From Bradyrhizobium sp. ORS 278 (GTDB taxonomy: Bacteria > Pseudomonadota > Alphaproteobacteria > Rhizobiales > Xanthobacteraceae), in NCBI RefSeq assembly GCF_000026145.1, contig NC_009445.1, forward strand, positions 5,734,501-5,798,500: DNA of 64,000 bases, read 5' to 3'. The translations under genes and the position numbers were made by a program. Below the pieces are notes generated by a model. That model did not search any database and had not been told where the DNA came from. It was given only the letters and a program-made list of their open reading frames with translations. How positions within the stretch are numbered: the first letter of the stretch is position 1; the number at the start of each line of letters is the position of its first letter. This document shows, piece after piece, positions 1 through 64,000 of the stretch.

Positions 1-56
1 TCAGGCTGCTCCCCGCTGCAAGGGGAACGCGATGTCCATGCCGCGCAGGTGGTGCA

Positions 57-178
57 CTCCCTCCCCCCTTGCGGGGGAGGGTCGGGGTGGGGGGTCCACA
101 CGGGAAGTCTTTGCTGGGACCCCCACCCCCGACCCCTCCCCGCCTAGCGAAGCTTCGCTTCGCGCGGGGGGAGGGGAG
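57..178. repeat. Palindromic GC-rich intergenic repeat (GGGGAGGGTCGGGGTGGGG type)
   Basis: The left arm (about 66-97) carries GCGGGGGAGGGTCGGGGTGG and the right arm (about 119-178) carries its near reverse complement, ending in a GCGAAGC/GCTTCGC palindrome. The element lies just beyond the stop codon of the ABC ATPase gene on the minus strand and could fold into a long hairpin in that transcript. Bases 1-56 hold no gene I can support. Confidence 0.7.
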
Positions 179-221
179 TCGGAGCGGAGCCCTTGGCAAG
201 CAGCCGAACACACCCGCGACA

Positions 222-1034
222 TCACACCGCCTCCGCCTGCCTGTAGGTCTTCTCGACCTCGGCCTTCAGCGTCTGCCAGATCTCGCGATGCAACTCGTGG
301 AACTCGTGCTTCATGCGCACCTCGAAGATGTCGCGCGGGCGCGGCAGGGTCACGCGCCAGTCGCCGATGATCCGCGAGGCGGGGCCCGCCGACATGATGA
401 CGACGCGGTCGGCGAGCGCGATCGCCTCTTCCAGATCGTGGGTGACGAACAGCACCGCCTTGCGGTCGGCGTTCCAGAGGTCGAGCAGCAAATTGCCCAT
501 GATCTGCCGCGTCTGCGCGTCCAGCGGGCCGAACGGCTCGTCCATCAGGATGATGCGGGGATTGCGGATCAGCACCTGCGCGAGGCCGACGCGCTTGCGC
601 TGGCCGCCCGACAGCATGTGTGGATAGCGGTTGCCGAAGGCGCCGAGGCCCACAGACGTCAGCCATTGCTGCGCCTTGGCGGTGGCCTCTCGCGCGGGGG
701 TGCCCGCGACCTCGAGGCCGATGGCGACGTTCTCCAGCGCCGTCTTCCAGGGAAACAGCGCATCCGCCTGAAACAGGTAGCCGGCCTCGCGATTGAGTCC
801 CGCCAGCGGCTGGCCAAAGATGCGCACGCTGCCCGCGGCCGGCTTCAGCAGCCCCGCGGCGACGTTGAGAAGGGTGGACTTGCCGCAGCCGGTCGGCCCG
901 ACGATGGCGACGAACTCGCCGTGCTCGACGCTCAGCTGCGCCGTCTCGACGGCGGTATAGGTGCGGCCGCCGGCGAGACGGAATGCGACCGTGGTCCCGT
1001 CGAGCGCGACCGCGGCGGCCGTTGGTGTCGTCAC
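222..1034 (-). CDS. ABC transporter ATP-binding protein, nitrate/sulfonate/taurine (SsuB/TauB) type
   Basis: A 270-residue nucleotide-binding subunit of an importer; it would hydrolyse ATP on the cytoplasmic face to drive uptake. Visible motifs are Walker A GPTGCGKST at about 46-54, signature LSGGQ at about 141-145, Walker B IILMDE at about 161-166, and the switch histidine in VTHDLEEA. The DAQTR segment after Walker B and the family length fit the SsuB/TauB/NrtD group, which moves sulfonates, nitrate, or pyrimidine precursors. I chose a GTG start at 1034 because GGGGAGG lies 9 bases upstream; a TTG two codons earlier has too short a spacing. Its permease and binding protein would lie beyond the left edge, so the substrate cannot be told. 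Confidence 0.88.
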   Translation of the reverse strand: MTTPTAAAVALDGTTVAFRLAGGRTYTAVETAQLSVEHGEFVAIVGPTGCGKSTLLNVAAGLLKPAAGSVRIFGQPLAGLNREAGYLFQADALFPWKTALENVAIGLEVAGTPAREATAKAQQWLTSVGLGAFGNRYPHMLSGGQRKRVGLAQVLIRNPRIILMDEPFGPLDAQTRQIMGNLLLDLWNADRKAVLFVTHDLEEAIALADRVVIMSAGPASRIIGDWRVTLPRPRDIFEVRMKHEFHELHREIWQTLKAEVEKTYRQAEAV

Positions 1035-1150
1035 GTCCAAGTTCCTCCCCGAAAATGGCCGGGACGGCTTAGCCGCTTGCGCGGCGAAGTTCAACGCGGG
1101 GGCTGGACGTGCTAGATCTGGAGCCGAGGCCCCCCGCCCCGAAAGGCTGC

Positions 1151-1936
1151 ATGCCGCGCACATCCCTCATCAGCTACGATCATGTCCGCAAAACCTTCCC
1201 CGGCCCGGTGGTCGCGGTGGACGACGTCTCGCTGGAGATCGCCGCGGGCGAGTTCCTGGCGATCGTCGGCGGCTCCGGCTCGGGCAAGACCACGCTGCTG
1301 CGGCTGACCAACCGGCTGATCGCACTGGACAGCGGCACGATCCGGATCGGCGGCGAGGACATCGGCGGACTGGAGCCCGTCGCTCTGCGGCGCCGCATCG
1401 GCACCGTGTTCCAGAATGGCGCGCTGTTTCCACATATTACGGTTGCCGCCAACATCGGCATCACCCCGAGGCTGCTGGGAACGCCTTCAAGCGAGATCGC
1501 CGCGCGCGTCGACGAGCTCCTCGACCTCGTCCAGCTCGACCGCAAGGCCTACCGCAACCGCCTGCCCGACGCGCTCTCCGGCGGCCAGCGCCAGCGCGTC
1601 GGCGTCGCCCGGGCGCTGGCGGCGCATCCGCGCATCGTGCTGATGGACGAGCCGTTCGGCGCGCTCGATCCCCTGACGCGCGACGCGCTGGGCAGCGACT
1701 ATCGCGCGCTGCACGACAAGCTCGCGCTGACGACGCTGATGATCACCCACGACATCACCGAGGCGCTGCTGCTCGCCGACCGCGTCGCGGTGATGCGATC
1801 AGGCCGCCTGATCGAGATCGGCACGCCGGCCGAGCTCGCGGCGAGCCACGAGCCCTATGTCGCGGAGCTGATGTCGACGCCGCGGCGCCAAGCCGCGCGG
1901 CTCGCCGCGCTGCTGCCCGGGAGCGGCGCCGCATGA
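1151..1936 (+). CDS. Osmoprotectant/quaternary-amine type ABC transporter ATP-binding protein
   Basis: A 261-residue ATPase of the ProV/OpuCA/OsmV branch. Walker A GGSGSGKTT is at about 40-48, signature LSGGQRQRV at about 142-150, Walker B IVLMDEPFGALDP from about 162, and the H-loop is ITHDITEALLLADR. It lacks the C-terminal CBS pair of longer OpuCA proteins. The start at 1151 is preceded by GAAAGG; a longer version from 1109 would add a non-conserved leader. The stop codon overlaps the start of the next gene by 4 bases (ATGA), so the two are translationally coupled and form one importer. The likely substrate is glycine betaine, choline, or ergothioneine-like trimethylammonium compounds; the sequence does not decide which. 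Confidence 0.9.
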   Translation: MPRTSLISYDHVRKTFPGPVVAVDDVSLEIAAGEFLAIVGGSGSGKTTLLRLTNRLIALDSGTIRIGGEDIGGLEPVALRRRIGTVFQNGALFPHITVAANIGITPRLLGTPSSEIAARVDELLDLVQLDRKAYRNRLPDALSGGQRQRVGVARALAAHPRIVLMDEPFGALDPLTRDALGSDYRALHDKLALTTLMITHDITEALLLADRVAVMRSGRLIEIGTPAELAASHEPYVAELMSTPRRQAARLAALLPGSGAA

Positions 1937-3489
1937 GTCTGTTGTCCGATCCCCGCTTCGCCGAGGCCTTGTCGCATCTCGCCGACTATCTCGGCAGCCA
2001 TCTGCGCGTGTCCATCGCCGCGCTCGGGCTCGGCCTCGCCGTCAGCTTTCCGCTGGCGCTGGCCGCGCGCAACACGCCGTCGCTGCGCAATCTGCTGCTC
2101 GGCCTGGCCAGCGTGGTGCAGACCGTGCCCGGGCTGGCGCTGCTCGCCTTGTTCTATCCGCTACTGCTGGCGCTCGCCGCGCTGAGCCTGCGCTGGCTCG
2201 GGCTGTCGTTCTCGGCGTTCGGCTTTCTGCCGGCGGTGCTGGCGCTGGCGCTGTATTCGATGCTGCCGGTGCTGCGCAACACCATCACCGGGCTGAACGG
2301 CGTCGACGCGAGCCTGATCGAGGCCGCCAAGGGCGTCGGCATGACCGAGCGCCAGGCACTGACGATGGTCGAATTGCCGCTGGCGCTGCCGGTGATCATG
2401 GCCGGCATCCGCACCGCCGCGGTCTGGGTGATCGGGACGGCGACCCTCTCGACGCCGATCGGCCAGACCTCGCTCGGCAACTACATCTTCGCCGGCCTGC
2501 AGACGCAGAACTGGGTGCTGGTCGTGTTCGGCTGCGTCGCCGCCGCGGTGCTGGCGCTCGCCGTCGACCAACTCCTGGCGCTGATCGAGAACGGGCTGCG
2601 CGGGCGCAGCCGCGTCCGCGTCGGGATCGGCACCGCGACGATCGTGCTGATGGCCGGCGCCAGCCTGCTGCCTGCGCTCGCCGGCAACGCCGCGCGCTAT
2701 GTGGTCGGCGCCAAGACCTTTACCGAACAATATGTGCTGTCGGCGCTGATCAGCGAGCGTCTGGAGGCGTCAGGCCTGTCGGCCACATCGCGCGCAGGTC
2801 TCGGCTCCAGCGTGATCTACGAGGCGCTGAAGAACGGCGACATCGACGCCTATGTCGACTATTCCGGCACCCTCTGGGCCAACCAGTTCCACCACACCGA
2901 GCAACGACCGCGCGAGGCGCTGCTGGCCGCGCTGAAGCAGGACCTCGCCCGGGACAAGGTGACCCTGCTCGGCGAGCTCGGCTTCGAGAATGCCTATGCT
3001 CTGGTGATGCCGCGCAAGAGGGCCGAGGCGCTCGGCATCCGCTCGATCGAGGATCTCGCCCGCCACACTCGCGAGATGTCGATCGCCGGCGACTACGAAT
3101 TCTTCTCACGGCCCGAATGGGCGGCGTTGCGCGACGCTTACGGCCTCGCCTTCCGTACCCAGCGCCAGATGCAGCCCGACTTCATGTACGCCGCGGTGGC
3201 GTCGGGCGAAGTCGACGTCATTGCCGGCTACACCAGCGACGGACTGATCGCGAAATACGACCTCGTCGTGCTCGACGATCCCAAGCAGGCGATCCCGCCC
3301 TATGACGCGATCCTGCTGCTGTCGCCCAAGCGCGCGGACGACCGCGCGCTGCAGGATGCGCTCCGCCCCCTGCTCGGCCGCATCGACATCGCGACGATGC
3401 AGCAGGCCAATCTGCGGGCATCGGGCAGCGACGCGGACTCATCGCCACACGCGGTGGCGCGCTGGCTGTGGAGCAGGATTGCGAAGTAG
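1933..3489 (+). CDS. Fused ABC permease and substrate-binding protein, OpuCB-OpuCC/EgtU type
   Basis: One 518-residue polypeptide joins two importer subunits. Residues about 1-220 are a multi-span permease with the cytoplasmic EAA-like loop EAAKGVGMTERQAL, which docks on the ATPase encoded just upstream. A further hydrophobic stretch near 225-245 tethers the second part, residues about 255-518, which is an OpuAC-type solute-binding domain beginning VVGAKTFTEQYVLSALI with the family's GSSVIYEALKNGDIDAYVDY segment. The binding domain would face the periplasm. This fused order is known from OpuC-like systems and from the ergothioneine importer EgtU. No third gene is needed for a complete importer, and none is present. 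Confidence 0.9.
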   Translation: MSLLSDPRFAEALSHLADYLGSHLRVSIAALGLGLAVSFPLALAARNTPSLRNLLLGLASVVQTVPGLALLALFYPLLLALAALSLRWLGLSFSAFGFLPAVLALALYSMLPVLRNTITGLNGVDASLIEAAKGVGMTERQALTMVELPLALPVIMAGIRTAAVWVIGTATLSTPIGQTSLGNYIFAGLQTQNWVLVVFGCVAAAVLALAVDQLLALIENGLRGRSRVRVGIGTATIVLMAGASLLPALAGNAARYVVGAKTFTEQYVLSALISERLEASGLSATSRAGLGSSVIYEALKNGDIDAYVDYSGTLWANQFHHTEQRPREALLAALKQDLARDKVTLLGELGFENAYALVMPRKRAEALGIRSIEDLARHTREMSIAGDYEFFSRPEWAALRDAYGLAFRTQRQMQPDFMYAAVASGEVDVIAGYTSDGLIAKYDLVVLDDPKQAIPPYDAILLLSPKRADDRALQDALRPLLGRIDIATMQQANLRASGSDADSSPHAVARWLWSRIAK

Positions 3490-3506
3490 TTCCGCCTGCT
3501 TCGACG

Positions 3507-3599
3507 CGTCATTGCGGGCGCAGCGAAGCAATCCAGGGGCTACGATGCACACCTTCTGCGTTGCCGCCCTGCATCGCTTCGCTGACGCTCGCGATGACG
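3507..3599. repeat. Dispersed palindromic repeat (CGTCATTGCGGGCGCAGCGAAGC type)
   Basis: The arms start CGTCATTGCGGGCGCAGCG on the left and end CGCTTCGCTGACGCTCGCG ATGACG on the right, imperfect reverse complements. It sits directly downstream of the fused transporter gene and abuts a second repeat element. Confidence 0.7.
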
Positions 3600-3622
3600 A
3601 TAGTGGAAAGTGTGGTCGCCCC

Positions 3623-3722
3623 CATCGCCCGGCTTGACCGGGCGATCCAGTACGCCGAGACGTCCGTGAGTCCACCGAAACGCCGCGGCGTACTGGATGC
3701 CCGCCTGCGCGGGCATGACAGC
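3623..3722. repeat. Dispersed three-stem repeat, copy 1 (CGCCCGG/GCCCGC hairpins)
   Basis: A terminal hairpin ATCGCCCGG-cttga-CCGGGCGAT at one end and GCCCGC-ctgc-GCGGGC at the other flank a central stem formed by CCAGTACGCCG and CGGCGTACTGG. The same arrangement recurs inverted at 13472-13573 and 14603-14706 and in degenerate form at 56911-57020. Confidence 0.8.
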
Positions 3723-3795
3723 GGAGCTTGAACCACAGCCCTCATTGCGAGCGTGGTGGTTGAAAAACGATTGCCGAACGATCAGCCGAGCGAAA

Positions 3796-4191
3796 TCACA
3801 TCCCCGGCTCGATCGGCTTCTCGACCGCGCCGCCGCTCTCGGCCCAGTCCTTGAACGCGCCGACGTTGAAGACCTTGCCGTAGCCGAGATCCTTGAGCGT
3901 CTTGCCCGACAGCGCCGAGCGGCCGCCGGAGGCGCAGTACAGAATGATGCTCTTGTCTTTGGCAAAGGCCTTGTCGTGATAGGGCGAGTCCGGATCGGCG
4001 CGGAATTCGAGCATGCCGCGCGAGACGTGATGCGCGCCTTCGATCTTGCCGCTCTTTTCGATCTCCGGCGCATCGCGCACGTCGAGCACCAGCGTATTCC
4101 CTTCGGCGATCATCGCCTGCGCCTCGGCCGGCGTGATCTTCGGCACCACCGCATTCGCGGCGGCCATCATCTCTTTGACGGATGTAGTCAT
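3796..4191 (-). CDS. Single-domain rhodanese (sulfurtransferase)
   Basis: A 131-residue protein made of one rhodanese domain. The active-site loop CASGGRS with Cys86 would carry a persulfide and pass sulfur to an acceptor such as cyanide or a thiol. The CH2A-type LDVRD element lies at about 36-40. The start at 4191 has GGAGG 7 bases upstream, which excludes a 19-residue longer reading. There is no signal peptide, so it is cytoplasmic. No sulfur-metabolism partner gene is adjacent, so the physiological acceptor is unknown. Confidence 0.9.
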   Translation of the reverse strand: MTTSVKEMMAAANAVVPKITPAEAQAMIAEGNTLVLDVRDAPEIEKSGKIEGAHHVSRGMLEFRADPDSPYHDKAFAKDKSIILYCASGGRSALSGKTLKDLGYGKVFNVGAFKDWAESGGAVEKPIEPGM

Positions 4192-4297
4192 TGTCGGACC
4201 TCCGATTGCACGGAGCGCATCGGTAGCCCAGCGCGGTCGTCGCCGCAATGCTCCGAGCCGAGGAACGATCGTCGCAATGCCGTGAGCGTGAGGCGGC

Positions 4298-6007
4298 TCA
4301 CAGTCCGCGGATCAGCTCGGCGTCGATCAGCATGCGATTGAAGCGGCGCGCTTCGGCGCCGTCGCCGCAGGCGTAGAACACGCCCTTGCAGCGCTGCATG
4401 ATGTCCTTCTGCTCGGCGAAGGACGGATCGAGCGGAATGCCGGCGGCCTCGAGTGTGACCAGCGGCAGATAGGCGGCATCGATCCTGTCCATCACGACGC
4501 TGCTCTGGCGCGGCTCGAAATTGACGGCATCGATCGCGTAATAGGTCTGATAATAGCGCGGATCGTAGCTCTCGAGCTTCTCGCCGATGCCGGCCTCGTC
4601 GAGCTTGGGGTCGAGGATGTGCGGCGAGAATTCCGGCTGGTGGTCGCCATAGCGCACGATCAGGAACGGCTGGTCGCCGAACCGCTTCTTCAGGCTCGCC
4701 AGGAAGCGCTGATAGTCCGATGCGCTCATCGCCTGCCGGCGCAGATATTCATCGATCGCGGGCAGATTGCCAGGCGCGCGCCAGGACGGCGTCAGTTCGG
4801 GACGGAACGTCGTTTCCCAAGGAAAATGATTGGCGGCAAGATAGACGAACATGAAAAGCGGCTTGCCCGGCTTGCGCTGCTGCATCAGGTCGAGCGCGGC
4901 ATCGTAGAAGAAGCCGTCAGGCTCGACACCCTTGGCGCCGAGATCGCGCGCGTCGAGGAAGCGGTCGACCCCGACGGTGGTCTGGAAGCTGCGCGCGCTC
5001 ATGAAGGCGCCATGCGCGGGATACAGCGACAAAGTGTCGTAGCCGCAATTGCGCAGCGCCAGCGGCAGGCCGCGCTCGACGCGGCCGGAGGCGATGCGCG
5101 TCACGAAATAGGCGAAACGGCCGAACGAGCGCGACGATAGGCCGGCGAGTACGTTGTACTCGGTGAACCAGCTCGGCCCGCCATTGCTCTCGGCCATGAA
5201 CTGCCGCGCCTTGCCGTCATAGGACTTGAAGTGGCTGCCATAGCCCTGGGGCACCTTGATGCCCGGCGCGGAGCGAATGTCGAAGCTGGATTCGTCGTGG
5301 ATCAGCACGATGTTCGGGCGCCGCCCGGCGGGATGACAGGAATCCGGTACGAAAGCGGCCAGCCTGCGGTCGGCTGTCGCATCGGACTCCATGAAGCCGT
5401 TGGCGAGAAAATCCGATACGGCGGTCACGCCGGAGCGCGCGAATTTCGAGAGATAGCCGTCGTCATAATAGCCGCGCCACGCCTCGTCGCGCCAGTTGAG
5501 CGAATACAGCGTCAGCGCCGCGAGGCACGCGAGCTTGCCGGCCAGCGCCGGCAGGCGCGCGACGCGAAACGGATCGACCCACCACAACAGCCCCATCAGC
5601 GGCACGACGACCACCGCCGCAACGAGCACTGACAGCTTCAGGTTCGGGAAGATCGTGAACAGGAAGGCTGCGCTGTCATGGTCGATCAGCATCACGTCGA
5701 CGAAGTTCGCCGTCATCTGGACCACGGCATGCTTCAGCTGCGACAGCAGCACCAGCACCACGACCATGGTCAGGGCCAGCGCGCCCGACACCGCCGGCCG
5801 CCGCAACATCACCAGCCAGAACCCGTTCAGGATGCCCCACGCCAGCAGGAAGCCGAGCCGCGAGCCGAAATCGGTCTCGGTGTGCAGCATCAGCGCCAGC
5901 GCGGCCACATGCGGCGCGGCGACGGCCGAGAGCCGCACAATGGTCGAACGTGTCGCGCTCGCCGCCGTGAGCGTCGTGATCGGTTCGTGGTTCGGGGTCA
6001 GAGACAT
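4298..6007 (-). CDS. LtaS-like sulfatase-fold membrane protein (phosphoglycerol/phosphoethanolamine transferase-type)
   Basis: About 569 residues. The N-terminal third has roughly five hydrophobic spans; the C-terminal part is an alkaline phosphatase/sulfatase fold. Metal-site landmarks are PNIVLIHDESSFD near the start of the domain, the SWFTEYNVLAG segment where a Thr nucleophile is expected, and VRYGDHQPEF with the conserved GDH. The layout matches LtaS/OpgB/EptA-type enzymes, which transfer phospho-head groups onto periplasmic glycans or lipids. In this lineage cyclic glucan modification is a plausible role, but that is inference. An in-frame TTG at 6058 is an alternative start; neither has a strong ribosome binding site. 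Confidence 0.75.
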   Translation of the reverse strand: MSLTPNHEPITTLTAASATRSTIVRLSAVAAPHVAALALMLHTETDFGSRLGFLLAWGILNGFWLVMLRRPAVSGALALTMVVVLVLLSQLKHAVVQMTANFVDVMLIDHDSAAFLFTIFPNLKLSVLVAAVVVVPLMGLLWWVDPFRVARLPALAGKLACLAALTLYSLNWRDEAWRGYYDDGYLSKFARSGVTAVSDFLANGFMESDATADRRLAAFVPDSCHPAGRRPNIVLIHDESSFDIRSAPGIKVPQGYGSHFKSYDGKARQFMAESNGGPSWFTEYNVLAGLSSRSFGRFAYFVTRIASGRVERGLPLALRNCGYDTLSLYPAHGAFMSARSFQTTVGVDRFLDARDLGAKGVEPDGFFYDAALDLMQQRKPGKPLFMFVYLAANHFPWETTFRPELTPSWRAPGNLPAIDEYLRRQAMSASDYQRFLASLKKRFGDQPFLIVRYGDHQPEFSPHILDPKLDEAGIGEKLESYDPRYYQTYYAIDAVNFEPRQSSVVMDRIDAAYLPLVTLEAAGIPLDPSFAEQKDIMQRCKGVFYACGDGAEARRFNRMLIDAELIRGL

Positions 6008-6183
6008 CAGGCGGTCGATCAGGCAAGCGTCCTTCGCCGGCGCATGCCGGCTGATCAAGGACGCCTGATCCTGTCATGTGACCGTAATGAAATCGTCACA
6101 AATAACAACAGTCCGGATTTGCCCGGAATGCCGCGCCGTTGTCGCGTCGCAGCAGCGATCCGGACGACGAGCCTGGACGATTG

Positions 6184-6765
6184 TCAAACGTTCATCATCG
6201 GGCGTTGCGGCCGCACGGCGCCGCGGGTGGTCCCACGTGTGGCGCGGCCGGTTGTCCTGGCCTTGAGACGCTGCGGGATGCGTCGGATGAAGGGCCAGCC
6301 GAACCATAACGCGCCAAACAGCGGCAGCAGCGGCAGCAGCAGGTTCGAGCCTCGATCACGATCGACGATCGCGAACCGCGAGGAGTCGTCGCCGCGATAG
6401 CGCACCATGACCCGGTCGCCGACGCGGTAGCGCGGCGAACTGCCGCCGAAATCCTCGAAGCGCGCGATCTGTCCGGATATCGCCGCGAACTCGATCACGG
6501 GGAAATAGGTCGGTTCGCGGTCGGGTTCGTACCCCTCCACCCTGACCGCGACGACCTGGCCTTCGGTCCGCAGCCCCGGCAATTCCAAGCGAATGGCGTA
6601 GGCTGCAAGGGCGATCGTCGTGACCAGCAGAATGGCCGCCATGCTGGCAGCAAGCCGCTCCGGCAACCGCAACGCGCGGCGATGCGGCGCCTTCGCTGCG
6701 GCGGCCATGAACAACAACGCGATCTGGTAGTGAGCGGTCCCGCCAAGAAAATGATGATCGACCAT
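6184..6765 (-). CDS. DUF3592 domain membrane protein
   Basis: About 193 residues with two hydrophobic segments, one near residues 35-57 and one near the C-terminus (LLLPLLPLFGALWFGWPF), enclosing an extracytoplasmic region. That region has the YFPVIEFAAISGQ...YRVGDRVMVRYRGDD pattern typical of DUF3592. The function of the family is unknown. The C-terminal tail is Arg- and Thr-rich. The start at 6765 was chosen because the hydrophobic segment follows soon after; a start at 6708 or further upstream is possible, since no clear Shine-Dalgarno decides it. Confidence 0.65.
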   Translation of the reverse strand: MVDHHFLGGTAHYQIALLFMAAAAKAPHRRALRLPERLAASMAAILLVTTIALAAYAIRLELPGLRTEGQVVAVRVEGYEPDREPTYFPVIEFAAISGQIARFEDFGGSSPRYRVGDRVMVRYRGDDSSRFAIVDRDRGSNLLLPLLPLFGALWFGWPFIRRIPQRLKARTTGRATRGTTRGAVRPQRPMMNV

Positions 6766-7034
6766 TCCGATGCCCCCGCAGGAAGCTGCATCGAAAAAAT
6801 CAATCGTGGGTAAAATACGACGTTCAAATGCCGCACACCCACTGGACCACACCGGCAATCCACATAATAGCCCTGCTAAATCCGCAGCTTAAGTGTCATC
6901 CCTGACGCGTCGCAAATTTTCGTTTGGTCGCGCCTGCCAGCTGTCGCCCGCGGCCTCTCCGAACAGGCGCGGGCCGTCGTCGGTGATTCGATGGCAACGA
7001 TCCGCTCCAGGGAACGCCCCAGGATCAAAGGATG

Positions 7035-7346
7035 TCAGGACTCTTCCGAAGCGACATGCGCTGCGCCCGCCGGACCCGTTGCCGCCTCCTCGACGTCGTG
7101 CAGCGTGACGAGATGAAACTCCCGCCCCAGCCGGCGCTGCACGCTCATCACGGCGCGGTCGACGTCGCTGATCAGGCTGTCGCCGAGGACGACGCGGGGG
7201 ATTTCCCAGTTGCGACCGTTGCGCACGTCGAGCGCTTGCACCGCGGGCACGCGCGCGGTGTCGCAGCCCGGCTCGGCGCGGATGGCGTCCTCCACCAGAC
7301 CGGTGAGCTCCGCCAGGGTCTTGCCGGTCGTCGTGCCCGCCGGCAT
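7035..7346 (-). CDS. Small conserved-type protein of unknown function, coupled to the SDR gene
   Basis: A 103-residue soluble protein I do not recognise. Its ATG overlaps the TGA of the upstream SDR gene by one base (TGATG), which argues for translational coupling and a real gene. Visible features are a central GRNWEIPRVV segment followed by an Asp-rich ISDVDRAVMSVQRRLG helix, and an Ala/Gly-rich C-terminus. It has no signal peptide or membrane span. It may be a partner of the dehydrogenase, but nothing in the sequence assigns a role. Confidence 0.6.
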   Translation of the reverse strand: MPAGTTTGKTLAELTGLVEDAIRAEPGCDTARVPAVQALDVRNGRNWEIPRVVLGDSLISDVDRAVMSVQRRLGREFHLVTLHDVEEAATGPAGAAHVASEES

Positions 7347-8203
7347 CAGGCCTTGGTCCCCGGCAACAGGCCGAGCCGCTTGCCGACGATACGGTCGACC
7401 GTGCGTTTGGGAAGCACCCGGACGATCCATTGCCTGAGCGGATCCGGCGCGAGCTCGTAACGCACCTTCGGCGAAGGCGCCGTCAGCGCCTGGTGCAGGT
7501 GCTCGGCGATGGTTTCAGCCGGCAGCCCAGTCTTGGCCAGATGCAGCATGAAGCCGCGGATGCGTTGCAGGGCCGGAAAGAACGGCGAGCTCTGGTAGGG
7601 CGATAGGTCGACCTCCTCGGCCTTGGCCCAGATGGGGGTCTTCACCGCGCCCGGCGCAATGATCACGACGTCGATGCCGAACAGCATCAGCTCGCGGCGC
7701 AGGCTCTCCGACAATCCTTCGACGGCGTGCTTGGAGGTCGAATACGGCGCCATCAGCGGATTGCCATTGCGGCCGGCGACCGAGCTGATCATCACGATCC
7801 GCCCCCGCGCGCCGGTCATCGCCGGATCGGCGCCGAGCAGCGGCGCGAACGCCTGGGTCGCGATGACCGGGCCGATGACATTGACCTCCATCTGCTTGCG
7901 AAACTGGTCGATCGGCAGCTCGGTGATCGGCCCGGCGACGGCAATGCCGGCATTGTTGACCAGGCCCGCGAGCGCCTCGCCGTTGAGAGCCGCGCGCACC
8001 TCGCCGGCCGCCGCCTTCACCGCCACCTCATCGGTGACGTCGAACAGCAGCGGAACGAAATTGGCGCCGAGCTCGCCGCGCAGACGCTCCGCGTCTTCAG
8101 GCTTGCGAACACTGCCGAACACGCGGAAGCCGCGTGCGAGCAGCAGCTTCGAACAGGCGTAACCGATGCCGGTGGAGGCTCCGGTGATGACGACGGATTT
8201 CAT
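7346..8203 (-). CDS. Short-chain dehydrogenase/reductase (SDR)
   Basis: A 285-residue classical SDR with an NAD(P)-binding Rossmann fold. The cofactor motif TGASTGIG is at 7-14, the NNAG motif at 83-86, and the catalytic Ser140/141, Tyr154 and Lys158 (YSTSK) are all present. Arg at the end of the second strand (SVRKPED) suggests NADPH preference. The substrate is not predictable; C-terminal resemblance to retinol/steroid-type SDRs is general. It is the first gene of a two-gene operon with the small protein at 7035-7346. Confidence 0.88.
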   Translation of the reverse strand: MKSVVITGASTGIGYACSKLLLARGFRVFGSVRKPEDAERLRGELGANFVPLLFDVTDEVAVKAAAGEVRAALNGEALAGLVNNAGIAVAGPITELPIDQFRKQMEVNVIGPVIATQAFAPLLGADPAMTGARGRIVMISSVAGRNGNPLMAPYSTSKHAVEGLSESLRRELMLFGIDVVIIAPGAVKTPIWAKAEEVDLSPYQSSPFFPALQRIRGFMLHLAKTGLPAETIAEHLHQALTAPSPKVRYELAPDPLRQWIVRVLPKRTVDRIVGKRLGLLPGTKA

Positions 8204-8735
8204 GGCGACCTCAGTAAGATGCGAACCGATTATCGCACGGGATGCGGCGTCACGCTGGTGCTGATTTCGCGCTTCAAGTCACGTCTGCGCCGCCCGTGGC
8301 TGGAGATATCGCGGATGAAGCCGGCCAGCACCGCTTCTGCCGCGGCAATCGCGGCAAGAATGTGGTTCAAGTTTCATTTCTTCGATGGATGACAGCTGAG
8401 GTGAGGTCGGCGCGGGCTGGCAAGTCAGGTGAGGAAAGGCTGGTGACCTTATGAGATCATTAACCTTTCGATCTCATTTCCAGCTCCGGTTCACGGACAG
8501 CGGGCTTGAGAGCGGAATTCACCGAACCGTCGGCGGAATCGACGGCGCCGAACGGAGTTCCGTCTTCGGCGAGCACTACATCCCTGGAATTAATTTTCCG
8601 TATCCGTGTTTCTCCGGAGTACTACGCCCCTCGCCCCTAACGCATTGTTATCGCCCATGGCGAAAACTGGTTCCGCCGGGGAAACCTGCAGTGGACCAGA
8701 CGCGCGTCGCTGCCGCTCCCGGACATCCGGACCAG
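8204..8735. other. Gene-free stretch between the divergent SDR and DUF2336 genes
   Basis: No coding region is convincing here. It contains a perfect inverted repeat ATGAGATC...GATCTCAT at 8451-8477 (11-base spacer), which could be an operator or RNA hairpin upstream of the DUF2336 gene. The reading frame of that gene stays open back to 8451, but the predicted peptide there lacks any conserved feature. Confidence 0.45.
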
Positions 8736-9860
8736 ATGAGCGCCAACGTGCATCAGCCAGAACAGCTTCCGCCTTCAGAACACTCGATCATCAGCGAACT
8801 CGAGGACGCCGTCCGCAGCGGCTCGTCCGAGAAACGTGTCAACACGCTCCGCCAGGTCACCAATCTGTTCCTGCACGATGGCGAACGCCTGAGCGAGGAC
8901 CAGATCAAAGTGTTCGACAACGTGCTGTGCATGCTGGTCTCGCGCGTCGAGACCCGGGCGCGCGCCGAGCTCAGCAAGCATCTCGCCCCGGTCGATTATG
9001 CCCCGATCGACGTCATCCAGCAGCTGGCGCGCGACGACGAGATCTCGGTCGCCGAGAGCGTGCTGATGCACTCCACCCGCCTGACGGAGCACACGCTGGT
9101 CGAGGTCGCGACGACCAAGGGCCAGGACCACCTGATGGCGATCTCGAGCCGTCCGCATCTGACCGAGGCCGTCACCGACATCATCGTCGATCGCGGCGAA
9201 CGCCGTGTCATCCGCAAGCTCGCCAACAACCAGACCGCCCGCTTCTCCGAGACCGGCTACTCGGGGATGATGGCGCACGCCGAGGATGACGACGAGCTGA
9301 CCGAGATCATCGGGCTGCGCGTCGACCTGCCCAGCAAACACCTGCGCGACCTCCTGCGCCGCGCCACCGACTCCGTTCGCGCCAAGCTGATGGCGTCGGC
9401 GCCGCCGGCGCTGCAACAGGAGATCAAGAAGGTCCTCAAGGGGATCGCGGATGCTGCGCGCAGTGATGGCGGCCTGATCGGCCGCGACTTCACGCTGGCC
9501 GAAGAGGCGGTCAAGCGCATGAAGGGGCTGAACGAGCTGAATGACTCCGCGATCGGCTTCTTCGCCGAGACCCGCCGCTTCGGCGAGGTCGCAGCCGCGC
9601 TCGGCCTGCTCAACAACGTGCCCACCGAGATGATGGCCAAGGTGCTGGAAGGCCCGCGCACCGACATCGTCCTGATCCCCTGCCGCGCCGCCGGCCTGAG
9701 CTGGTCGGTGGTGGCGAAGATCCTGACCCACCGCCCGATCAAGCACGCCATCGACAGCGAGACCCTCAAGCTCGCCGAACGCGACTACGGCCGCCTGTCG
9801 CTCGACACCGCCCAGCGCACCCTGCGGTTCTGGATGGTGCACAACAAGGTGGAGAAGTGA
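8736..9860 (+). CDS. DUF2336 domain protein
   Basis: A 374-residue, largely alpha-helical, soluble protein of the DUF2336 family, common in Bradyrhizobium, Rhodopseudomonas and Caulobacter. It opens with a helix-rich SIISELEDAVRSGSSEKR segment, as family members usually do, and consists of repeated helical units (for example APIDVIQQLARDDEISVAE). No catalytic motif is visible; a scaffold or signalling role is possible but unproven. The ATG at 8736 fits the usual N-terminus. A GTG at 8691 with GGGG upstream is an alternative start. Confidence 0.82.
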   Translation: MSANVHQPEQLPPSEHSIISELEDAVRSGSSEKRVNTLRQVTNLFLHDGERLSEDQIKVFDNVLCMLVSRVETRARAELSKHLAPVDYAPIDVIQQLARDDEISVAESVLMHSTRLTEHTLVEVATTKGQDHLMAISSRPHLTEAVTDIIVDRGERRVIRKLANNQTARFSETGYSGMMAHAEDDDELTEIIGLRVDLPSKHLRDLLRRATDSVRAKLMASAPPALQQEIKKVLKGIADAARSDGGLIGRDFTLAEEAVKRMKGLNELNDSAIGFFAETRRFGEVAAALGLLNNVPTEMMAKVLEGPRTDIVLIPCRAAGLSWSVVAKILTHRPIKHAIDSETLKLAERDYGRLSLDTAQRTLRFWMVHNKVEK

Positions 9861-9921
9861 GCGGGACGGGCGAGCTCCCCTGAATTGATGCATCATCCTC
9901 CGTCGCAACCTCATCCCCCGC

Positions 9922-10047
9922 TGTCGTCCCGGCGAACGCCGGGACCCATACCGCGTGATGCCAGTTGGCGGAGAGAGGTCGGAGTTGCCACGGGTCGTCA
10001 CCACGAACGACGGTGGTTATGGGTCCCGGCGTTCGCCGGGACGACGG
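9922..10047. repeat. Dispersed palindromic repeat (TCGTCCCGGCGAACGCCGGGAC type)
   Basis: Both ends form TCGTCCCGGCG-aac-GCCGGGAC hairpins, with conserved ACCCATACCGCGTGAT and GGTGGTTATGGGT inside. Related copies are at 21531-21685, 56196-56312, 57944-58069 and 61317-61480. The element fills most of the gap between the DUF2336 gene and the ilvC terminator. Confidence 0.8.
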
Positions 10048-10097
10048 CTGTGTGTTTCGCAGCCAGGCGGGCTGAACCGCGATGTTTTGCTGTGGCC

Positions 10098-10136
10098 GTA
10101 AAAAGCCTCCGCCCTGGCCGGGACGGAGGCTTTCGA
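10098..10136 (-). terminator. Rho-independent terminator of ilvC
   Basis: The stem AAAGCCTCCG (10102-10111) pairs with CGGAGGCTTT (10124-10133) and, read on the minus strand, is followed by a T run. It lies about 55 bases beyond the ilvC stop. Confidence 0.85.
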
Positions 10137-10189
10137 TTGAGCTGATGGCCGAGAACGCGGATCCGCGTCCCGACCGCTGATCACACCCC

Positions 10190-11359
<1,170 letters not shown>

Positions 11360-11962
11360 TCATGCGTCCATGAACACGGGATAGAGCGAGGCGAGCAGCA
11401 GCACCGCCATCACGATGTTGAAGCCGCGCACCGCGCGCTCGGAGCTGAGCAGCGGCCGCAGTGCGGTGCCGAACAGGGTCCAGGTGACGGTCGATCCGAT
11501 CGCCATCACGAAGCTGATCGCGACCTGCAGCGCAACATTGGCGGGAAAGCGCGCGATCGCGGCATAGGCGGTGATGGTGCTGATCACCATCACCCAGCCC
11601 TTGGCGTTGACCCACTGAAACAGCGCCGCGCCCCAGAACGACATCGGCCCGCGCGGTGTGGCCTCTTCCGGCTTGGTTGACCCGGAGAACGCGATCGCAA
11701 TCGCGAGATAAATCAGATAGGCGGCGCCGAGATACTTCAACACCTGCTGCAGCACCGGATAGGTGATGAACACCGTGGCGAGTCCGACGCCGACCGCGCC
11801 GACCATGAAGGCGAAGCCGAAGCTGATACCCATCATGTGCGGCACGGTGCGGCGGAAGCCGTAGGTGACGCCGGACGACAGCAGCATGATGTTGTTCGGC
11901 CCGGGGGTGAACGACATCACGAAGGCGAAGGTCACGAAGGCGATGAGGAGCTGCTGGGACAT
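11360..11962 (-). CDS. LysE/RhtB family amino acid exporter
   Basis: A 200-residue inner-membrane protein with about six hydrophobic spans. The family motif FTPGPNNIM follows the first helix at about 18-26. LysE/RhtB proteins export amino acids such as lysine, homoserine, threonine or leucine. Placement between ilvC and ilvH hints at efflux of branched-chain amino acids or their precursors; this is inference. The start at 11962 follows GAGGAC at a workable distance; the frame stays open further upstream into a repeat, which is unlikely to be translated. Confidence 0.88.
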   Translation of the reverse strand: MSQQLLIAFVTFAFVMSFTPGPNNIMLLSSGVTYGFRRTVPHMMGISFGFAFMVGAVGVGLATVFITYPVLQQVLKYLGAAYLIYLAIAIAFSGSTKPEEATPRGPMSFWGAALFQWVNAKGWVMVISTITAYAAIARFPANVALQVAISFVMAIGSTVTWTLFGTALRPLLSSERAVRGFNIVMAVLLLASLYPVFMDA

Positions 11963-11998
11963 GGCTAGCGGTCCTCGTTGAAGCCGAGCGCAGGGGGC

Positions 11999-12114
11999 CT
12001 CATCGTTCGAGACGCGCCGCACGCGGCGCTCCTCACCATGAGGAGTGGCAGCGAGCCAGAAAACGACTCCTCATCCTGAGGAGCCCGCCGCAGGCGGGCG
12101 TCTCGAAGGATGGC
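11999..12114. repeat. Dispersed palindromic repeat (CTCATGGTGAGGAGCGC type)
   Basis: The arms CATCGTTCGAGACGCGCCGC and GGCGGGCGTCTCGAAGGATG are imperfect reverse complements, with internal CTCCTCACCATGAGGAG and CTCCTCATCCTGAGGAG palindromes. It separates the methyltransferase stop from the exporter start. Confidence 0.7.
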
Positions 12115-12211
12115 CACACGCACCGGCCACGGCCCCACGTACGGCCGAGCAATCCCGTGAGATGACGGGATGCCCCCGCCTATGTTTGCCAAGTTCGCCA
12201 CCGCCTCGCGC

Positions 12212-12901
12212 CTAGCCCTGCCCCGCCGGCTTCTGCAGCACGTAGGTGGCGTGCATGGGGGCGTGGTAGTCCGCAGACACCATCACGAAGCCGACTTCGC
12301 TCAGCATGCGCTCCATCACCCAGGCGAAGGTCGAGTTCTCGTCGCGCATATGGGTGATGACGCTGTCGCGGGCGAGGTCGTGGTTCTTGATGTTGAAATC
12401 GGCCCATTGCTCGACCGAGCGCTCGGCGCCGTCGGGCATTGCGACGTAGACGATGTCGCGCAAGAAGAATTGCGCGCCGGGCTTCAGCGCCGCGAAGATC
12501 CGCGCCAGCGCCACCGCCTTCCAGAAGTCGGGGAGGTGATGCAGCGTGAACTCGCTGGCGATCAGGTCATAGCTCGCTGGCTCGTAAGCGAACGACAACA
12601 GCCCGGCGGAATGCATCCGCACCGCGGTACGACGGTCGCGGGTGTAGATCCTGGTCAGCGCCAGCATCGCCGGCGAGATGTCGATGGCGTCGACGACCGC
12701 GCCCATCAGCGCCGCTTCCGTCGCCAGCACGCCGTTGCCGCAGCCGATGTCGGCCACCCGCCAGCCCGGCTTGACGCCAAGCATCTTCAACGCGGCGCGC
12801 GCGCGCTCGTCGGCATCATCGCCGGAGCCGTAGATCGAGGCCACCGCATGATCGAGCCCGATCCGGTTGCGTTCGTTGTAGTACCAGTCGCGCGCCAGCA
12901 T
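12212..12901 (-). CDS. Class I SAM-dependent methyltransferase
   Basis: A 229-residue protein with SAM-binding motif I VADIGCGNG at about 49-57, the acidic end of the second strand in VDAIDISPAML, and the post-motif SEFTLHHLPDF. The helical N-terminal segment NERNRIGLDHAVASIYG is characteristic of a subgroup of small-molecule methyltransferases. The methyl acceptor cannot be read from sequence. It begins only 3 bases after the ilvH stop, so it is cotranscribed with ilvH; no link to branched-chain synthesis is obvious. Confidence 0.85.
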   Translation of the reverse strand: MLARDWYYNERNRIGLDHAVASIYGSGDDADERARAALKMLGVKPGWRVADIGCGNGVLATEAALMGAVVDAIDISPAMLALTRIYTRDRRTAVRMHSAGLLSFAYEPASYDLIASEFTLHHLPDFWKAVALARIFAALKPGAQFFLRDIVYVAMPDGAERSVEQWADFNIKNHDLARDSVITHMRDENSTFAWVMERMLSEVGFVMVSADYHAPMHATYVLQKPAGQG

Positions 12902-12904
12902 GGC

Positions 12905-13447
12905 TCACATCCCTTCCGGTCCCCGCCCGATCGCCGCCACGCCCGTCCTGGCGACTTCGACCAGACCGAGCGGGCGCATCAGATCGATAAACTGATTGAT
13001 CTTGTCGGTGTTGCCTGTGATCTCGAACACAAAGCTTTCCGTCGTGGCGTCGATGACGCGGGCGCGGAACGCATCCGCCAGCCGCAGCGCCTCGACCCGG
13101 GGATCGCCGGTGCCGCGCACCTTGACCATCGCGAGCTCACGCTCGATGGCGCGCTTGGTCAACGTCATGTCGACGACGCGATAGACCGGCACCATGCGGT
13201 CGAGCTGGTGCTTGATCTGCTGGATCACCATCGGCGTGCCCGTGGTCACGATGGTGATGCGCGACAGATGCTTCTGGCTCTCGGTCTCGGAGACGGTGAG
13301 GCTCTCGATGTTGTAGCCGCGCCCCGAGAACAGCCCGATGACGCGCGCGAGCACGCCGGGCTCGTTCTGCACCAGCACCGAGAGCGTGTGGGTCTCGTTG
13401 GGATCGTGGCGCTCTTCGATGAAGTAAGCGGAGGCTGGCTGGTTCAT
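12905..13447 (-). CDS. ilvH: Acetolactate synthase small (regulatory) subunit
   Basis: A 180-residue regulatory subunit. The N-terminal ACT domain has HTLSVLVQNEPGVLARVIGL and FSGRGYNIESL, the valine-binding region; the C-terminal domain holds the activation surface for the catalytic subunit. It restores full activity and valine feedback inhibition to the large subunit encoded at 14741-16510. In most relatives ilvB and ilvH are adjacent; here a PLP enzyme gene and a repeat lie between them. Confidence 0.96.
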   Translation of the reverse strand: MNQPASAYFIEERHDPNETHTLSVLVQNEPGVLARVIGLFSGRGYNIESLTVSETESQKHLSRITIVTTGTPMVIQQIKHQLDRMVPVYRVVDMTLTKRAIERELAMVKVRGTGDPRVEALRLADAFRARVIDATTESFVFEITGNTDKINQFIDLMRPLGLVEVARTGVAAIGRGPEGM

Positions 13448-13471
13448 TGGTGTCCCCGTGGTGTGTCTCCC

Positions 13472-13573
13472 GTCATGCCCGCGCAGGCGGGCATCCAGTC
13501 AACGCCGGCAGTCGTGAGACTCACGGACGCCGCGGCGTACTGGATCGCCCGGTCAAGCCGGGCGATGACAGCG
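13472..13573. repeat. Dispersed three-stem repeat, copy 2
   Basis: It has GCCCGC-gca-GGCGGGC at the left end, TCGCCCGG-tcaag-CCGGGCGA at the right end, and central pairing of ATCCAGT with ACTGGAT. It is inverted relative to the copy at 3623-3722 and lies between the PLP-enzyme stop and ilvH start. Confidence 0.8.
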
Positions 13574-13598
13574 GTGGGTGTGGTGAGCGGAGTGCCCA

Positions 13599-14582
13599 TC
13601 AAGACGCTCCTGCGATGTCTTCGGCGGCCGCCGGCATCACCCAGCGCCTGAACAGGTCGAGATCGATGTTGCCGCCGGTCAGCACCAGGCCGACGCGCTT
13701 GCCGGCGAGCTTGGGCTTCTCCTGCAACGCGGCGGCGAGCGACGCCGCGCCGGCGCCCTCGGCGACATTGTGCGTGTCGGTCCAGAAGATGCGGATGGCG
13801 TCGGCAATCTCGGCGTCGCTGACCTGCACGATGCGCGACGCGCCCTTCAGGATGATCGCGAGCGCATCGGCATCCGGGCTGCGAGTCGCGAGCCCGTCAG
13901 CGTGTGTGTCGGCGCTGTTGGTGGTCACGACGGTCCGCGCCGCGAACGACAGCGCATAGGACGGCGCGCCCGTCGACTGCACGCCGACGATCTCTGTCTT
14001 CAGCCCGAGCAGGTCGCGCGCCAGGATGCAGCCGCAGATGCCCGAGCCCTGCCCGACCGACACATAGAGCACGTCGAGATCAGGCGCCGCACGCAGCAGC
14101 TCCAGCGCGTAGGTCGCGACGCCGCGGACGATGTCCGAATGAAACGACGGCACCATGTGCAGGCCTTCGCGCGCGGCGCGGCGGATCGCCTCCTCGCGCG
14201 ATTCCTGGAAGTCGCTGCCATGCTCGATCAGTTCAGCCCCAAACGCGGCCATCGCCCGGTTCTTCTCGACCGAGTTGCCCTCGGGCACGTAGATCGTTAC
14301 CGGCAGGCCGTTGCGGCGGCCGGCGAACGCAATGCTCTGGCCGTGATTGCCGCGCGTTGCGGTGATCAGGCCGCGGACATCCGGATGAGTTCGCTTGAGG
14401 TTGTCGACATAGACCAACCCGCCGCGCACTTTGAAAGCGCCGGCCGGCGTATGGTTCTCGTGCTTGACGACCACATGCGTCCCCAGCCGCTGCGCCAGCA
14501 GCGGCCACGCATGCGTAGGCGTCGCCGGCACGGCCATGCCGACGATCGCGTGGGCCTGCTCCAACTCTGCTAGTGTGAACAC
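13599..14582 (-). CDS. PLP-dependent threonine/serine dehydratase-like enzyme (fold type II)
   Basis: A 327-residue fold type II PLP enzyme. Lys51 in AFKVRGG is the expected Schiff-base lysine, RGNHGQS (77-83) contacts the substrate carboxylate, and GQGSG (177-181) holds the cofactor phosphate. The length fits catabolic threonine dehydratases, serine racemases and EutB-like proteins, and there is no C-terminal ACT domain for isoleucine feedback. Threonine deamination would give 2-oxobutyrate for isoleucine synthesis, which suits its position between ilvB and ilvH, but substrate is unproven. The GTG start has GAGGAGG close upstream. Confidence 0.85.
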   Translation of the reverse strand: MFTLAELEQAHAIVGMAVPATPTHAWPLLAQRLGTHVVVKHENHTPAGAFKVRGGLVYVDNLKRTHPDVRGLITATRGNHGQSIAFAGRRNGLPVTIYVPEGNSVEKNRAMAAFGAELIEHGSDFQESREEAIRRAAREGLHMVPSFHSDIVRGVATYALELLRAAPDLDVLYVSVGQGSGICGCILARDLLGLKTEIVGVQSTGAPSYALSFAARTVVTTNSADTHADGLATRSPDADALAIILKGASRIVQVSDAEIADAIRIFWTDTHNVAEGAGAASLAAALQEKPKLAGKRVGLVLTGGNIDLDLFRRWVMPAAAEDIAGAS

Positions 14583-14602
14583 AGCCGCCTCCTCATCACG
14601 AC

Positions 14603-14706
14603 TGTCATGCCCGCGAAGGCGGGCATCCGGTACGCTGCGGCGGTCGTGGGACTCACCACGGCCGCGGCGTACTGGATCGCCCGGTCAAGCCGGGCGATGA
14701 CAGCGG
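14603..14706. repeat. Dispersed three-stem repeat, copy 3
   Basis: Same orientation as the copy at 13472-13573: GCCCGC-gaa-GGCGGGC at the left end and TCGCCCGG-tcaag-CCGGGCGA at the right, with CCGGTACGC and GCGTACTGG inside. It lies between the ilvB stop and the start of the PLP-enzyme gene. Confidence 0.8.
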
Positions 14707-14740
14707 AGTGTGTCGAGCGAGTTATGCCCACGATCCGTCC

Positions 14741-16510
14741 TCACACCAGCGCCTTGCCGCCCGCGAACGCGGCGGCGGGATCGGACGCCTCGGCCGGCAG
14801 GATCATCTCGTTGTGCGCCTTGCCCGACGGGATCATCGGGAAGCAGTTCTCGAGCGCAGCAACGCGGCAGTCGAACAGCACCGGCTTCTTGACCGAGATC
14901 ATCTCCTTGATCGCGCCGTCGAGATCACCGGGCTTGCTCACCTGCAACCCAACGCCGCCATAAGCCTCGGCGAGCTTGACGAAGTCCGGCAGCGCCTCCG
15001 AGTAGGAATGCGACAGGCGATTGCCGTGCAGGAGCTGCTGCCACTGCCGCACCATGCCCATGTACTGGTTGTTCAGGATGAAGATCTTGACCGGCAGCTC
15101 GTACTGCACGGCCGTCGACATCTCCTGCATCGTCATCTGCACCGAGGCGTCGCCGCCGATGTCGATGACCAGGCTGTCGGGATGCGCGACCTGCACGCCG
15201 ATCGCCGCCGGCAGGCCGTAGCCCATGGTGCCGAGGCCGCCCGAGGTCATCCAGCGGTGCGGCTCCTCGAAGCCGTAGAACTGGGCCGCCCACATCTGGT
15301 GCTGGCCGACCTCGGTGGTGATGTAGGTGTCGCGCCCGCGCGTCAGTTCGAACAGCCGCTGGATCGCATATTGCGGCATGATGACGTCGCGGTTCGGCTT
15401 GTAGGCGAGCGAGTTGCGCGCGCGCCAGGTCGCGATCTGCTGCCACCACGCCTTGATGTCCGGCTTCTTCGCTTCCGCCTTGAACACCTGCAGGATGTCG
15501 GCGAGCACGTCGCCGCAATCGCCGATGATCGGGACGTCGACGCGGATGTTCTTGTTGATCGAGGACGGATCGATGTCGATGTGGATCTTCTTCGAGTTCG
15601 GCGAGAACGCATCGGTGCGGCCGGTGATGCGGTCGTCGAAGCGCGCGCCGACGCACAGCATGACGTCGCAATCATGCATCGTCATGTTGGCCTCGTAGGT
15701 GCCGTGCATGCCCAGCATGCCCAGCCAATTGGGACCCGACGCCGGATAGGCGCCCAGCCCCATCAGGGTCGAGGTGATCGGAAAGCCGGTGACCTCGACC
15801 AGCTCGCGCAGCAACCGCGACGCGTCAGGCCCCGAATTGATGACGCCGCCGCCTGAATAGATCACCGGCCGCTTGGCGGAGGCCAAGAGCGCGACGGCCT
15901 TGCGGATCTGCATCGCGTCGCCCTTGACGCGCGGCGCGTAGGAGATGTGGACGTCGGACTTGCGCGGCGGATGATAGGTGCCGGTGGCGAACTGCACGTC
16001 CTTCGGCACGTCGACGACGACCGGGCCCGGCCGGCCCGACGTCGCGACATAGAACGCCTCGTGCAGCACCTTGGCCAGGTCGTTGACATTGCGGACCAGC
16101 CAATTGTGCTTGGTGCAGGGCCGAGTGATGCCGACGGTGTCGCACTCCTGGAACGCGTCGTTGCCGATCAGATGCGTCGGCACCTGGCCGGTGATGCAGA
16201 CCAGCGGGATCGAATCCATCATCGCGTCCGCCAGCGGCGTCACCATATTGGTGGCGCCGGGGCCCGACGTCACCAGCACGACGCCCGGCTTGCCGGTCGA
16301 GCGCGCATAGCCCTCGGCGGCATGGCCGGCGCCCTGCTCGTGGCGGACCAGGATGTGCTCGACCTCGCTTTGCTGGAAGATCTCGTCATAGATCGGAAGC
16401 ACTGCGCCGCCGGGATAGCCGAAGATGTGCTGCACGCCGTGGTCGATGAGCGCGCGCACGATCATCGCGGCGCCGGTCATCTGGTTCGGATCGTGGCTCT
16501 TGTCGGTCAT
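14741..16510 (-). CDS. ilvB: Acetolactate synthase large (catalytic) subunit
   Basis: A 589-residue ThDP- and FAD-dependent enzyme that condenses two pyruvates, or pyruvate and 2-oxobutyrate, to acetolactate or acetohydroxybutyrate. The N-terminal ThDP-activating glutamate is in VRHEQGAGHAAEGYAR. The central domain binds FAD, and the C-terminal ThDP site has GDASVQMTMQEM and LNNQYMGMVRQW. GGAG lies 6 bases before the ATG. Upstream are a leader peptide and attenuator, so expression should depend on supply of charged Ile, Leu and Val tRNAs. Confidence 0.97.
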   Translation of the reverse strand: MTDKSHDPNQMTGAAMIVRALIDHGVQHIFGYPGGAVLPIYDEIFQQSEVEHILVRHEQGAGHAAEGYARSTGKPGVVLVTSGPGATNMVTPLADAMMDSIPLVCITGQVPTHLIGNDAFQECDTVGITRPCTKHNWLVRNVNDLAKVLHEAFYVATSGRPGPVVVDVPKDVQFATGTYHPPRKSDVHISYAPRVKGDAMQIRKAVALLASAKRPVIYSGGGVINSGPDASRLLRELVEVTGFPITSTLMGLGAYPASGPNWLGMLGMHGTYEANMTMHDCDVMLCVGARFDDRITGRTDAFSPNSKKIHIDIDPSSINKNIRVDVPIIGDCGDVLADILQVFKAEAKKPDIKAWWQQIATWRARNSLAYKPNRDVIMPQYAIQRLFELTRGRDTYITTEVGQHQMWAAQFYGFEEPHRWMTSGGLGTMGYGLPAAIGVQVAHPDSLVIDIGGDASVQMTMQEMSTAVQYELPVKIFILNNQYMGMVRQWQQLLHGNRLSHSYSEALPDFVKLAEAYGGVGLQVSKPGDLDGAIKEMISVKKPVLFDCRVAALENCFPMIPSGKAHNEMILPAEASDPAAAFAGGKALV

Positions 16511-16582
16511 GGTGGGCTCCGGATCGCTGTGTCTCAGCGGCTTGTCGTTAGGTCTTTCGGTTCGGTCGGGGTCGGTTCGGGC

Positions 16583-16608
16583 AATAAAAAAGGGCCCTGG
16601 AAGGCCCT
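16583..16608 (-). terminator. Transcription attenuator terminator in the ilvB leader
   Basis: On the minus strand AGGGCC (16608-16603) pairs with GGCCCT (16596-16591) and is followed directly by a run of T. It stands between the leader peptide stop and the ilvB start codon, the expected place for an attenuator. Confidence 0.85.
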
Positions 16609-16626
16609 GCGCACCGCTCGGATTTT

Positions 16627-16645
16627 GGATGGCCGCTAGCCATCC
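16627..16645 (-). promoter_or_regulatory. Pause or alternative hairpin in the ilvB leader
   Basis: GGATGGC and GCCATCC form a perfect 7-bp stem around a TAGCG loop, and that loop contains the leader peptide stop codon. A hairpin at this point is the usual pause or antiterminator-competing element in amino acid attenuators. The exact alternative pairings are inferred. Confidence 0.65.
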
Positions 16646-16701
16646 CCGGCGATGCGCCTGGGTACGACTACGATAAGGAGAATGGCAATAAAATTGCGCA
16701 T
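16636..16701 (-). CDS. ilvB leader peptide (branched-chain amino acid attenuator peptide)
   Basis: A 21-codon reading frame that begins MRNFIAILLIVVVP and ends with a TAG inside a hairpin. Nine of residues 5-17 are Ile, Leu or Val, eight of them within residues 5-13, the classic composition of a regulatory leader. When the three charged tRNAs are scarce the ribosome would stall here and prevent the downstream terminator (16583-16608) from forming, letting transcription reach ilvB. It has no strong Shine-Dalgarno. It has no predicted function beyond its translation. A promoter candidate lies about 30 bases upstream. Confidence 0.85.
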   Translation of the reverse strand: MRNFIAILLIVVVPRRIAGDG

Positions 16702-16732
16702 GACGGCGAGCTGGCTTCCCAAAGGTTGCGCG

Positions 16733-16760
16733 AACATAACCATGGTGACCTTGATGTCAA
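16733..16760 (-). promoter_or_regulatory. Predicted sigma-70-type promoter for the ilvB leader
   Basis: On the minus strand TTGACA (16760-16755) and TATGTT (16738-16733) are separated by 16 bases. The predicted start, around 16726, would precede the leader peptide ATG by about 25 bases. Confidence 0.6.
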
Positions 16761-16843
16761 GGCAAAGCGAGGCTCGTCAGCGCGATTTTGTCAAGGTAGC
16801 GCGGATTTTGACGTTCGGCGAGCGGTAATTTGCGACATAGCTG

Positions 16844-17278
16844 TCAGGTCCCGACCGACCACGGATTGATAAGCTTCAGGCGCAGGCCTTCAAAATCGCC
16901 GACGTTGCGAGTCGCAAGGTCGAGGCCATAGGCCAGTGCGATCCCCGCGATCTGCAGATCAGCGAGCTTGTTCGGAATCTGATGAAGAGCAAGTCCCCGC
17001 GCCCGGGCCTCAGCGAGCAGTGCTGCAGCCGTATGCGCCGCGGCAGCGTCGAACGCGTAGACGCGACTCCCAAACCGCCTGACTGTTCGCGTGATCGCGT
17101 TCTCCAGCGCGTCCTTGCGCTTGCCGGCGTTGAGCAGCGCGAGCCCGGCACCGAGCTCAAGGATGGTGATGCTTGAAATTGCACTGCCGGCAAAATTTGC
17201 GTCGAGCCAGCGAACGACCTCTGGTGACGGCGCTGGCCTCAGCGCCTCGGAAATCACGTTGGTATCAAGCAAGATCAT
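16844..17278 (-). CDS. PIN-domain toxin, FitB/VapC type
   Basis: A 144-residue PIN-domain ribonuclease. The acidic metal-binding residues are visible as Asp5 (LLDTNVISE), Glu41 (ILELGAG), Asp107 (LADLQIAG) and Asp128 (TRNVGDFEG). As a type II toxin it would cleave RNA unless bound by its antitoxin. Its ATG overlaps the stop of the antitoxin gene by 4 bases, the usual coupled arrangement. The fit to FitB of the FitAB family is better than to classic short VapC proteins, but the symbol is not certain. Confidence 0.88.
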   Translation of the reverse strand: MILLDTNVISEALRPAPSPEVVRWLDANFAGSAISSITILELGAGLALLNAGKRKDALENAITRTVRRFGSRVYAFDAAAAHTAAALLAEARARGLALHQIPNKLADLQIAGIALAYGLDLATRNVGDFEGLRLKLINPWSVGT

Positions 17279-17532
17279 TCATATTGGGCCGGCCGAACCG
17301 GTGCGGAGCGCAGTTGATCGAGCGCTTCGTCGAGGTCGATTCCTGGTCGCGAAATCGCGACCAGCCAACTTCCGAACGGCTGAGCATCATCTGGCGACTG
17401 AGCCTCTTCGCGCGCGAGCTTTTCGAGTGTCTCTCGGAGATCGGCTTCCAAGCTCTTGCCGCGGCGTTCGGCTCTGAGCCGAAGCAACTCCTTGGTCTCG
17501 TCGTCTACTTTGCGGATCAGGATATCGGCCAT
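17275..17532 (-). CDS. FitA-type ribbon-helix-helix antitoxin
   Basis: An 85-residue protein. Residues about 1-40 form a ribbon-helix-helix DNA-binding unit (ADILIRKVDDETKELLRLRA...). The C-terminal tail (FGSWLVAISRPGIDLDEALDQLR) should wrap around the PIN toxin. Two ATGs stand side by side; GGAGG is only 2 bases before the first and 5 before the second, so I chose the second. The complex normally binds its own promoter; a perfect inverted repeat is at 17550-17565. Confidence 0.87.
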   Translation of the reverse strand: MADILIRKVDDETKELLRLRAERRGKSLEADLRETLEKLAREEAQSPDDAQPFGSWLVAISRPGIDLDEALDQLRSAPVRPAQYE

Positions 17533-17549
17533 CATCGCCTCCGATGACT

Positions 17550-17565
17550 TGATATCACGATATCA
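17550..17565. promoter_or_regulatory. Probable FitAB operator (TGATATC-AC-GATATCA)
   Basis: A perfect inverted repeat with 7-base arms and a 2-base centre lies 15 bases upstream of the antitoxin start. Ribbon-helix-helix antitoxins typically bind such sites. The last three bases are also the stop codon of miaA. Confidence 0.7.
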
Positions 17566-18489
17566 TCGAACCTTCAACGCTCTGACCAACCCTTTTGCTG
17601 CCTCCGGGCTCATCCACTCGAACTCCGGCAGCTGATGCCGAAACCAGGTGAACTGCCGCTTGGCATAATGCCTTGTATCGGCCTTGCCGATGGTGGCCGC
17701 CTCCTCGCGGGTGATCTCGCCCCGGAGGTAACGGATCAGCGCCGGCACGCCGTGGGCCTTCATGGCCGGCAGCAGCGGATCGAGGCCGCGGGCGGCGAGC
17801 CGCTCGACCTCCGCGAGCGCGCCCGCCTCGAGCATCGTCTCGAAGCGCGCGTCGATCCTGGCATACAGCGCCTCGCGCTCCGGCGCGATGAACAGCGCAT
17901 GCGTGCGCTCCGGGGGCAGCAACGGCGGCGTGGTCTCGGCGTGCCAGTCGGCCAATGGCCGACCGGTCGCTTCGATGACCTCCAGCGCCCGGGCGATGCG
18001 GGTGCGGTCGCGGACGTTCAGCCGCGCCGCCGCCGCGGCATCGCGCCGCGCCAGTTCGGCGTGCAGCGCCTCGACACCGTCGCGATCGAGCTTGAGACGC
18101 ACCGCCTCGCGAATGTCGTCCGGCACCGGCGGCACCGCCGACAATCCGCGTGTCAGCGCCTTGAAGTACAGGCCGGTGCCGCCAATGAAGACCGGCAGCC
18201 GGCCCTCGCGCCTGACCTCGTCGAGAACCTGAGCGGCATCACGGACATAATGGCCGGCCGAGTAGTTCACCGCAGCATCGACGTGACCGTAAAGCCGATG
18301 CGGGACCAGCGCCTCGTCCTCGGGTGCCGGCCGCGCCGTCAGCACCCGCAGATCGTGGTAGACTTGCATCGAGTCGGTGTTGATGATGACCGCGCCCGCT
18401 TTTTGCGCAAGTTCCAACGCCAGCGCCGACTTGCCGCTGGCGGTCGGCCCTGCGATAAGCACCGCTTTGTTGTCGCTTAGCAAAGTCAC
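17563..18489 (-). CDS. miaA: tRNA dimethylallyltransferase
   Basis: A 308-residue enzyme that adds a dimethylallyl group to A37 of tRNAs reading UNN codons. The P-loop GPTASGKS is at 14-21, the substrate-binding [12 protein letters not shown] follows at about 34-45, and [11 protein letters not shown] and the C-terminal [12 protein letters not shown] are family hallmarks. The start is taken as GTG at 18489; the frame remains open far upstream but that sequence is antisense to serB. The start lies 3 bases from the start of the divergent serB, and the stop overlaps the predicted antitoxin operator. Confidence 0.95.
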
Positions 18490-18492
18490 CCG

Positions 18493-19383
18493 ATGTCTCT
18501 CGTCGCCACCTTCATCTGCAATCCCGCCGATCCCGCACTTGATACCACGATCGTGGAGGCCTTCCTGGCCGTGCTGCCATCGCCGGGCACGCCGCGCTGG
18601 CTGTTCGACGAGGTCGCGATCGACATCCCGTTCTCGCATGACGGCGAGGTCCACAAGCTCGAGGCGCGCTTGCGCGACCTGCGCGGCGACATGCCGATCG
18701 ACATCGTCGTGCAGCCTGAGGCCGTCCGGCGCAAGAAGCTTTTTCTGGCGGACATGGATAGCACCATGATCGGCCAGGAATGCATCGACGAGCTGGCCGA
18801 TTTTGCCGGGCTCAAATCCCACGTCGCCGCCATCACCGAACGGGCCATGCGCGGCGAGATCGCCTTCGAGCCGGCGCTGCGCGAGCGCGTCGCGCTGCTG
18901 AAAGACCTTCCGGTCAGCGTCGTCGACGAGGTGCTGGCCAAGCGCATCAAGCTCACCCCGGGCGGCCGTCAGTTGGTGATGACGATGCGCGCCCACGGCG
19001 CCTATACCTGCCTGATCTCCGGCGGCTTCACGCTGTTCACCAGCGCCATCGCCGCCAAGATCGGTTTCCAGGAGAACCGCGCCAACGAGCTTGTCATCGA
19101 CGCCGGCAAGCTGACCGGCGAGGTCCGCGAGCCGATCATCGGCCGCGACGCCAAGCTCGCCACTCTCGTCGAGCTGCGCGAGTCGTTCGACCTCGACGAG
19201 ATCGACACGCTCGCCGTGGGCGACGGCGCCAACGACCTCGGCATGATCGAGGCCGCCGGCCTCGGCGTCGCCTATCACGCCAAGCCCGCCGTGTCGGCCG
19301 CAGCGTCAGCCCGCATCGACCACGGCGACCTCACCGCTTTGCTCTACGCCCAGGGCTACACGCGCGATCAGTTCGTGGAGTGA
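18493..19383 (+). CDS. serB: Phosphoserine phosphatase
   Basis: A 296-residue HAD-superfamily enzyme catalysing the last step of serine synthesis. The nucleophile motif LADMDSTMI places Asp87 and Asp89; motif II is ISGGFTLF and motif III/IV is [15 protein letters not shown]. The N-terminal 80 residues form the ACT-like regulatory part seen in longer SerB proteins. An in-frame stop lies 15 bases upstream of the ATG, so the start is fixed. No Shine-Dalgarno is present and only 3 bases separate it from miaA, so the mRNA may be leaderless or the promoter may lie inside miaA. Confidence 0.95.
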
Positions 19384-19539
19384 CGACGCTCTGGCTGTTA
19401 TTCCGCTTATTTGTTTCAATCCGGCTAACTTCCGCGCAACTCCATTCCAATCTCATTCGCGATCGCCAATCAGACCATTCGTCTTGCGCATCAAGGCAGG
19501 TACGACCCTGCCATTTTAACCGCGTCACAAATCCATGAA

Positions 19540-19568
19540 TTGTCAAATCATGTTGCATCGCATATATC
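19540..19568 (+). promoter_or_regulatory. Candidate promoter for the small secreted protein gene
   Basis: TTGTCA (19540-19545) and TATATC (19563-19568) are separated by 17 bases in a locally AT-rich stretch. The predicted start leaves a leader of about 75 bases before the ATG at 19651. Confidence 0.45.
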
Positions 19569-19650
19569 GCGTATAGCGCTAGGGAGCGTCCAAGGAAACG
19601 AAAACGGTTGCATGTGATGCAGCCGATCATCGTCACAGAAGGACCTCCCG

Positions 19651-19920
19651 ATGACCATCAAGCACATCATTCCCGCCTCTCTCGTTGCTCTCGCGCTGCT
19701 GGGCGGCGCCGCCGTCGCCGGAGAGCTGCCGAGCTACGAAGTCGGCGCGCTGCCGGCTACTCCGCACCAGCTCTCCGTCGTCGGCGCCTCCGGTGCGCAG
19801 CAGACTGTCGCAATCAACACCGACAGCGCCGTCTCCCCGCACCAGCTCGCCGTGCTCACCCAGCACCGCCGCAGCACTGCGCTGGTCGCCCCGACCACCG
19901 TCGGCAGCGTCCGCAACTAA
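19651..19920 (+). CDS. Small secreted protein of unknown function with PHQL repeats
   Basis: An 89-residue protein with a clear signal peptide: HIIPASLVALALLGGAAVAG, with cleavage probably after AVAG. The mature part is about 66 residues, has no cysteine, and carries two related segments, ATPHQLSVV and VSPHQLAVL, about 30 residues apart. AAGGA stands 7 bases before the ATG. I do not recognise the family. A GC-rich hairpin GTCTCGC-cgg-GCGAGAC at 19958-19974 may end the transcript. Confidence 0.75.
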   Translation: MTIKHIIPASLVALALLGGAAVAGELPSYEVGALPATPHQLSVVGASGAQQTVAINTDSAVSPHQLAVLTQHRRSTALVAPTTVGSVRN

Positions 19921-20206
19921 GCGACGCGAACATCTCACGACGCGACAGGCAGCGCGCGTCTCGCCGGGCGAGACCGCGCTCCCTCTGGGACGAGATCACG
20001 GATCTCGCGCGCGGCACCAGATCATTGCCGCAGGCGGCACAGGTTGACGCCACGATTGCGCCTCGCTTGTGGTTCGTCGGATCGCGTGCGATCCCAGAGT
20101 TGACCGGCCCGATCGGGACCGCCATGTTGCATCGTGCCGTTCGCACGGCCGCCCGGTCGGATCCCGCTCTCAGCGCCGAACGCCGATCGCACTCTGAGGT
20201 GCCGCG

Positions 20207-20920
20207 TTGCCCGATGACATGCCGCAGCTGGACGATGGCTGCTTTCAACCGATCGACCGCGCCAAGCTGCTGGAGCCCACGCTCTCCTCACATCCGCCGC
20301 GCATTCTGCTGCTGTACGGATCGCTGCGGCAGCGCTCGTTCAGCCGGCTGCTCACCGAGGAGGCGGCGCGCATTCTCGCCCGCTTCGGTGCGGAGACGCG
20401 CAGCTTCGATCCGCACGGGCTGCCGCTGGTCGACGACGCCTGGCCCGATCATCCCAAGGTCGGAGAGCTGCACGAGCTCGTCACCTGGTGCGAGGGCATG
20501 GTGTGGTGCTCGCCGGAGCGCCATGGCGCGATGACTGGCGTCATGAAGACCCAGATCGACTGGATCCCGCTGTCGCTCGGCGCAGTCAGGCCGACGCAGG
20601 GCAAGACGCTCGCGGTGATGCAGGTCAGTGGCGGCTCGCAGTCGTTCAACGCCGTCAACCAGCTGCGCGTGCTCGGGCGCTGGATGCGCCTGATCACCAT
20701 CCCGAACCAGTCGTCGGTGCCCAAGGCGTTCGCGGAGTTCGACGACGATGACCGCATGAAGCCCTCGGCCTATTACGACCGCATCGTCGACGTGATGGAG
20801 GAGCTCGTGAAGTTCACGCTGCTGACGCGCGACCGGGCGGACTATCTGGTCGACCGCTATTCCGAGCGCAAGGAGAGCGCCGAGGAGCTGTCGAAGCGCG
20901 TCAATCAGCGCTCGCTGTGA
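20207..20920 (+). CDS. arsH: ArsH-type NADPH-dependent FMN reductase
   Basis: A 237-residue flavoprotein of the ArsH family. The FMN phosphate loop is [11 protein letters not shown] at about 38-48, and [20 protein letters not shown] is the conserved dimer and flavin segment. ArsH oxidises trivalent organoarsenicals or acts as an azo/quinone reductase. I chose the TTG at 20207 because GAGGTG stands 5 bases upstream; an ATG four codons later has none. No arsR, arsB or arsC gene is nearby, so the arsenic role is by family only. Confidence 0.88.
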
Positions 20921-21020
20921 GCGGTCGGGAGGAAGAACCAGCGCGCCGCGGCGCCGGCCCAGCGTCCTCGACTTCCGATAAAAATAATCTTCTTGCTACT
21001 TTTCTGAAATCATGGTTGGA

Positions 21021-21460
21021 TCCGCCCATCCCGCCTCACCGCAGAGGGGCGTTGCGCGCGATCGTCACGACACGCGAGGTGGGATGCGGTGGCCGCGAAA
21101 GATCGCAGCGTCCTCTCACGAGGGCGCGGACGAACGATCGCTTGCGGACGTGAAGTCGCAGCGTCCTGATACCCCGATGCTGGTGTCAAGCCGCGATGGC
21201 GCCAGAGTGTGCCGCGTGGTGATGGTGGCCAACAAGCCCGGCGCACCAGGGAGACTGCGTATAAGCGTGAAGACCATCGCGCAGGGAATGCCGGTGTGGT
21301 CCGGCTTTGCCTGTGGTACCTGCCGCCTGCATTTTTTCCCGCAGGCGGGCCATGGGTGAGGCTGTCACCCGGCATTCCCTGCGCCCTCTGCATATTCGCG
21401 AGGGACCAGTGGTCGCAGAGCTCGGGCGAGATCCGCCGCGAGAATGCGATCTCGTGGCCT
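21021..21460. repeat. Long dispersed repeat, copy A (about 430 bp)
   Basis: This stretch matches 56346-56766 in inverted orientation along nearly its whole length, including GGGGCGTTGCGCGCGATCGT near one end and a perfect hairpin CCGCCTGC-N10-GCAGGCGG at 21323-21348. It fills the centre of a 950-base gap between arsH and degP. Open frames in it are not conserved between copies. Confidence 0.85.
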
Positions 21461-21530
21461 CATGGATTAGTTAGCTCGCTGGTCCAGCCAGCTCTGCGCT
21501 GTTTGAGATGTGAATCGGATGTTTCCTCAA

Positions 21531-21685
21531 TCGTGGTCCCGGACAAGCCGCGACGCGCGCAAGCGCGGTCCGGCGCCGATACGGGACCCATACGCCGCGG
21601 CGGATGTGATGGGCAAAATGCCAACGACCTGCCTGCCCCAAACCGCTCCCTGGGGTATGGATCCCGGCTCAAGGCCGGGACGACG
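21531..21685. repeat. Dispersed palindromic repeat (GGGACCCATAC / GGCCGGGACGAC type)
   Basis: A diverged copy of the element at 9922-10047: it starts TCGTGGTCCCGGACAAGC, keeps GGGACCCATACGCCGCG inside, and ends in GTATGGATCCCGGC-tcaag-GCCGGGACGAC. Confidence 0.7.
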
Positions 21686-21702
21686 GCGCAGTGCGGAGCT
21701 GC

Positions 21703-21843
21703 CGTAGGGTGGGCAAAGTGGACGCCCGCAGGGCGGTCGCGTGCCCACCATTGATCCGCAAATGCGGAAGGCAATGGTGGGCACGGCGCGTGAGAGATAG
21801 AGACAACACGCGTAGACGTGGGCGCACCTTTGCCCACCCTACG
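21703..21843. repeat. Long imperfect inverted repeat (GTAGGGTGGGCAAAG type)
   Basis: GTAGGGTGGGCAAAGTGG at the left end is complementary to ACCTTTGCCCACCCTAC at the right end, with a nested GCCCACCATTG/CAATGGTGGGC stem. It ends 30 bases before the degP stop. Confidence 0.8.
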
Positions 21844-21873
21844 CAGCCGCGTTTGGAACGAAAGACCGCGCCC

Positions 21874-23373
21874 CTACTGCAAGCTCAGCGCCACGAAGCG
21901 CAGTTCGCCGTCGGCGTTGGACACCAGCAGCAGCACCGACTTCTTGCCGTCCTTCTTGAGCTGGTCGACGCGCTTCTTGATGTCGGCGCCGGAGGTGACC
22001 GCCTCCTGGGCGACCTCGACGATCACGTCGCCGGGCGACAGCCGCTTCTCGGCGGCGTCGGAGGCCTGGTCGACGCCGGTGACGACGACGCCCTTGACGC
22101 TGTCCTTGATCTTGTAGCGGGTGCGCAGATCCTTCGACAAAGCAGCAAGATCGAGCCCGAGCGCCTTCTGGGTCACCGGCTTCTCCGCCGGCTCGTCCTT
22201 CTTGATCGCCGCCTGCTGAACCTTCTCGTTGTCCTCGAGCCGGCCGAGCTTGACCTTGAGCGTCTGCTCCTGGCCTTTGCGGATGACGACGACGTCGACC
22301 TCCTTGCCGACCGCGGTGTCGGCGACGATGCGCGACAGGTCCTTCGGCTCTTTGATGTCGTGGCCGTCGAACTTGACGACGACGTCGCCCGGCTCGATGC
22401 CGGCCGGCTTGGCCGGGCCCTTGTCGTCGACGCCGGCGACCAGCGCGCCGCGCGCCGGCTTGATGTTGAGGCTCTCGGCGATCTCGTCGGTGACGCCCTG
22501 GATGCGCACGCCGAGCCAGCCGCGGCGCAGTTCGCCGAACTGGCGCAGCTGGTCGACGACGCCGGCGACGGTCTTCGAGGGCACGGCGAAGCCGATGCCG
22601 ATCGAGCCGCCCGAGGGCGAAATGATCAGCGTGTTGACGCCGATGACCTCGCCGTCGAGGTTGAACAGCGGGCCGCCGGAATTGCCGCGGTTGATGGCGG
22701 CGTCGGTCTGGATGTAGCTGTCATAGGGGCCCGACGAGATGTCGCGGTTCTTGGCCGAGACGATGCCGGCGGTGACGGTGCCGCCGAGGCTGAACGGGTT
22801 CCCGATCGCGACCACCCAGTCGCCGAGCCGGAGCTTGTCGGAATCGCCGAACTTGACCACGGTGAGCTGCCGCGGCGGCTTGAACTTCAGCACCGCGAGG
22901 TCAGTCTTCTTGTCGACGCCGACCAGCTCGGCCTTGATCTTGGTGCCGTCGTTCATGATCACGTTGATCTCGTCGGCATCGGCGATGACGTGGTTGTTGG
23001 TGACCACGATGCCGCTGTCGTCGACGATGAAGCCGGAGCCGAGCGAGTTGGTGCGGCGGGGCGAATTGTCGGCGCCGCCTCGGCCGCCCGGACCGCGGCG
23101 GTTCTTGAAGAAGTCGTCGAAGAACTCCTCGAACGGCGAGCCCGGCGGCACCTGCGGATTGGCGCCGCGGCCCTCGCCTCCACCGCCCTTGGCCTCGACG
23201 GTCTGCGAGGTCGAGATGTTGACGACGGCATCGATCACCTTTTCGGCGACATCGGCGATCCCTTCCGGCCCCCGCGCCGAGGCCGGCGCCGGCACGAGCG
23301 CCCAGCCCGCGGCGAGCACTGCCGCAGTCAGGATCGGACGCAGTCGACGGCGGAAAGCAAGGGTTGCGGTCAT
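21874..23373 (-). CDS. degP: Periplasmic serine endoprotease of the DegP/HtrA (Do) family
   Basis: A 499-residue exported protease and chaperone. A signal peptide (RRRLRPILTAAVLAAGWALV...) ends at about residue 33. The trypsin-like domain has His128 (TNNHVI), Asp158 (KKTDLAVLK) and Ser232 (RGNSGGPL); two PDZ domains follow at about 275-365 and 400-495. The flexible LA-loop region (about 63-108) is Gly/Pro-rich. GGAGA stands just before the ATG at 23373; upstream in-frame Met codons at 23469-23472 would give an unlikely leader. It follows hflK, hflC and a DUF2065 gene on the same strand, a common order for membrane and envelope quality control. Confidence 0.95.
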   Translation of the reverse strand: MTATLAFRRRLRPILTAAVLAAGWALVPAPASARGPEGIADVAEKVIDAVVNISTSQTVEAKGGGGEGRGANPQVPPGSPFEEFFDDFFKNRRGPGGRGGADNSPRRTNSLGSGFIVDDSGIVVTNNHVIADADEINVIMNDGTKIKAELVGVDKKTDLAVLKFKPPRQLTVVKFGDSDKLRLGDWVVAIGNPFSLGGTVTAGIVSAKNRDISSGPYDSYIQTDAAINRGNSGGPLFNLDGEVIGVNTLIISPSGGSIGIGFAVPSKTVAGVVDQLRQFGELRRGWLGVRIQGVTDEIAESLNIKPARGALVAGVDDKGPAKPAGIEPGDVVVKFDGHDIKEPKDLSRIVADTAVGKEVDVVVIRKGQEQTLKVKLGRLEDNEKVQQAAIKKDEPAEKPVTQKALGLDLAALSKDLRTRYKIKDSVKGVVVTGVDQASDAAEKRLSPGDVIVEVAQEAVTSGADIKKRVDQLKKDGKKSVLLLVSNADGELRFVALSLQ

Positions 23374-23596
23374 CGGGCGGATCTCCAGAAAAGGCGGAAA
23401 ATTCAACGGGTACAGTGCGCCGGAACCGGGCAGCGACGCAAGCGCGCCGGCGCGCGGCGCCCGATTCATCATTGAAGGCGACCTAATACGGCAAAATGGC
23501 ACAGCCATCGCCTCACAATGGCGTTGGCCGGGCAGCGGACGGCAATCGTTGCGGCGGTCGGCGGTTCCTGTCGGGATGTGGCGCGGCGGCTGCCCC

Positions 23597-23803
23597 TCAG
23601 ATCGGCCTGCGGATGACCCAGATCAGCACCAGGCCGGCAACCGCCGAGCCGATGCCCACCGCGCGCAGCACGTTGTCGGGGGTGGTCATGGCGGTCTTCA
23701 TGGCCCGCCGCATCCATTCCGGACTCGCCGCGAACATCAGGCCTTCAAGCACGAACAGGATACCTAATCCGATGAGGAAATCGGAAAACGCAATGGACCT
23801 CAT
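23597..23803 (-). CDS. DUF2065 small membrane protein
   Basis: A 68-residue protein with two hydrophobic helices, about 7-25 and 46-63, joined by a short loop (ASPEWMRRAMKTAM). This is the DUF2065 (YjeT-like) family, which is almost always found beside hflK-hflC. GGAGG lies 10 bases before the ATG. The family's function is not known; the neighbourhood suggests a link to HflKC membrane-protease regulation. Confidence 0.88.
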   Translation of the reverse strand: MRSIAFSDFLIGLGILFVLEGLMFAASPEWMRRAMKTAMTTPDNVLRAVGIGSAVAGLVLIWVIRRPI

Positions 23804-23839
23804 CGGACCCGGACCTCCCGTTTGACCTTCTTGATATCA

Positions 23840-23869
23840 GACGGGGCGAAGCAACGGCTTCGCCCCGTC
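23840..23869 (-). terminator. Strong hairpin between hflC and the DUF2065 gene
   Basis: GACGGGGCGAAG and CTTCGCCCCGTC form a perfect 12-bp stem around a 6-base loop. No T run follows on the minus strand, so it may attenuate or protect mRNA rather than terminate fully. Confidence 0.6.
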
Positions 23870-23910
23870 CGTGTCAACTCTTATTCGCCGGCAACAACCG
23901 CCCGGCGACC

Positions 23911-24852
23911 TCAGGGTTTCGCGGCCTGTGCCGCCGCCGCGGTTGCGCTGGCGGCCGACGGCGTCTCCGGTCCCGCCGCCGCCTTCCCCGAGGGATTGGC
24001 GAAGTAGCGGAAGAACTCGGAATCCGGCCGCAGCAGGAAGCGGGTGTCGCCGGACTTCAGGCCGGTCTCATAGGCCGTCATCGAGCGGTAGAAGGCGAAG
24101 AAATCGGGATCCTTGCCGTAGGCCTCGGCGAACAGCCGATTGCGCTCGGCGTCGCCGGCACCGCGGGTCTGCTCGGCCTGCGAGTTCGCCTCGGCGACGA
24201 TCACGGTCGCCTCGCGATCGGCCTTGGACCTGATCTCCTGCGCCTTCTGGCCGCCGAGAGCCCGGAACTCGGCCGCCTCACGTTGCCGCTCGCTGTTCAT
24301 GCGATCGTAAACCGCTTGGCTGTTGGCCTCGGGGAGGTCGGCACGACGAATGCGAACGTCGACCACCTGAATGCCGTAGGCGTCAGCCTCCCGATCGAGC
24401 TGGTCGCGAATCTTGCGCATCAAGGTCTCGCGCTCGTCGCGCACGACCTGGGTGAACGTGACCTCGCCGAGCACGCGGCGCAGGGCCGCGTTGAGCAAGG
24501 TGCCAAGCTGGACGTTCGCGTTCTGGATCGTGCCGGCTCGCTGATAGAACTGCAGCGCGTTCTTGATCCGGTAGCGCGCGAAGGCGTCGACCACCAGCCG
24601 CTTCTGGTCGAAGGCGATGACCTCCTGCGACGGATTTTCGAGGTCGAGAATGCGCTTGTCGATCAGGATCACGTTGTCGATGAACGGCGCCTTGACGTTC
24701 AGCCCGGGCTCGGTGACGACATCGACCGGCTTGCCGAACCGCACAACGAGCGCCTGCTCCGTCTGTGCCACCGTGAACAGCGAGCTGTAGCCGATGACGA
24801 CGAGCGCGAGGGCGATGACCAGCGCAACGATGCCTGTGACGGGGGACCTCAT
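23911..24852 (-). CDS. hflC: HflC, modulator of FtsH protease
   Basis: A 313-residue SPFH/band-7 protein anchored by one N-terminal span (GIVALVIALALVVIGYSSLF). With HflK it forms a large membrane complex that binds FtsH and restrains degradation of membrane proteins. The SPFH domain runs from about 25 to 200, followed by a charged coiled-coil helix (NSERQREAAEFRALGGQKAQ...). The C-terminus is an Ala-rich tail. Its ATG overlaps the hflK stop by 4 bases. Confidence 0.95.
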   Translation of the reverse strand: MRSPVTGIVALVIALALVVIGYSSLFTVAQTEQALVVRFGKPVDVVTEPGLNVKAPFIDNVILIDKRILDLENPSQEVIAFDQKRLVVDAFARYRIKNALQFYQRAGTIQNANVQLGTLLNAALRRVLGEVTFTQVVRDERETLMRKIRDQLDREADAYGIQVVDVRIRRADLPEANSQAVYDRMNSERQREAAEFRALGGQKAQEIRSKADREATVIVAEANSQAEQTRGAGDAERNRLFAEAYGKDPDFFAFYRSMTAYETGLKSGDTRFLLRPDSEFFRYFANPSGKAAAGPETPSAASATAAAAQAAKP

Positions 24853-25979
24853 CGGACGCCTCCCTGCTGCGTGGTGCTCGGGGCGGCCTGGCGCCGCGGC
24901 GCGAGATCGCCGAGCGGCAGCAGCGGCACGGGACCGCCGGGGCCGCCATCGAGCACGAGCTTCTCGGAGCCGGAGAGCACGCGCTCCATCGTCTCGAGAT
25001 AGATGCGTTCACGGGTCACGTCGGGCGCCTTCTTGTACTCTTCATAGACCTTCAGAAAGCGTGCGCTTTGGCCCTTGGCCTCCGCGATCGCCTGCTCCTT
25101 GTAGCCTTCGGCAACCTGCAGGATCTGAGCGGCACGGCCGCGGGCGTCGGGCACCACCTTGTTGGCGTAGGTCTGGGCCTCGTTCTGCGCTTTTTCCAAG
25201 TCAGCTCGCGCGGCCTGCACGTCACGAAACGCCGCAATCACCTGCGCCGGAGGGTCGACCTTCTGCATCTGCACATTGTCGACCTGGATGCCCGAGCCAT
25301 AGTTGTCGAGCGTCTTCTGCATCAGCTCCAGCACGCTCTGCTCGATCTGCGTGCGCGCGCCGGTGAGCACCGGCTGAATGTTGGACCTGCCGATCACCTC
25401 GCGCATCGCGCTTTCGGCGACCGCCTTGACGGTCCCTTCGGGGTTCTGGATGTTGAACAGGAAGTCGGCAGCGCCCTTCGGCTTGATGCGCCACAAAACG
25501 GTCAGGTCGACATCGACGATGTTCTCGTCGCCGGTGAGCATCAAGCTCTCCTCCGGCACGTCGCGCCCGCTGCGGCCACGGCGGCCGGGATCGTCATTGG
25601 CGGTGAAGCCGATCGAGATCGAGTTGACGCGGAGCGCCTTGGGCAGCAGCACGGTCTCGATCGGATAGGGCAAATGGTAACGCAGACCGGGCTGCTCGTC
25701 GCGGACATATTTGCCGAACCGGAGCACCACGCCGAGCTCTTCGGACTGCACCCGGTAGAAGCCGGACAGCAGCCAGATGACAATCGCACCGAGCACGATC
25801 AGGAGGACGCCGACGGAGCCAAAGCCGCCCCCGGGGATGAACTGTTGGAGCCGGTCCTGGCCGCGGCGCAGAAGATCTTCCAGGTCGGGGGGCCTTGGAC
25901 CGACCGGTTGCGGTCCCGAGCCCCAGGGTCCCTTCGGACCCGGACCCCACGGGCCTCCGCCCTGATTCTTCCACGCCAT
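24849..25979 (-). CDS. hflK: HflK, modulator of FtsH protease
   Basis: A 376-residue partner of HflC. The cytoplasmic N-terminus (about 1-35) is rich in Gly, Pro and Trp, as in other HflK proteins; one membrane span (SVGVLLIVLGAIVIWLLSGF) lies at about 55-75. The SPFH domain follows with VQSEELGVVLRFGKYV, and a coiled-coil region after residue 250. The start at 25979 has GGAGGAG upstream; an earlier in-frame start would add 11 unconserved residues. Translation is coupled to hflC by an ATGA overlap. Confidence 0.95.
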   Translation of the reverse strand: MAWKNQGGGPWGPGPKGPWGSGPQPVGPRPPDLEDLLRRGQDRLQQFIPGGGFGSVGVLLIVLGAIVIWLLSGFYRVQSEELGVVLRFGKYVRDEQPGLRYHLPYPIETVLLPKALRVNSISIGFTANDDPGRRGRSGRDVPEESLMLTGDENIVDVDLTVLWRIKPKGAADFLFNIQNPEGTVKAVAESAMREVIGRSNIQPVLTGARTQIEQSVLELMQKTLDNYGSGIQVDNVQMQKVDPPAQVIAAFRDVQAARADLEKAQNEAQTYANKVVPDARGRAAQILQVAEGYKEQAIAEAKGQSARFLKVYEEYKKAPDVTRERIYLETMERVLSGSEKLVLDGGPGGPVPLLPLGDLAPRRQAAPSTTQQGGVR

Positions 25980-26229
25980 CGATCGATCTCCTCCGAGAGG
26001 CTGATACTGCAAAGACGCCGGCCCCCGACGGCGGCCGGTTTATAAGGGACGGCCCCGCCCCTTACAACGTAGCGCTCCAGCTAAGCCCGAACCCGGTTTT
26101 GTCAATGTAAACAGCGCGCCAAGCGCTGGTTTGCCGCGGCTGGACAGGGCCACCGCGGCCAAACAACGCGACTTCATCATTAACGGATGGTCTTGAAGGG
26201 GCGGCAGGGACTTTGCGGGCAGGTGCCGG

Positions 26230-26742
26230 TCAGCGCTTCCGGCGATAGGTGACGTAAGAGAAGTCGGCCTGATCGTCCGGCCCCGACGCGTGACGCTCGC
26301 GCGCCACCTCCTCCCACTGCGCCGGATCGATCGCCGGAAACAGCGTGTCGCCCGGCGGCCGCGCGTGGACCTCGGTGATCTCCAATCTGTCGGTCAATGG
26401 CAGGGTCGCCGTATAGATCTCGGCGCCGCCGACGATGGCGATTTCCGCGGCCGAACGCCGCAGCGCATCGCCCCGCGCGACGGTGAGCGCTTCGGCGATG
26501 CGGTGAGTCACGATGGCGCCCGCGGCGCGAAACGCGGCGTCGCGGGTGACGATGATGTTGGTCCGACCCGGCAACGGCCGGCGAGGAAATGACACGAAGG
26601 TCTTGCGGCCCATGACGATCGGCCGTCCCATGGTCAGCGCCTTGAAGCGCTGCATGTCGCTCTTCTGCCGCCAGGGAATGGCGCCGGCAGCGCCGATCAC
26701 GCCGTTCTCGGCGACCGCGACGATCTGCACGATCTCGATCAT
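26230..26742 (-). CDS. folA: Dihydrofolate reductase
   Basis: A 170-residue enzyme reducing dihydrofolate to tetrahydrofolate with NADPH. Landmarks are the N-terminal VAVAENGVIGAAGAIPW, the folate-binding acidic residue in KSDMQRFKALTMGRP, VMGRKTFVSF, and IVGGAEIYTATLP near the NADPH site. It regenerates the cofactor oxidised by thymidylate synthase, encoded two genes upstream. Its start overlaps the stop of the acetyltransferase gene by 4 bases, so thyA, the acetyltransferase and folA form one operon. Confidence 0.96.
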   Translation of the reverse strand: MIEIVQIVAVAENGVIGAAGAIPWRQKSDMQRFKALTMGRPIVMGRKTFVSFPRRPLPGRTNIIVTRDAAFRAAGAIVTHRIAEALTVARGDALRRSAAEIAIVGGAEIYTATLPLTDRLEITEVHARPPGDTLFPAIDPAQWEEVARERHASGPDDQADFSYVTYRRKR

Positions 26743-27224
26743 GGGGCTCTTTCGGCCAGTTGCGTCAGCGCGGGCCCGGTGACCTTGCAGAGCTTCCAGT
26801 CGTCCATCAGCTCGGCGCCGAGCGACTTGTAGAAGGTGATCGACGGCGCGTTCCAATCGAGCACCGACCATTGCATCCGGGCCCAGCCCTTCGCGACGCA
26901 GGTGCGGGCGAGATGGCCAAGCAGGGCCTGGCCGATGCCGTTGCGGCGGAACACCGGCCGCACGAACAGGTCCTCGAGATAGATGCCGGGCTTGCCGGCA
27001 AACGTCGAGAAGTTGACGAACCAGACCGCGAAGCCCGCCACGGCGCCATTCCACTCGGCGAGATCGCAGAACAGCGTCGGGTGATCGCAGAACAGCGCGG
27101 CGGCAATGTCGGCCTCGGAGGCGACCACCTCTTGCGAGAGCTTCTCGTAATCGGCGAGTTCGCGGATCAGCGCGAACACGACGCCGATGTCGGAAGGCTT
27201 GGCGCTGCGGATCGTGACCGGCAT
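26739..27224 (-). CDS. GNAT-family N-acetyltransferase, diamine acetyltransferase-like
   Basis: A 161-residue GNAT protein. The acetyl-CoA binding motif A is RRNGIGQALLGHLA, preceded by YLEDLFVRPVFR, a pattern typical of spermidine/diamine acetyltransferase-like members. Other landmarks are the N-terminal IRSAKPSDIGVVFALIRELADYEK pattern split over the first strand and helix, and WNAPSITFYKSLGAE near the end. The substrate is probably a small amine. It starts 3 bases after the thyA stop and overlaps folA, so it is cotranscribed with both, though no folate role is apparent. Confidence 0.88.
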   Translation of the reverse strand: MPVTIRSAKPSDIGVVFALIRELADYEKLSQEVVASEADIAAALFCDHPTLFCDLAEWNGAVAGFAVWFVNFSTFAGKPGIYLEDLFVRPVFRRNGIGQALLGHLARTCVAKGWARMQWSVLDWNAPSITFYKSLGAELMDDWKLCKVTGPALTQLAERAP

Positions 27225-27227
27225 GCG

Positions 27228-28022
27228 CTAGACCGCGACCTCGGCCTTGATGTGCGGATGCGGATCGTAGCCGGCGAGCGCAAAATCCTCATAGCGGAAG
27301 GCGAAGATGTCCTTCACGTCGGGATTGAGCGTCATGGTCGGCAGCGGCCGCGGGGTTCGGCTCAGTTGCAGGCGGGCCTGCTCGATGTGGTTGGAATAGA
27401 GATGCACGTCGCCGAACGAGTGCACGAACTCGCCGAGCTTCAGCCCCGTCACTTGCGCCACCATCATCGTCAGCAGCGCATAGGAGGCGATGTTGAAGGG
27501 CACGCCGAGGAAGACGTCGGCCGAGCGCTGATAGAGCTGGCAGGACAGCTTGCCATTGGCCACGTAGAACTGGAACAGGCAGTGGCACGGCGGCAGCGCC
27601 ATCTTCTCGACGTCGGCCGGATTCCACGCGGTGACGATCAGCCGGCGCGAATCCGGGTTGCGCCGGATCATGTCGACGACATTGCTGATCTGGTCGATCT
27701 GGCCGCCGTCCGACGTCGGCCAGGAGCGCCACTGGTAGCCGTAGACGGGACCGAGATCGCCGTTGGCATCGGCCCACTCGTCCCAGATGGTGACTCCGTG
27801 GTCGTGCAGATATTTGATGTTGGTGTCGCCCTTCAGAAACCACAGCAGCTCGTGCACGATCGCCTTCAGCGGCAACCGCTTGGTGGTGACCATCGGGAAG
27901 CCGGCGGCGAGGTTGAAGCGCATCTGATGGCCGAACACGGACAGCGTGCCGGTGCCGGTGCGGTCGTGCTTCTGCGCGCCATCGGACAAAATGCGTTCGA
28001 GCAGGTCGTGATACTGGTGCAT
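27228..28022 (-). CDS. thyA: Thymidylate synthase
   Basis: A 264-residue enzyme, the same length as the E. coli protein, that methylates dUMP to dTMP using methylene-tetrahydrofolate. The catalytic Cys146 is in [13 protein letters not shown]; dUMP-binding arginines are in HDRTGTGT and [28 protein letters not shown] is fully conserved. The frame is open upstream of the ATG at 28022, but the family N-terminus ([12 protein letters not shown]) fixes this start. First gene of the thyA-acetyltransferase-folA operon. Confidence 0.97.
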
Positions 28023-28172
28023 GGCCGGCGACGTCTGGGTTTGTGAAGGTGCAGGTTTAGCGGACCCGCTTTGCCGCCGACAGTCCCGGCCGCCAGAGCC
28101 CCCTTCGCCATAGAAATATGCTGGGGAAAAGCCGATCGCCAGGGCCGGATGGGCCACCATGGAACCGGGCGG

Positions 28173-29684
28173 CTACCCCTCGACGAACACCTCGTCGCGC
28201 TTGCGGCGGAGCGCCGGGAGGACCGCCAGCACCAGCAATGCGCCGGCGACGGCCAGCAGCGCGGCCGACAGCGGACGCGTGACGAACACCGACCAGTCGC
28301 CGCGCGAGATCTGCAACGTCCGGCGCAGGTTCTCCTCCATGAGCGTGCCCAGGACCATGCCGAGCAGCAGCGGCGCCGGCTCGAAATCGTGCTTGATCAG
28401 CCAGTAGCCGAAAAGGCCGAAGGCACCGGCCAGGATCACGTCGACCGGCGCGTTGTTGATCGAGTAGATGCCGATCGCGCAGAACACGACGATCGAGGGG
28501 AACATGAGCCGGTACGGCACGCGCAGAAGGCGCACCCAGATGCCCACCAGCGGCAGGTTGATGATGATCAGCATCAGATTGCCGATCCACATCGAAGCGA
28601 TCATGCCCCAAACGAGGTCCGGCTGCTTCTGCATCACCTGCGGTCCCGGCTGGATGCCATGAATCGTCATCGCCCCGACCATCAGCGCCATCACGGCATT
28701 AGGCGGGATGCCGAGCGTCAGCAGCGGAATGAAGGACGTCTGCGCGGCCGCGTTGTTGGCGCTCTCCGGCGCGGCGACGCCGGCGATGGCGCCGCGGCCG
28801 AAGCGCGAGGGATCGCGCGCGATCTTCTTCTCGAATGTGTATGCCGCGAACGACGCGATCACGGCCCCACCCCCGGGCAGGATGCCGAGGATCGAGCCGA
28901 GCACGGTGCCGCGGAAGATCGCGGGCGCCGATTCGACGAGGTCTTTCCGCGTCGGCATCAGCCCGGTGATCTTCTGCTGCACCAGCTCGCGATCCGCCTC
29001 GGAACCGCTGTCGAGGTTGCGGATGATCTCGGCGAAGCCGAACACGCCCATGGCGACGGTGGCAAAGCCGAGCCCGTCGGCGAGCTCGGGGATGTTGAAC
29101 GACATGCGCGAGGCGCCGGTCTCGAGATCGGCGCCGACCATCGACAGCAGCAGACCGAGCGCGATCATCGCCACCGCCTTGAGCACGCTGCCCTTGGCCA
29201 GCACGACCGCGAAGATCAGGCCCAGCACCATCAGCGAGAAATACTCGGCCGGCCCGAACAGCAGCGCCAGCTTGGTCAGCGGCGCGCCGAGCACCGCGAT
29301 CAGCACGGTCGCGGCACAGCCGGCGATGAACGAGCCGATCGCCGCGATCGACAGCGCCGGGCCCGCACGGCCCTGCTTGGCCATCTGGAAGCCGTCGAGC
29401 GTGGTGACGACGGAGGTCGCCTCGCCGGGAATGTTGACGAGGATGGACGTGGTCGAGCCGCCATATTGGGCGCCGTAATAGATGCCGGCGAGCATGATGA
29501 GCGCGCCGACCGGCGGCAGGCCGAAGGTGATCGGCAGCAGCATCGCCACAGTGGCGATGGTGCCGATGCCCGGCAGCACGCCGACCAGCGTCCCCACGAG
29601 GGCGCCGACCAGGCAGAGCAGCAGGTTGATCGGGCTGAGGGCGACGGCGAAGCCGTGGGCCAGGTTCGCAAACAGATCCAGCAT
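28173..29684 (-). CDS. tctA: Tripartite tricarboxylate transporter, large membrane subunit TctA
   Basis: A 503-residue integral membrane protein with about twelve spans. The TctA hallmarks are GVLPGIGTIATVAMLLPITFGL near the N-terminus and GILPGGGAVIASFAAYTFEKK in the second half, two inverted Gly/Pro-rich repeats of the transport core. TTT systems use a periplasmic TctC receptor to bring citrate or other carboxylates to TctAB. TctB is encoded 7 bases upstream, but no TctC gene is found in the flanking genes. Confidence 0.94.
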   Translation of the reverse strand: MLDLFANLAHGFAVALSPINLLLCLVGALVGTLVGVLPGIGTIATVAMLLPITFGLPPVGALIMLAGIYYGAQYGGSTTSILVNIPGEATSVVTTLDGFQMAKQGRAGPALSIAAIGSFIAGCAATVLIAVLGAPLTKLALLFGPAEYFSLMVLGLIFAVVLAKGSVLKAVAMIALGLLLSMVGADLETGASRMSFNIPELADGLGFATVAMGVFGFAEIIRNLDSGSEADRELVQQKITGLMPTRKDLVESAPAIFRGTVLGSILGILPGGGAVIASFAAYTFEKKIARDPSRFGRGAIAGVAAPESANNAAAQTSFIPLLTLGIPPNAVMALMVGAMTIHGIQPGPQVMQKQPDLVWGMIASMWIGNLMLIIINLPLVGIWVRLLRVPYRLMFPSIVVFCAIGIYSINNAPVDVILAGAFGLFGYWLIKHDFEPAPLLLGMVLGTLMEENLRRTLQISRGDWSVFVTRPLSAALLAVAGALLVLAVLPALRRKRDEVFVEG

Positions 29685-29691
29685 GCCGTCC

Positions 29692-30471
29692 TCACTGCAC
29701 CAGGAAACGCGGGAACAACGGCATCGGCAGGCCCAGCACGTAGGGAAACAGTAGCGCGCAGCCGAGCGTCAGGACCACGCCGACGATCAACGTTTCACCC
29801 CAGCGGGTCTCGGACGTGCCGAGTGCCGCAATCAGGAAGCTCGCAAGCGCCGCGACGATCAATCCGAGCGGCCGGATCGCCACGGCAAAGCTCAAAATGG
29901 CGAGCGATACGAACAGCGGGCCGCGCCAATGATAGACCTGAAGCGCGGGTCCCTCGGTCGCAAGGCCGATCACGGCCACCGCAGCCCCCATCCCGAGCAG
30001 AAGCACGCCCAGCATGCGCGGCGCCGTACCAGGGCCGAACGTGAAGCCGCGCATGCCCGACAGATCGCTGGCGGCCCACAATGCGAACAGGGCGATCGCC
30101 ATCAGCGCGACGCCACCGAAATAGTCCTGCGGCGCGCGCGGACGCGCCAGGAAGGTGAATAGCGCGATGGCGACCAGCGGATAGGTGTAGATCAGCACGA
30201 GCAGCGCATCCGACCGCAAGTTGATCTTGCCACCCTCCGTCCACTGGCGAAGCAGCACAGGCAGCGAATCGACCAGGGCCGCGCCATGCGCCGAGATCAC
30301 CTGCAGCGGAGACCGTGCGGAGACCGCGGCGACCAGGCCGGCGACGGAGATGGCAAGCTCGATGAGTTGCGGCGCGAAAGCGAGCAGCAGAATGATCAAA
30401 GCGCCGGTGACGTTGCGCGCGGATGGCACGCTGGCCGCCCCGCCCGACAACTGGCCCGTGGTCTCGGCCAT
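29692..30471 (-). CDS. tctB: Tripartite tricarboxylate transporter, small membrane subunit TctB
   Basis: A 259-residue membrane protein with about six hydrophobic segments, weakly conserved as is usual for TctB. It is longer than the typical 150-residue TctB: an extra region of about 90 residues (ALIILLLAFAPQLIELAIS...) precedes the standard domain, which begins near RAPQDYFGGVALMAIALFALWA. The start at 30471 is set by GGGGAGGGCGAGGAC just upstream. It is coupled to tctA 7 bases downstream. Confidence 0.85.
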   Translation of the reverse strand: MAETTGQLSGGAASVPSARNVTGALIILLLAFAPQLIELAISVAGLVAAVSARSPLQVISAHGAALVDSLPVLLRQWTEGGKINLRSDALLVLIYTYPLVAIALFTFLARPRAPQDYFGGVALMAIALFALWAASDLSGMRGFTFGPGTAPRMLGVLLLGMGAAVAVIGLATEGPALQVYHWRGPLFVSLAILSFAVAIRPLGLIVAALASFLIAALGTSETRWGETLIVGVVLTLGCALLFPYVLGLPMPLFPRFLVQ

Positions 30472-30570
30472 GTCCTCGCCCTCCCCGATCGGCCTTGATG
30501 GCCGGGATTGTTTTCGTTTGGCCGGCCCGGCAAGCGCCGGACCCGCGTTCATTTTGCCTAACGGCTTTCC

Positions 30571-31104
30571 CTAGAGAAGGCCAGCGAAACCGAGACAGCC
30601 GCCCGCCGCCAACAGCCACAGCGGATTGAGCCGCGTGACGGAGGCAATCACGGCCGCGATGACGGTGAGCGCAACCGCGCGCCATGACTGGTCGGACGAC
30701 AGCCCGAGAATCCAGCCGCTCGCGGCCATCAGGCCGATCGAGAGCGGCACCAGGGCCGATTGCACCATCGCGGGCCAGCGCGCACCATGCGCATTGGAGA
30801 GCCAGCGGCTGACGAGGTAGGTGAGAACGGCCGTCGGACCGCACATTGCGATCGTTGCAACTGCCGCACCTGCGACGCCTGCGACCGAGTAGCCGATCAG
30901 CGTGACGATCAGAACGTTGGGACCGGGCGACAATTGCGACAGCGCGAACACGTCGGCGAATTGCTTGTCGGTCATCCAGTGCTGGACGTCGACCGCGATA
31001 CGATGCAATTCCGGAATGGCGGCGACGGCGCCGCCGACCGCGAACAGCGAAATCAGGGCGAACGTCCAGAACAGCTGGAACAGCGGATTGTCATCGCCGC
31101 TCAT
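30571..31104 (-). CDS. Chromate transporter (ChrA) family, second half-length subunit
   Basis: A 177-residue member of the short-chain CHR family, which has one ChrA domain rather than two. It has LFWTFALISLFAVGG at the N-terminus and the conserved LSQLSPGPNVLIVTLIGY, with about five spans. Two half-length genes usually work as a pair; the partner at 31101-31697 overlaps it by 4 bases. The substrate is presumed chromate or sulfate by family. Confidence 0.88.
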   Translation of the reverse strand: MSGDDNPLFQLFWTFALISLFAVGGAVAAIPELHRIAVDVQHWMTDKQFADVFALSQLSPGPNVLIVTLIGYSVAGVAGAAVATIAMCGPTAVLTYLVSRWLSNAHGARWPAMVQSALVPLSIGLMAASGWILGLSSDQSWRAVALTVIAAVIASVTRLNPLWLLAAGGCLGFAGLL

Positions 31105-31697
31105 CGCACCCACCTTGCCTTCGCGAAGGTGACGGCAAGGCTCAGTGGCACGGCGACCAGGAGCACCGCCTGAAGCGGCAGCCGAGCCAGTCCGATGGCG
31201 ATGAACACCGCGGTCATGAGCAAGAGCCCGATCACGTCGCTCTTCTTCACAAGCGGCGACACCATCCGGAAGACCACCGAGGCCAGCAGGCCGACGGCCG
31301 CGCAGGACACGCCCGCGAGCGCGCGCCTCAGCCCTTCCGCCTGCCCCGAATGATCATACAGCGCGGCCAGCGCCGTGATCAGCAGCATCGGCGGCCCGAG
31401 CAGGCCGGCGAAGGCGGCAATCCCGCCGGGAATGCCGCGCAGGCGCGCACCGAACACCATCGCCAGGTTGACGATGTTGGGTCCTGGCATGAAATGGCAC
31501 AGCGCGAAGGTCTCGTTGAACTCCTCCGCTGTCATCCAGCGATGCTCGTCCACGATCGCGCGGCGCGCGAACACCAGCACGCCACCGAAGCCGGACAGCG
31601 ACATTTTCGCAAATGCGAAAAAGAGAGTGCGAAGGCTGGGAGGGCTGTTGACGATATCGGCTGCAGGAGCGGCCGCCGGCGCAATCTCGGAGGACAT
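31101..31697 (-). CDS. Chromate transporter (ChrA) family, first half-length subunit
   Basis: A 198-residue short-chain CHR protein. The sequence FFAFAKMSLSGFGGVLVFAR and the motif CHFMPGPNIVNLAMVFG match the N-terminal ChrA half, as opposed to the SPGP motif of its partner. About five or six spans are expected. The start at 31697 has AGAG-type bases upstream and removes a 35-codon leader with no similarity to the family. It heads the two-gene chr operon. Confidence 0.88.
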   Translation of the reverse strand: MSSEIAPAAAPAADIVNSPPSLRTLFFAFAKMSLSGFGGVLVFARRAIVDEHRWMTAEEFNETFALCHFMPGPNIVNLAMVFGARLRGIPGGIAAFAGLLGPPMLLITALAALYDHSGQAEGLRRALAGVSCAAVGLLASVVFRMVSPLVKKSDVIGLLLMTAVFIAIGLARLPLQAVLLVAVPLSLAVTFAKARWVR

Positions 31698-31818
31698 GCA
31701 GCACTCTAGGAGGACAAAATCCGGCCTGCCAAGATCGAACGGGCGGTTCCCCGCACCGGCCCACATTTTTGTCGCCGCCCGCGGCGTCTGGGCTCTGTGC
31801 ATCGGCCCGCGGGCGGCC

Positions 31819-31824
31819 TATATA
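31819..31824 (+). promoter_or_regulatory. Candidate -10 element of ssrA
   Basis: TATATA stands in an otherwise GC-rich region about 10 bases before the expected 5' end of the tmRNA precursor. No good -35 hexamer is seen at the right distance. Confidence 0.4.
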
Positions 31825-31829
31825 GGGGA

Positions 31830-32128
31830 CGCCGGCTTGCCGGCTATGGAAATAAATCGCCGTCGAAATAAACCATTCGGACCCGGGGGCGGTACCCGGC
31901 GCCTCCACCAAAGCCCGTCCCGTCGAGTGGCTGAGACGGGTTTTGGCGGGGGCGAAATAGGATCGACGAGGGCGTAAAGGGCGAGCTTTTTCCCGGTATT
32001 GTTCCGCCGTTATCGGGCTACTGCAATAGTTGCCAACGACAACTTTGCTCCGGTTGCTCAGGCTGCGTAACGCAGTTTGAAAGACCACCTTAAAGTCCTA
32101 ACGGGTTAAGCTCCGTTAGGCGGGGTTC
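31830..32128 (+). ncRNA. ssrA: Transfer-messenger RNA, circularly permuted two-piece alphaproteobacterial form
   Basis: tmRNA rescues stalled ribosomes and adds a degradation tag. The gene is permuted: the acceptor piece comes first, with a T-arm CCGGG-GGCGGTA-CCCGG and acceptor strand CGCCTCC followed by ACCA ending at 31910. An excised spacer (31911-31947) holds the hairpin CCCGTC...GACGGG. The coding piece starts at 31948 with GGGGGCGAAATAGGATCGAC, whose first seven bases pair with CGCCTCC. The tag frame at 32032-32070 reads ANDNFAPVAQAA and a TAA stop. A pseudoknot-type stem CCTAACGG/CCGTTAGG follows at 32097-32120. The two outer ends are approximate; the acceptor, spacer and tag positions are read directly. 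Confidence 0.92.
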
Positions 32129-32154
32129 GGAGGCACCTGGCAACAGAAGCCTCC
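32129..32154 (+). terminator. Hairpin at the 3' end of ssrA
   Basis: GGAGGC (32129-32134) pairs with GCCTCC (32149-32154) and is followed by ACTTTC. It may be the terminator or the last stem of the tmRNA precursor. Confidence 0.5.
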
Positions 32155-32424
32155 ACTTTCATCCGACGCGCCGGCACGACCGCTTCAGGGAGCCCTTCAT
32201 GGGAGCCGATCTCCCCAACTTTTTGATAGCCTCTCCCCGTTCATTCCTTCATTGACCCGACTTCCGTCGGCTTCTACCGGTTCCCATATCTCACATCGGC
32301 TTGGCTGCTGACCTCCGTGGCAAGCCGGAGTACGATGGGCCCGGATACGAGTCGCGGATGCTGCTGCCCGCGGCGCGGCATTCCGACGCGGGCGAAGCAC
32401 GGCCCACACGACACAGGACCGACC

Positions 32425-32991
32425 ATGGCGACCGATCATATTCGATACGATGTGCTTGCGCGCGACGCGCTGCGCGGGGTTCTGCGCCGGGTTCTGACGG
32501 ACGCCGCCACGCATGGCCTCCCCGGCGAGCATCATTTCTTCATCACCTTCGTATCCAAGGCCGAGGGCGTGAAGCTGTCGCCGCGGCTGCTCGCGCAATA
32601 TCCCGACGAGATGACGATCATCCTGCAACACCAGTTCTGGGATCTGGTCGTGACCGAGGACCGGTTCGAGGTCGGCCTGTCGTTTGGCGGCATCCCTGAG
32701 CGCCTCGTGGTGCCCTTCCACGCCATCAAGAGCTTCTTCGATCCCTCGGTGCAGTTCGGCCTGCAGTTCGAGCCGTCGGAGGCGATCGCGGAAACCCCGG
32801 CTGCGCCGAAATTGCCGGCAGCTCCGATGCCGTCTGCCGTCCCGGCCATTCTTCCGACCTCGGCCGCCAAGACAAGTGATCAGACAAGCGACAAGGCAGG
32901 CGACAACCTCGCTGACGACGAGCCGGCCCCTCCGCCGTCCTCGGGCGAAGGCGCTGAGGTGGTCCGCCTCGATCGATTCCGCAAGAAGTAG
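32425..32991 (+). CDS. sspB: SspB, ClpXP adaptor for ssrA-tagged proteins (alphaproteobacterial type)
   Basis: A 188-residue adaptor that binds ssrA-tagged substrates and hands them to ClpXP. The N-terminal 110 residues form the SspB fold (HHFFITFVSKAEGVKLS and MTIILQHQFWDLVV), with the groove expected to bind the tag. A long Pro/Ala/Ser-rich linker follows. The extreme C-terminus EVVRLDRFRKK is the short conserved motif that docks on the ClpX N-domain. The start at 32425 has AGGA 6 bases upstream. It lies 270 bases downstream of ssrA on the same strand, so the tag and its reader are neighbours. Confidence 0.92.
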   Translation: MATDHIRYDVLARDALRGVLRRVLTDAATHGLPGEHHFFITFVSKAEGVKLSPRLLAQYPDEMTIILQHQFWDLVVTEDRFEVGLSFGGIPERLVVPFHAIKSFFDPSVQFGLQFEPSEAIAETPAAPKLPAAPMPSAVPAILPTSAAKTSDQTSDKAGDNLADDEPAPPPSSGEGAEVVRLDRFRKK

Positions 32992-33087
32992 GCGCATTCG
33001 TCGCGCGCGGAACGGCCAGCGAGCCCATAGATTGACGCATGCTTGAACTGGCCCACGCCGGTTCGCGACCAATCATGGGTATCCGAC

Positions 33088-34512
33088 ATGGCGACATCAG
33101 CGAGTTCATCATCTTCCGGACCGACCCGGACGGAGACCGACAGTTTCGGTCCGATCGAGGTCGCGGCGGACCGCTATTGGGGCGCCCAGACCGAGCGCAG
33201 CCGGCAGAACTTCCGCATCGGCCATGACCGCATGCCCCTCGGCGTGGTGCACGCGCTGGCGCTGGTGAAGCTGGCCGCGGCCAAGACCAATCGCGAGCTC
33301 GGACTACTCGATCCTGCGATGGCTGACGCCATTGTCCAGGCCGCACAGGAGATCATCGACGGCAAGCTCGACGACCATTTTCCGCTCGTCGTCTGGCAGA
33401 CCGGCTCCGGCACGCAGACCAACATGAACCTCAACGAGGTGATCGCCAATCGTGCCAGCGAGCTGATGGGCGGCGAGCGCGGGACCAAGAAGCCCGTGCA
33501 TCCCAACGATCACGTCAACATGAGCCAGTCCTCGAACGACTCCTTCCCCACGGCGATGCATATCGCCGCAGCGCGGGCGATTTCGGGACATCTGGTGCCG
33601 GCGCTGTCGGAGCTGCTGGCGGCGCTCCGCGCCAAGCAGGATGCGTTCGCGGACATCGTCAAGATCGGCCGCACCCATACCCAGGACGCCACGCCGCTGA
33701 CGCTCGGCCAGGAGTTCTCCGGCTATGCCGCGCAGGTCGAGAGCGCAATCACCAGGATCAAGACCGCTGCGCACGATCTGCTGCCGCTCGCCCAGGGCGG
33801 CACGGCGGTCGGCACCGGACTCAACGCTCATCCGGATTTCGCGGGCCTGTTCGCCAGACATGTCGCCGACATCACCGGCCTTGCCTTCACCACCGCCGCC
33901 AACAAATTCGAGGCGCTCGCGTCCAACGACGCCTATGTGTTCGCGCATGGCGCGATCAATGCGGCCGCCACCGGCCTGTTCAAGATCGCCAATGACATCC
34001 GCTTCCTCGGATCGGGCCCGCGCTCGGGGCTCGGCGAATTGATTCTGCCGGAGAACGAGCCGGGATCGTCGATCATGCCGGGCAAGGTGAACCCGACTCA
34101 GTGCGAAGCACTGACGATGGTGTGCTGCCAGGTGTTCGGCAATCACACCGCCATCACCATGGCCGGCAGCCAGGGCCATTTCGAGTTGAACGTCTACAAG
34201 CCGTTGCTCGCACATTGCATGATGCAGTCCATACAATTACTAGGCGACGCTGCACGTTCGTTCCACGAACATTGCGTGACCGGAATTCAGGCCGACGAAA
34301 CGCGGATTCGCGAGCTGATGCAGCGCTCTTTGATGCTCGTAACGGCCCTCGCACCGAAAATCGGCTACGACAACGCGGCCAAGGTGGCGAAGACGGCGCA
34401 CCAGCGCGGCACCACGCTGAAGGAAGAAGCCGTGCGTCTCGGCCTTGTCTCCGAAGATGAATTCGACCGTCTTGTGCAGCCCGAGAAGATGACGAGGCCC
34501 GGAAGATCATGA
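33088..34512 (+). CDS. fumC: Class II fumarate hydratase
   Basis: A 474-residue iron-independent fumarase catalysing fumarate to malate in the citric acid cycle. The family signature [16 protein letters not shown] is intact, as are [19 protein letters not shown] and [13 protein letters not shown] of the active site and [17 protein letters not shown] with the catalytic region His. The start at 33088 gives an N-terminus ending in the [19 protein letters not shown] core; an earlier frame-open Met at 33043 is less likely. A 16-base perfect palindrome lies 8 bases past the stop. Confidence 0.96.
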
Positions 34513-34519
34513 CGGTAGT

Positions 34520-34535
34520 CCCGTAGTACTACGGG
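34520..34535. repeat. Perfect 16-base palindrome after fumC
   Basis: CCCGTAGTACTACGGG is fully self-complementary. It could act as a weak terminator stem (no T run follows) or a protein-binding site. Confidence 0.55.
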
Positions 34536-34744
34536 GGGTGATGCAATTCTCGCTGTTAACCCCTAAAGGATAGTCTCGACTACAAGTTCTGCTGTGTTTG
34601 GTGAATACAAATCCAGCTCGCAACGACGCGATGGCTGTCGAACTATCAGGGAGCGGTGACGTGATTGTCTGCATAACGCCGAGGCTCTGCGCAACGCGCA
34701 CGCTCTCACAACGATGTTCGATGCCTTAGATGATCGGAGCAAGC

Positions 34745-34930
34745 ATGGGGGACGTCATCAACCTAAAGCGTTTCAGAAAGCGCGTTGAGCGCGATCAGGC
34801 AGCAAAGGTCGCCGAAAGCAACCGCGCTCGCTACGGCAGGACGAAGTCCGAACGCGCAACTGACGCACAACGCGACAAGCGCGCGAACGAATTACTCGAT
34901 CAACATCGTATCAATGGCGAGGACGCGTGA
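34745..34930 (+). CDS. DUF4169 family small protein
   Basis: A 61-residue, strongly basic, mostly helical protein: MGDVINLKRFRKRVERDQ, then repeated charged residues. This is the DUF4169 family of Rhizobiales, of unknown function. GGAG stands 5-8 bases before the ATG at 34745. It shares a stop/start overlap with the ribbon-helix-helix gene that follows, and the pair sits behind fumC. Confidence 0.8.
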   Translation: MGDVINLKRFRKRVERDQAAKVAESNRARYGRTKSERATDAQRDKRANELLDQHRINGEDA

Positions 34931-35226
34931 TGAAGTCGCCCGTCGTAAAACGTTCAATCGTGGTCGCAGGTCACAAGACCAGCGTCAGCCTCGAAGAGGC
35001 CTTCTGGAACGGCATGAAGGAGATTTCGGGTCTCCGGAACATGACCCTGTCCGAACTGGTCGGAGAGATCGACAACAATCGTCAGCAGGGCAACCTGTCC
35101 TCGGCGATCCGTCTGTTCGTGCTCGACCACTTCAAGAGCCGCGCCGCGGCCTCGTCGGCCTCCGCCGGCATCGAGCCGAAGGCCTCGGTGGACAGCCGGC
35201 ACTCGGCATCCGCTGCCGCTCCTTGA
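34930..35226 (+). CDS. Ribbon-helix-helix domain protein
   Basis: A 98-residue protein with a ribbon-helix-helix-like domain: the strand VVKRSIVVAGHKTSVSLEE, then helices around FWNGMKEISG and MTLSELVGEIDNNRQ. The latter part (NLSSAIRLFVLDHFKSR) matches the aryl-sulfate-sulfotransferase-like RHH_4 family common in Rhizobiales. The C-terminal 30 residues are Ala/Ser-rich and probably disordered. The ATG overlaps the TGA of the DUF4169 gene by one base; a GTG one codon earlier is possible. It may be a DNA-binding regulator, target unknown. Confidence 0.8.
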   Translation: MKSPVVKRSIVVAGHKTSVSLEEAFWNGMKEISGLRNMTLSELVGEIDNNRQQGNLSSAIRLFVLDHFKSRAAASSASAGIEPKASVDSRHSASAAAP

Positions 35227-35256
35227 GGCAGATCAGAGGGCGGCCGGCCCGGTCTG

Positions 35257-35273
35257 TTTAAAATCGCTCTAAG
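35257..35273 (+). promoter_or_regulatory. Possible Irr-type iron-control element upstream of feoA
   Basis: TTTAAAATCGCTCTAAG resembles, at 13 of 17 positions, the TTTAGAA-N3-TTCTAAA form I recall for ICE motifs bound by the iron regulator Irr in Rhizobiales. It lies about 60 bases before feoA. The match is imperfect and the call is tentative. Confidence 0.4.
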
Positions 35274-35278
35274 AAGAC

Positions 35279-35297
35279 GCGGCATTTCGCATGCCGC
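35279..35297 (+). promoter_or_regulatory. Hairpin in the feoA leader
   Basis: GCGGCAT-TTCGC-ATGCCGC is a perfect 7-bp stem between the RHH gene and feoA. It could end the upstream transcript or shape the feoA leader; no T run follows. Confidence 0.45.
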
Positions 35298-35333
35298 GCT
35301 TGACCTCTTGGCACGCGATTGAAAATACAGGCT

Positions 35334-35609
35334 ATGAGCGAAATCTGCGACACACGGCCGCCCCTGCCGCTCGGTCTGGCCCGGCGTGGCTATACCGGAA
35401 CGATCCAGCACCTTGCTGCGGAAGGGACGGCCTCGTCCCTTCCGGACGTCGAGCTGGAAAGCCGGCTCATCGAGCTCGGCTTCGTCGAGGGCGCCCGGGT
35501 CGAGATTCTGCATGAAGGGATCGTCGGGCGGGATCCGATCGCCGTCCGGGTCGACAACATCACCGTCGCGGTCCGCCGGCGCGAGGCCATGGCCGTCATC
35601 GTGGCGTAG
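35334..35609 (+). CDS. feoA: Ferrous iron transport protein A
   Basis: A 91-residue FeoA protein with an SH3-like beta fold: LPLGLARRGYTGTIQHL at the start, then ESRLIELGFVEGARVEILHEG and the C-terminal DPIAVRVDNITVAVRRREAMAV, the standard FeoA layout. It is slightly longer than most FeoA proteins because of a short N-terminal extension. FeoA is a cytoplasmic partner needed for full activity of FeoB, whose gene begins 21 bases downstream. The start at 35334 lacks a strong Shine-Dalgarno. Confidence 0.93.
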   Translation: MSEICDTRPPLPLGLARRGYTGTIQHLAAEGTASSLPDVELESRLIELGFVEGARVEILHEGIVGRDPIAVRVDNITVAVRRREAMAVIVA

Positions 35610-35630
35610 GCCGCGCGGGAAGCGTCGACC

Positions 35631-37508
35631 ATGGATAGCCCTCTGCTGCATCTGGCCCTGGTGGGGACACCCAACAGCGGCAAGACATCCCTATTCAACG
35701 CCCTGACGGGCAGTCGTCAGAAGGTCGCGAACTATCCTGGCGTCACCGTCGAGCGCAAAGAGGGCGCGTTCGTGACGCCGCAGGGGCGCCAGGTCTCGCT
35801 GGTCGACCTCCCCGGCACCTATTCGCTGCGCGGCCGCAGCCCGGACGAGGAAATCACCCGCGATTTCGTCCTGGGACGGGCCACCGGCGAGGTTCTGCCG
35901 GACCTCGTATTGTGTGTTGCCGATTCCACCAACCTCCGGTTGACGATCCGCCTCTTGCTCGAGCTCAAGAGCACCGGACGACCGCTGGCGCTGGTTCTCA
36001 ACATGTTCGACATCGCCAAGCGCCGCGGCGTGACGGTCGATGTCGCCGCCCTGTCGCAGGCGCTCGGCGTGCCCGTGGTGACCTCGATCGCCGTCCGCAA
36101 GGGCGGGACCGACGACCTGCTGCAGCTGACCGATCGGCTGCTGTCCGAGGCAACTGCGGCAAGCGGCGATCGCGCCAATACCTGGCGGCCGCTGACCGTG
36201 CCGGAGCTGCGCGCCACCCAGCGCGAGGCCGACCGCATCATCGCATCGACCGTCAGCCTGCCGGAGCGGCCCGACACCTGGACGGCACGGATCGATTCCG
36301 TCGCTTTGCATCCGGTCGGCGGCCTGGTCATCCTGCTGGCCATTCTGTTCATCATGTTCCAGGGCGTGTTCGCCTGGGCGCAGCCCTTGATGCAGCTGCT
36401 GTCGGCGGCCTTCGACGCGCTCGGACAGCTGGTTCATGACCAGCTGCCTGAAGGCCTGCTGCAGAGCTTCCTGCAGAACGGCGTGATCTCCGGCGTCGGC
36501 AGCGTGATCGTCTTCCTGCCGCAGATCATCATCATCTTCCTGTTTATCCTGTTGCTCGAAGATTTCGGCTACATGGCGCGCGCGGCGTTCCTGATGGACC
36601 GCATCATGGGCGGCGCCGGCCTGCACGGCCGCGCCTTCATCCCGCTGCTGTCGAGCTTCGCCTGCGCCATTCCCGGCATCATGGCGACGCGCGTGATCGA
36701 CAACCGCCGCGACCGCCTGACCACGATCCTGATCGCGCCGCTGATGACCTGCTCGGCACGCATCCCGGTCTATACGCTGATCATCTCGGCCTTCATCCCG
36801 CCGACCAAGGTCTGGGGCCTGATCAATCTGCAGGGCCTCGTGATGTTCGGGCTCTATGCGGCCGGGATCGTCAGCGCGCTGCTGGTGTCGTTCCTGGTCA
36901 AGTTCTTCCTGATGCGCGACTACCAGCCGGCGCCGTTCATGCTCGAGCTGCCCGACTACAAGATGCCGCGGCTGCGCAGCATCGCGATCGGCGTCTACAC
37001 CCGCGCCAAGATGTTCCTGCAGCGCGCCGGCACCACGATCTTCGCGATGATGGTGCTGATCTGGTTCCTGGCCTCGTTCCCGCAGCCGCCTGCCGCCGCC
37101 ACCGAGCCGGCGATCAATTACAGCCTGGCCGCGATGATCGGCCAGGCCATTGCGCCGCTGCTCCATCCGGTCGGCTTCAACTGGCAGATCGCGGTGGCGC
37201 TGGTGCCGGGCATGGCGGCCCGCGAGGTCGCTGTGGCGGCGCTCGGCACGGTCTACGCGATCGAGGGCGGCAAGGAGGCGGCTGAGCAGATCGGCCAGGT
37301 GCTGGCCACCAAATGGAGCCTCGCGACCGCGCTGGCGCTGCTCGCCTGGTACATCTTCGCGCCGCAATGCGCTTCCACGCTCGCTGTCATCCGCCGCGAG
37401 ACCGGCAGCTGGCGCTGGATGGCAGTGACCTTCTTCTACATGTTCGCGCTGGCCTATGCGGCGGCATTCGCGACCTACCACATCGCGGTGGCGATGGGCG
37501 CGGGCTGA
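35631..37508 (+). CDS. feoB: Ferrous iron transporter B
   Basis: A 625-residue GTP-regulated ferrous iron permease. The cytoplasmic G domain has G1 GTPNSGKTS at 12-20, the Thr-rich switch NYPGVTVERKEG, and G3 DLPGTYSLRGRSPDE. The membrane part has two Gate regions; conserved cysteine-containing segments are SSFACAIPGIMATR and LMTCSARIPVYTL, which line the iron path. The total length is shorter than the 770-residue E. coli protein but normal for compact FeoB forms. Follows feoA in one operon; no feoC is seen. Confidence 0.95.
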   Translation: MDSPLLHLALVGTPNSGKTSLFNALTGSRQKVANYPGVTVERKEGAFVTPQGRQVSLVDLPGTYSLRGRSPDEEITRDFVLGRATGEVLPDLVLCVADSTNLRLTIRLLLELKSTGRPLALVLNMFDIAKRRGVTVDVAALSQALGVPVVTSIAVRKGGTDDLLQLTDRLLSEATAASGDRANTWRPLTVPELRATQREADRIIASTVSLPERPDTWTARIDSVALHPVGGLVILLAILFIMFQGVFAWAQPLMQLLSAAFDALGQLVHDQLPEGLLQSFLQNGVISGVGSVIVFLPQIIIIFLFILLLEDFGYMARAAFLMDRIMGGAGLHGRAFIPLLSSFACAIPGIMATRVIDNRRDRLTTILIAPLMTCSARIPVYTLIISAFIPPTKVWGLINLQGLVMFGLYAAGIVSALLVSFLVKFFLMRDYQPAPFMLELPDYKMPRLRSIAIGVYTRAKMFLQRAGTTIFAMMVLIWFLASFPQPPAAATEPAINYSLAAMIGQAIAPLLHPVGFNWQIAVALVPGMAAREVAVAALGTVYAIEGGKEAAEQIGQVLATKWSLATALALLAWYIFAPQCASTLAVIRRETGSWRWMAVTFFYMFALAYAAAFATYHIAVAMGAG

Positions 37509-37525
37509 GCCCACGCCCATCGGCC

Positions 37526-38308
37526 TCATCGCGCGATATGCAGCGCGAAGCCGTGGGCGTCGGAATCGCCAAGCCCGGGACGCAGCTGCATCGACGGGAT
37601 CAGATAGTCGCCGTGGTTCTGTCGCCGGTACGCAATGGGCTGATCTGTGAACAGCGTCCGCATGCGCGCACGCAGCCGTTCGGCAAGGTCAGCAAATCCG
37701 GCAGCATCGATCCGGCTCGCCCTGTGCGCCACGAAGGCCGGAAGCACGTCGAAGCCGGGATAGAACAGGACGCCGTGGTTGATCGGAAACAGCACGTCGT
37801 CGATCGGCCCGTTGATGCCGCGGTCGGAATAGTGCTCGGCCCAGCCGCCGGTGGTCACGACCAGCATCGCACGCTTGCCGGCGAACACGCCTTCCCCGTA
37901 CCGATTGCCCCAGCGCTTGTCGCTGTGCTCGCCGACGCCATAGGTGAATCCGTAGGAATAGACCCGGTCGACCCACCCCTTCAGGATTGCCGGCATCGTG
38001 AACCACCACAGCGGAAATTGCAGGATGACCGCGTCGGCCCAGAGCAGCTTGTCCTGCTCGGCCCTGACGTCCTGGGTCAAGGTGCCATTCTTGAAGGCCT
38101 CGCCGGAGGCTGCGGCGACATTCAGAGGCGCATCCGGCGCCAGGAGCGGGAAGTCGGCGCGGTCGGCCGCCGATTTCCAGCCCATCACATAGAGATCTGA
38201 GATCCGGACCTCGTGGCCCTGCGCCTTCAGCTCGGCGACGGCAACGTCGCGCAAGGCGCCATTCAACGAGCGGGGTTCGGGGTGAGCGAAAACGATCAGG
38301 ACGTTCAT
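37526..38308 (-). CDS. NAD(P)H dehydrogenase (quinone)-like flavodoxin-fold protein
   Basis: A 260-residue member of the NQO1/KefF/MdaB group. The N-terminal LIVFAHPEPRSLNGAL binds the FMN or FAD phosphate, and ILQFPLWWFTMPAILKGWVDRV is the conserved flavin and dimer segment. It would reduce quinones or nitro compounds by two electrons, limiting radical formation. AAGGA lies 9 bases before the ATG. It is transcribed divergently from a LysR gene 90 bases away, which is its probable regulator; it converges with feoB, with only 17 bases between the stops. Confidence 0.88.
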   Translation of the reverse strand: MNVLIVFAHPEPRSLNGALRDVAVAELKAQGHEVRISDLYVMGWKSAADRADFPLLAPDAPLNVAAASGEAFKNGTLTQDVRAEQDKLLWADAVILQFPLWWFTMPAILKGWVDRVYSYGFTYGVGEHSDKRWGNRYGEGVFAGKRAMLVVTTGGWAEHYSDRGINGPIDDVLFPINHGVLFYPGFDVLPAFVAHRASRIDAAGFADLAERLRARMRTLFTDQPIAYRRQNHGDYLIPSMQLRPGLGDSDAHGFALHIAR

Positions 38309-38380
38309 GGCTTGGATCCTTTGCTGGAAACAGCCGGAACATAGACGCGCACCGATTTATCCGCTACATGACGTATATTG

Positions 38381-38400
38381 ATAATACTATGCTGTATTAT
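38381..38400. promoter_or_regulatory. Probable LysR operator in the divergent promoter
   Basis: ATAATAC and GTATTAT form a perfect inverted repeat with a 6-base spacer in an AT-rich patch between the divergent genes. The right arm runs into the first bases of the LysR start codon, so binding could also repress the regulator's own expression. Confidence 0.6.
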
Positions 38401-39322
38401 GGATAAATTGGACATTAGCCTCGTCAACATGCGCAGCTTCGTTCGGGTGGCCGAACGCGGCAGCCTGTCAGCGGTGGCGCGTGAGCTCGGAGTCGGCCAA
38501 TCCACCATCTCGCGCCATCTGCAGGAGCTGGAGGAGGCGATCGGCGTCCCGCTGCTCAGCCGCACCACCCGCCGCGTGACCCTGACCGACGAAGGCAGCC
38601 GGTATTACGCGAACTGCGTCCAGATCCTCCGCCTGGTCGAACAGGCCGGTGACGAGGCGCGCGGCGCGCGTGGCGCCGCCAGCGGCACGATCCGGATCTC
38701 CTGTACGGCGGCCTTCGGCATCCTGCACATTACACGGCTCGTCTTCGCCTTCCAGGATCGCTACCCGGACATTGCGATCGATCTCAATCTCACCGACGAG
38801 CGCATCGACCTTGTGCGCGAGGGTGTCGACATCGCGCTGCGCCTGGCTCCGCTCACCGACAGCTCGCTCAAGCTGCGGTCGCTCGGCTACTCGCACCGGC
38901 TGCTGGTCGCTTCGCCCGACTACCTGGCGAAGCGCGGCACGCCGCGCACGCCGCAGGAGCTGATCGGCCACGACGGCATCCGCATGACCAATGTCGCCGG
39001 CAGCGACGTCCTCGTCGTCATCGGACCCGGCGGCGAGCGCCACGAGGTGCCGTTCAGGGGCTGCTTCCGCACCAATCATGGACTGGGTGTTCGCGAAGCC
39101 GTGCTGGCCGGGCGCGGCATCGGCGGCAGCCACGCATGGCTCGTCCACGACCTGATCGCGGCCGGCAGGCTTACGGTAATCCTGCCCGACCACCGTCTGC
39201 CGTCGACTCCCCTCAACATGCTGATCGTGCCGGAGCGCGCCGGCATCGCGCGCGTGCGGCTGCTGATCGACTATCTCGCCGAGGAGATCGTCCGGCTGCC
39301 GGGCATCCGCCCGGAGCCATGA
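38399..39322 (+). CDS. LysR-family transcriptional regulator
   Basis: A 307-residue LysR regulator. The winged helix-turn-helix is at about 7-65 (MRSFVRVAERGSLSAVARELGVGQSTISRHLQ split over helices 1-3), followed by the linker helix and an effector domain from about 92. The subgroup with LSRTTRRVTLTDEG is often linked to oxidative or electrophile stress genes. It is divergent from the quinone reductase-like gene, and a strong inverted repeat spans the shared promoter. Confidence 0.9.
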   Translation: MDKLDISLVNMRSFVRVAERGSLSAVARELGVGQSTISRHLQELEEAIGVPLLSRTTRRVTLTDEGSRYYANCVQILRLVEQAGDEARGARGAASGTIRISCTAAFGILHITRLVFAFQDRYPDIAIDLNLTDERIDLVREGVDIALRLAPLTDSSLKLRSLGYSHRLLVASPDYLAKRGTPRTPQELIGHDGIRMTNVAGSDVLVVIGPGGERHEVPFRGCFRTNHGLGVREAVLAGRGIGGSHAWLVHDLIAAGRLTVILPDHRLPSTPLNMLIVPERAGIARVRLLIDYLAEEIVRLPGIRPEP

Positions 39323-39337
39323 TCCAAAGGCGACCGT

Positions 39338-40906
39338 TCAGAAGCCCTTGAAGGGTGAGCCGAGCTGGTCGAACAGCCGGATGCGATCGAGCTGCGGCAC
39401 AGGTCCGACGCCCACCTTGTCGCCGAGGAACATCGTCGTCTCGGCCTTTGCATCGCTGCGCGGCCAGCTGGAGAGGCCGGGCGCGTTCGGGCTACCGGCA
39501 TAGGCATAGGCCACCCAGTAGGACTGCAGGGTGTTCGAGATCAGGCGGTCGGCGTCTGTCCAATCGCGGCTGAGCACATCGAGCGTGCCGAAGATGTAGG
39601 GATATTCGGAGCTGTGGAAGGTCCCGAGCCCCTCGGCGGTGTCGATCTCGTCATAGCTGACGCCCGCCTTGAGCGGCTGCTTGTGGTTGAAATGATAGAG
39701 GTAGGTCGGAAAGCCGTTCTTGGCGTGAAGCTGCGCAACGGCCCACGGGCCCCAGGCAAACAACGCATCGCGCACGATCGCCTTGTTGGCGTTCCTCGCT
39801 TCGTCGTCGGTGCTGGCAGGATACGATCGCAGCAACTGGTCGGCGATCTCGGGATATTTGCGGCGGACCCAGTCCTGATAGGCGGGCAGCGTCTTCGCAT
39901 GCGGGAAGGTCGTGCCCTCGTCGCTGTTCCAGCCGGTCAGCAGCGGCACCGGAGCCTCCTTGCCCTCAGCGAACACCGCGTAGGGATTGGCCGGCAGCGC
40001 GTAGCCGTCGACGATCGGGCTCATTCCGAGCTTGGTCTCGAGCAGCTGAGCGGCGGACAGCGCGCGCAATTTCGGCAGTGTGGGCGCGCCGGTCTTGTCA
40101 GCAAGCGCGACGCCGGCCTTCTCACCATCGACGAGGCTCGCCATTGTCTTGTTGGCGACGCCGAAGCTCTCGGCAATACCGCGGGCGAACAGTCCGCGCG
40201 CCAAAGGTGACGTGTAGAGGTAGCTGACCGCGGCCGCACCCGCGGATTGACCGAAGATCGTGACGTTGTCGGGATCGCCGCCGAACGTCGCGGCGTTGCG
40301 CTTGACCCAGTTCAGTCCCGCGACCAGATCAAGCAGACCGTAATTGCCCGAGGCACGCTGCGGCGACTCGGCCGTCAGCTCGGGATGCGCCATGAAGCCG
40401 AAGATGCCGACGCGATAGTTGACCGACACGACCACGACGCCGCGCCCCGCGAGCGCTGCGCCATCGAACACCGGATTGGCGGCCGAGCCCTGCTGGAAGC
40501 CGCCGCCATAGATCCACACCATCACCGGCAGCTTGCCATCCTTGACGTCGGACGGCGCCCAGACGTTGAGGAACAGGCAGTCCTCGCTGCTCGGCTGCTC
40601 GCCGGCATATTCGAAATACACCGAGGTCTTCGAGCGGCCGGGCTGCATGCATTGCGCGCCGTAGGCCGTGGCGGCGCGCGGCGTCTGCCATGCGGCGACC
40701 GGCTGCGGCGGCTTCCAGCGGAGATCACCGACGGGCGGCGCGGCAAAGGGAATGCCAAGGAAGGCCCGCACCGACGTGTTGCGCTGAAACTTGCCGCTGA
40801 TCGGACCGGCGTCGATCGTGACGTCCACGCCGGCAGCTTCAGCCGAAGCCGTCCATGCGCCCATCAGCATGGCCATGCAGGCCAGCCGCCAATTCATCCG
40901 CGTCAT
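39338..40906 (-). CDS. Type B carboxylesterase, exported
   Basis: A 522-residue alpha/beta hydrolase with a signal peptide (NWRLACMAMLMGAWTASAEA), so it acts in the periplasm or outside. The nucleophile elbow GQSAGA lies at about 215-220 in DPDNVTIFGQSAGAAAV; the oxyanion hole is YGGGFQQGS; the EDCLFLNVW motif is the family's second signature. The catalytic acid and His are expected in NSDEGT and FHSSEYPYIFG. GGGAGAAAAC stands before the ATG. It is the last gene of the shikimate-type operon, 46 bases after the dehydratase, and may release the imported acid from esters. Confidence 0.88.
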   Translation of the reverse strand: MTRMNWRLACMAMLMGAWTASAEAAGVDVTIDAGPISGKFQRNTSVRAFLGIPFAAPPVGDLRWKPPQPVAAWQTPRAATAYGAQCMQPGRSKTSVYFEYAGEQPSSEDCLFLNVWAPSDVKDGKLPVMVWIYGGGFQQGSAANPVFDGAALAGRGVVVVSVNYRVGIFGFMAHPELTAESPQRASGNYGLLDLVAGLNWVKRNAATFGGDPDNVTIFGQSAGAAAVSYLYTSPLARGLFARGIAESFGVANKTMASLVDGEKAGVALADKTGAPTLPKLRALSAAQLLETKLGMSPIVDGYALPANPYAVFAEGKEAPVPLLTGWNSDEGTTFPHAKTLPAYQDWVRRKYPEIADQLLRSYPASTDDEARNANKAIVRDALFAWGPWAVAQLHAKNGFPTYLYHFNHKQPLKAGVSYDEIDTAEGLGTFHSSEYPYIFGTLDVLSRDWTDADRLISNTLQSYWVAYAYAGSPNAPGLSSWPRSDAKAETTMFLGDKVGVGPVPQLDRIRLFDQLGSPFKGF

Positions 40907-40952
40907 GTTTTCTCCCGATGTTTTCTTGTTTTATCACTGAGCCCAGGGGCTT

Positions 40953-42824
40953 CTAAAGCCGCGGCATCGTATCCGGCCGGACCTCGCGTGCTTGCGCCGC
41001 GAGCCGGATCGCGGCATTGGGGGCGCCAAAACCCTGGTAGTTGCGGCGCTGGACGATCTCGAAGAAGAAGCGCTCCTCGAAGATGTGGGTGTAGACCTGG
41101 AAGAACTCGGCGTCGCCGTCGCGGTCGTAGAGGATCTCGTTGCCGCGGAGCGCGGCGATCGTCTCGGGCGCCAGATCGTATTTGGCTTCGAGATCGTCGT
41201 AGTAATTGTCGGGGATGTCGAGAAAGCCCGCCCCACGGGCGCGCATCTCGGCCACCGCTGCAAAGATGTCATCGCAGGAGAAGGCGATGTGCTGCACGCC
41301 GGAGCCGAAAAACTCCGAGATGAAGCGTGACGACAGCGTGCGCGTCGCCGTGGAGCCGTTGAGGATGAAGCGCAGGCTGCGATCGCCGTTGACGATCGCC
41401 TGGCTCTGCACGAGACCGCGTGGGTCGGCGATCTCCATCTGCGGCAGGCGCGAGAAGTCGATGATCCCGGCATAGAACAGCAGCCAGGACAGCATTTCCT
41501 CGTGCGGCATCGATTGCGCGATGTGATCGACGGCGAGGAGGCGATCGGCTGCCTTGTCGCTCGGGACAGCCTCGAAGTCGACGTCCCAATGGCGACCGTG
41601 GGTGTCGAGGAAATACAGCAGGCTGCCGCCGACGCCGTGGATCGCGGGAATCTCCAGTTCGCCCGGACCGACCGGCTGCGTGAACGTGCGTGTCTTCAAG
41701 GATTGCGCCCGGGCCATCGCGCGGTCGGCGCTGTCGACGTCCAACGCCAGCGCGCAGACACCGGGACCGTGCGTGACGTAATGCGAATGCGCGAAGCTCG
41801 CCGGCTCACAATTGATCACCAGCTCGATCGCGCCTTGCGACCAGCGCTGCACCGCCTTGCTACGATGCCGCCCGGTGTTGCGGAAGCCGAGTTGGCTGAA
41901 CAACGTCGCAAGCGATTCCGCTTTGTCCTCGCTGACGGCGAATTCGACGAAGCCGATGCCGTGGCTTCTCACGCGCGGCTCGAAGCGTGCGGCGGACGAT
42001 GCCGGAATCTTCCCGGCAAGATCGTCCTGCAGCAGCAGCAGCGAGCGCATGCCATCGAGCGCGGTGCGCGGTGCCGAGCCGGCGCGGAACTGGTCGTTGA
42101 AGATCTCCAGCGACAGCGGCCCGGAATAGCCGGTCGCGGCGACCGCCTCCATGAAGTCGCCCACGGGCAGGTCGCCCTGCCCCGGGAAGCTGCGGAAATG
42201 CCGGCTCCAGGACAGCACGTCCAGCTCGAGCTTGGGCGCGTCGGCCAACTGCACCAGGAAGATCTTGTCGGCGGGAATGGCGCGGATCGCATTGGTCGGC
42301 AGCGACGGGGCCAGCGCATGGAAGCTGTCGAGGATGACGCCGATCGCCTTGTGATCGGCGCGGCGCACGATCTCCCACGCATCGCGATAGTCGTGGACGT
42401 GGCGGCCCCAGGCCAGCGCCTCGTAGCCGACGCGCAGGCCGCGCTTGGCGGCGCGCTCGCCGAGCTCATGGAAATCTGCGGCGGCGCGATCGATGCCGCC
42501 GAGCGACAGCGGCGAAACGTTGCTGCAGATCAGCAGCAGATCGGTGCCGAGCTCCTGCATCAGGTCGAACTTGCGCTCGGCGCGGATAAAGTTGCGGGCG
42601 CGCTGCGGCTCCGGCATGCCCTCGAAATCGCGGAACGGCTGATAGGCGCAGATCGCGAGCCCGAGGTCGCGGCACATCTGCCCGATCTCCCGCGGCCGCA
42701 TCCCGAACGCGACGAGATCGTTTTCGAAGATCTCGACCAGTTCGAAGCCGGCCGCGGCGATCGCCTTGAGCTTCTCGTCGAGGGCACCTGAGATGGAGAC
42801 CGTTGCGATCGAGCGCTGGTTCAT
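40953..42824 (-). CDS. 3-Dehydroshikimate dehydratase fused to a 4-hydroxyphenylpyruvate dioxygenase-like domain
   Basis: A 623-residue two-domain protein of the QsuB/QuiC1 type. Residues about 1-270 form an AP-endonuclease-2/xylose isomerase TIM barrel (TVSISGALDEKLKAIAAAGF, GYEALAWGRHVHDYRDAWEI, KIFLVQLADAP, PLSLEIFNDQF) with metal-binding Glu and His. Residues about 290-610 form a vicinal-oxygen-chelate domain ending FFFEIVQRRNYQGFGAPN, the HPPD signature. The barrel would convert 3-dehydroshikimate to protocatechuate; the second domain is usually thought structural. Its start overlaps the livF-type gene by 4 bases. The neighbouring shikimate dehydrogenase and transporter support this role. 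Confidence 0.88.
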   Translation of the reverse strand: MNQRSIATVSISGALDEKLKAIAAAGFELVEIFENDLVAFGMRPREIGQMCRDLGLAICAYQPFRDFEGMPEPQRARNFIRAERKFDLMQELGTDLLLICSNVSPLSLGGIDRAAADFHELGERAAKRGLRVGYEALAWGRHVHDYRDAWEIVRRADHKAIGVILDSFHALAPSLPTNAIRAIPADKIFLVQLADAPKLELDVLSWSRHFRSFPGQGDLPVGDFMEAVAATGYSGPLSLEIFNDQFRAGSAPRTALDGMRSLLLLQDDLAGKIPASSAARFEPRVRSHGIGFVEFAVSEDKAESLATLFSQLGFRNTGRHRSKAVQRWSQGAIELVINCEPASFAHSHYVTHGPGVCALALDVDSADRAMARAQSLKTRTFTQPVGPGELEIPAIHGVGGSLLYFLDTHGRHWDVDFEAVPSDKAADRLLAVDHIAQSMPHEEMLSWLLFYAGIIDFSRLPQMEIADPRGLVQSQAIVNGDRSLRFILNGSTATRTLSSRFISEFFGSGVQHIAFSCDDIFAAVAEMRARGAGFLDIPDNYYDDLEAKYDLAPETIAALRGNEILYDRDGDAEFFQVYTHIFEERFFFEIVQRRNYQGFGAPNAAIRLAAQAREVRPDTMPRL

Positions 42825-43558
42825 GCCGCCGTCTCCTCCATCGCGCCGCCCAGGAACAGCTGTCCGATGCGCGGATCGGCCAGCACGCGATCAGCCTTGT
42901 CGACGATCCGGGTGCGGCCGAGCTCCAGGACGATGCCGTAGTCGGAGATCTCCAAAGCCGAGCGCGCGTTCTGCTCGATCAGCAGCACCGACACGCCCTT
43001 GTCGCGCAGCTGCTTCAGCATGTCGAAGGTCTGCTGCACCATCAGCGGCGACAGCCCGATCGAAGGCTCGTCGATCAGCACGAGCTGCGGCTCCAGCAAG
43101 AGACCGCGCGCGATCTCGAGCTGCTTCTGCTCGCCGCCCGACAGTGTCGAGGCCTGCCGATCCGCCTTCTTGCGCAGCACCGGAAACACGTCGAGCGCCG
43201 CCTCGACCCGAGCCGGCAGATCGATGTTGGCCGGCGCGGCCACGCCGCCGAGCTCGATGTTGTGGCGCACCGACAGCTCGCCGAAGATGTTGCGGCCCTG
43301 CGGAATGTAGCAGATGCCGGCGCCGAGCAGCGCGCGCTGGCTGAGGCCCGTGACATCACGGCCCTTGAATACGACCTTGCCTTCGCGGAGCTTGAGAAGC
43401 CCGAAGATCGCCTTGAACACGGTCGACTTGCCGGCGCCGTTCGGACCGATGACGGTGGTGATCGATCCCTTCGGCACCGAAAAGGTCGTGCCGTTCAGGA
43501 TCGTCATCTTGCCGTAGCCGCCGACCAGGTTCTGGACATCGAGAATGGGTTCGCTCAC
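42821..43558 (-). CDS. Branched-chain amino acid-type ABC transporter ATPase (LivF-like)
   Basis: A 245-residue ATPase. Walker A is GPNGAGKST (about 33-41), signature LSGGEQKQLEIARGLL, Walker B LVLIDEPSIGLSP, the LivF form. The GTG start has GGAGG 5 bases upstream, whereas the open frame extends antisense-like further upstream. It lies 11 bases after the LivG-like gene and overlaps the dehydratase gene, placing transport and catabolism in one transcript. Confidence 0.93.
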   Translation of the reverse strand: MSEPILDVQNLVGGYGKMTILNGTTFSVPKGSITTVIGPNGAGKSTVFKAIFGLLKLREGKVVFKGRDVTGLSQRALLGAGICYIPQGRNIFGELSVRHNIELGGVAAPANIDLPARVEAALDVFPVLRKKADRQASTLSGGEQKQLEIARGLLLEPQLVLIDEPSIGLSPLMVQQTFDMLKQLRDKGVSVLLIEQNARSALEISDYGIVLELGRTRIVDKADRVLADPRIGQLFLGGAMEETAA

Positions 43559-43569
43559 GGCCGCCTCCG

Positions 43570-44313
43570 TCAGTGTCCGAGATAGGCTTCGACCACGGCC
43601 GGATTGGCCCTGATCTCGTCCGGCTTGCCGATCGCCAAGACCTTGCCTTCCGCCATGACCATGACGCGCGAGCACAGCGACATCACGAACTCCATGTTGT
43701 GCTCGATCACGACGAAGGTGGCGCGACGCTCGCGGTTGATCGCGATCAGCCGCTCCTTGAGGTCGCCCAGCATGGTCGGATTGACGCCGCCTGCGGGCTC
43801 GTCGAGCAGCACCAGCCGCGGGCCGCCCATGAACGCCATGGCGGCATCCAGCAGCTTCTGCTGGCCGTAGGACAGGCCGCCGGCCGGCTCGTTGGCGAGA
43901 TGCTCCAGCTTGAAGAAGCCGATCATCTGATCGGCGGTTTCGGTGAGGCCCGCATCGGACGGACCGAACAGGCGCGACAGCATGCTGCCGCGATGCTCCT
44001 GTCCGGCGAGGATCAGATTGTCGCGCACCGAGAGTTTCGGAAATACCTGCAGCAGCTGGAAGGTGCGGCTGACGCCGAGCCGGTTGAGCTCCGCCGGCCG
44101 CTGTCCGGTGACGAGCTTGCCATCGACCCGCACTTCACCCGCACTCGGTACGAGCTGGCCGAGGATGCAGTTGAACAAGGTCGACTTGCCGCAGCCGTTG
44201 GGCCCGATCAGGCCGAGGATCTCGCCCTCCTGCACGTCGAAGCTGACGCCGTCGACGGCGGTGATGCCGCCGAAGCTCTTCTTGACGTCGCGGACATCGA
44301 GCACTGCGGTCAT
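43570..44313 (-). CDS. Branched-chain amino acid-type ABC transporter ATPase (LivG-like)
   Basis: A 247-residue ATPase. It has Walker A GPNGCGKST, the LivG-type LGVSRTFQLLQVFPKLSVRDNLILA, signature LSYGQQKLLDAAMAFM (YGQQ in place of GGQ, usual in this group), and Walker B LVLLDEPAGGVNP. The long open frame upstream is antisense to its true reading and is not translated; the start at 44313 overlaps the permease stop by 4 bases. Confidence 0.93.
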   Translation of the reverse strand: MTAVLDVRDVKKSFGGITAVDGVSFDVQEGEILGLIGPNGCGKSTLFNCILGQLVPSAGEVRVDGKLVTGQRPAELNRLGVSRTFQLLQVFPKLSVRDNLILAGQEHRGSMLSRLFGPSDAGLTETADQMIGFFKLEHLANEPAGGLSYGQQKLLDAAMAFMGGPRLVLLDEPAGGVNPTMLGDLKERLIAINRERRATFVVIEHNMEFVMSLCSRVMVMAEGKVLAIGKPDEIRANPAVVEAYLGH

Positions 44314-45308
44314 TGCGCGGTCTCCAGCTTGGATTGCGCCGCTGCGCGCAACGCGGACGCCGCCTGTGTCCGGCGTGAGCTGAGATAACGATCGAGGATG
44401 CCGAGAATGCCGGTCGGCGAGTAGATCAGCAGCGCGATGACCGCGATCGCATAGAGCATCAGATAGTAACCCTCGGCCACGCGCAGCCATTCCGGCAGCA
44501 GCACCGCGATCATCGCCCCGAGGAATGGTCCGAGCATGAAGCCGGCCCCGCCGACGATCACCATCATCAAGAGATCGAGCGAGAGCTGCAGGTTGAACGG
44601 GACGGGATCGACATATTGCGTGAGCGGCGCATAGAGCACGCCGGCGATGCCGCCGAGCACAGAGCCGATCGCGAAGGCCATCAAGGTGTAGCGGCGGGTG
44701 TCGATGCCGAGCGACTGCGCGCGGATTGGATTCTCGCGCAGCGCCATGAAGGCGCGGCCCCAGGGCGAGCGGATCAGCCACCACATCGCAAGCGTCACCA
44801 GCGCGAGCGAGCCGAGGCAGAGGTAGTAGAACGGCAGTGGCTTGCGGGTCGGAAAGCCAAAGACCTCGGGACGCGGGATGTTGCTGATGCCATAGATGCC
44901 GTTGGTCAGCCAGGTCTCGTTGCGGAACACCAGGAACATCAGGGTCGAGAACGCTAGCGTCACGAAAGCGAGATAGTGATGCTGCACGCGCAGCGCCGGA
45001 TAACCGAGCAGCCAGCCGACGATGAAGCAGATCACGATGACGAGCCCGAGGGCCGCGATCAGCGGCCAGCCGTGGGTGGTCAGGATGGCGGCGCCATACG
45101 CACCCATGCCGACGAAGGCGCCCTGCGCCAGCGACACCTGGCCGGCATAGCCGAGCGTCAAATTGAGCCCCATCGCGGCGATGGTCATGACAGCCCATTG
45201 GCTCAAGATGTACAGGCCATAGCGGTTGAAGTTCATCGGGATGATGATCAGGCCGGCAATGACGACGACCGCCAGCGCGGCGAGGAGCAGTCTGCTATGC
45301 TTGCTCAT
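44310..45308 (-). CDS. Branched-chain amino acid-type ABC transporter permease (LivM-like)
   Basis: A 332-residue integral membrane protein with eight to ten spans. LivM hallmarks are LNLTLGYAGQVSLAQGAFVGMGAY, PALRVQHHYLAFVTLAF and the cytoplasmic coupling segment GRAFMALRENPIRAQSLGID. The C-terminal 25 residues are basic and cytoplasmic. Start and stop overlap both neighbours by 4 bases, so the permeases and ATPases are made in step. Confidence 0.93.
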   Translation of the reverse strand: MSKHSRLLLAALAVVVIAGLIIIPMNFNRYGLYILSQWAVMTIAAMGLNLTLGYAGQVSLAQGAFVGMGAYGAAILTTHGWPLIAALGLVIVICFIVGWLLGYPALRVQHHYLAFVTLAFSTLMFLVFRNETWLTNGIYGISNIPRPEVFGFPTRKPLPFYYLCLGSLALVTLAMWWLIRSPWGRAFMALRENPIRAQSLGIDTRRYTLMAFAIGSVLGGIAGVLYAPLTQYVDPVPFNLQLSLDLLMMVIVGGAGFMLGPFLGAMIAVLLPEWLRVAEGYYLMLYAIAVIALLIYSPTGILGILDRYLSSRRTQAASALRAAAQSKLETAQ

Positions 45309-46180
45309 ACCGTGCGCTCCTCGGCCCGACCGAGCAGGCCCTGCGGCCGGAACAGGATGACCAGGATCAGCAGAACCATCGGAACGGCGGCGCGATACTG
45401 CGTGGAGACATAGGCGGCGGCGAGGTTGTCGACGACGCCGATCAGCAGACCGCCGGCGATGGCGCCGCGCACCTGGTTGAAGCCGCCGACGATCGCAGCG
45501 ATGAAGGCTGCCTGCCCGAGCACCTCGCCGCTGGAGAATTTTGCCAGATAGATCGGCGTGATCAGCAGCGAGGCCAGCGCGACCAGCACGGCGTTGATCA
45601 GGAAGGTCAGCAGGATCATGCGCTCGACGGGCACGCCGATGATGCGCGCCACCGTCGGGTTCTGCGCCGCCGCCTGCATCTGGTGGCCGAGCGAGGTGCG
45701 GTTCAACAGCATGGTCAGCCCGACGACGGCCAGGATCGCAACCGCGAGCACGCCGAGGCTCTGCAGCGAAATGGTCCGACCGAGGATCGACACATCGCCG
45801 ACCGGAACGATCGACGGGAACGGCGACGCCTCGGCGCTGAAGAACTGCTTCACCGCCTCCTTGATGCCGATCGCCAGCGCCATGGTGGCGATCGCCAGCG
45901 GCAGCACGCCGTGCCGCAACATCGGATCGACCAGCAGCAGCTTGAAGGCGAGACCGAGCAGCAGCGCCGACAGCAGCACGCCGACGAGCACTGCGAGCCA
46001 GAACGGCGCACCAAGATGCATGACGGCAAGCATCAGGAAGGCCGGCAGCATCACGAACTCGCCCTGGGCGAAGTTGATGGTCTGCGAGGTCTGCCACAGC
46101 AGCGTGAAGCCGACGGCAACGAGCGCATAGATGGCGCCGGTGGCGAGCCCCGCCACGATCAGGTCGAGCAGATTGGACAT
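45305..46180 (-). CDS. Branched-chain amino acid-type ABC transporter permease (LivH-like)
   Basis: A 291-residue permease with about eight spans. It shows the LivH start LLDLIVAGLATGAIYALVAVG and the loop GHQMQAAAQNPTVARIIGV, which docks on the ATPase. GGGGAAACG lies just before the ATG. It pairs with the LivM-like protein to form the channel. A 74-base gap separates it from the binding-protein gene. Confidence 0.93.
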   Translation of the reverse strand: MSNLLDLIVAGLATGAIYALVAVGFTLLWQTSQTINFAQGEFVMLPAFLMLAVMHLGAPFWLAVLVGVLLSALLLGLAFKLLLVDPMLRHGVLPLAIATMALAIGIKEAVKQFFSAEASPFPSIVPVGDVSILGRTISLQSLGVLAVAILAVVGLTMLLNRTSLGHQMQAAAQNPTVARIIGVPVERMILLTFLINAVLVALASLLITPIYLAKFSSGEVLGQAAFIAAIVGGFNQVRGAIAGGLLIGVVDNLAAAYVSTQYRAAVPMVLLILVILFRPQGLLGRAEERTV

Positions 46181-46254
46181 CGTTTCCCCGTGAGCCCTTG
46201 GGTGACGGCGACGCTGGACAGTCCCCCTCCAGCGCCGCAGATCGACCGGTCTCG

Positions 46255-47394
46255 TTAGTTCAGCTTTGGCAGCACCTGCTTGACGACCTGCTTGCCTTCG
46301 ACGACCTCGACCAGGAAGCCCTGGCGATCGATGTCGCCGTTCTGGTCGAAGGTGACATCCATCAGGATGTTCGGCTCGGCCGAGGTCTTGATGGTGAAGC
46401 CGTGCAATGCATCGGCAAAGCCCTTGGAATCGACCTTGCCCATTTTCTCGGTCGTGGCCTTGACCATGTAGATGGCGAGGTAGCCCTTCAGGCCGTTATG
46501 GTCGGGCACGTAGTTGTACTTCTTCACGAAGCGGTCGCGGAACGCCTTGATAGCCTCGACCGGCGCATCGGTCGTGAGGCCGACGTGGCCGCGGGCGCCG
46601 TTGGCGGCATCGCCGGCGAGTTCGATCACCTTCTGGCCGACCAGCGTGGTCTCGCCGATCAGCGGCGCGGTCACGCCCTGGCGCTTGATCTCTTTCAGGA
46701 TGCGCGCGCTCTCTTCCTCGTTGACGTAGATGAAGACGGCATCAGGTGCCGCCGCCTTGATCTTGCTGACGTCGGCGGCGAAGTCCGCCTGGCCCGCTTC
46801 GGTCGAGAGGTCCGCGGCGACCTTGATGCCGAGACGGTTGAACTCCTTGGTGATGACGTCGCGCCCGCCGCGGCCGAAATCGTTGTTGACCCAGACCACC
46901 GCGACCGACTTCGCCTTCAGCTCATCGTTGATGTACTTGGCGACCTTCGGCATCGAGGACTGCTGGCCGAACGAAGTGCGGAACAGGAACTTGTTGCCGG
47001 CCTGCGTCAGCTCGGCCGCCTCGCCGCCCATGATCTGGGTGATGCCGGCTTCAGCGGCCAGCGGCGCGGTCACCTTCACCGAGCCGGAATAGCCCGGCCC
47101 GAGCAGCACGTAGGGCTCGCTGTCGAGCGCTTTCTGCACCTGCGCGCGGGCGACGCCGGGGTTCGACTGCGAGTCGGCGTGGCTGACCTCGATCTTGCGG
47201 CCGAGGATGCCGCCCTTGGCGTTGATTTCCTCGACGGCGAGGTCGATGCCGTTCTTCCAGTTGGTACCGACGGTCGCGCCGCCGCCGGAAAGCTCGGCGA
47301 CGTTTGCGATCTTGATGGGGGCGCCGGATTGCGCGTAGGCGGCTCCTGACAGCAGTACGGCGGAGCACAGTCCGGCCAGGATGATCGATCTCAC
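46255..47394 (-). CDS. Periplasmic binding protein of the Leu/Ile/Val-type ABC transporter
   Basis: A 379-residue type I periplasmic binding protein. The signal peptide (IILAGLCSAVLLSGAAYA) is cleaved near residue 21. The core has IKIANVAELSGGGATVG, LLGPGYSGSVKVTAPLAAEAGI and a second lobe with AVVWVNNDFGRGGRD. The GTG start has GAGGAGGAAACAAC before it. Family members of this group bind amino acids but also aromatic and alicyclic acids. Its operon partners suggest shikimate, quinate or dehydroshikimate as ligand; this is inference from context. Confidence 0.9.
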   Translation of the reverse strand: MRSIILAGLCSAVLLSGAAYAQSGAPIKIANVAELSGGGATVGTNWKNGIDLAVEEINAKGGILGRKIEVSHADSQSNPGVARAQVQKALDSEPYVLLGPGYSGSVKVTAPLAAEAGITQIMGGEAAELTQAGNKFLFRTSFGQQSSMPKVAKYINDELKAKSVAVVWVNNDFGRGGRDVITKEFNRLGIKVAADLSTEAGQADFAADVSKIKAAAPDAVFIYVNEEESARILKEIKRQGVTAPLIGETTLVGQKVIELAGDAANGARGHVGLTTDAPVEAIKAFRDRFVKKYNYVPDHNGLKGYLAIYMVKATTEKMGKVDSKGFADALHGFTIKTSAEPNILMDVTFDQNGDIDRQGFLVEVVEGKQVVKQVLPKLN

Positions 47395-47414
47395 GTTGTT
47401 TCCTCCTCTGCTCT

Positions 47415-47432
47415 AAACGCTTGTTTGCGTTT
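47415..47432. promoter_or_regulatory. Inverted repeat upstream of the binding-protein gene
   Basis: AAACGC-TTGTTT-GCGTTT is a perfect inverted repeat 21 bases upstream of the GTG. It is a candidate operator or leader hairpin for the transporter genes. Confidence 0.5.
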
Positions 47433-47473
47433 CTTGCTTGAACGATGTGTTCCGCCGCGTATTGGCGGTCGGC

Positions 47474-48355
47474 TCAGGCGGCGTCAACCGCCTGATATCT
47501 CTCCGCCATGTGATTGTCGAACGCCGCGCCCATCGCTTCGGTCGACGGCGCAAGTCCGGTGAACAGCTCGAAAGCATCGGCAGCCTGATAGATCGCGAGC
47601 TCGCGCCCGAGCAGGACTTGAGCCCCTCTGGCCTTCGCCGCCTTCAGCAGCGGCGTCCAAAGCGGCGAGTAGACGGCGTCAGCGACCCAGAGATCGTCGC
47701 GCAGCAGATGATCCGCAACCGGCGTGCCGCGGTTCGGCAGCATGCCAATTGGTGTTCCATTGACGACGCCGACTGCGCCCTGGAGCGCGCTTTCGACGCT
47801 GTCGACCACATTAACCGTTGTGCCGGCCCTCACCAGCTTCGCGAGCTTCTCGGCACGCGCCCGCTCGATGTCATAGATGCGCAGCCCAGCGACTTCGAGG
47901 TTCGCAAGTGCGAAGGCGATCGCCTTGCCAACTCCGCCAGCCCCGATCAGCGCCACCACGCCGCGGCCGCTCTGGCCGACGAGCGGCGCCACCGCGCGTT
48001 CGAACCCGGTCGTATCGGTGTTGTGGCCGATCAGCCGGCCGTCGCGCACGACGACGGTATTGACCGCGCCCATCGCCGCCGCCTTCGGCGCGAGCTCGTC
48101 GAGCAGTTCGACGACGGCTTCCTTGTAGGGATAGGTCACATTGACGCCGGCGAAGCCCAGCCGACGCACGCCTTCGAGCAGCATCGACAGGCCCGCGCGG
48201 TCGGCGCCGGCGACCTCGATCAGCTGGTAGTGGCAGCGCAGACCGAGCGCAGCCGCAGCATGCTCGTGCATGGCTGGAGAGGCCGAATGCGCGATCGGGG
48301 CACCGATCAAGCCGGTCAGGAATTTGCGGGCTTTGAGCGCGGAAAGGTCAGGCAC
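47474..48355 (-). CDS. aroE: Shikimate dehydrogenase (catabolic-type AroE paralogue)
   Basis: A 293-residue NAD(P)-dependent dehydrogenase interconverting shikimate and 3-dehydroshikimate. The substrate site has IAHSASPAMHEHA, the catalytic lysine is in NVTYPYKEAVVE, and NTDTTGFERA supplies the acid. The cofactor motif is ALIGAGGVGKAIAF. The aspartate after the second strand (IYDIERARAEKL) rather than a basic patch suggests NAD over NADP. It lies between a LysR gene and the transporter genes, so a catabolic role is more likely than the biosynthetic one. The GTG start has only a weak Shine-Dalgarno. Confidence 0.9.
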   Translation of the reverse strand: MPDLSALKARKFLTGLIGAPIAHSASPAMHEHAAAALGLRCHYQLIEVAGADRAGLSMLLEGVRRLGFAGVNVTYPYKEAVVELLDELAPKAAAMGAVNTVVVRDGRLIGHNTDTTGFERAVAPLVGQSGRGVVALIGAGGVGKAIAFALANLEVAGLRIYDIERARAEKLAKLVRAGTTVNVVDSVESALQGAVGVVNGTPIGMLPNRGTPVADHLLRDDLWVADAVYSPLWTPLLKAAKARGAQVLLGRELAIYQAADAFELFTGLAPSTEAMGAAFDNHMAERYQAVDAA

Positions 48356-48436
48356 GTTCGCTTCAGTCTCTGCTGCCGCCTCGCGCGATCGCCGCACGAG
48401 CGATGGATGTCGGCGGGGACGATAGCGCGTCCCACG

Positions 48437-48481
48437 CCTAACACAATTACCCAAATATCCGCCGAACCTAACATCATGTTA
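48437..48481. promoter_or_regulatory. Repeated elements between the LysR and shikimate dehydrogenase genes
   Basis: CCTAACA occurs at 48437-48443 and 48467-48473, exactly 30 bases apart (about three helical turns). The second copy is part of the palindrome TAACAT-C-ATGTTA (48469-48481), which overlaps the LysR stop codon. These are plausible contacts for the adjacent regulator. Confidence 0.5.
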
Positions 48482-49420
48482 TCTTTTGCCACTGGTTGCT
48501 TTCGCGGGTCTCGGGCTCTGACGCCGGCCCGGCTCGAGCGGGCGCATCTCCGTCCGCAGGCACTCGATGAAGTGTTCGGCATAGAGAGACAGCGGAGTGC
48601 CGCGCTTGACCGCGATGTAGGTGTCGAACCGCGTCGGCTCCGCGATCTTGATCAGCTCGATGCCGGGATAGCCGCCGTGTGCGACGGTGAACTGGTCGAT
48701 GACGGCGATGCCGAGCCCGGCTTTCACGAGCGCGCACACGGTGGTGCCGAAGCGCGCCTTGATCGAAATGTTGTAGCTCAGTTTGTTGCGCGAAAAGATC
48801 TCCGCCATGATGCGGCCGTAAGGGTCATTCGGGTCGATGCCGATCAGCGGATAGCGCGTCATCTCTGCCGCCGAGACCTGCTTGCGTCCCGCCAGTTCAT
48901 GGCCAGGCGGCACGATGCAGTACAATTCGCCCGAGGCGAGCGGCATGAATTCGAGACCGGAATGATCGAGCCGATAGCTCATCGCCACGCACTCGCCCTT
49001 GCCCAGCATCAGATAGTCGATCGCCTCCTCGATCTTGAGAATGTTGATGTCGATGCCGAGATCGGGATAGCGGCGGCGGACGCGCTCGATCGCGCGCGGC
49101 ACCATCACCTGGGAGATGCTCGGCACCGAGCCGACGCGCAGCTCTGACAGCGCGCCGCGGCCGATGTTGGAGATGATGTAGCTGAGATCGTCGACCTTCT
49201 CGTAGACGCTGTTGATCTGCTCGAAGATGTTCTGTGCTTCGGGCGTCGGGAAGTAGCGGCCGTTCTGGCGCTGGAAGAAGCGGATGCCGAGCGAGCGCTC
49301 GGTGTATTTCACCAGGCGGCTCACGCCGGGTGCCGAGACCTTCAAGAGCCGCGCGGCGCCGTTGATGGTGCCGGTCACCATGACCGCGCGAATGACCTCG
49401 ACCTGTCGCAGCGTCATCAT
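48479..49420 (-). CDS. LysR-family transcriptional regulator of the shikimate-type operon
   Basis: A 313-residue LysR protein. The winged helix-turn-helix is at about 3-60 (VEVIRAVMVTGTINGAARLLKVSAPGVSRLVK split across helices), and an effector domain follows from about 92 (LRVGSVPSISQVMVPRAI). The C-terminus is basic. It is codirectional with the dehydrogenase gene 123 bases downstream, whereas most LysR genes are divergent from their targets. It probably responds to an intermediate such as dehydroshikimate or protocatechuate; that is inferred. Confidence 0.88.
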   Translation of the reverse strand: MMTLRQVEVIRAVMVTGTINGAARLLKVSAPGVSRLVKYTERSLGIRFFQRQNGRYFPTPEAQNIFEQINSVYEKVDDLSYIISNIGRGALSELRVGSVPSISQVMVPRAIERVRRRYPDLGIDINILKIEEAIDYLMLGKGECVAMSYRLDHSGLEFMPLASGELYCIVPPGHELAGRKQVSAAEMTRYPLIGIDPNDPYGRIMAEIFSRNKLSYNISIKARFGTTVCALVKAGLGIAVIDQFTVAHGGYPGIELIKIAEPTRFDTYIAVKRGTPLSLYAEHFIECLRTEMRPLEPGRRQSPRPAKATSGKR

Positions 49421-49451
49421 CGGCGCGGCCCCTCCCCGACGCGCCCGGACG

Positions 49452-52400
49452 TCACGGGCTGCCCGGCGGCGTCAGCGGGATCGGCGGACGCGGCACGGGC
49501 CGCGGGCGCGGCGGCGCCGCGCCCGGCGCCGGCCTGATCTCGACCGGGGGCGGGAGCGGCGCGATCTGGGGCTGGCTCGATGCGACGGGCGCGGAGGGCG
49601 CAGCCGGCGGGGTCGCGGCGGGAGCCGAGAGCGGCGCCGTCAGCGGCGGCACGGCGGCACGCGGGCCGCCGAGCTTGGCGCGTGGGTCGCGCCGCGGATC
49701 ACGTCCGGGCATCGGCACGTCGGCGGCATTGGGCGTCACCGGCGCAACCTCCGGACCGCCCGGCAGCGACGCCGTCGACGACGGAAAGGCCGGCGGCACC
49801 TCGCCGCGCGCGATTGCATCCAGGCGCCGCGTCTCGCGGTCGATCGCACGCACCGCGAGCCAGGACGACAGCGATGTCACGTCGACGACGCGGTTGAGCG
49901 TATCGGGCGTGCCCATCACGAACAGCTGCACCTCCGGCCGGCTATTGGCATTGCCGATCGTGTTCGAGCTCAGGCTGGCGCGGATGTCGGCCTGATCAGC
50001 CGGAATATCGAAGCCGCCGGAGACGATCGCGCGGGCCCCCTGCGCCTCCAGCGTGGTCGCGCCGACGCGGACGCGGCCGTCGCGGATGATGAAGGGGATC
50101 TGAGCTGATGCGACCGACAGCGTCCCCGACGCCAGCGCCGGCTCGACCACCTGCCGCAGCTTGCCGTCGTCGCTCACCTGCCCCGCATCCGCGGCGCGCA
50201 AGGCGGCGTCGAACGCGCGCGGGTCGAGATTGGCGATCGACGCATTGTCGAGCGTGACGGTGCCGTTGCCTGAGAGCGCATTGACCAGTCCCTGCACGCT
50301 GCGGCCTTCGGCCGCCAGCGTCATCTGCGCCGAGATCTTGCCCGCGGGCATCTTCAGATTGCGGTAGCGCAGCGCACTGCCGTCGATGCCGGCGAGCTCG
50401 ACCCGTCCGTTCAGAACCAGGCCGTTCGGGTTCGGCCGCGCCTCGACAGTGGCAATCACGTCGCCGCCACCGAGCTTGCCTTTGAGGTTCTCGATGGTCA
50501 CCGACTGGCCGTCGCTCTTGATCGCACCCGCCAGCGGCCGCAGGTCGGTGCCGTTCAACACCGCGCCGCTGAGCGCCTGGAATGCGACGCGACCGCGCCA
50601 GCCCTTCACGAGGCCGGGACCCAACGGCTCGGCCTGCTCACGCCCGGCCGCGCCGACCAGCACGGAGAACACCTGCGGCACCTCGAGCGCGTCGAGCCCG
50701 ACCTCGCCATCGACCTGTTTGTCGTCGTCGAGATTCACCGCCAGCCGGCCGCGCAGCCGCGAGCCGCCGACCGTGCTGTCGATGTCCTCCAGCGTCAGGC
50801 GGCCGCCCGACAGTCCGAGCTTGCCGAACAGGCGGATGTTCTGCGCGGCGGCATCCTGCGGCTTCAGGCCCAACAAAGGCGCGAGATTGGCATTGCGCAA
50901 CCGCAGATTGACGTTGGCCTTCGTGGCGTCGCCCCAGGGCTCGACGGTGCCCTGCGCGTCGCCGTCCAGACCGACGCCGGAGAGTTTCGCAGTCACGCGC
51001 AGCGGCGTGCGCCAGCCGCCGGTCACGCTCGACTGGAATTCGGCCGGACCGTTACCGACGGCGGCGAACCGATCGAGCCCAAGCAGCGCCAGCACGACAT
51101 TGCCCTGCTCGGCCGAGATGCGGCTCTCGACGCCGAGCTCGGTCCGGTCGATCGCATCGACCTCGAAGCTGCGCAGTGCCGCCGCCGACGGCTTTGCCGT
51201 CAGGGTGGCCTGGCCCTTCAGCTGCGGCGCGTCGAGATCGAGCACCGCCTTGGCCTGGCTGCGATCGGCATTGGCGGGATCCTTGGCGAGGTCCAGCGTG
51301 AGCTTCAGCCGCGCGGCGCCGGCCGGCGTCGCCAACGCGTCGAAGCGCGCGGTGATCTGCGGCGCGAACGGCTGCACCAGCGCGGTGATCTCCTTCAGCG
51401 AGCCGGCCATCGACGTCAACGTCAGCCGCCCCGTGGCATCGGCGCGATCGAAACGCCCGACTCCCTCGGTGGTGACGCCCCCGCTCTGGCCGAACTTGAT
51501 CTGGTCGACGGCGATCGTCTTCGGATCGTAGGAGACGCGGGCAGTTAGGGGACGCAGTTCCTGGCCGCTGAGCTTGGCGCGGCCGACATCCAGCGCGACG
51601 CTGGCCTCCGCCGGCCACTCGCCGGTGACGCCGACCAGCGAGCGCGTCATCGCCATCGCGGCATCGAGATCGAGCCGGTCGCCCTTCAGCGCCGCCTCGA
51701 AGCGGGAGCCGGCGCCGGCCGGCCGGTTGATCAGCGCCACGCGGCCATCGACCGATCCGCCGTCGATGTCGGCCTTCAGGCCGTCGATGGCCACCCGCTC
51801 CGGCGCCACGTTGAGATCGCCGCGGATGCGCAGCGGGCGCTGGGTGCGATAGCTGTTGTCGGTGCGGCCCTGCAGCCAGGCGACCAGGGCGTCCGGCTCG
51901 GAGGAGTCGAGATCGAGCGCGCCCGTGAAGCCCGCGGTGACCGAGGTCGAGATGCCGATGGTCCGGAACGTCAGATGGGTCGATCCGGGTGCGCGCAGGT
52001 CGACCTTCTCCAGGCTCCAGGCGGTGGTCTCGTTGTGCAGATCGGCCGTGGAGTTCTGCACCGGCCGGCCCGACAGCATGATCTGCTCGGTCGTGAACTG
52101 GACGTTCGCCGGCAGCGGCAGGGTCGGCAGCTGCGCGATCCAATTGCGAAGCGCCGGCAGCACCAGCGCCGGCGCGATTGCACGACGGTCCTTCACCTCG
52201 TCGCCTGCGAGGAGCTTGTCGGCATCGAGCTGACGCGCTGCCAGCGACGCCTTCAGCACCGGGGCGGCACCGAACTTGGCATCGCCGCTGCCGGCGAACT
52301 TCAGCGAGCGATCCTCCTGGCCGAAGCTCACCTCGATCTGGTCGAACTTGGCGGAGGCCTGGTCGCCGACGATCTTGGTCGTAATGCGCCACGGCGTGCC

Positions 52401-53279
52401 GGAGGGTGCGGTCGCGGGAGCGCTCTTCGCCTGCCTGCCGGGCTGGTCGTTGCTCGGTTGATCCCTGCTTGCCTGGTCCTTGCCTGACAGGTCCTTGCCT
52501 GACGGGTCCTTTCCTGACGGGTCCTTGGCCGGCTTGTCGGCGACCTGCTCCTTCGGCGGGGACGACAGCGTCAGCGCACCTTCGAACTTGGGCGAGCGGT
52601 TGGGAAAGCTGATCAGGCCCTCGACATCGGCCACAACCGGACGCTCGCCGGGATCGATGTTGAGATGGACGCGCAGTCCGTTGGACTCCTTGTCCTGGCT
52701 CGACGACAGCCGGAACGGATAGCGGCCGCCACGGATCGACAGCGCGCCGTCGCCGCGCAGCGAGCCGGCCAGCGAGCGGACGTCACCGGAGAATACGATG
52801 TCGGTCAGCTCCAGGGTCGAGCGGCTGGCGGCGTCGTGGAGGGCGACGCGGCCGGTCAGGTTGAAGCGATCGATCGCGAGCGCGGCGAGATTGAACCGGC
52901 CGGACGCGGACGGCAGGTCGACCTGGCCCTTGGCGTCGAGGCCGAGATCGGCGGCCATGCCGCCGATGGTCAGCTCGTTCGCCTTCCACTCGCCGCGCAT
53001 CAGGTCGCCGAGGCTGAACTCGACGTCGAGCTTGTCGGCGCGCAGCTTGCCGAGGTGGTTGGCGCCGCCGAAGGTGACCTGGCGCAGCCGCAAGGTCGGC
53101 GTCGGCAACAGCCGTGCGTCCAGCGCACCGGCGACCCGCACGGGCACGCCGATGATCTTGCCCGCCTCGGCCTCGAACTGCGGCCGGAACTGGTTCCAGT
53201 CGACGAAATACGGGCCGATCAGCGCAGCAAGAAGCGCAAGGATGAAGGCAATCGCCAAGCCGAGCAGGGTCGTCTGCAC
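49452..53279 (-). CDS. Large AsmA-family envelope protein
   Basis: A 1275-residue protein with one N-terminal span (LLGLAIAFILALLAALIGPYF) and the AsmA start motif VDWNQFRPQFEAEAGKIIGVPVRV split over the first strands. The long remainder is beta-rich and should form the elongated groove of AsmA/TamB-like lipid-transfer proteins between inner and outer membranes. A C-terminal AsmA_2-type region precedes a Pro-rich tail (PPRPRPVPRPPIPLTPPGSP). A linker near residues 260-295 is built of degenerate pentapeptides such as KDPSG. The GTG at 53279 has GAGGGAG upstream and is preferred to a TTG seven codons earlier. Confidence 0.87.
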   Translation of the reverse strand: MQTTLLGLAIAFILALLAALIGPYFVDWNQFRPQFEAEAGKIIGVPVRVAGALDARLLPTPTLRLRQVTFGGANHLGKLRADKLDVEFSLGDLMRGEWKANELTIGGMAADLGLDAKGQVDLPSASGRFNLAALAIDRFNLTGRVALHDAASRSTLELTDIVFSGDVRSLAGSLRGDGALSIRGGRYPFRLSSSQDKESNGLRVHLNIDPGERPVVADVEGLISFPNRSPKFEGALTLSSPPKEQVADKPAKDPSGKDPSGKDLSGKDQASRDQPSNDQPGRQAKSAPATAPSGTPWRITTKIVGDQASAKFDQIEVSFGQEDRSLKFAGSGDAKFGAAPVLKASLAARQLDADKLLAGDEVKDRRAIAPALVLPALRNWIAQLPTLPLPANVQFTTEQIMLSGRPVQNSTADLHNETTAWSLEKVDLRAPGSTHLTFRTIGISTSVTAGFTGALDLDSSEPDALVAWLQGRTDNSYRTQRPLRIRGDLNVAPERVAIDGLKADIDGGSVDGRVALINRPAGAGSRFEAALKGDRLDLDAAMAMTRSLVGVTGEWPAEASVALDVGRAKLSGQELRPLTARVSYDPKTIAVDQIKFGQSGGVTTEGVGRFDRADATGRLTLTSMAGSLKEITALVQPFAPQITARFDALATPAGAARLKLTLDLAKDPANADRSQAKAVLDLDAPQLKGQATLTAKPSAAALRSFEVDAIDRTELGVESRISAEQGNVVLALLGLDRFAAVGNGPAEFQSSVTGGWRTPLRVTAKLSGVGLDGDAQGTVEPWGDATKANVNLRLRNANLAPLLGLKPQDAAAQNIRLFGKLGLSGGRLTLEDIDSTVGGSRLRGRLAVNLDDDKQVDGEVGLDALEVPQVFSVLVGAAGREQAEPLGPGLVKGWRGRVAFQALSGAVLNGTDLRPLAGAIKSDGQSVTIENLKGKLGGGDVIATVEARPNPNGLVLNGRVELAGIDGSALRYRNLKMPAGKISAQMTLAAEGRSVQGLVNALSGNGTVTLDNASIANLDPRAFDAALRAADAGQVSDDGKLRQVVEPALASGTLSVASAQIPFIIRDGRVRVGATTLEAQGARAIVSGGFDIPADQADIRASLSSNTIGNANSRPEVQLFVMGTPDTLNRVVDVTSLSSWLAVRAIDRETRRLDAIARGEVPPAFPSSTASLPGGPEVAPVTPNAADVPMPGRDPRRDPRAKLGGPRAAVPPLTAPLSAPAATPPAAPSAPVASSQPQIAPLPPPVEIRPAPGAAPPRPRPVPRPPIPLTPPGSP
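52475..52535. repeat. 15-bp minisatellite inside the AsmA-family gene
   Basis: About four tandem units close to GGTCCTTGCCTGACG, in phase with the codons. On the minus strand they encode successive KD(P/L)SG pentapeptides of the linker, with further degenerate units downstream (KDQAS, RDQPS, NDQPG). Confidence 0.8.
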
Positions 53280-53453
53280 GGGGTCTCCCTCAAAGGACAA
53301 CGCTCCGGCGTCCCAAAGCCTTCAGCCCGCGCGGCCGCGGCCCCACGGACGTCGATACCGGAGCGCTGCATCATATAGGATTAAGTATGGCGAAGTCACA
53401 GCGCTGTCGTTCTTTCCGGGGGCGTTGCACAACAACTCCGTTAACGAAGATGG

Positions 53454-54686
53454 TTACCAGTGCGCCGGCAGCCGCTTGAGGCCGCGCAGCACGAAGGTCG
53501 GCCGCCATTCCGGGTTGTCCGGATCATCCAGCTTCAACTCCGGCAGCCGCCGCAGCAGGGTTCCGATCGCGACCTCGGCCTCGATGCGGGCGAGCTGTGC
53601 CCCCAGGCAATGATGGATGCCGCCACCGAACGACAGCGGCTTCACGTTCGCCCGGGTGATGTCGAGCTGCTCCGGATTGTCCGGGTAGACGGCCGGGTCG
53701 CGGTTGGCCGAGCCGAGCAGGCACAATACGGTCTCCCCAGCCGGGATCCGGCGGCCACCAAGATCCTCGATGTCCTCGAGCGCGACCCGCCCGGTCAGCT
53801 GCACGGAGGAATCGTAGCGCAGGAACTCCTCGATCGCGTTGGTCATCAGCTCAGGGCGCGCCTTCAGCAAAGCGAGCTGGTCAGGATTGCGATACAGCGC
53901 CAGCAGGCCATTGCCGATCAGATTGACCGTGGTCTCATGCCCGGCGCCGAACAGCAGGATGATGTTGGCGGTCAGCTCCTCGTGCGAGAGCTTGGCGCCG
54001 TCCTCCTCCGCCTGCAGCAGCTGCGTCGTCAGATCGTCGCCGGGCTGCTTGCGGCGCAGCTCGAACAGATGCTGGAAATACGCCCTGGAGACCGCGTTGC
54101 CGGCATTGCCTTCTTCGATCTCGGCCTTCGACAGCGGCACCGGCTCGAGCAGCCGCCCGCCCTCGCGCGAGCTCTTGTAGAACGCCTCGCGGTGCTCCTC
54201 GGGGATCCCCAGCATGTCGCAGATCACCGTGACCGGCAGCTTGAAGGCAAAATCCTCGATCAGGTCCATCCGGCCGCGCGGAATGATCTCGTCAAGCGTC
54301 GAATCGACGATCGCCTGGATGCGCGGCCGCATGTCCTCGACCCGGCGCGCCGTGAACGCCTTCACCACCAGGCCGCGCAGCCGCGTATGATCCGGCGGAT
54401 CCTGCTGCAGCATCCAATGGCTCATGCTGCGGAAGATCGGCTCGTTCATGATCTCGGGGCCGTAACGGCGGATCGAGCGGGCCACGAAATCCTTGCCGAA
54501 GCGCTTGTCGCGCAGCACGAGGCTCGACTCCGCGTGCCGGCTCGCCAGGAACGAGCCGAACGGCGTCACATGGACCGGATCATTGTCGCGGAGCTGCTGA
54601 TAGAACGGATAGGGATTTCGGATGAACTCCGGCGACAGCGGATTGAACAGCGGCGCCGCCTTGGCAGCCTGGACGTGCTCGTTCAT
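53454..54686 (-). CDS. Cytochrome P450
   Basis: A 410-residue soluble bacterial P450 monooxygenase. The I-helix oxygen-activation motif is LLFGAGHETTVN, the K-helix pair is ...EEFLRYDSSVQLTGR, and the heme-binding loop is FGGGIHHCLGAQLAR with the axial cysteine. AGGGA lies 5-6 bases before the ATG at 54686; a start at 54713 is possible. The substrate is unknown. No ferredoxin or reductase gene is adjacent. An MFS transporter gene lies 71 bases upstream on the same strand. Confidence 0.93.
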   Translation of the reverse strand: MNEHVQAAKAAPLFNPLSPEFIRNPYPFYQQLRDNDPVHVTPFGSFLASRHAESSLVLRDKRFGKDFVARSIRRYGPEIMNEPIFRSMSHWMLQQDPPDHTRLRGLVVKAFTARRVEDMRPRIQAIVDSTLDEIIPRGRMDLIEDFAFKLPVTVICDMLGIPEEHREAFYKSSREGGRLLEPVPLSKAEIEEGNAGNAVSRAYFQHLFELRRKQPGDDLTTQLLQAEEDGAKLSHEELTANIILLFGAGHETTVNLIGNGLLALYRNPDQLALLKARPELMTNAIEEFLRYDSSVQLTGRVALEDIEDLGGRRIPAGETVLCLLGSANRDPAVYPDNPEQLDITRANVKPLSFGGGIHHCLGAQLARIEAEVAIGTLLRRLPELKLDDPDNPEWRPTFVLRGLKRLPAHW

Positions 54687-54757
54687 GTGATCCCTTTCCC
54701 AGAGTTCGCTCATTGGTTCACGGCCGCGGCGCTATGGCAAGTCGGCCAGTTCACACA

Positions 54758-56062
54758 TCATGCCGCAGCCTCCGCCGCGGTCTTCAACCTATGTAACTGC
54801 CCGGCGACGACGCGCACCCGGCGCGGCGCCGCAATCCAGATCGCGGCCGCCGACACGAAGGCGCCGGCGAAGGCGATCGCAAAGCCCGGCGTGTAGCTGC
54901 CGGTGAGATCATACAGCACTCCGGTGACCCAGGGACCTGCGGCGCCGCCGCACAGCCCGATCATCATCAGCGTTCCGAAGATGCTGCCGAATTGCGCGCC
55001 CTGAAAGATCTCCAGCACCACCGCGCCCATCACCGACGTGATGCCGTAGCCGAGCGCGCCCTGTGTCGCGACCATCACGTAGATCAACAGCAGCGACGGC
55101 GACGACTTGAGCGCGATCAGCGCGGCGAAGCAGATTGCGAAGCCGAGGCAGCCGAGCCCCCACACCGTCTCGCGGCCGAGCCGGTCGGAAAGATGGCCGA
55201 GCGCGATCTGTCCGGGAATGCCGAGCAGGCTGACGGCGCCGAGCGCCCACACCGCGACACCCGAGCTGAAGCCGATCTCGAGCAGATACTTCGTTTGATG
55301 GACCTGGACGGCGTACCAGACGTAGAGGCCGAAGAAATAGCCAAGCGCGAGCCACCAGAACCGACTTGTGCGCAGCGCGCGCGCCAGCGTCCAGTCGATG
55401 CCCGCCCAGGCCGGATCGACGATGTTCGAGATTGGCTTCGCGGCATTGGCGAGCGGCGCAGCGTCGCCGTCAGGACGCAGCCCCATCTCCTCCGGCTTCT
55501 TGCGCAGCAGGAGATTGATCGGCGCGAGTACGACCAGCACGACGATGCCCATCGCGGTGCAGGCGGTGCGCCAATTGGTCTGCGCGATCATGTGCTGCAC
55601 CCAGGGCAGCAGGGTCATCGAGCCCAGGCCGACGCCGGCGAACGCGATGCCGATGGCGAGCCCGCGGCGGCGGATGAACCAGTTCGGCAGGAACAGCGAC
55701 TGGCCGGAATAGCCGAGGCAGACGCTGCCGGATCCCACCATCACGCCGATGGTGAGGTAGAGATGCCAGGGCTGCGAGGTGAGCGGCGCGAGCAGAAGTC
55801 CGCCGCCCATCAGCGCGACGCCGAGTTCCATCACCGCGCGCGGGCCGGTGCGGTCCATCAGCCGTCCGATCAGCGGACTGACGATGCCGGACGCGACGAA
55901 GCCGAAGGAGAAGGCGCCGGCGGTGACGCCGCGGTCCCAGCCGAACTCGGCCAGGATCGGCGGATAGAACAGCGAGAACGCGGTGCGCGCATTGACGCCG
56001 ATCGCCATCGTCACGAAGGTCACGGCGACGATGACCCAGCCATAATAGAACGGCAGGCGCAT
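54758..56062 (-). CDS. Major facilitator superfamily transporter (oxalate/formate antiporter-like)
   Basis: A 434-residue carrier with twelve predicted spans. It opens FYYGWVIVAVTFVTMAIGVNA and has the loop 2-3 motif GRLMDRTGPRAVM and the matching GHLSDRLGRETVWG in the second half. This branch (MFS_1, OFA/MCT-like) carries organic anions. The start is uncertain: Met codons at 56107 and 56062 and a GTG at 56077 are all in frame; I chose 56062 because the first span begins a few residues later. It may supply or export the substrate of the adjacent P450. Confidence 0.85.
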   Translation of the reverse strand: MRLPFYYGWVIVAVTFVTMAIGVNARTAFSLFYPPILAEFGWDRGVTAGAFSFGFVASGIVSPLIGRLMDRTGPRAVMELGVALMGGGLLLAPLTSQPWHLYLTIGVMVGSGSVCLGYSGQSLFLPNWFIRRRGLAIGIAFAGVGLGSMTLLPWVQHMIAQTNWRTACTAMGIVVLVVLAPINLLLRKKPEEMGLRPDGDAAPLANAAKPISNIVDPAWAGIDWTLARALRTSRFWWLALGYFFGLYVWYAVQVHQTKYLLEIGFSSGVAVWALGAVSLLGIPGQIALGHLSDRLGRETVWGLGCLGFAICFAALIALKSSPSLLLIYVMVATQGALGYGITSVMGAVVLEIFQGAQFGSIFGTLMMIGLCGGAAGPWVTGVLYDLTGSYTPGFAIAFAGAFVSAAAIWIAAPRRVRVVAGQLHRLKTAAEAAA

Positions 56063-56195
56063 GGCTGTTGTTTTCACTCCCTGGTGCACCCTTCGCATCA
56101 TTTGCATGCGGAGGGGTCAAGGATTTTCTGCCGCTCGCGCACCGGCGTCAGCTACCTCCGAGGTCATGTGTGCGGCGCACTGTCGCCATTCTCGG

Positions 56196-56312
56196 TGTCG
56201 TCCCGGCGAAAGCCGGGACCCATACCGCGTGATCTCGCGAGGAACGTCGCTGCCAGTTGCGCATCTCAGGGCCGCCGGTGGTTATGGGTCCCGGCTCAAG
56301 GCCGGGACGACA
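56196..56312. repeat. Dispersed palindromic repeat (TCGTCCCGGCGAAAGCCGGGAC type)
   Basis: TCGTCCCGGC-gaaa-GCCGGGACCC at one end and GGGTCCCGGC-tcaag-GCCGGGACGA at the other, with CATACCGCGTGAT and CGGTGGTTATGG inside. Same family as 9922-10047. Confidence 0.8.
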
Positions 56313-56345
56313 CCGAAGGTGTGGCGCGCGTCGTCGGTCACGGCT

Positions 56346-56766
56346 GCACGTTCTCGCGACGCGATGCGCCCGGGCTATGGGAGAGTTGCTCGCGCTCTTC
56401 GAACGAAGGGCGCAGGGAAGGCCGGGCGCTGGCCGCGCCCGTGGCCCGCCTGCGAACAAAAATGCAGGCGGCAGGTACCACAGGTGTGGCCGAGAACGCC
56501 CGGCCCTCCCTGCGCGGTGGTCTTCGCGCTTATAGGCAGGCTTCCTGGCGCTCGGGCTTGTTGGCCGCCATGCGCGGCAGCGCGTGTCACGCGCTGCGCG
56601 GAGATACCAGCGTCGAGGTATCAGAACCCTGCAACTACACGTCCGCAAGCGCATCGTTCGTCCGCACGCCCTTCAGGACATGCTGCGAGCTCCCGCGGCC
56701 ACCGCTCCCCGCCTCGCGTGTCGTGACGATCGCGCGCAACGCCCCTTCAGAGTGAGGCGGGATGTG
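56346..56766. repeat. Long dispersed repeat, copy B (about 420 bp)
   Basis: It is the inverted counterpart of 21021-21460. It shares the hairpin CCGCCTGC-N10-GCAGGCGG (56446-56471), the GGCAGGTACCACAGG segment beside it, and the GCGTGTCGTGACGATCGCGC end. Beyond the repeat, TTGCCCGTCG (56785-56794) and CGACGGGCAA (56827-56836) form a further stem. Confidence 0.85.
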
Positions 56767-56910
56767 CGAGAGGATCGTGGTGATTTGCCCGTCGACACAA
56801 GGGAAATCGGCTGCGACAAAGTAACCCGACGGGCAACATTCTCATGAACTACACAGGTGTCCACCCAGGGCTGGCGGCAACTGTGGTCGACCTCTTGCCA
56901 TCTCCACAGC

Positions 56911-57020
56911 TGTCATGCTCCGCGAAGGCGGAGCATCCAGTACTCCGCGGCAGACGACGTTGAACCGTGACGTCACGGCGTACTGGAGCGTCCGCCTTCG
57001 TGCCTTCGTGGACGATGACA
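56911..57020. repeat. Dispersed three-stem repeat, degenerate copy 4
   Basis: TGTCATGCTCCGC-gaag-GCGGAGCATCCAGTAC at the left and GCGTACTGGAGCGTCC...GGACGATGACA at the right give the same two-ended hairpin plan as 13472-13573, with different stem sequences. Confidence 0.65.
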
Positions 57021-57080
57021 CCTGTGTTTGCCTGTTCATATGTCCGTCGCGAAAGGACAAGGATTTCGGATAGCGCAGGC

Positions 57081-57893
57081 TTACGCCGCAGCCTTGACCT
57101 CATCCGCGCCATGAAACGCATACACGTCCATGCGCAGCACGCCGTAATTGGCGCTGTTGTGCAGGCGCTCGACGCGGGCGTTCTCGCCCGCCGCGCCGAG
57201 CGCTGCGAACAGTGGCAGGAAGTGTTCGTCGGTCGGATGGTTGTCGCGCGCGTGCGGGGCAAGACGGCGATAATTGACGAGGTCGTCGACGCGGCCTTCG
57301 ATCGCGGCCTGGTGCACCCAGTCGGCGAAGTCGACCACCCAGGAGGGCGCGGGATCGTCGATGTCGAGCCGGCGCTTGCGGAACTCGCCGAGATTGTGGG
57401 TGAAGCTGCCGCTGCCGATGATCAGCACGCCCTCGTCGCGCAAGGGCGCCAGCGCGCGGCCGAGCGCGAGATGATGCGCCGGGCCCTGCTCGGTCTGGAT
57501 CGACAGCTGCATCACGGGAATGTCGGCTTGCGGATACATCAGGAGCAGCGGCACCCAGGCGCCGTGATCGAGGCCGCGCTCGCGGTCGACGCCGACGGGA
57601 AGACCGGCGGCCTGCAGGCGCTCGGCGACGGCGCGGGCGAGATCAGGCGCGCCCGGCGCCGGGTAGCGCAGCTGATACAGTTCGCGCGGAAAGCCGTAGA
57701 AATCGTAGATCGTGTCGTTGGCGGCGACGACGTTGACGGCGGGGATGTCGGTCTCCCAATGCGCCGAGATCACGAGAATGGCCTTCGGTCGCGGCAGGCT
57801 GTCGCCGAGGCCCGACAGGAAGTCCCGCGCCGCCGACGCCGTCAGCGGCAGCATCGGCGAGCCGTGCGACAGGAAGATGCTGGGCAGGGTCAT
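57081..57893 (-). CDS. DODA-type class III extradiol ring-cleavage dioxygenase
   Basis: A 270-residue LigB/DODA-family enzyme. Metal ligands are expected in FLSHGSPM (His10), SAHWETD and the GSGSFTHNLGEF segment; the conserved LDHGAWVPLLLMYPQADIPVMQ, read in two halves, is diagnostic. Members open catechol-type rings such as DOPA, and the E. coli homologue YgiD has this activity. Directly downstream of a DoxX gene on the same strand, which is a frequent pairing, and near a divergent LysR gene. The physiological substrate is unknown. Confidence 0.9.
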   Translation of the reverse strand: MTLPSIFLSHGSPMLPLTASAARDFLSGLGDSLPRPKAILVISAHWETDIPAVNVVAANDTIYDFYGFPRELYQLRYPAPGAPDLARAVAERLQAAGLPVGVDRERGLDHGAWVPLLLMYPQADIPVMQLSIQTEQGPAHHLALGRALAPLRDEGVLIIGSGSFTHNLGEFRKRRLDIDDPAPSWVVDFADWVHQAAIEGRVDDLVNYRRLAPHARDNHPTDEHFLPLFAALGAAGENARVERLHNSANYGVLRMDVYAFHGADEVKAAA

Positions 57894-57943
57894 GTCAGAA
57901 CTCCTCGTTTGATTGGTATCTCAGGTCGCGCCCCATCCACAAC

Positions 57944-58069
57944 TGTCGTCCCGGCCTTGAGCCGGGACCCATACCGCGTGATCGCGGCTTGAGGCAGGCT
58001 GGGCGTCGACCAGCTTGCTCAACTCAGTGCCGCCGGTGGTTATGGATCCCCGCTTTCGCGGGGATGACA
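57944..58069. repeat. Dispersed palindromic repeat between the DoxX and dioxygenase genes
   Basis: TCGTCCCGGC-cttga-GCCGGGACCCATACCGCGTGAT at one end (in two pieces) and GGTGGTTATGGATCCCCGC-ttt-CGCGGGGATGAC at the other. The two end hairpins differ in sequence, unlike the copy at 9922-10047. Confidence 0.8.
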
Positions 58070-58104
58070 CCGAGTTTGGAGCGAAGGGCGACCGCCCCTC
58101 ACCG

Positions 58105-58539
58105 TCAATGCGCGCTGCGGAGCTGGCCGCCGGCGAGGTTGGCGCGGAGGTTGCCGAGCGCATAGGCGCCGTCGCCGAGCAGGGCCTGGATCACCAGGGT
58201 GACGGCCCAGAACGCCGGATATTCCCAGCCGCCCTTGGGGTTGTTGAAGAAGAAGCCGGCCGAGCCGTGCACGGTGAAGATGGCGCCGAGCAGGATCGGC
58301 ACGGCGGCGAGCGCGACCCAGCGGGTGGCGACGCCGAGGATCAGGGCGCTGCCGGCCAGGATCTCGGCGGTGATGGTGACATAAGCGAGTTCGGGCGGCA
58401 GGCCGATGCTGCCGAAGAACTTGGCCGTGCCGGCCGGCGTGAACACCAACAGCTTCAGGCTGGCATGGGCCAGGAACAGGCCGCCGAGGGTGAGGCGGAG
58501 CAGGAGCGCGGCATAGGGCGCGGTGCGGGAATCGATCAT
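58105..58539 (-). CDS. DoxX-family membrane protein
   Basis: A 144-residue protein with four predicted spans and the DoxX start LLLRLTLGGLFLAHASLKLLVF, then FFGSIGLPPELAYVTITAEILAGSALILG. DoxX-type proteins are small quinone- or thiol-linked membrane proteins of mostly unknown function. It lies upstream of the dioxygenase on the same strand and is divergent from a LysR gene 100 bases away, which probably controls both. Confidence 0.9.
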   Translation of the reverse strand: MIDSRTAPYAALLLRLTLGGLFLAHASLKLLVFTPAGTAKFFGSIGLPPELAYVTITAEILAGSALILGVATRWVALAAVPILLGAIFTVHGSAGFFFNNPKGGWEYPAFWAVTLVIQALLGDGAYALGNLRANLAGGQLRSAH

Positions 58540-58639
58540 CAGAACCTCCGTGGGACACCGGGGATATGGATCATTCCCTGCCGAGCGATAATCCGGTACA
58601 AGGGAAATTCAGTTCACACTGAGAGAGCGAGATCCAGGG

Positions 58640-59557
58640 TTGCTCGATCGCCTGACCGGGCTGGAAGTGCTGTCCAAGGTGGCCGGCAGCGGCAGCCTGT
58701 CGGGCGCCGCGCGCCTGCTCGGGATGTCGCCGACCATGGTGACGAAGCATCTCGCGGCGCTGGAAACGCGGCTCGGCACCAAGCTGTTTCACCGCACCAC
58801 CCGCCGGCTGACGATCACCGAGGCAGGGCGGCGCTATCTCGATCTCGCCGAGCGGGTGCTCGGCGATTTCGAGGCCGCCGAGAGCGCGATTGCGGCCGAT
58901 CGCGTCGAGCCGCGCGGCGTGCTGCGCCTCAACGTCCCGCTCGCCTTCGGCACCCGGCAGATTGCGCCGCTGCTTGCCGGCTTCGCCGCGCTCTATCCTG
59001 GCGTCAGCGTCGAGCTCGGCCTCAACGACCGGCTGGTCGACCTGATCGAGGAAGGCTGGGATCTGGCGATCCGGATCGGCACGCTGAAAGACTCCACCTT
59101 GGTGGCGCGTCGGCTGGCGCCGTGCCGGATGATGATCTGTGCCGCGCCATCCTATCTCACCACGCATGGCACACCGCGCACGACAACCGACCTCGCCGCG
59201 CACAATTGCCTCGGCTATACGCTCGCCGCCGCCGGCCCGTCGCGCTGGCGCATGGGCGGCAAGGCGGCGATCGACGTGACCGTCAGCGGCAACCTGCGCG
59301 CCAACAACGGCGATGCGCTGCTCGCTGCGGCGCTCGCCGGCCAGGGCCTGATCTATCAGCCGACCTTCATCGTCGGCGACGAGTTGCGGACCGGACGGCT
59401 GGTGCCGGTGACGCTCGACGTTCCGCCATCCGATCTGCTGGCGGTGCACGCGGTGTACCTGCCGGACCGCACGCCCTCGGCCAAGGTACGCGCCTTCATC
59501 GATTACCTCGCCGCGGCATTCGCGCCGCTCCCCCCATGGGATCGCGACCTTGGATAA
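58640..59557 (+). CDS. LysR-family transcriptional regulator
   Basis: A 305-residue LysR regulator: winged helix at about 5-62 (LEVLSKVAGSGSLSGAARLLGMSPTMVTKHL split over helices 1-3), the LFHRTTRRLTITEAG hinge, and an effector domain from about 92. The start is taken as TTG at 58640 because it lies a few residues before helix 1; no ATG is available there. It is divergent from the DoxX-dioxygenase pair, its likely targets. Confidence 0.88.
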   Translation: MLDRLTGLEVLSKVAGSGSLSGAARLLGMSPTMVTKHLAALETRLGTKLFHRTTRRLTITEAGRRYLDLAERVLGDFEAAESAIAADRVEPRGVLRLNVPLAFGTRQIAPLLAGFAALYPGVSVELGLNDRLVDLIEEGWDLAIRIGTLKDSTLVARRLAPCRMMICAAPSYLTTHGTPRTTTDLAAHNCLGYTLAAAGPSRWRMGGKAAIDVTVSGNLRANNGDALLAAALAGQGLIYQPTFIVGDELRTGRLVPVTLDVPPSDLLAVHAVYLPDRTPSAKVRAFIDYLAAAFAPLPPWDRDLG

Positions 59558-59590
59558 GCACACGCGCTGCCTGCGCGCGGAGACATCGAC

Positions 59591-61345
59591 ATGACTGAGC
59601 AACCTCACGACGGCAGCCATCATTGGGCGATGCTGCGCTCGCTGCAGGGCTGGCGGATCAGCACCCTGCCCGCCGATCTCACCGCCGGGCTGACGCTCGC
59701 CGCGATCGCGATCCCCGAGCAGATGGCGACCGCCAAGCTCGGCGGCTTCGCGCCGGAAACCGGCTTCTTCGCCTTCCTCGCGGGCTCGCTCGGATTCGCG
59801 CTGTTCGGCGCCAACCGCTTCCTGTCCTGCGGCGCTGATTCGACGATCACGCCGATCTTCGCCGGCGGGCTGGCGCTGCTCGCTGCCAGCGGCACGCCCG
59901 AATATGGCAGCATCGCCGCGGCGCTGGCGCTCTTGGTCGGCGTCATGCTGGTGCTGGCCGGCGGCTTCCGGCTCGGCGGCATCGCCAATCTGCTGTCGGT
60001 GCCGGTCACGGTCGGCTTCCTCTCCGGCATCGCGGTGCACATCATCGTGTCGCAACTGCCCGGCGTTCTCGGCCTGCCCGCGCCGAGCGGATCGACCTTG
60101 GCGCGGATCGCGGCCATGGCCGGGGAGCTTGGCAAGACCAACATCTACACCCTCATCATCGGCTTCGGCGTGCTCGCGACCGTCGCGGTGTGCGAGCGGA
60201 TCAGCGCCTGCATCCCGGGGGCGCTGATCGCGCTCGCCGCCGCCACGATCTTCGTGATCGGTGCCGGGCTCGAAGCCCGCGGTGTCCCGGTCATCGGCGC
60301 GATCTCCGGCGGCGTACCGATGCCGTCGGTGCCGCTGATTGCGCCGGAGCAATGGGTGAAGCTGGTGCCGCTCGCGTTCCTGATCGCCGTCGTCGTGATG
60401 ATGCAGACCGCGGCCACGACACGCTCGTTCCCGTCCGAGCCGGATCGTCCGGCCGACGTCGACCGCGATTTTCTCGGCGCCGGCGCGGGCAGCGTGCTCG
60501 CCGGCTTGTTCGGCACGTTTCCGGTCAATGCGAGCCCGCCGCGCACCGGCATCGTCGTGGAGACCGGCGGCCGTTCGCAGGTCGCGGGCCTCTCGGCCGC
60601 GGTCATCGTGCTGCTGCTCGTGCTGTTCGGCGCGCGGCTCTTGGCGCACGTCCCGGAAGCGGCGCTCGGCGGCGTTCTGCTGTTCGTTGCGCTGCGCATC
60701 ATCCGCGTGACGCAGATCGTGCAGATCTATCATGCCTCCAAGGGCGAGTTCCTGCTGATCGTCGCCACCGCAGCCGCGATCGTCGTGCTGCCGATCGAGC
60801 AAGGCGTTGCGCTCGGCATCTCGCTGTCGCTGCTGCACGGCATCTGGAGCACGACGCGCGCGCATCTCATGATCTTCGAGCGCGTGCCGGACACCACGAT
60901 CTGGTGGCCGGCGCATCCGCACATCCGCGGCGAGGAGCTGTCGGACATCGCCGTAGTCGGCTTCCAGGCGCCGCTGAGCTTCCTCAACGCCGCGACCTTC
61001 CGCGCCGACCTGCAGCATCTGCTGCAGCAACGCCAGCCGCGGCTCCTGGTGCTCGAAGCCAGCGCGATGGTGGAGATCGACTTCACCGCCGCGCAGGCGA
61101 TGCGCGAGGTGATCCGGCAATGCAATGAAGATGGGATCGTGTTCGCGGTGGCACGGCTCGAATCGCTGCGCGCACAGGCCGCGTTCGAACGCTTCGGCCT
61201 GTACGACGTGCTGCCGCGAGATCACGTATTCCACAGCGTCGATCTCGCGCTGCGGAGCCTGCGCGTCGAGCCTTTGAGCGGTGCGCGTGAGACCAACGGC
61301 GCCACCCCACACTCGCGTCATCCCCGCGAAAGCGGGGATCCATAG
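59591..61345 (+). CDS. SulP-family anion transporter with STAS domain
   Basis: A 584-residue transporter. The membrane part has about 12-14 spans and includes LPADLTAGLTLAAIAIPEQMA and SCGADSTITPIFAGG, the anion-binding helices; the cytoplasmic STAS domain runs from about 450 to 565 (VVGFQAPLSFLNAATFRADL, EIDFTAAQAM). SulP proteins carry sulfate, bicarbonate or dicarboxylates. The last residues, SRHPRESGDP, are encoded by the palindromic repeat at 61317-61480, which also supplies the stop codon. Confidence 0.92.
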   Translation: MTEQPHDGSHHWAMLRSLQGWRISTLPADLTAGLTLAAIAIPEQMATAKLGGFAPETGFFAFLAGSLGFALFGANRFLSCGADSTITPIFAGGLALLAASGTPEYGSIAAALALLVGVMLVLAGGFRLGGIANLLSVPVTVGFLSGIAVHIIVSQLPGVLGLPAPSGSTLARIAAMAGELGKTNIYTLIIGFGVLATVAVCERISACIPGALIALAAATIFVIGAGLEARGVPVIGAISGGVPMPSVPLIAPEQWVKLVPLAFLIAVVVMMQTAATTRSFPSEPDRPADVDRDFLGAGAGSVLAGLFGTFPVNASPPRTGIVVETGGRSQVAGLSAAVIVLLLVLFGARLLAHVPEAALGGVLLFVALRIIRVTQIVQIYHASKGEFLLIVATAAAIVVLPIEQGVALGISLSLLHGIWSTTRAHLMIFERVPDTTIWWPAHPHIRGEELSDIAVVGFQAPLSFLNAATFRADLQHLLQQRQPRLLVLEASAMVEIDFTAAQAMREVIRQCNEDGIVFAVARLESLRAQAAFERFGLYDVLPRDHVFHSVDLALRSLRVEPLSGARETNGATPHSRHPRESGDP

Positions 61346-61480
61346 CCACCGGCCGGGCTGCTTGAGCAGGATGGTCGACGTCCAGCCTGCCTCGAACATC
61401 GATCACGCGGTACGGGTCCCGGGTCGGCGCCTGAACGTCGCATCGCGACGTTCAGGCTTGCCCGGGACGACAGCGGTGAC
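61317..61480. repeat. Dispersed palindromic repeat overlapping the SulP gene end
   Basis: CATCCCCGC-gaaa-GCGGGGATCCATAG at the left supplies the final SulP codons and stop. The right end is GGTCCCGGGTCGGCGC...TTGCCCGGGACGAC with a nested ACGTCGCGATGCGACGT-like stem. Same family as 57944-58069, inverted. Confidence 0.75.
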
Positions 61481-61666
61481 TGGACCGGGCGATCGTGTCT
61501 TCGCGACGGCGAAGGGAGCATCAATCTCATGCCCAACGTCGTCTGATACAAATCGTTACGAACCAGAGCCCGGCACGACACATGCCGGCAACGTTCGGCG
61601 ACGAGAAGTCCTTCCCTCATGACGCCCGGCCGATCGGCCGCGGCCTCCGACTAAGGATCATCGTTC

Positions 61667-61906
61667 ATGCGCAAGCTGCTGCCATTGCTGTTCATCATCG
61701 GCCCGATCGCCACCGCACACGCCGAGGACATGAGCGCCGTGCGCCAGGCCTGCGGAGCCGAGGTGCGCACGCTATGCGCCGGGATCACGCCGGGCGGCGG
61801 CCGCATCAAACAGTGCATGGTCGAGAAGTCCGACAGATTGTCCGACGGCTGCAGGAGCGCGCTGAAGGAGGCCAACGAGGTCAAGGCGCAACAGGGTGGC
61901 AAATGA
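61667..61906 (+). CDS. Small secreted cysteine-rich repeat protein
   Basis: A 79-residue protein with a signal peptide (MRKLLPLLFIIGPIATAHA). The mature 60 residues contain four cysteines in the pattern C-x8-C-x12-C-x11-C approximately (VRQACGAEVRTLCAG, IKQCMVEK, DGCRSAL), matching one unit of the cysteine-rich Golgi-apparatus-protein-like repeat found singly in Rhizobiales secreted proteins. AAGGA lies 9 bases before the ATG. Function unknown. Confidence 0.8.
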   Translation: MRKLLPLLFIIGPIATAHAEDMSAVRQACGAEVRTLCAGITPGGGRIKQCMVEKSDRLSDGCRSALKEANEVKAQQGGK

Positions 61907-62152
61907 TTCCGCGCGACAAGCTACCGCTGTTCATCTTCCCTGCAGCAGGCCTGCGGTAGGACTTCGACATCGTGACGCCGCTGCAGGGATGCGCCACATG
62001 ATGAGCAGAGCTGCAGCGCATCATCGGCACGACGCCGATGCCATGGTATGAGGCGGAGGTTTCGTCGCGTCGAAAAAACTGCGAAACCAAACGACGACTG
62101 CCGACGTCTCACGACTGTACTGATTCGAAACCAACGAGAGGACCGCACCGCA

Positions 62153-62440
62153 ATGCGCAATCTGTTCACCTCCGCCCTGCTCGCCGCGACCGTCATGGTG
62201 GGCGCGTCGGCCGCGCAGGCCTTCACGCTGCCGGCTCAGCCGGCTGCTCCGGACAGCAATGTCGAGCGTGTCGCCGGCGGCTGCGGTCCGGGCTGGTTCC
62301 GCGACGGCTGGGGCAACTGCCGCCCGGCCCCACGCGCCTATTACGGTTATGGTTATGGCTATGGCTATGGATACGGATACGGCCCGCGCACCTGCTGGAT
62401 CCGCCCGACTCCCTGGGGTCCGCGCCGCGTCTGCCGCTGA
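62153..62440 (+). CDS. GCG_CRPN-type small secreted protein with Gly-Tyr repeat
   Basis: A 95-residue protein. After a signal peptide (LFTSALLAATVMVGASAAQA) comes the GGCGPGWFRDGWGNCRP motif, the prefix domain of the GCG_CRPN family, then six or seven Tyr-Gly pairs, and a basic C-terminus with two more cysteines (RTCWIRP, RRVCR). The Tyr-Gly pairs come from a TATGG(C/T/A) hexanucleotide repeat. AGAGGA stands about 10 bases before the ATG. Function unknown; an extracellular or envelope location is expected. Confidence 0.82.
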   Translation: MRNLFTSALLAATVMVGASAAQAFTLPAQPAAPDSNVERVAGGCGPGWFRDGWGNCRPAPRAYYGYGYGYGYGYGYGPRTCWIRPTPWGPRRVCR

Positions 62441-62458
62441 CCTGCGCGCGAACTAAGG

Positions 62459-62490
62459 CCGCCGCCGCATCCCGGATGCGGCGGCGTTTT
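62459..62490 (+). terminator. Rho-independent terminator after the GCG_CRPN gene
   Basis: GCCGCCGCATCC and GGATGCGGCGGC form a near-perfect 12-bp stem with a very short loop, followed by GTTTT. It lies about 20 bases past the stop. Confidence 0.85.
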
Positions 62491-62571
62491 CATTTGATGC
62501 TTTTCTGATGAGGTGAGTTCGGAGCTGTCGCCGCAATGCCGGCGGCAACAGCTCGGCTTCAATGAAGGCGA

Positions 62572-63993
62572 TCAATTCGCCGGAATGATCTTGCCAGGGT
62601 TGAAGATGTTCTGCGGGTCGAGCGCCTGCTTGACGGCGCGCATGGCGTCGAGCGCTTCCTGGCCGAGCTCCGACTTCAGGTACTTCTGCTTGCCCTGGCC
62701 GATGCCGTGCTCGCCGGTGCAGGTGCCGCCCATCGCCTGGGCGCGCTCCACGAGGCGATGCATGAAGTCCTCGCCGCGCGCCATCTCGTCGGCATCGTCG
62801 ACGTCGCACATCAGCGAGCAGTGGAAATTGCCGTCGCCGACATGACCGACGATCGGCGAGGTCAGCTTGAGACGCGCGAGGTCCTCCTCGGTCTCGCCGA
62901 CGCAATCGGCGAGACGCGAGATCGGCACGCAGACGTCGGTCGCGACGACACCGACGCCGGGCCGGATCGCCTTGACGGACCAATAGGCATCATGACGCGC
63001 CTGCCACAGCCTGGTGCGGTCCTCCGGCTTGGTGGTCCAGGCGAAGTCGCCGCCGCCGCATTCCCTGGCGATCTCGGCGAAATTCCGCGACTGCTCGGCG
63101 ACCTCGGTTTCGCTGCCGTGGAACTCCAAGAGCAGCAGCGGCGTCTCCGGCAGGGTCAGCTTCGAATAGGCGTTGCACGCCCGCACCTGCGCCGCGTTGA
63201 GGAGTTCGATCCGCGCCATCGGGATGCCGGTCTGGATCGCGAGGATCGTCGCCTGGCAGGCGCCGCGCACGGTCTCGAACGAGCACGAGGCGGCCGCGAT
63301 CGTCTCGGGAATGCCGCGCAGGCGGATCGTCATCTCGCAGATGATACCGAGCGTGCCTTCGGCGCCGATGAACAGATGCGTCAGGTCGTAGCCGGCGGCC
63401 GACTTCTTGGCGCGGGTGCCGGTCTTGATGATCTCGCCGTCGCCGCGCACCACCTTCAGCGCCAGCACGTTCTCGCGGATGGTGCCGTAGCGCACCGCAT
63501 TGGTACCGGAGGCGCGCGTCGAGGCCATGCCGCCGAGCGAGGCGTCGGCTCCGGGATCGATCGGGAAGAACAGGCCCTGGTCGCGGAGATATTCGTTCAG
63601 CGTCTTGCGGGTGATGCCGGGCTGGATCACGCAGTCGAGATCCTCGGCATGCACCTCCAGCACCTTGTTCATGTCGCGCATGTCGATGCAGATGCCGCCG
63701 GCGGGCGCGTTGACCTGGCCCTCGAGCGAGGTGCCGGTGCCGAACGGAATGATCGGCACGCCGAGCGGGGCGCAGATGCGGACGACGTCCTGGATGTCGG
63801 CGGTCTCCTGCGCCAGGACCACACCATCCGGCGGCTGCGTCGGCAGCCAGGTCGTGGTATGGCCATGCTGCTCGCGCACGGCCTGCGAGGTGATGAGCCT
63901 GTTGCCGAAGCGGGCCGCGAGCGCGTCGAGCGCGCTTTTCAGCGCCTCCGGCGCGGGCCGCTTCAGATCGTGATGGGGGATCGTCGTCGCCAC
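62572..63993 (-). CDS. FAD-linked oxidase, D-lactate dehydrogenase/glycolate oxidase (GlcD) type
   Basis: A 473-residue flavoprotein. The FAD-binding PCMH domain has VPIIPFGTGTSLEG and DPGADASLGGMASTRASGTNAVRYG in two pieces; the C-terminal cap has ISRLADCV, PIVGHVGDGNFH with the metal or substrate-binding His, and GTCTGEHGIGQGK. These features fit D-lactate dehydrogenase (cytochrome) or the GlcD subunit, oxidising a 2-hydroxy acid and passing electrons to the respiratory chain. The GTG start is 7 bases from the window edge, preceded by GGAAG. No glcE or glcF gene is visible, so a single-subunit Dld-like enzyme is more likely. Confidence 0.9.
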   Translation of the reverse strand: MATTIPHHDLKRPAPEALKSALDALAARFGNRLITSQAVREQHGHTTTWLPTQPPDGVVLAQETADIQDVVRICAPLGVPIIPFGTGTSLEGQVNAPAGGICIDMRDMNKVLEVHAEDLDCVIQPGITRKTLNEYLRDQGLFFPIDPGADASLGGMASTRASGTNAVRYGTIRENVLALKVVRGDGEIIKTGTRAKKSAAGYDLTHLFIGAEGTLGIICEMTIRLRGIPETIAAASCSFETVRGACQATILAIQTGIPMARIELLNAAQVRACNAYSKLTLPETPLLLLEFHGSETEVAEQSRNFAEIARECGGGDFAWTTKPEDRTRLWQARHDAYWSVKAIRPGVGVVATDVCVPISRLADCVGETEEDLARLKLTSPIVGHVGDGNFHCSLMCDVDDADEMARGEDFMHRLVERAQAMGGTCTGEHGIGQGKQKYLKSELGQEALDAMRAVKQALDPQNIFNPGKIIPAN

Positions 63994-64000
63994 AGCTTCC

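Follow-up and report, generated by a model that had tools for sequence, protein, structure and literature searches.

The minus-strand genes between positions 39338 and 49420 of the window (the whole 64,000-nucleotide stretch of Bradyrhizobium sp. ORS 278 DNA analyzed) probably include an operon for shikimate utilization, equipped with a dedicated Liv-type ABC importer, in this photosynthetic Bradyrhizobium. We put the probability of this reading at roughly 0.7. The sequence features on which it draws are gene families, their conserved order, sites resembling operators, lig genes, and a housekeeping aroE distinct from the operon copy. What is new is the substrate predicted for the importer; the importer class itself is known. 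Liv-type binding proteins are numerous in this genome, relatives of the present one occurring at 14 places (E 1e-10), and family names say little about cargo. In the proposed scheme, extracellular shikimate would be captured by the periplasmic protein (46255–47394) and imported by LivH-M-G-F at the expense of ATP. The AroE paralogue would then convert it to 3-dehydroshikimate, probably with NAD+, and QuiC would dehydrate this to protocatechuate, whose ring would be opened by 4,5-cleavage (LigAB, encoded elsewhere). LysR, responding to a pathway compound, would turn the operon on from a T-N11-A operator (48469–48481). Within this scheme, we infer which ligand is bound, in which direction and with which cofactor AroE works, and which compound is the inducer.

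Families were assigned with NCBIfam and Pfam, and PDB sequence searches were made with the binding protein, QuiC, and AroE (Table 1). The nine genes on one strand proposed in the preliminary description were confirmed. The ATGA couplings that it reported are present between LivH and LivM (45305–45308), LivM and LivG (44310–44313), and LivF and QuiC (42821–42824), the last being the described 4-base overlap of the final transporter gene with the dehydratase start, but not between LivG and LivF, which are separated by an 11-base gap. The remaining gaps measure 123 bases (LysR–AroE, with GTG 48355 as the AroE start; an in-frame TTG is also found at 48454), 79 bases (AroE–binding protein), 74 bases (binding protein–LivH), and 46 bases (QuiC–esterase).

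Table 1. Features of the predicted shikimate operon and its neighbor (positions in the window).
Feature	Position	Strand	Supporting features
LysR-type regulator of operon	48479..49420	-	HTH_1 and LysR_substrate domains
Predicted LysR operator, palindrome TAACATGATGTTA (T-N11-A)	48469..48481	-	Overlaps LysR stop codon
Second conserved element TAATTGTGTTA	48439..48449	-	Center 31 bases from operator center
AroE-type shikimate dehydrogenase, predicted NAD-type	47474..48355	-	NF001319; PDB 3jyo; acidic cofactor-site residue
Liv-type periplasmic binding protein, predicted shikimate binder	46255..47394	-	Peripla_BP_6, 202.6 bits
LivH-type permease	45305..46180	-	BPD_transp_2, 122.1 bits
LivM-type permease	44310..45308	-	BPD_transp_2, 162.3 bits
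LivG-type ATPase	43570..44313	-	ABC_tran and BCA_ABC_TP_C
LivF-type ATPase	42821..43558	-	ABC_tran; 4-base overlap with QuiC start
QuiC/QsuB-type 3-dehydroshikimate dehydratase, TIM barrel and HPPD-like domain	40953..42824	-	PDB 5hmq; NF042435
Exported carboxylesterase, neighbor, probably outside conserved operon	39338..40906	-	COesterase, 369 bits

AroE contains the substrate-binding and Rossmann domains of the shikimate dehydrogenase family and scores above the cut-off of two models (NF001319, 433 versus 252 bits; TIGR00507, 209.2 versus 200.2 bits). Its best PDB match is 3jyo, the quinate/shikimate dehydrogenase of Corynebacterium glutamicum. In catabolic NAD-type shikimate dehydrogenases, the NRT motif of the cofactor site gives way to an acidic residue. 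The cofactor-site alignment has Asp in 73 of 78 rows and Asn in five; the latter represent only three genes, of which two belong to this genome and the third to genome G064. The operon AroE carries the acidic residue and is thus predicted to be of the catabolic NAD-type. The preliminary description had called for a second, biosynthetic aroE; the genome holds four AroE-type genes, so the operon copy is not the only one. The copy at 6182819–6183658 of contig C1 has orthologues of 72–76% in all 12 other Bradyrhizobium genomes sampled and is, judging by this conservation, the separate housekeeping aroE. Orthologue conservation was used because the gene context of this copy, only DUF1275 and a protein without a Pfam match, was uninformative and was discarded as proof of a housekeeping role.

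QuiC aligns with PDB 5hmq across residues 3–613 (638 bits), and Glu135, Asp166, Gln192, and Glu240 are identical in the alignment. The metal ligands of QuiC/QsuB enzymes are Glu, Asp, Gln, and Glu; with these residues and an HPPD-like part joined to its TIM barrel, the protein is a predicted 3-dehydroshikimate dehydratase of this type. Since it scores 719 bits against the NF042435 cut-off of 1200, it is a relative and is not called an equivalog under that model. Genes for protocatechuate 4,5-cleavage (lig) are encoded elsewhere in the genome.

The transporter has the composition of a Liv-type ABC importer, with a Peripla_BP_6 protein, two BPD_transp_2 permeases, and two ABC ATPases in one operon, and NCBIfam models label its genes branched-chain amino acid transport. 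The binding protein (predicted structure, model pLDDT 87.5) keeps one of the five classical LivJ/LivK amino acid contacts (Ser79, Thr102, Tyr150, Tyr202, and Glu226), namely Ser79, here Ser103. Tyr150, Tyr202, and Glu226 are replaced by Phe173, Asn225, and Thr249, positions that depend on the alignment, LivK Thr102 being matched with either Ala126 or Glu125. The neighboring Glu248 could in principle replace Glu226. Ser103, Glu125, Asn225, and Thr249 are among the residues predicted to line the pocket. By this pattern, the protein would not be classed with the amino acid importers. Six paralogues from this genome were compared at the contact positions, with L104 giving no match, and L101 retains the amino acid pattern, with Asp for Glu226. 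The nearest folds include both leucine-binding proteins and hydroxybenzoate binders (4evq, 4evs, and 4ey3); fold comparison was rejected as a guide to substrate because it did not separate amino acid from aromatic acid binders.

Gene order was compared in 80 loci fetched via QuiC, in which gene starts are in places over-long or short owing to ORF calling in GC-rich DNA. In 52 of these loci, eight genes, LysR-AroE-binding protein-LivH-M-G-F-QuiC, recur in the same order on one strand, with LysR in the same place and orientation, a recurrence that excludes chance. AroE is present at L058, at 60%. The earlier proposal, an operon that leads from shikimate to protocatechuate and includes a dedicated Liv-type ABC importer, is supported. 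The exported esterase, formerly counted in the unit, does not share in this recurrence: none of the 80 loci has a counterpart beside QuiC, bar one 30% match beside that of L047 (Bradyrhizobium STM 3843), and the gene was therefore rejected as a core member. Its best PDB match, a fumonisin B1 esterase, does not reveal its substrate.

A set of 14 plasmid loci, retrieved with only the binding protein as query (41–56% identity; search at E 1e-60), contains AroE in 12, QuiC in eight, and LysR upstream in eight. Among 119 genomes of the family, the binding protein occurs in 19 and QuiC in 31; QuiC accompanies the binding protein in 18 of 19 genomes versus 13 of the 100 that lack it, counts in which relatives are not mutually independent and for which Fisher tests ignore ancestry. 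AroE is the steadiest partner, lying near 59 of the 63 relatives of the binding protein with at least 50% identity. Since only an importer of shikimate or quinate needs AroE, this linkage supports the shikimate reading. Several loci count against it: three of one genus (L111–L113) have LysR and the ABC genes but neither AroE nor QuiC nearby, four (L141, L146, L148, and L149) have AroE without QuiC nearby, and in Paracoccus (L140) the ABC genes adjoin pcaGHCD without AroE or QuiC, an arrangement that suits a protocatechuate importer.

The palindrome TAACATGATGTTA has its sole match within the window here, with 0 expected. Exact TAACA-N3-TGTTA follows LysR in 42 of 60 regions, an undercount, as a few regions (L049 and some from Bosea) begin inside or behind the operator. 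The second-element pattern TAA-N2-GTGTTA is found in 45 of the 60, and the spacing between the two elements is 31 in all 40 regions holding both. The operator also lies between LysR and AroE or the binding protein in all eight plasmid loci with LysR directly upstream. Its conservation extends from Bradyrhizobium as far as plasmids of Rhizobium and Sinorhizobium, even where the binding protein directly follows LysR. Because this T-N11-A palindrome precedes the genes to be regulated, the operon is predicted to be LysR-controlled.

The preliminary description gave the substrate as shikimate or quinate; the former is retained, whereas the latter is disfavored. No dehydroquinase (AroQ) lies near the 57 ABC loci or the 14 plasmid loci, so that the ABC loci do not have the makeup of quinate catabolic clusters, versus nine of 10 TRAP-only loci with one. 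In addition, the Sinorhizobium TRAP binder encoded beside AroE binds quinate at nanomolar strength (PMC3454389), and on these grounds shikimate is predicted rather than quinate. An importer of quinate, or of quinate and shikimate alike, is thus unlikely. AroE would then yield 3-dehydroquinate, and the single type II dehydroquinase of this genome, located away from the operon, would make 3-dehydroshikimate for QuiC. Such a route would agree with 3jyo as the nearest solved relative of AroE and with a single PQQ dehydrogenase in this genome that scores above cut-off for the glucose/quinate/shikimate family. It would also agree with AroE of the Bosea ABC loci L062–L064, which has the SxT motif of the C. 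glutamicum enzyme, but the operon AroE has SxS. Because SxT occurs in four Microvirga TRAP loci and also in these three ABC loci, with SxA in others, SxS/SxT was rejected as a clean quinate marker.

Uptake of the QuiC product protocatechuate or a related hydroxybenzoate, as by Liv-type systems in other bacteria, is quite unlikely. It fits the close fold of the solved hydroxybenzoate binders, the Paracoccus locus, and a second binding protein of the same family (60%) beside the lig cluster; yet AroE, useless for protocatechuate, lies near 59 of 63 and 12 of 14 loci and adjoins even the lig-cluster binding protein. Moreover, no record of S. meliloti or S. medicae, the species of the protocatechuate ABC system PcaMNVWX, is among the 14 plasmid matches of the binding protein at E 1e-60. 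Import of 3-dehydroshikimate, formed either externally or by the PQQ dehydrogenase within the periplasm, appears very unlikely: the translational coupling of QuiC to LivF and the presence of that enzyme are consistent with it, but AroE, the steadiest partner, would be idle, and family and PDB searches do not tell glucose from quinate/shikimate as the substrate of the PQQ enzyme. Finally, an ordinary branched-chain amino acid importer placed in the operon by happenstance is highly improbable, despite the family-model names and the leucine-binding proteins among the nearest folds, given the linkage to AroE and QuiC across distant lineages and the single LivJ/LivK contact kept, versus the amino acid pattern in L101.

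Returning to shikimate, we lean toward a dedicated branch of Liv-type ABC importers across Bradyrhizobium, Bosea, Sinorhizobium, Rhizobium, and Paracoccus, with Alphaproteobacteria splitting the two cyclohexane acids of plants between transporter classes: Liv-type ABC systems would serve shikimate and TRAP systems quinate, each with its own AroE, with dehydroquinase only in the TRAP set. If this is correct, the whole conserved branch would be renamed, a shikimate-sensing protein would be gained, and shikimate scavenging by plant-associated bacteria would be explained. Two binding proteins would suffice for a direct test of the division of labor between shikimate (ABC) and quinate (TRAP), and there would be a case of mutual replacement, within one pathway, of an ABC importer and an MFS carrier. 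Current annotations describe members of the predicted branch as transporters of branched-chain amino acids or as general ABC transporters.

The C. glutamicum qsu cluster comprises the MFS importer QsuA, QsuB, QsuC, QsuD, and the regulator QsuR, including a dehydroquinase. It shares the shikimate-to-protocatechuate enzymes and a LysR regulator with the present operon, as well as the best solved AroE match, and differs in its MFS importer and its dehydroquinase, absent from all 57 ABC loci. Sinorhizobium PcaMNVWX, likewise a Liv-type ABC importer, supplies the protocatechuate pathway and is not known to be linked to AroE or QuiC. ShiA has the same predicted task but is a single-protein secondary carrier without ATP or a binding protein, unrelated to ABC importers. 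A ShiA-like MFS gene (NF007414, 316 bits; cut-off 538) replaces the ABC genes beside AroE-QuiC in STM 3843, where no ABC gene occurs within the 17.5 kb locus and QuiC falls inside the ABC-bearing clade. This swap counts in favor of shikimate as the ABC substrate. The ORS 278 genome may nevertheless have a further route for shikimate, since five of its MFS genes match the ShiA model, all below cut-off (the best at 229.5 of 538 bits).

Among the open-access papers listed by our searches, none names an ABC importer for shikimate in its title or the opening of its abstract, in line with the novelty claimed earlier. Shikimate uptake via an MFS protein, a point against the ABC reading, is reported for Rhizobium leguminosarum (PMC3333776). 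The Rhodopseudomonas aromatic-acid binders (RPA0668, RPA0985, RPA1789, and others) are similarly Liv-type, encoded beside ligand-degradation genes, and close in fold, but their ligands are benzoates or coumarates; the ligand library included shikimic and quinic acids, and the accessible part of that paper assigns no aromatic binder to either (PMC3223731). By giving MFS permeases as the known importers, the preliminary description was incomplete, as it left out the Sinorhizobium TRAP system SMb20034–SMb20036 with AroE SMb20037 (PMC3454389). The clusters L137 and L145, similar to this system, contain AroE and AroQ. The Sinorhizobium TRAP system resembles the present one as a binding-protein-dependent importer paired with AroE; it differs in being TRAP rather than ABC, in carrying a dehydroquinase, and in its quinate-specific binder, with values of 5.9 nM for quinate and near 1e-4 M for shikimate (PMC3454389).

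All nine genes named in the preliminary description were found on the minus strand at 39338–49420, with families supported by domain scans (table). The ATGA couplings described among the transporter genes occur as four-base overlaps at LivH/LivM and LivM/LivG, but an 11-base gap separates LivG from LivF. LivF, the last transporter gene, does overlap the dehydratase gene through a four-base ATGA-type junction, as had been described. In a PDB sequence search, residues 3–613 of the 623 in QuiC aligned with 5hmq (638 bits), and Glu135, Asp166, Gln192, and Glu240, which we take to be the metal-ligand positions of 3-dehydroshikimate dehydratase, are identical in this alignment. The QuiC model NF042435 gave 719 bits, under its cut-off of 1200. 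Judged from sequence, the enzymes and the regulator are of known kinds; what is new is the importer's substrate, which is a prediction. The locus is best read as an operon for shikimate that includes a Liv-type ABC importer of its own (probability about 0.72).

Features of the operon and other elements in the window
Feature	Coordinates	Strand	Evidence or description
LysR regulator		minus	domain scan
AroE		minus	NF001319, 433 bits (cut-off 252)
Binding protein		minus	Peripla_BP_6
Two permeases		minus	BPD_transp_2 each
Two ATPases		minus	ABC ATPase domains
QuiC (TIM-barrel + HPPD-like protein)		minus	domain scan; PDB 5hmq
Esterase	39338–40906	minus	COesterase
Predicted operator	48469–48481		TAACATGATGTTA, perfect T-N11-A palindrome overlapping the LysR stop codon
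tmRNA gene	31815–32161		tag ANDNFAPVAQAA

The gene set was compared across the closest 80 of more than 80 QuiC matches, among which the closest named relatives are Bradyrhizobium SRS-191, B. aeschynomenes, and BTAi1 (95–96%). LysR-AroE-binding protein-LivH-M-G-F-QuiC is complete, in the same order and on one strand, in 52 of the 80 loci. ABC loci, defined by at least two genes of the window's ABC family near QuiC at ≥50% identity, number 57; among the five incomplete ones, L033, L035, L039, and L068 are cut by contig ends, and no AroE was found in L066. The remaining 23 comprise ten with TRAP genes only (L069, L071–L073, L075, L078, L080, L082–L084), two with an MFS gene (L047, L057), two with a different Liv-type ABC (L079, L081), one that has lost the window-type ABC and has another Liv ABC nearby (L036), and eight, several cut short, with no importer found (L041–L043, L067, L070, L074, L076, L077). 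A Gfo/Idh/MocA dehydrogenase gene (inositol-dehydrogenase-like; L009:8946–10004), absent from the window, separates LivF from QuiC in 21 of the 57 ABC loci, and in a further one it lies downstream of QuiC; it perhaps supplies an extra entry step for a shikimate relative. The Rhizobium plasmid loci L139 and L143 have an SMP-30/gluconolactonase gene in the same slot. The record titled Frankia sp. RB7 (L034), probably mislabelled or contaminated, carries the operon at Bradyrhizobium-like identity, with its QuiC nested within Bradyrhizobium.

Linkage was also assessed from the binding protein. Among 119 family genomes (binding protein at E 1e-90, QuiC at E 1e-150), 19 have the binding protein and 31 have QuiC; QuiC is present in 18 of the 19 versus 13 of the 100 others (Fisher 4e-12, ancestry ignored), and the two genes lie within 5 kb in 14 of the 18 genomes holding both. 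Ten loci taken by the binding protein (L108–L117) include AroE in seven, QuiC in three, and AroQ in none, the AroE-less L111–L113 belonging to a single genus. A plasmid search (E 1e-60) returned 14 records at 41–56% identity, five of them near-identical Sinorhizobium, with AroE in 12 and QuiC in eight. The two lacking AroE are from Paracoccus (L140), where the locus adjoins pcaGHCD, and Massilia (L142:1–9125), where a 41% relative without adjacent permease genes lies near annotated QuiC-like genes, a ShiA-like MFS gene (44%), and a porin.

The operator pattern has a single match in the window (0 expected). Genome-wide, TAACA-N3-TGTTA occurs at four places, TAACAT-N-ATGTTA only here, and the pattern read backwards at one. 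The palindrome is exact after LysR in 42 of 60 regions and at the same place in 41, with a second element 31 bases onward in all 40 regions holding both; permuted control palindromes had zero matches in the 60. TAAC-N5-GTTA is present in all eight plasmid loci with LysR (56–61%) directly upstream. Since it is kept in the five of these where LysR directly precedes the binding protein, the transport genes themselves are very probably under LysR control.

The pairing of QuiC with the ABC is not fixed. Six changes of the ABC label are needed on the QuiC tree, and strongly supported branches force at least five of them, indicating repeated gain or loss of the pairing. In Bradyrhizobium STM 3843 (L047), AroE (72%) immediately precedes QuiC (78%), and no window-family ABC genes occur within the 17.5 kb locus. 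Its divergent MFS gene has a shikimate transporter as top equivalog model (316 bits, under the cut-off of 538) and scores 355 bits with a broad metabolite/H+ symporter model. Because this QuiC is nested in a Bradyrhizobium clade whose loci bear the ABC (SH-aLRT 99), replacement of the ABC is probable. Bradyrhizobium Ghvi (L036:7636–11872) keeps LysR-AroE and QuiC, but its binding protein is gone and so are most of the ABC genes; the C-terminal part of LivF survives as a remnant.

The ORS 278 genome (single contig, 7,456,587 bases, with the window at C1:5734501–5798500) contains four AroE-type genes; the aroE of the operon is not the only copy. The copy at 6.18 Mb, matched at E 1e-40 in 20 of 21 genomes sampled, is likely the housekeeping enzyme, because 72–76% orthologues are conserved in all 12 other Bradyrhizobium genomes sampled. 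At the cofactor site, AroE rows from the neighbourhood of QuiC or the ABC carry aspartate; the 2.50 and 6.18 Mb copies carry NRT, the NADP motif. Across 78 rows, the residue is Asp in 73 and Asn in five, the latter from three genes. The genome encodes a second member of the binding protein's family (60%; L108:6402–9300, C1 ~2.496–2.499 Mb). It has no permease genes beside it, adjoins an amidohydrolase and an NRT-type AroE and is convergent with the lig cluster; L114 of genome G064 has the same trio. The L114 AroE, one of the three Asn genes, and the 2.50 Mb copy both adjoin this second binding protein, which sets it and its AroE apart as a different paralogue pair. The fourth, diverged AroE-like gene (31%; L121:6826–8873, C1 ~1.025–1.027 Mb) directly follows another Peripla_BP_6 binding protein and has divergent Liv-type ABC genes next to it. 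This genome thus brings AroE-like genes and Liv-type binding proteins together three times.

For the QuiC product, no protocatechuate 3,4-dioxygenase beta subunit scored above cut-off in the genome (best 67.5 bits versus 296.4). The LigA model has three matches above cut-off, one clustered with LigB (NF009903, 598 bits), a LigC-like dehydrogenase, an RraA-like protein, and amidohydrolases; given this cluster, protocatechuate can, by prediction, be opened via 4,5-cleavage. The esterase, previously counted in the operon, has no counterpart beside the 80 closest QuiC loci, apart from one 30% match beside L047, and its membership was not upheld. It is an exported type-B carboxylesterase (best PDB match fumonisin B1 esterase, 298 bits) that might release shikimate or quinate bound in esters of plant origin.

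Quinate breakdown requires the dehydroquinase AroQ; shikimate breakdown does not. The operon had been described as serving shikimate or quinate. AroQ is absent near QuiC or the ABC genes in all 57 ABC loci and all 14 plasmid loci, and the one type II dehydroquinase of the genome lies outside the operon locus. AroQ is nearby in nine of the ten TRAP-only loci, versus none of the 57 ABC loci (Fisher 2e-10, ancestry ignored), and in the MFS locus L057. Its absence at ABC loci argues for shikimate rather than quinate as the predicted substrate.

Among known systems, shikimate uptake in R. leguminosarum is reported via an MFS protein (PMC3333776), and R. palustris is described as lacking growth on shikimic or quinic acid (PMC3223731). 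The Sinorhizobium TRAP clusters L137 and L145 resemble the TRAP-only loci and have both AroE and AroQ. L145 appears to be the S. meliloti SMb20036 system itself, whose TRAP binding protein, with AroE adjacent, has reported affinities of 5.9 nM for D-quinic acid and ~1e-4 M for shikimic acid (PMC3454389).
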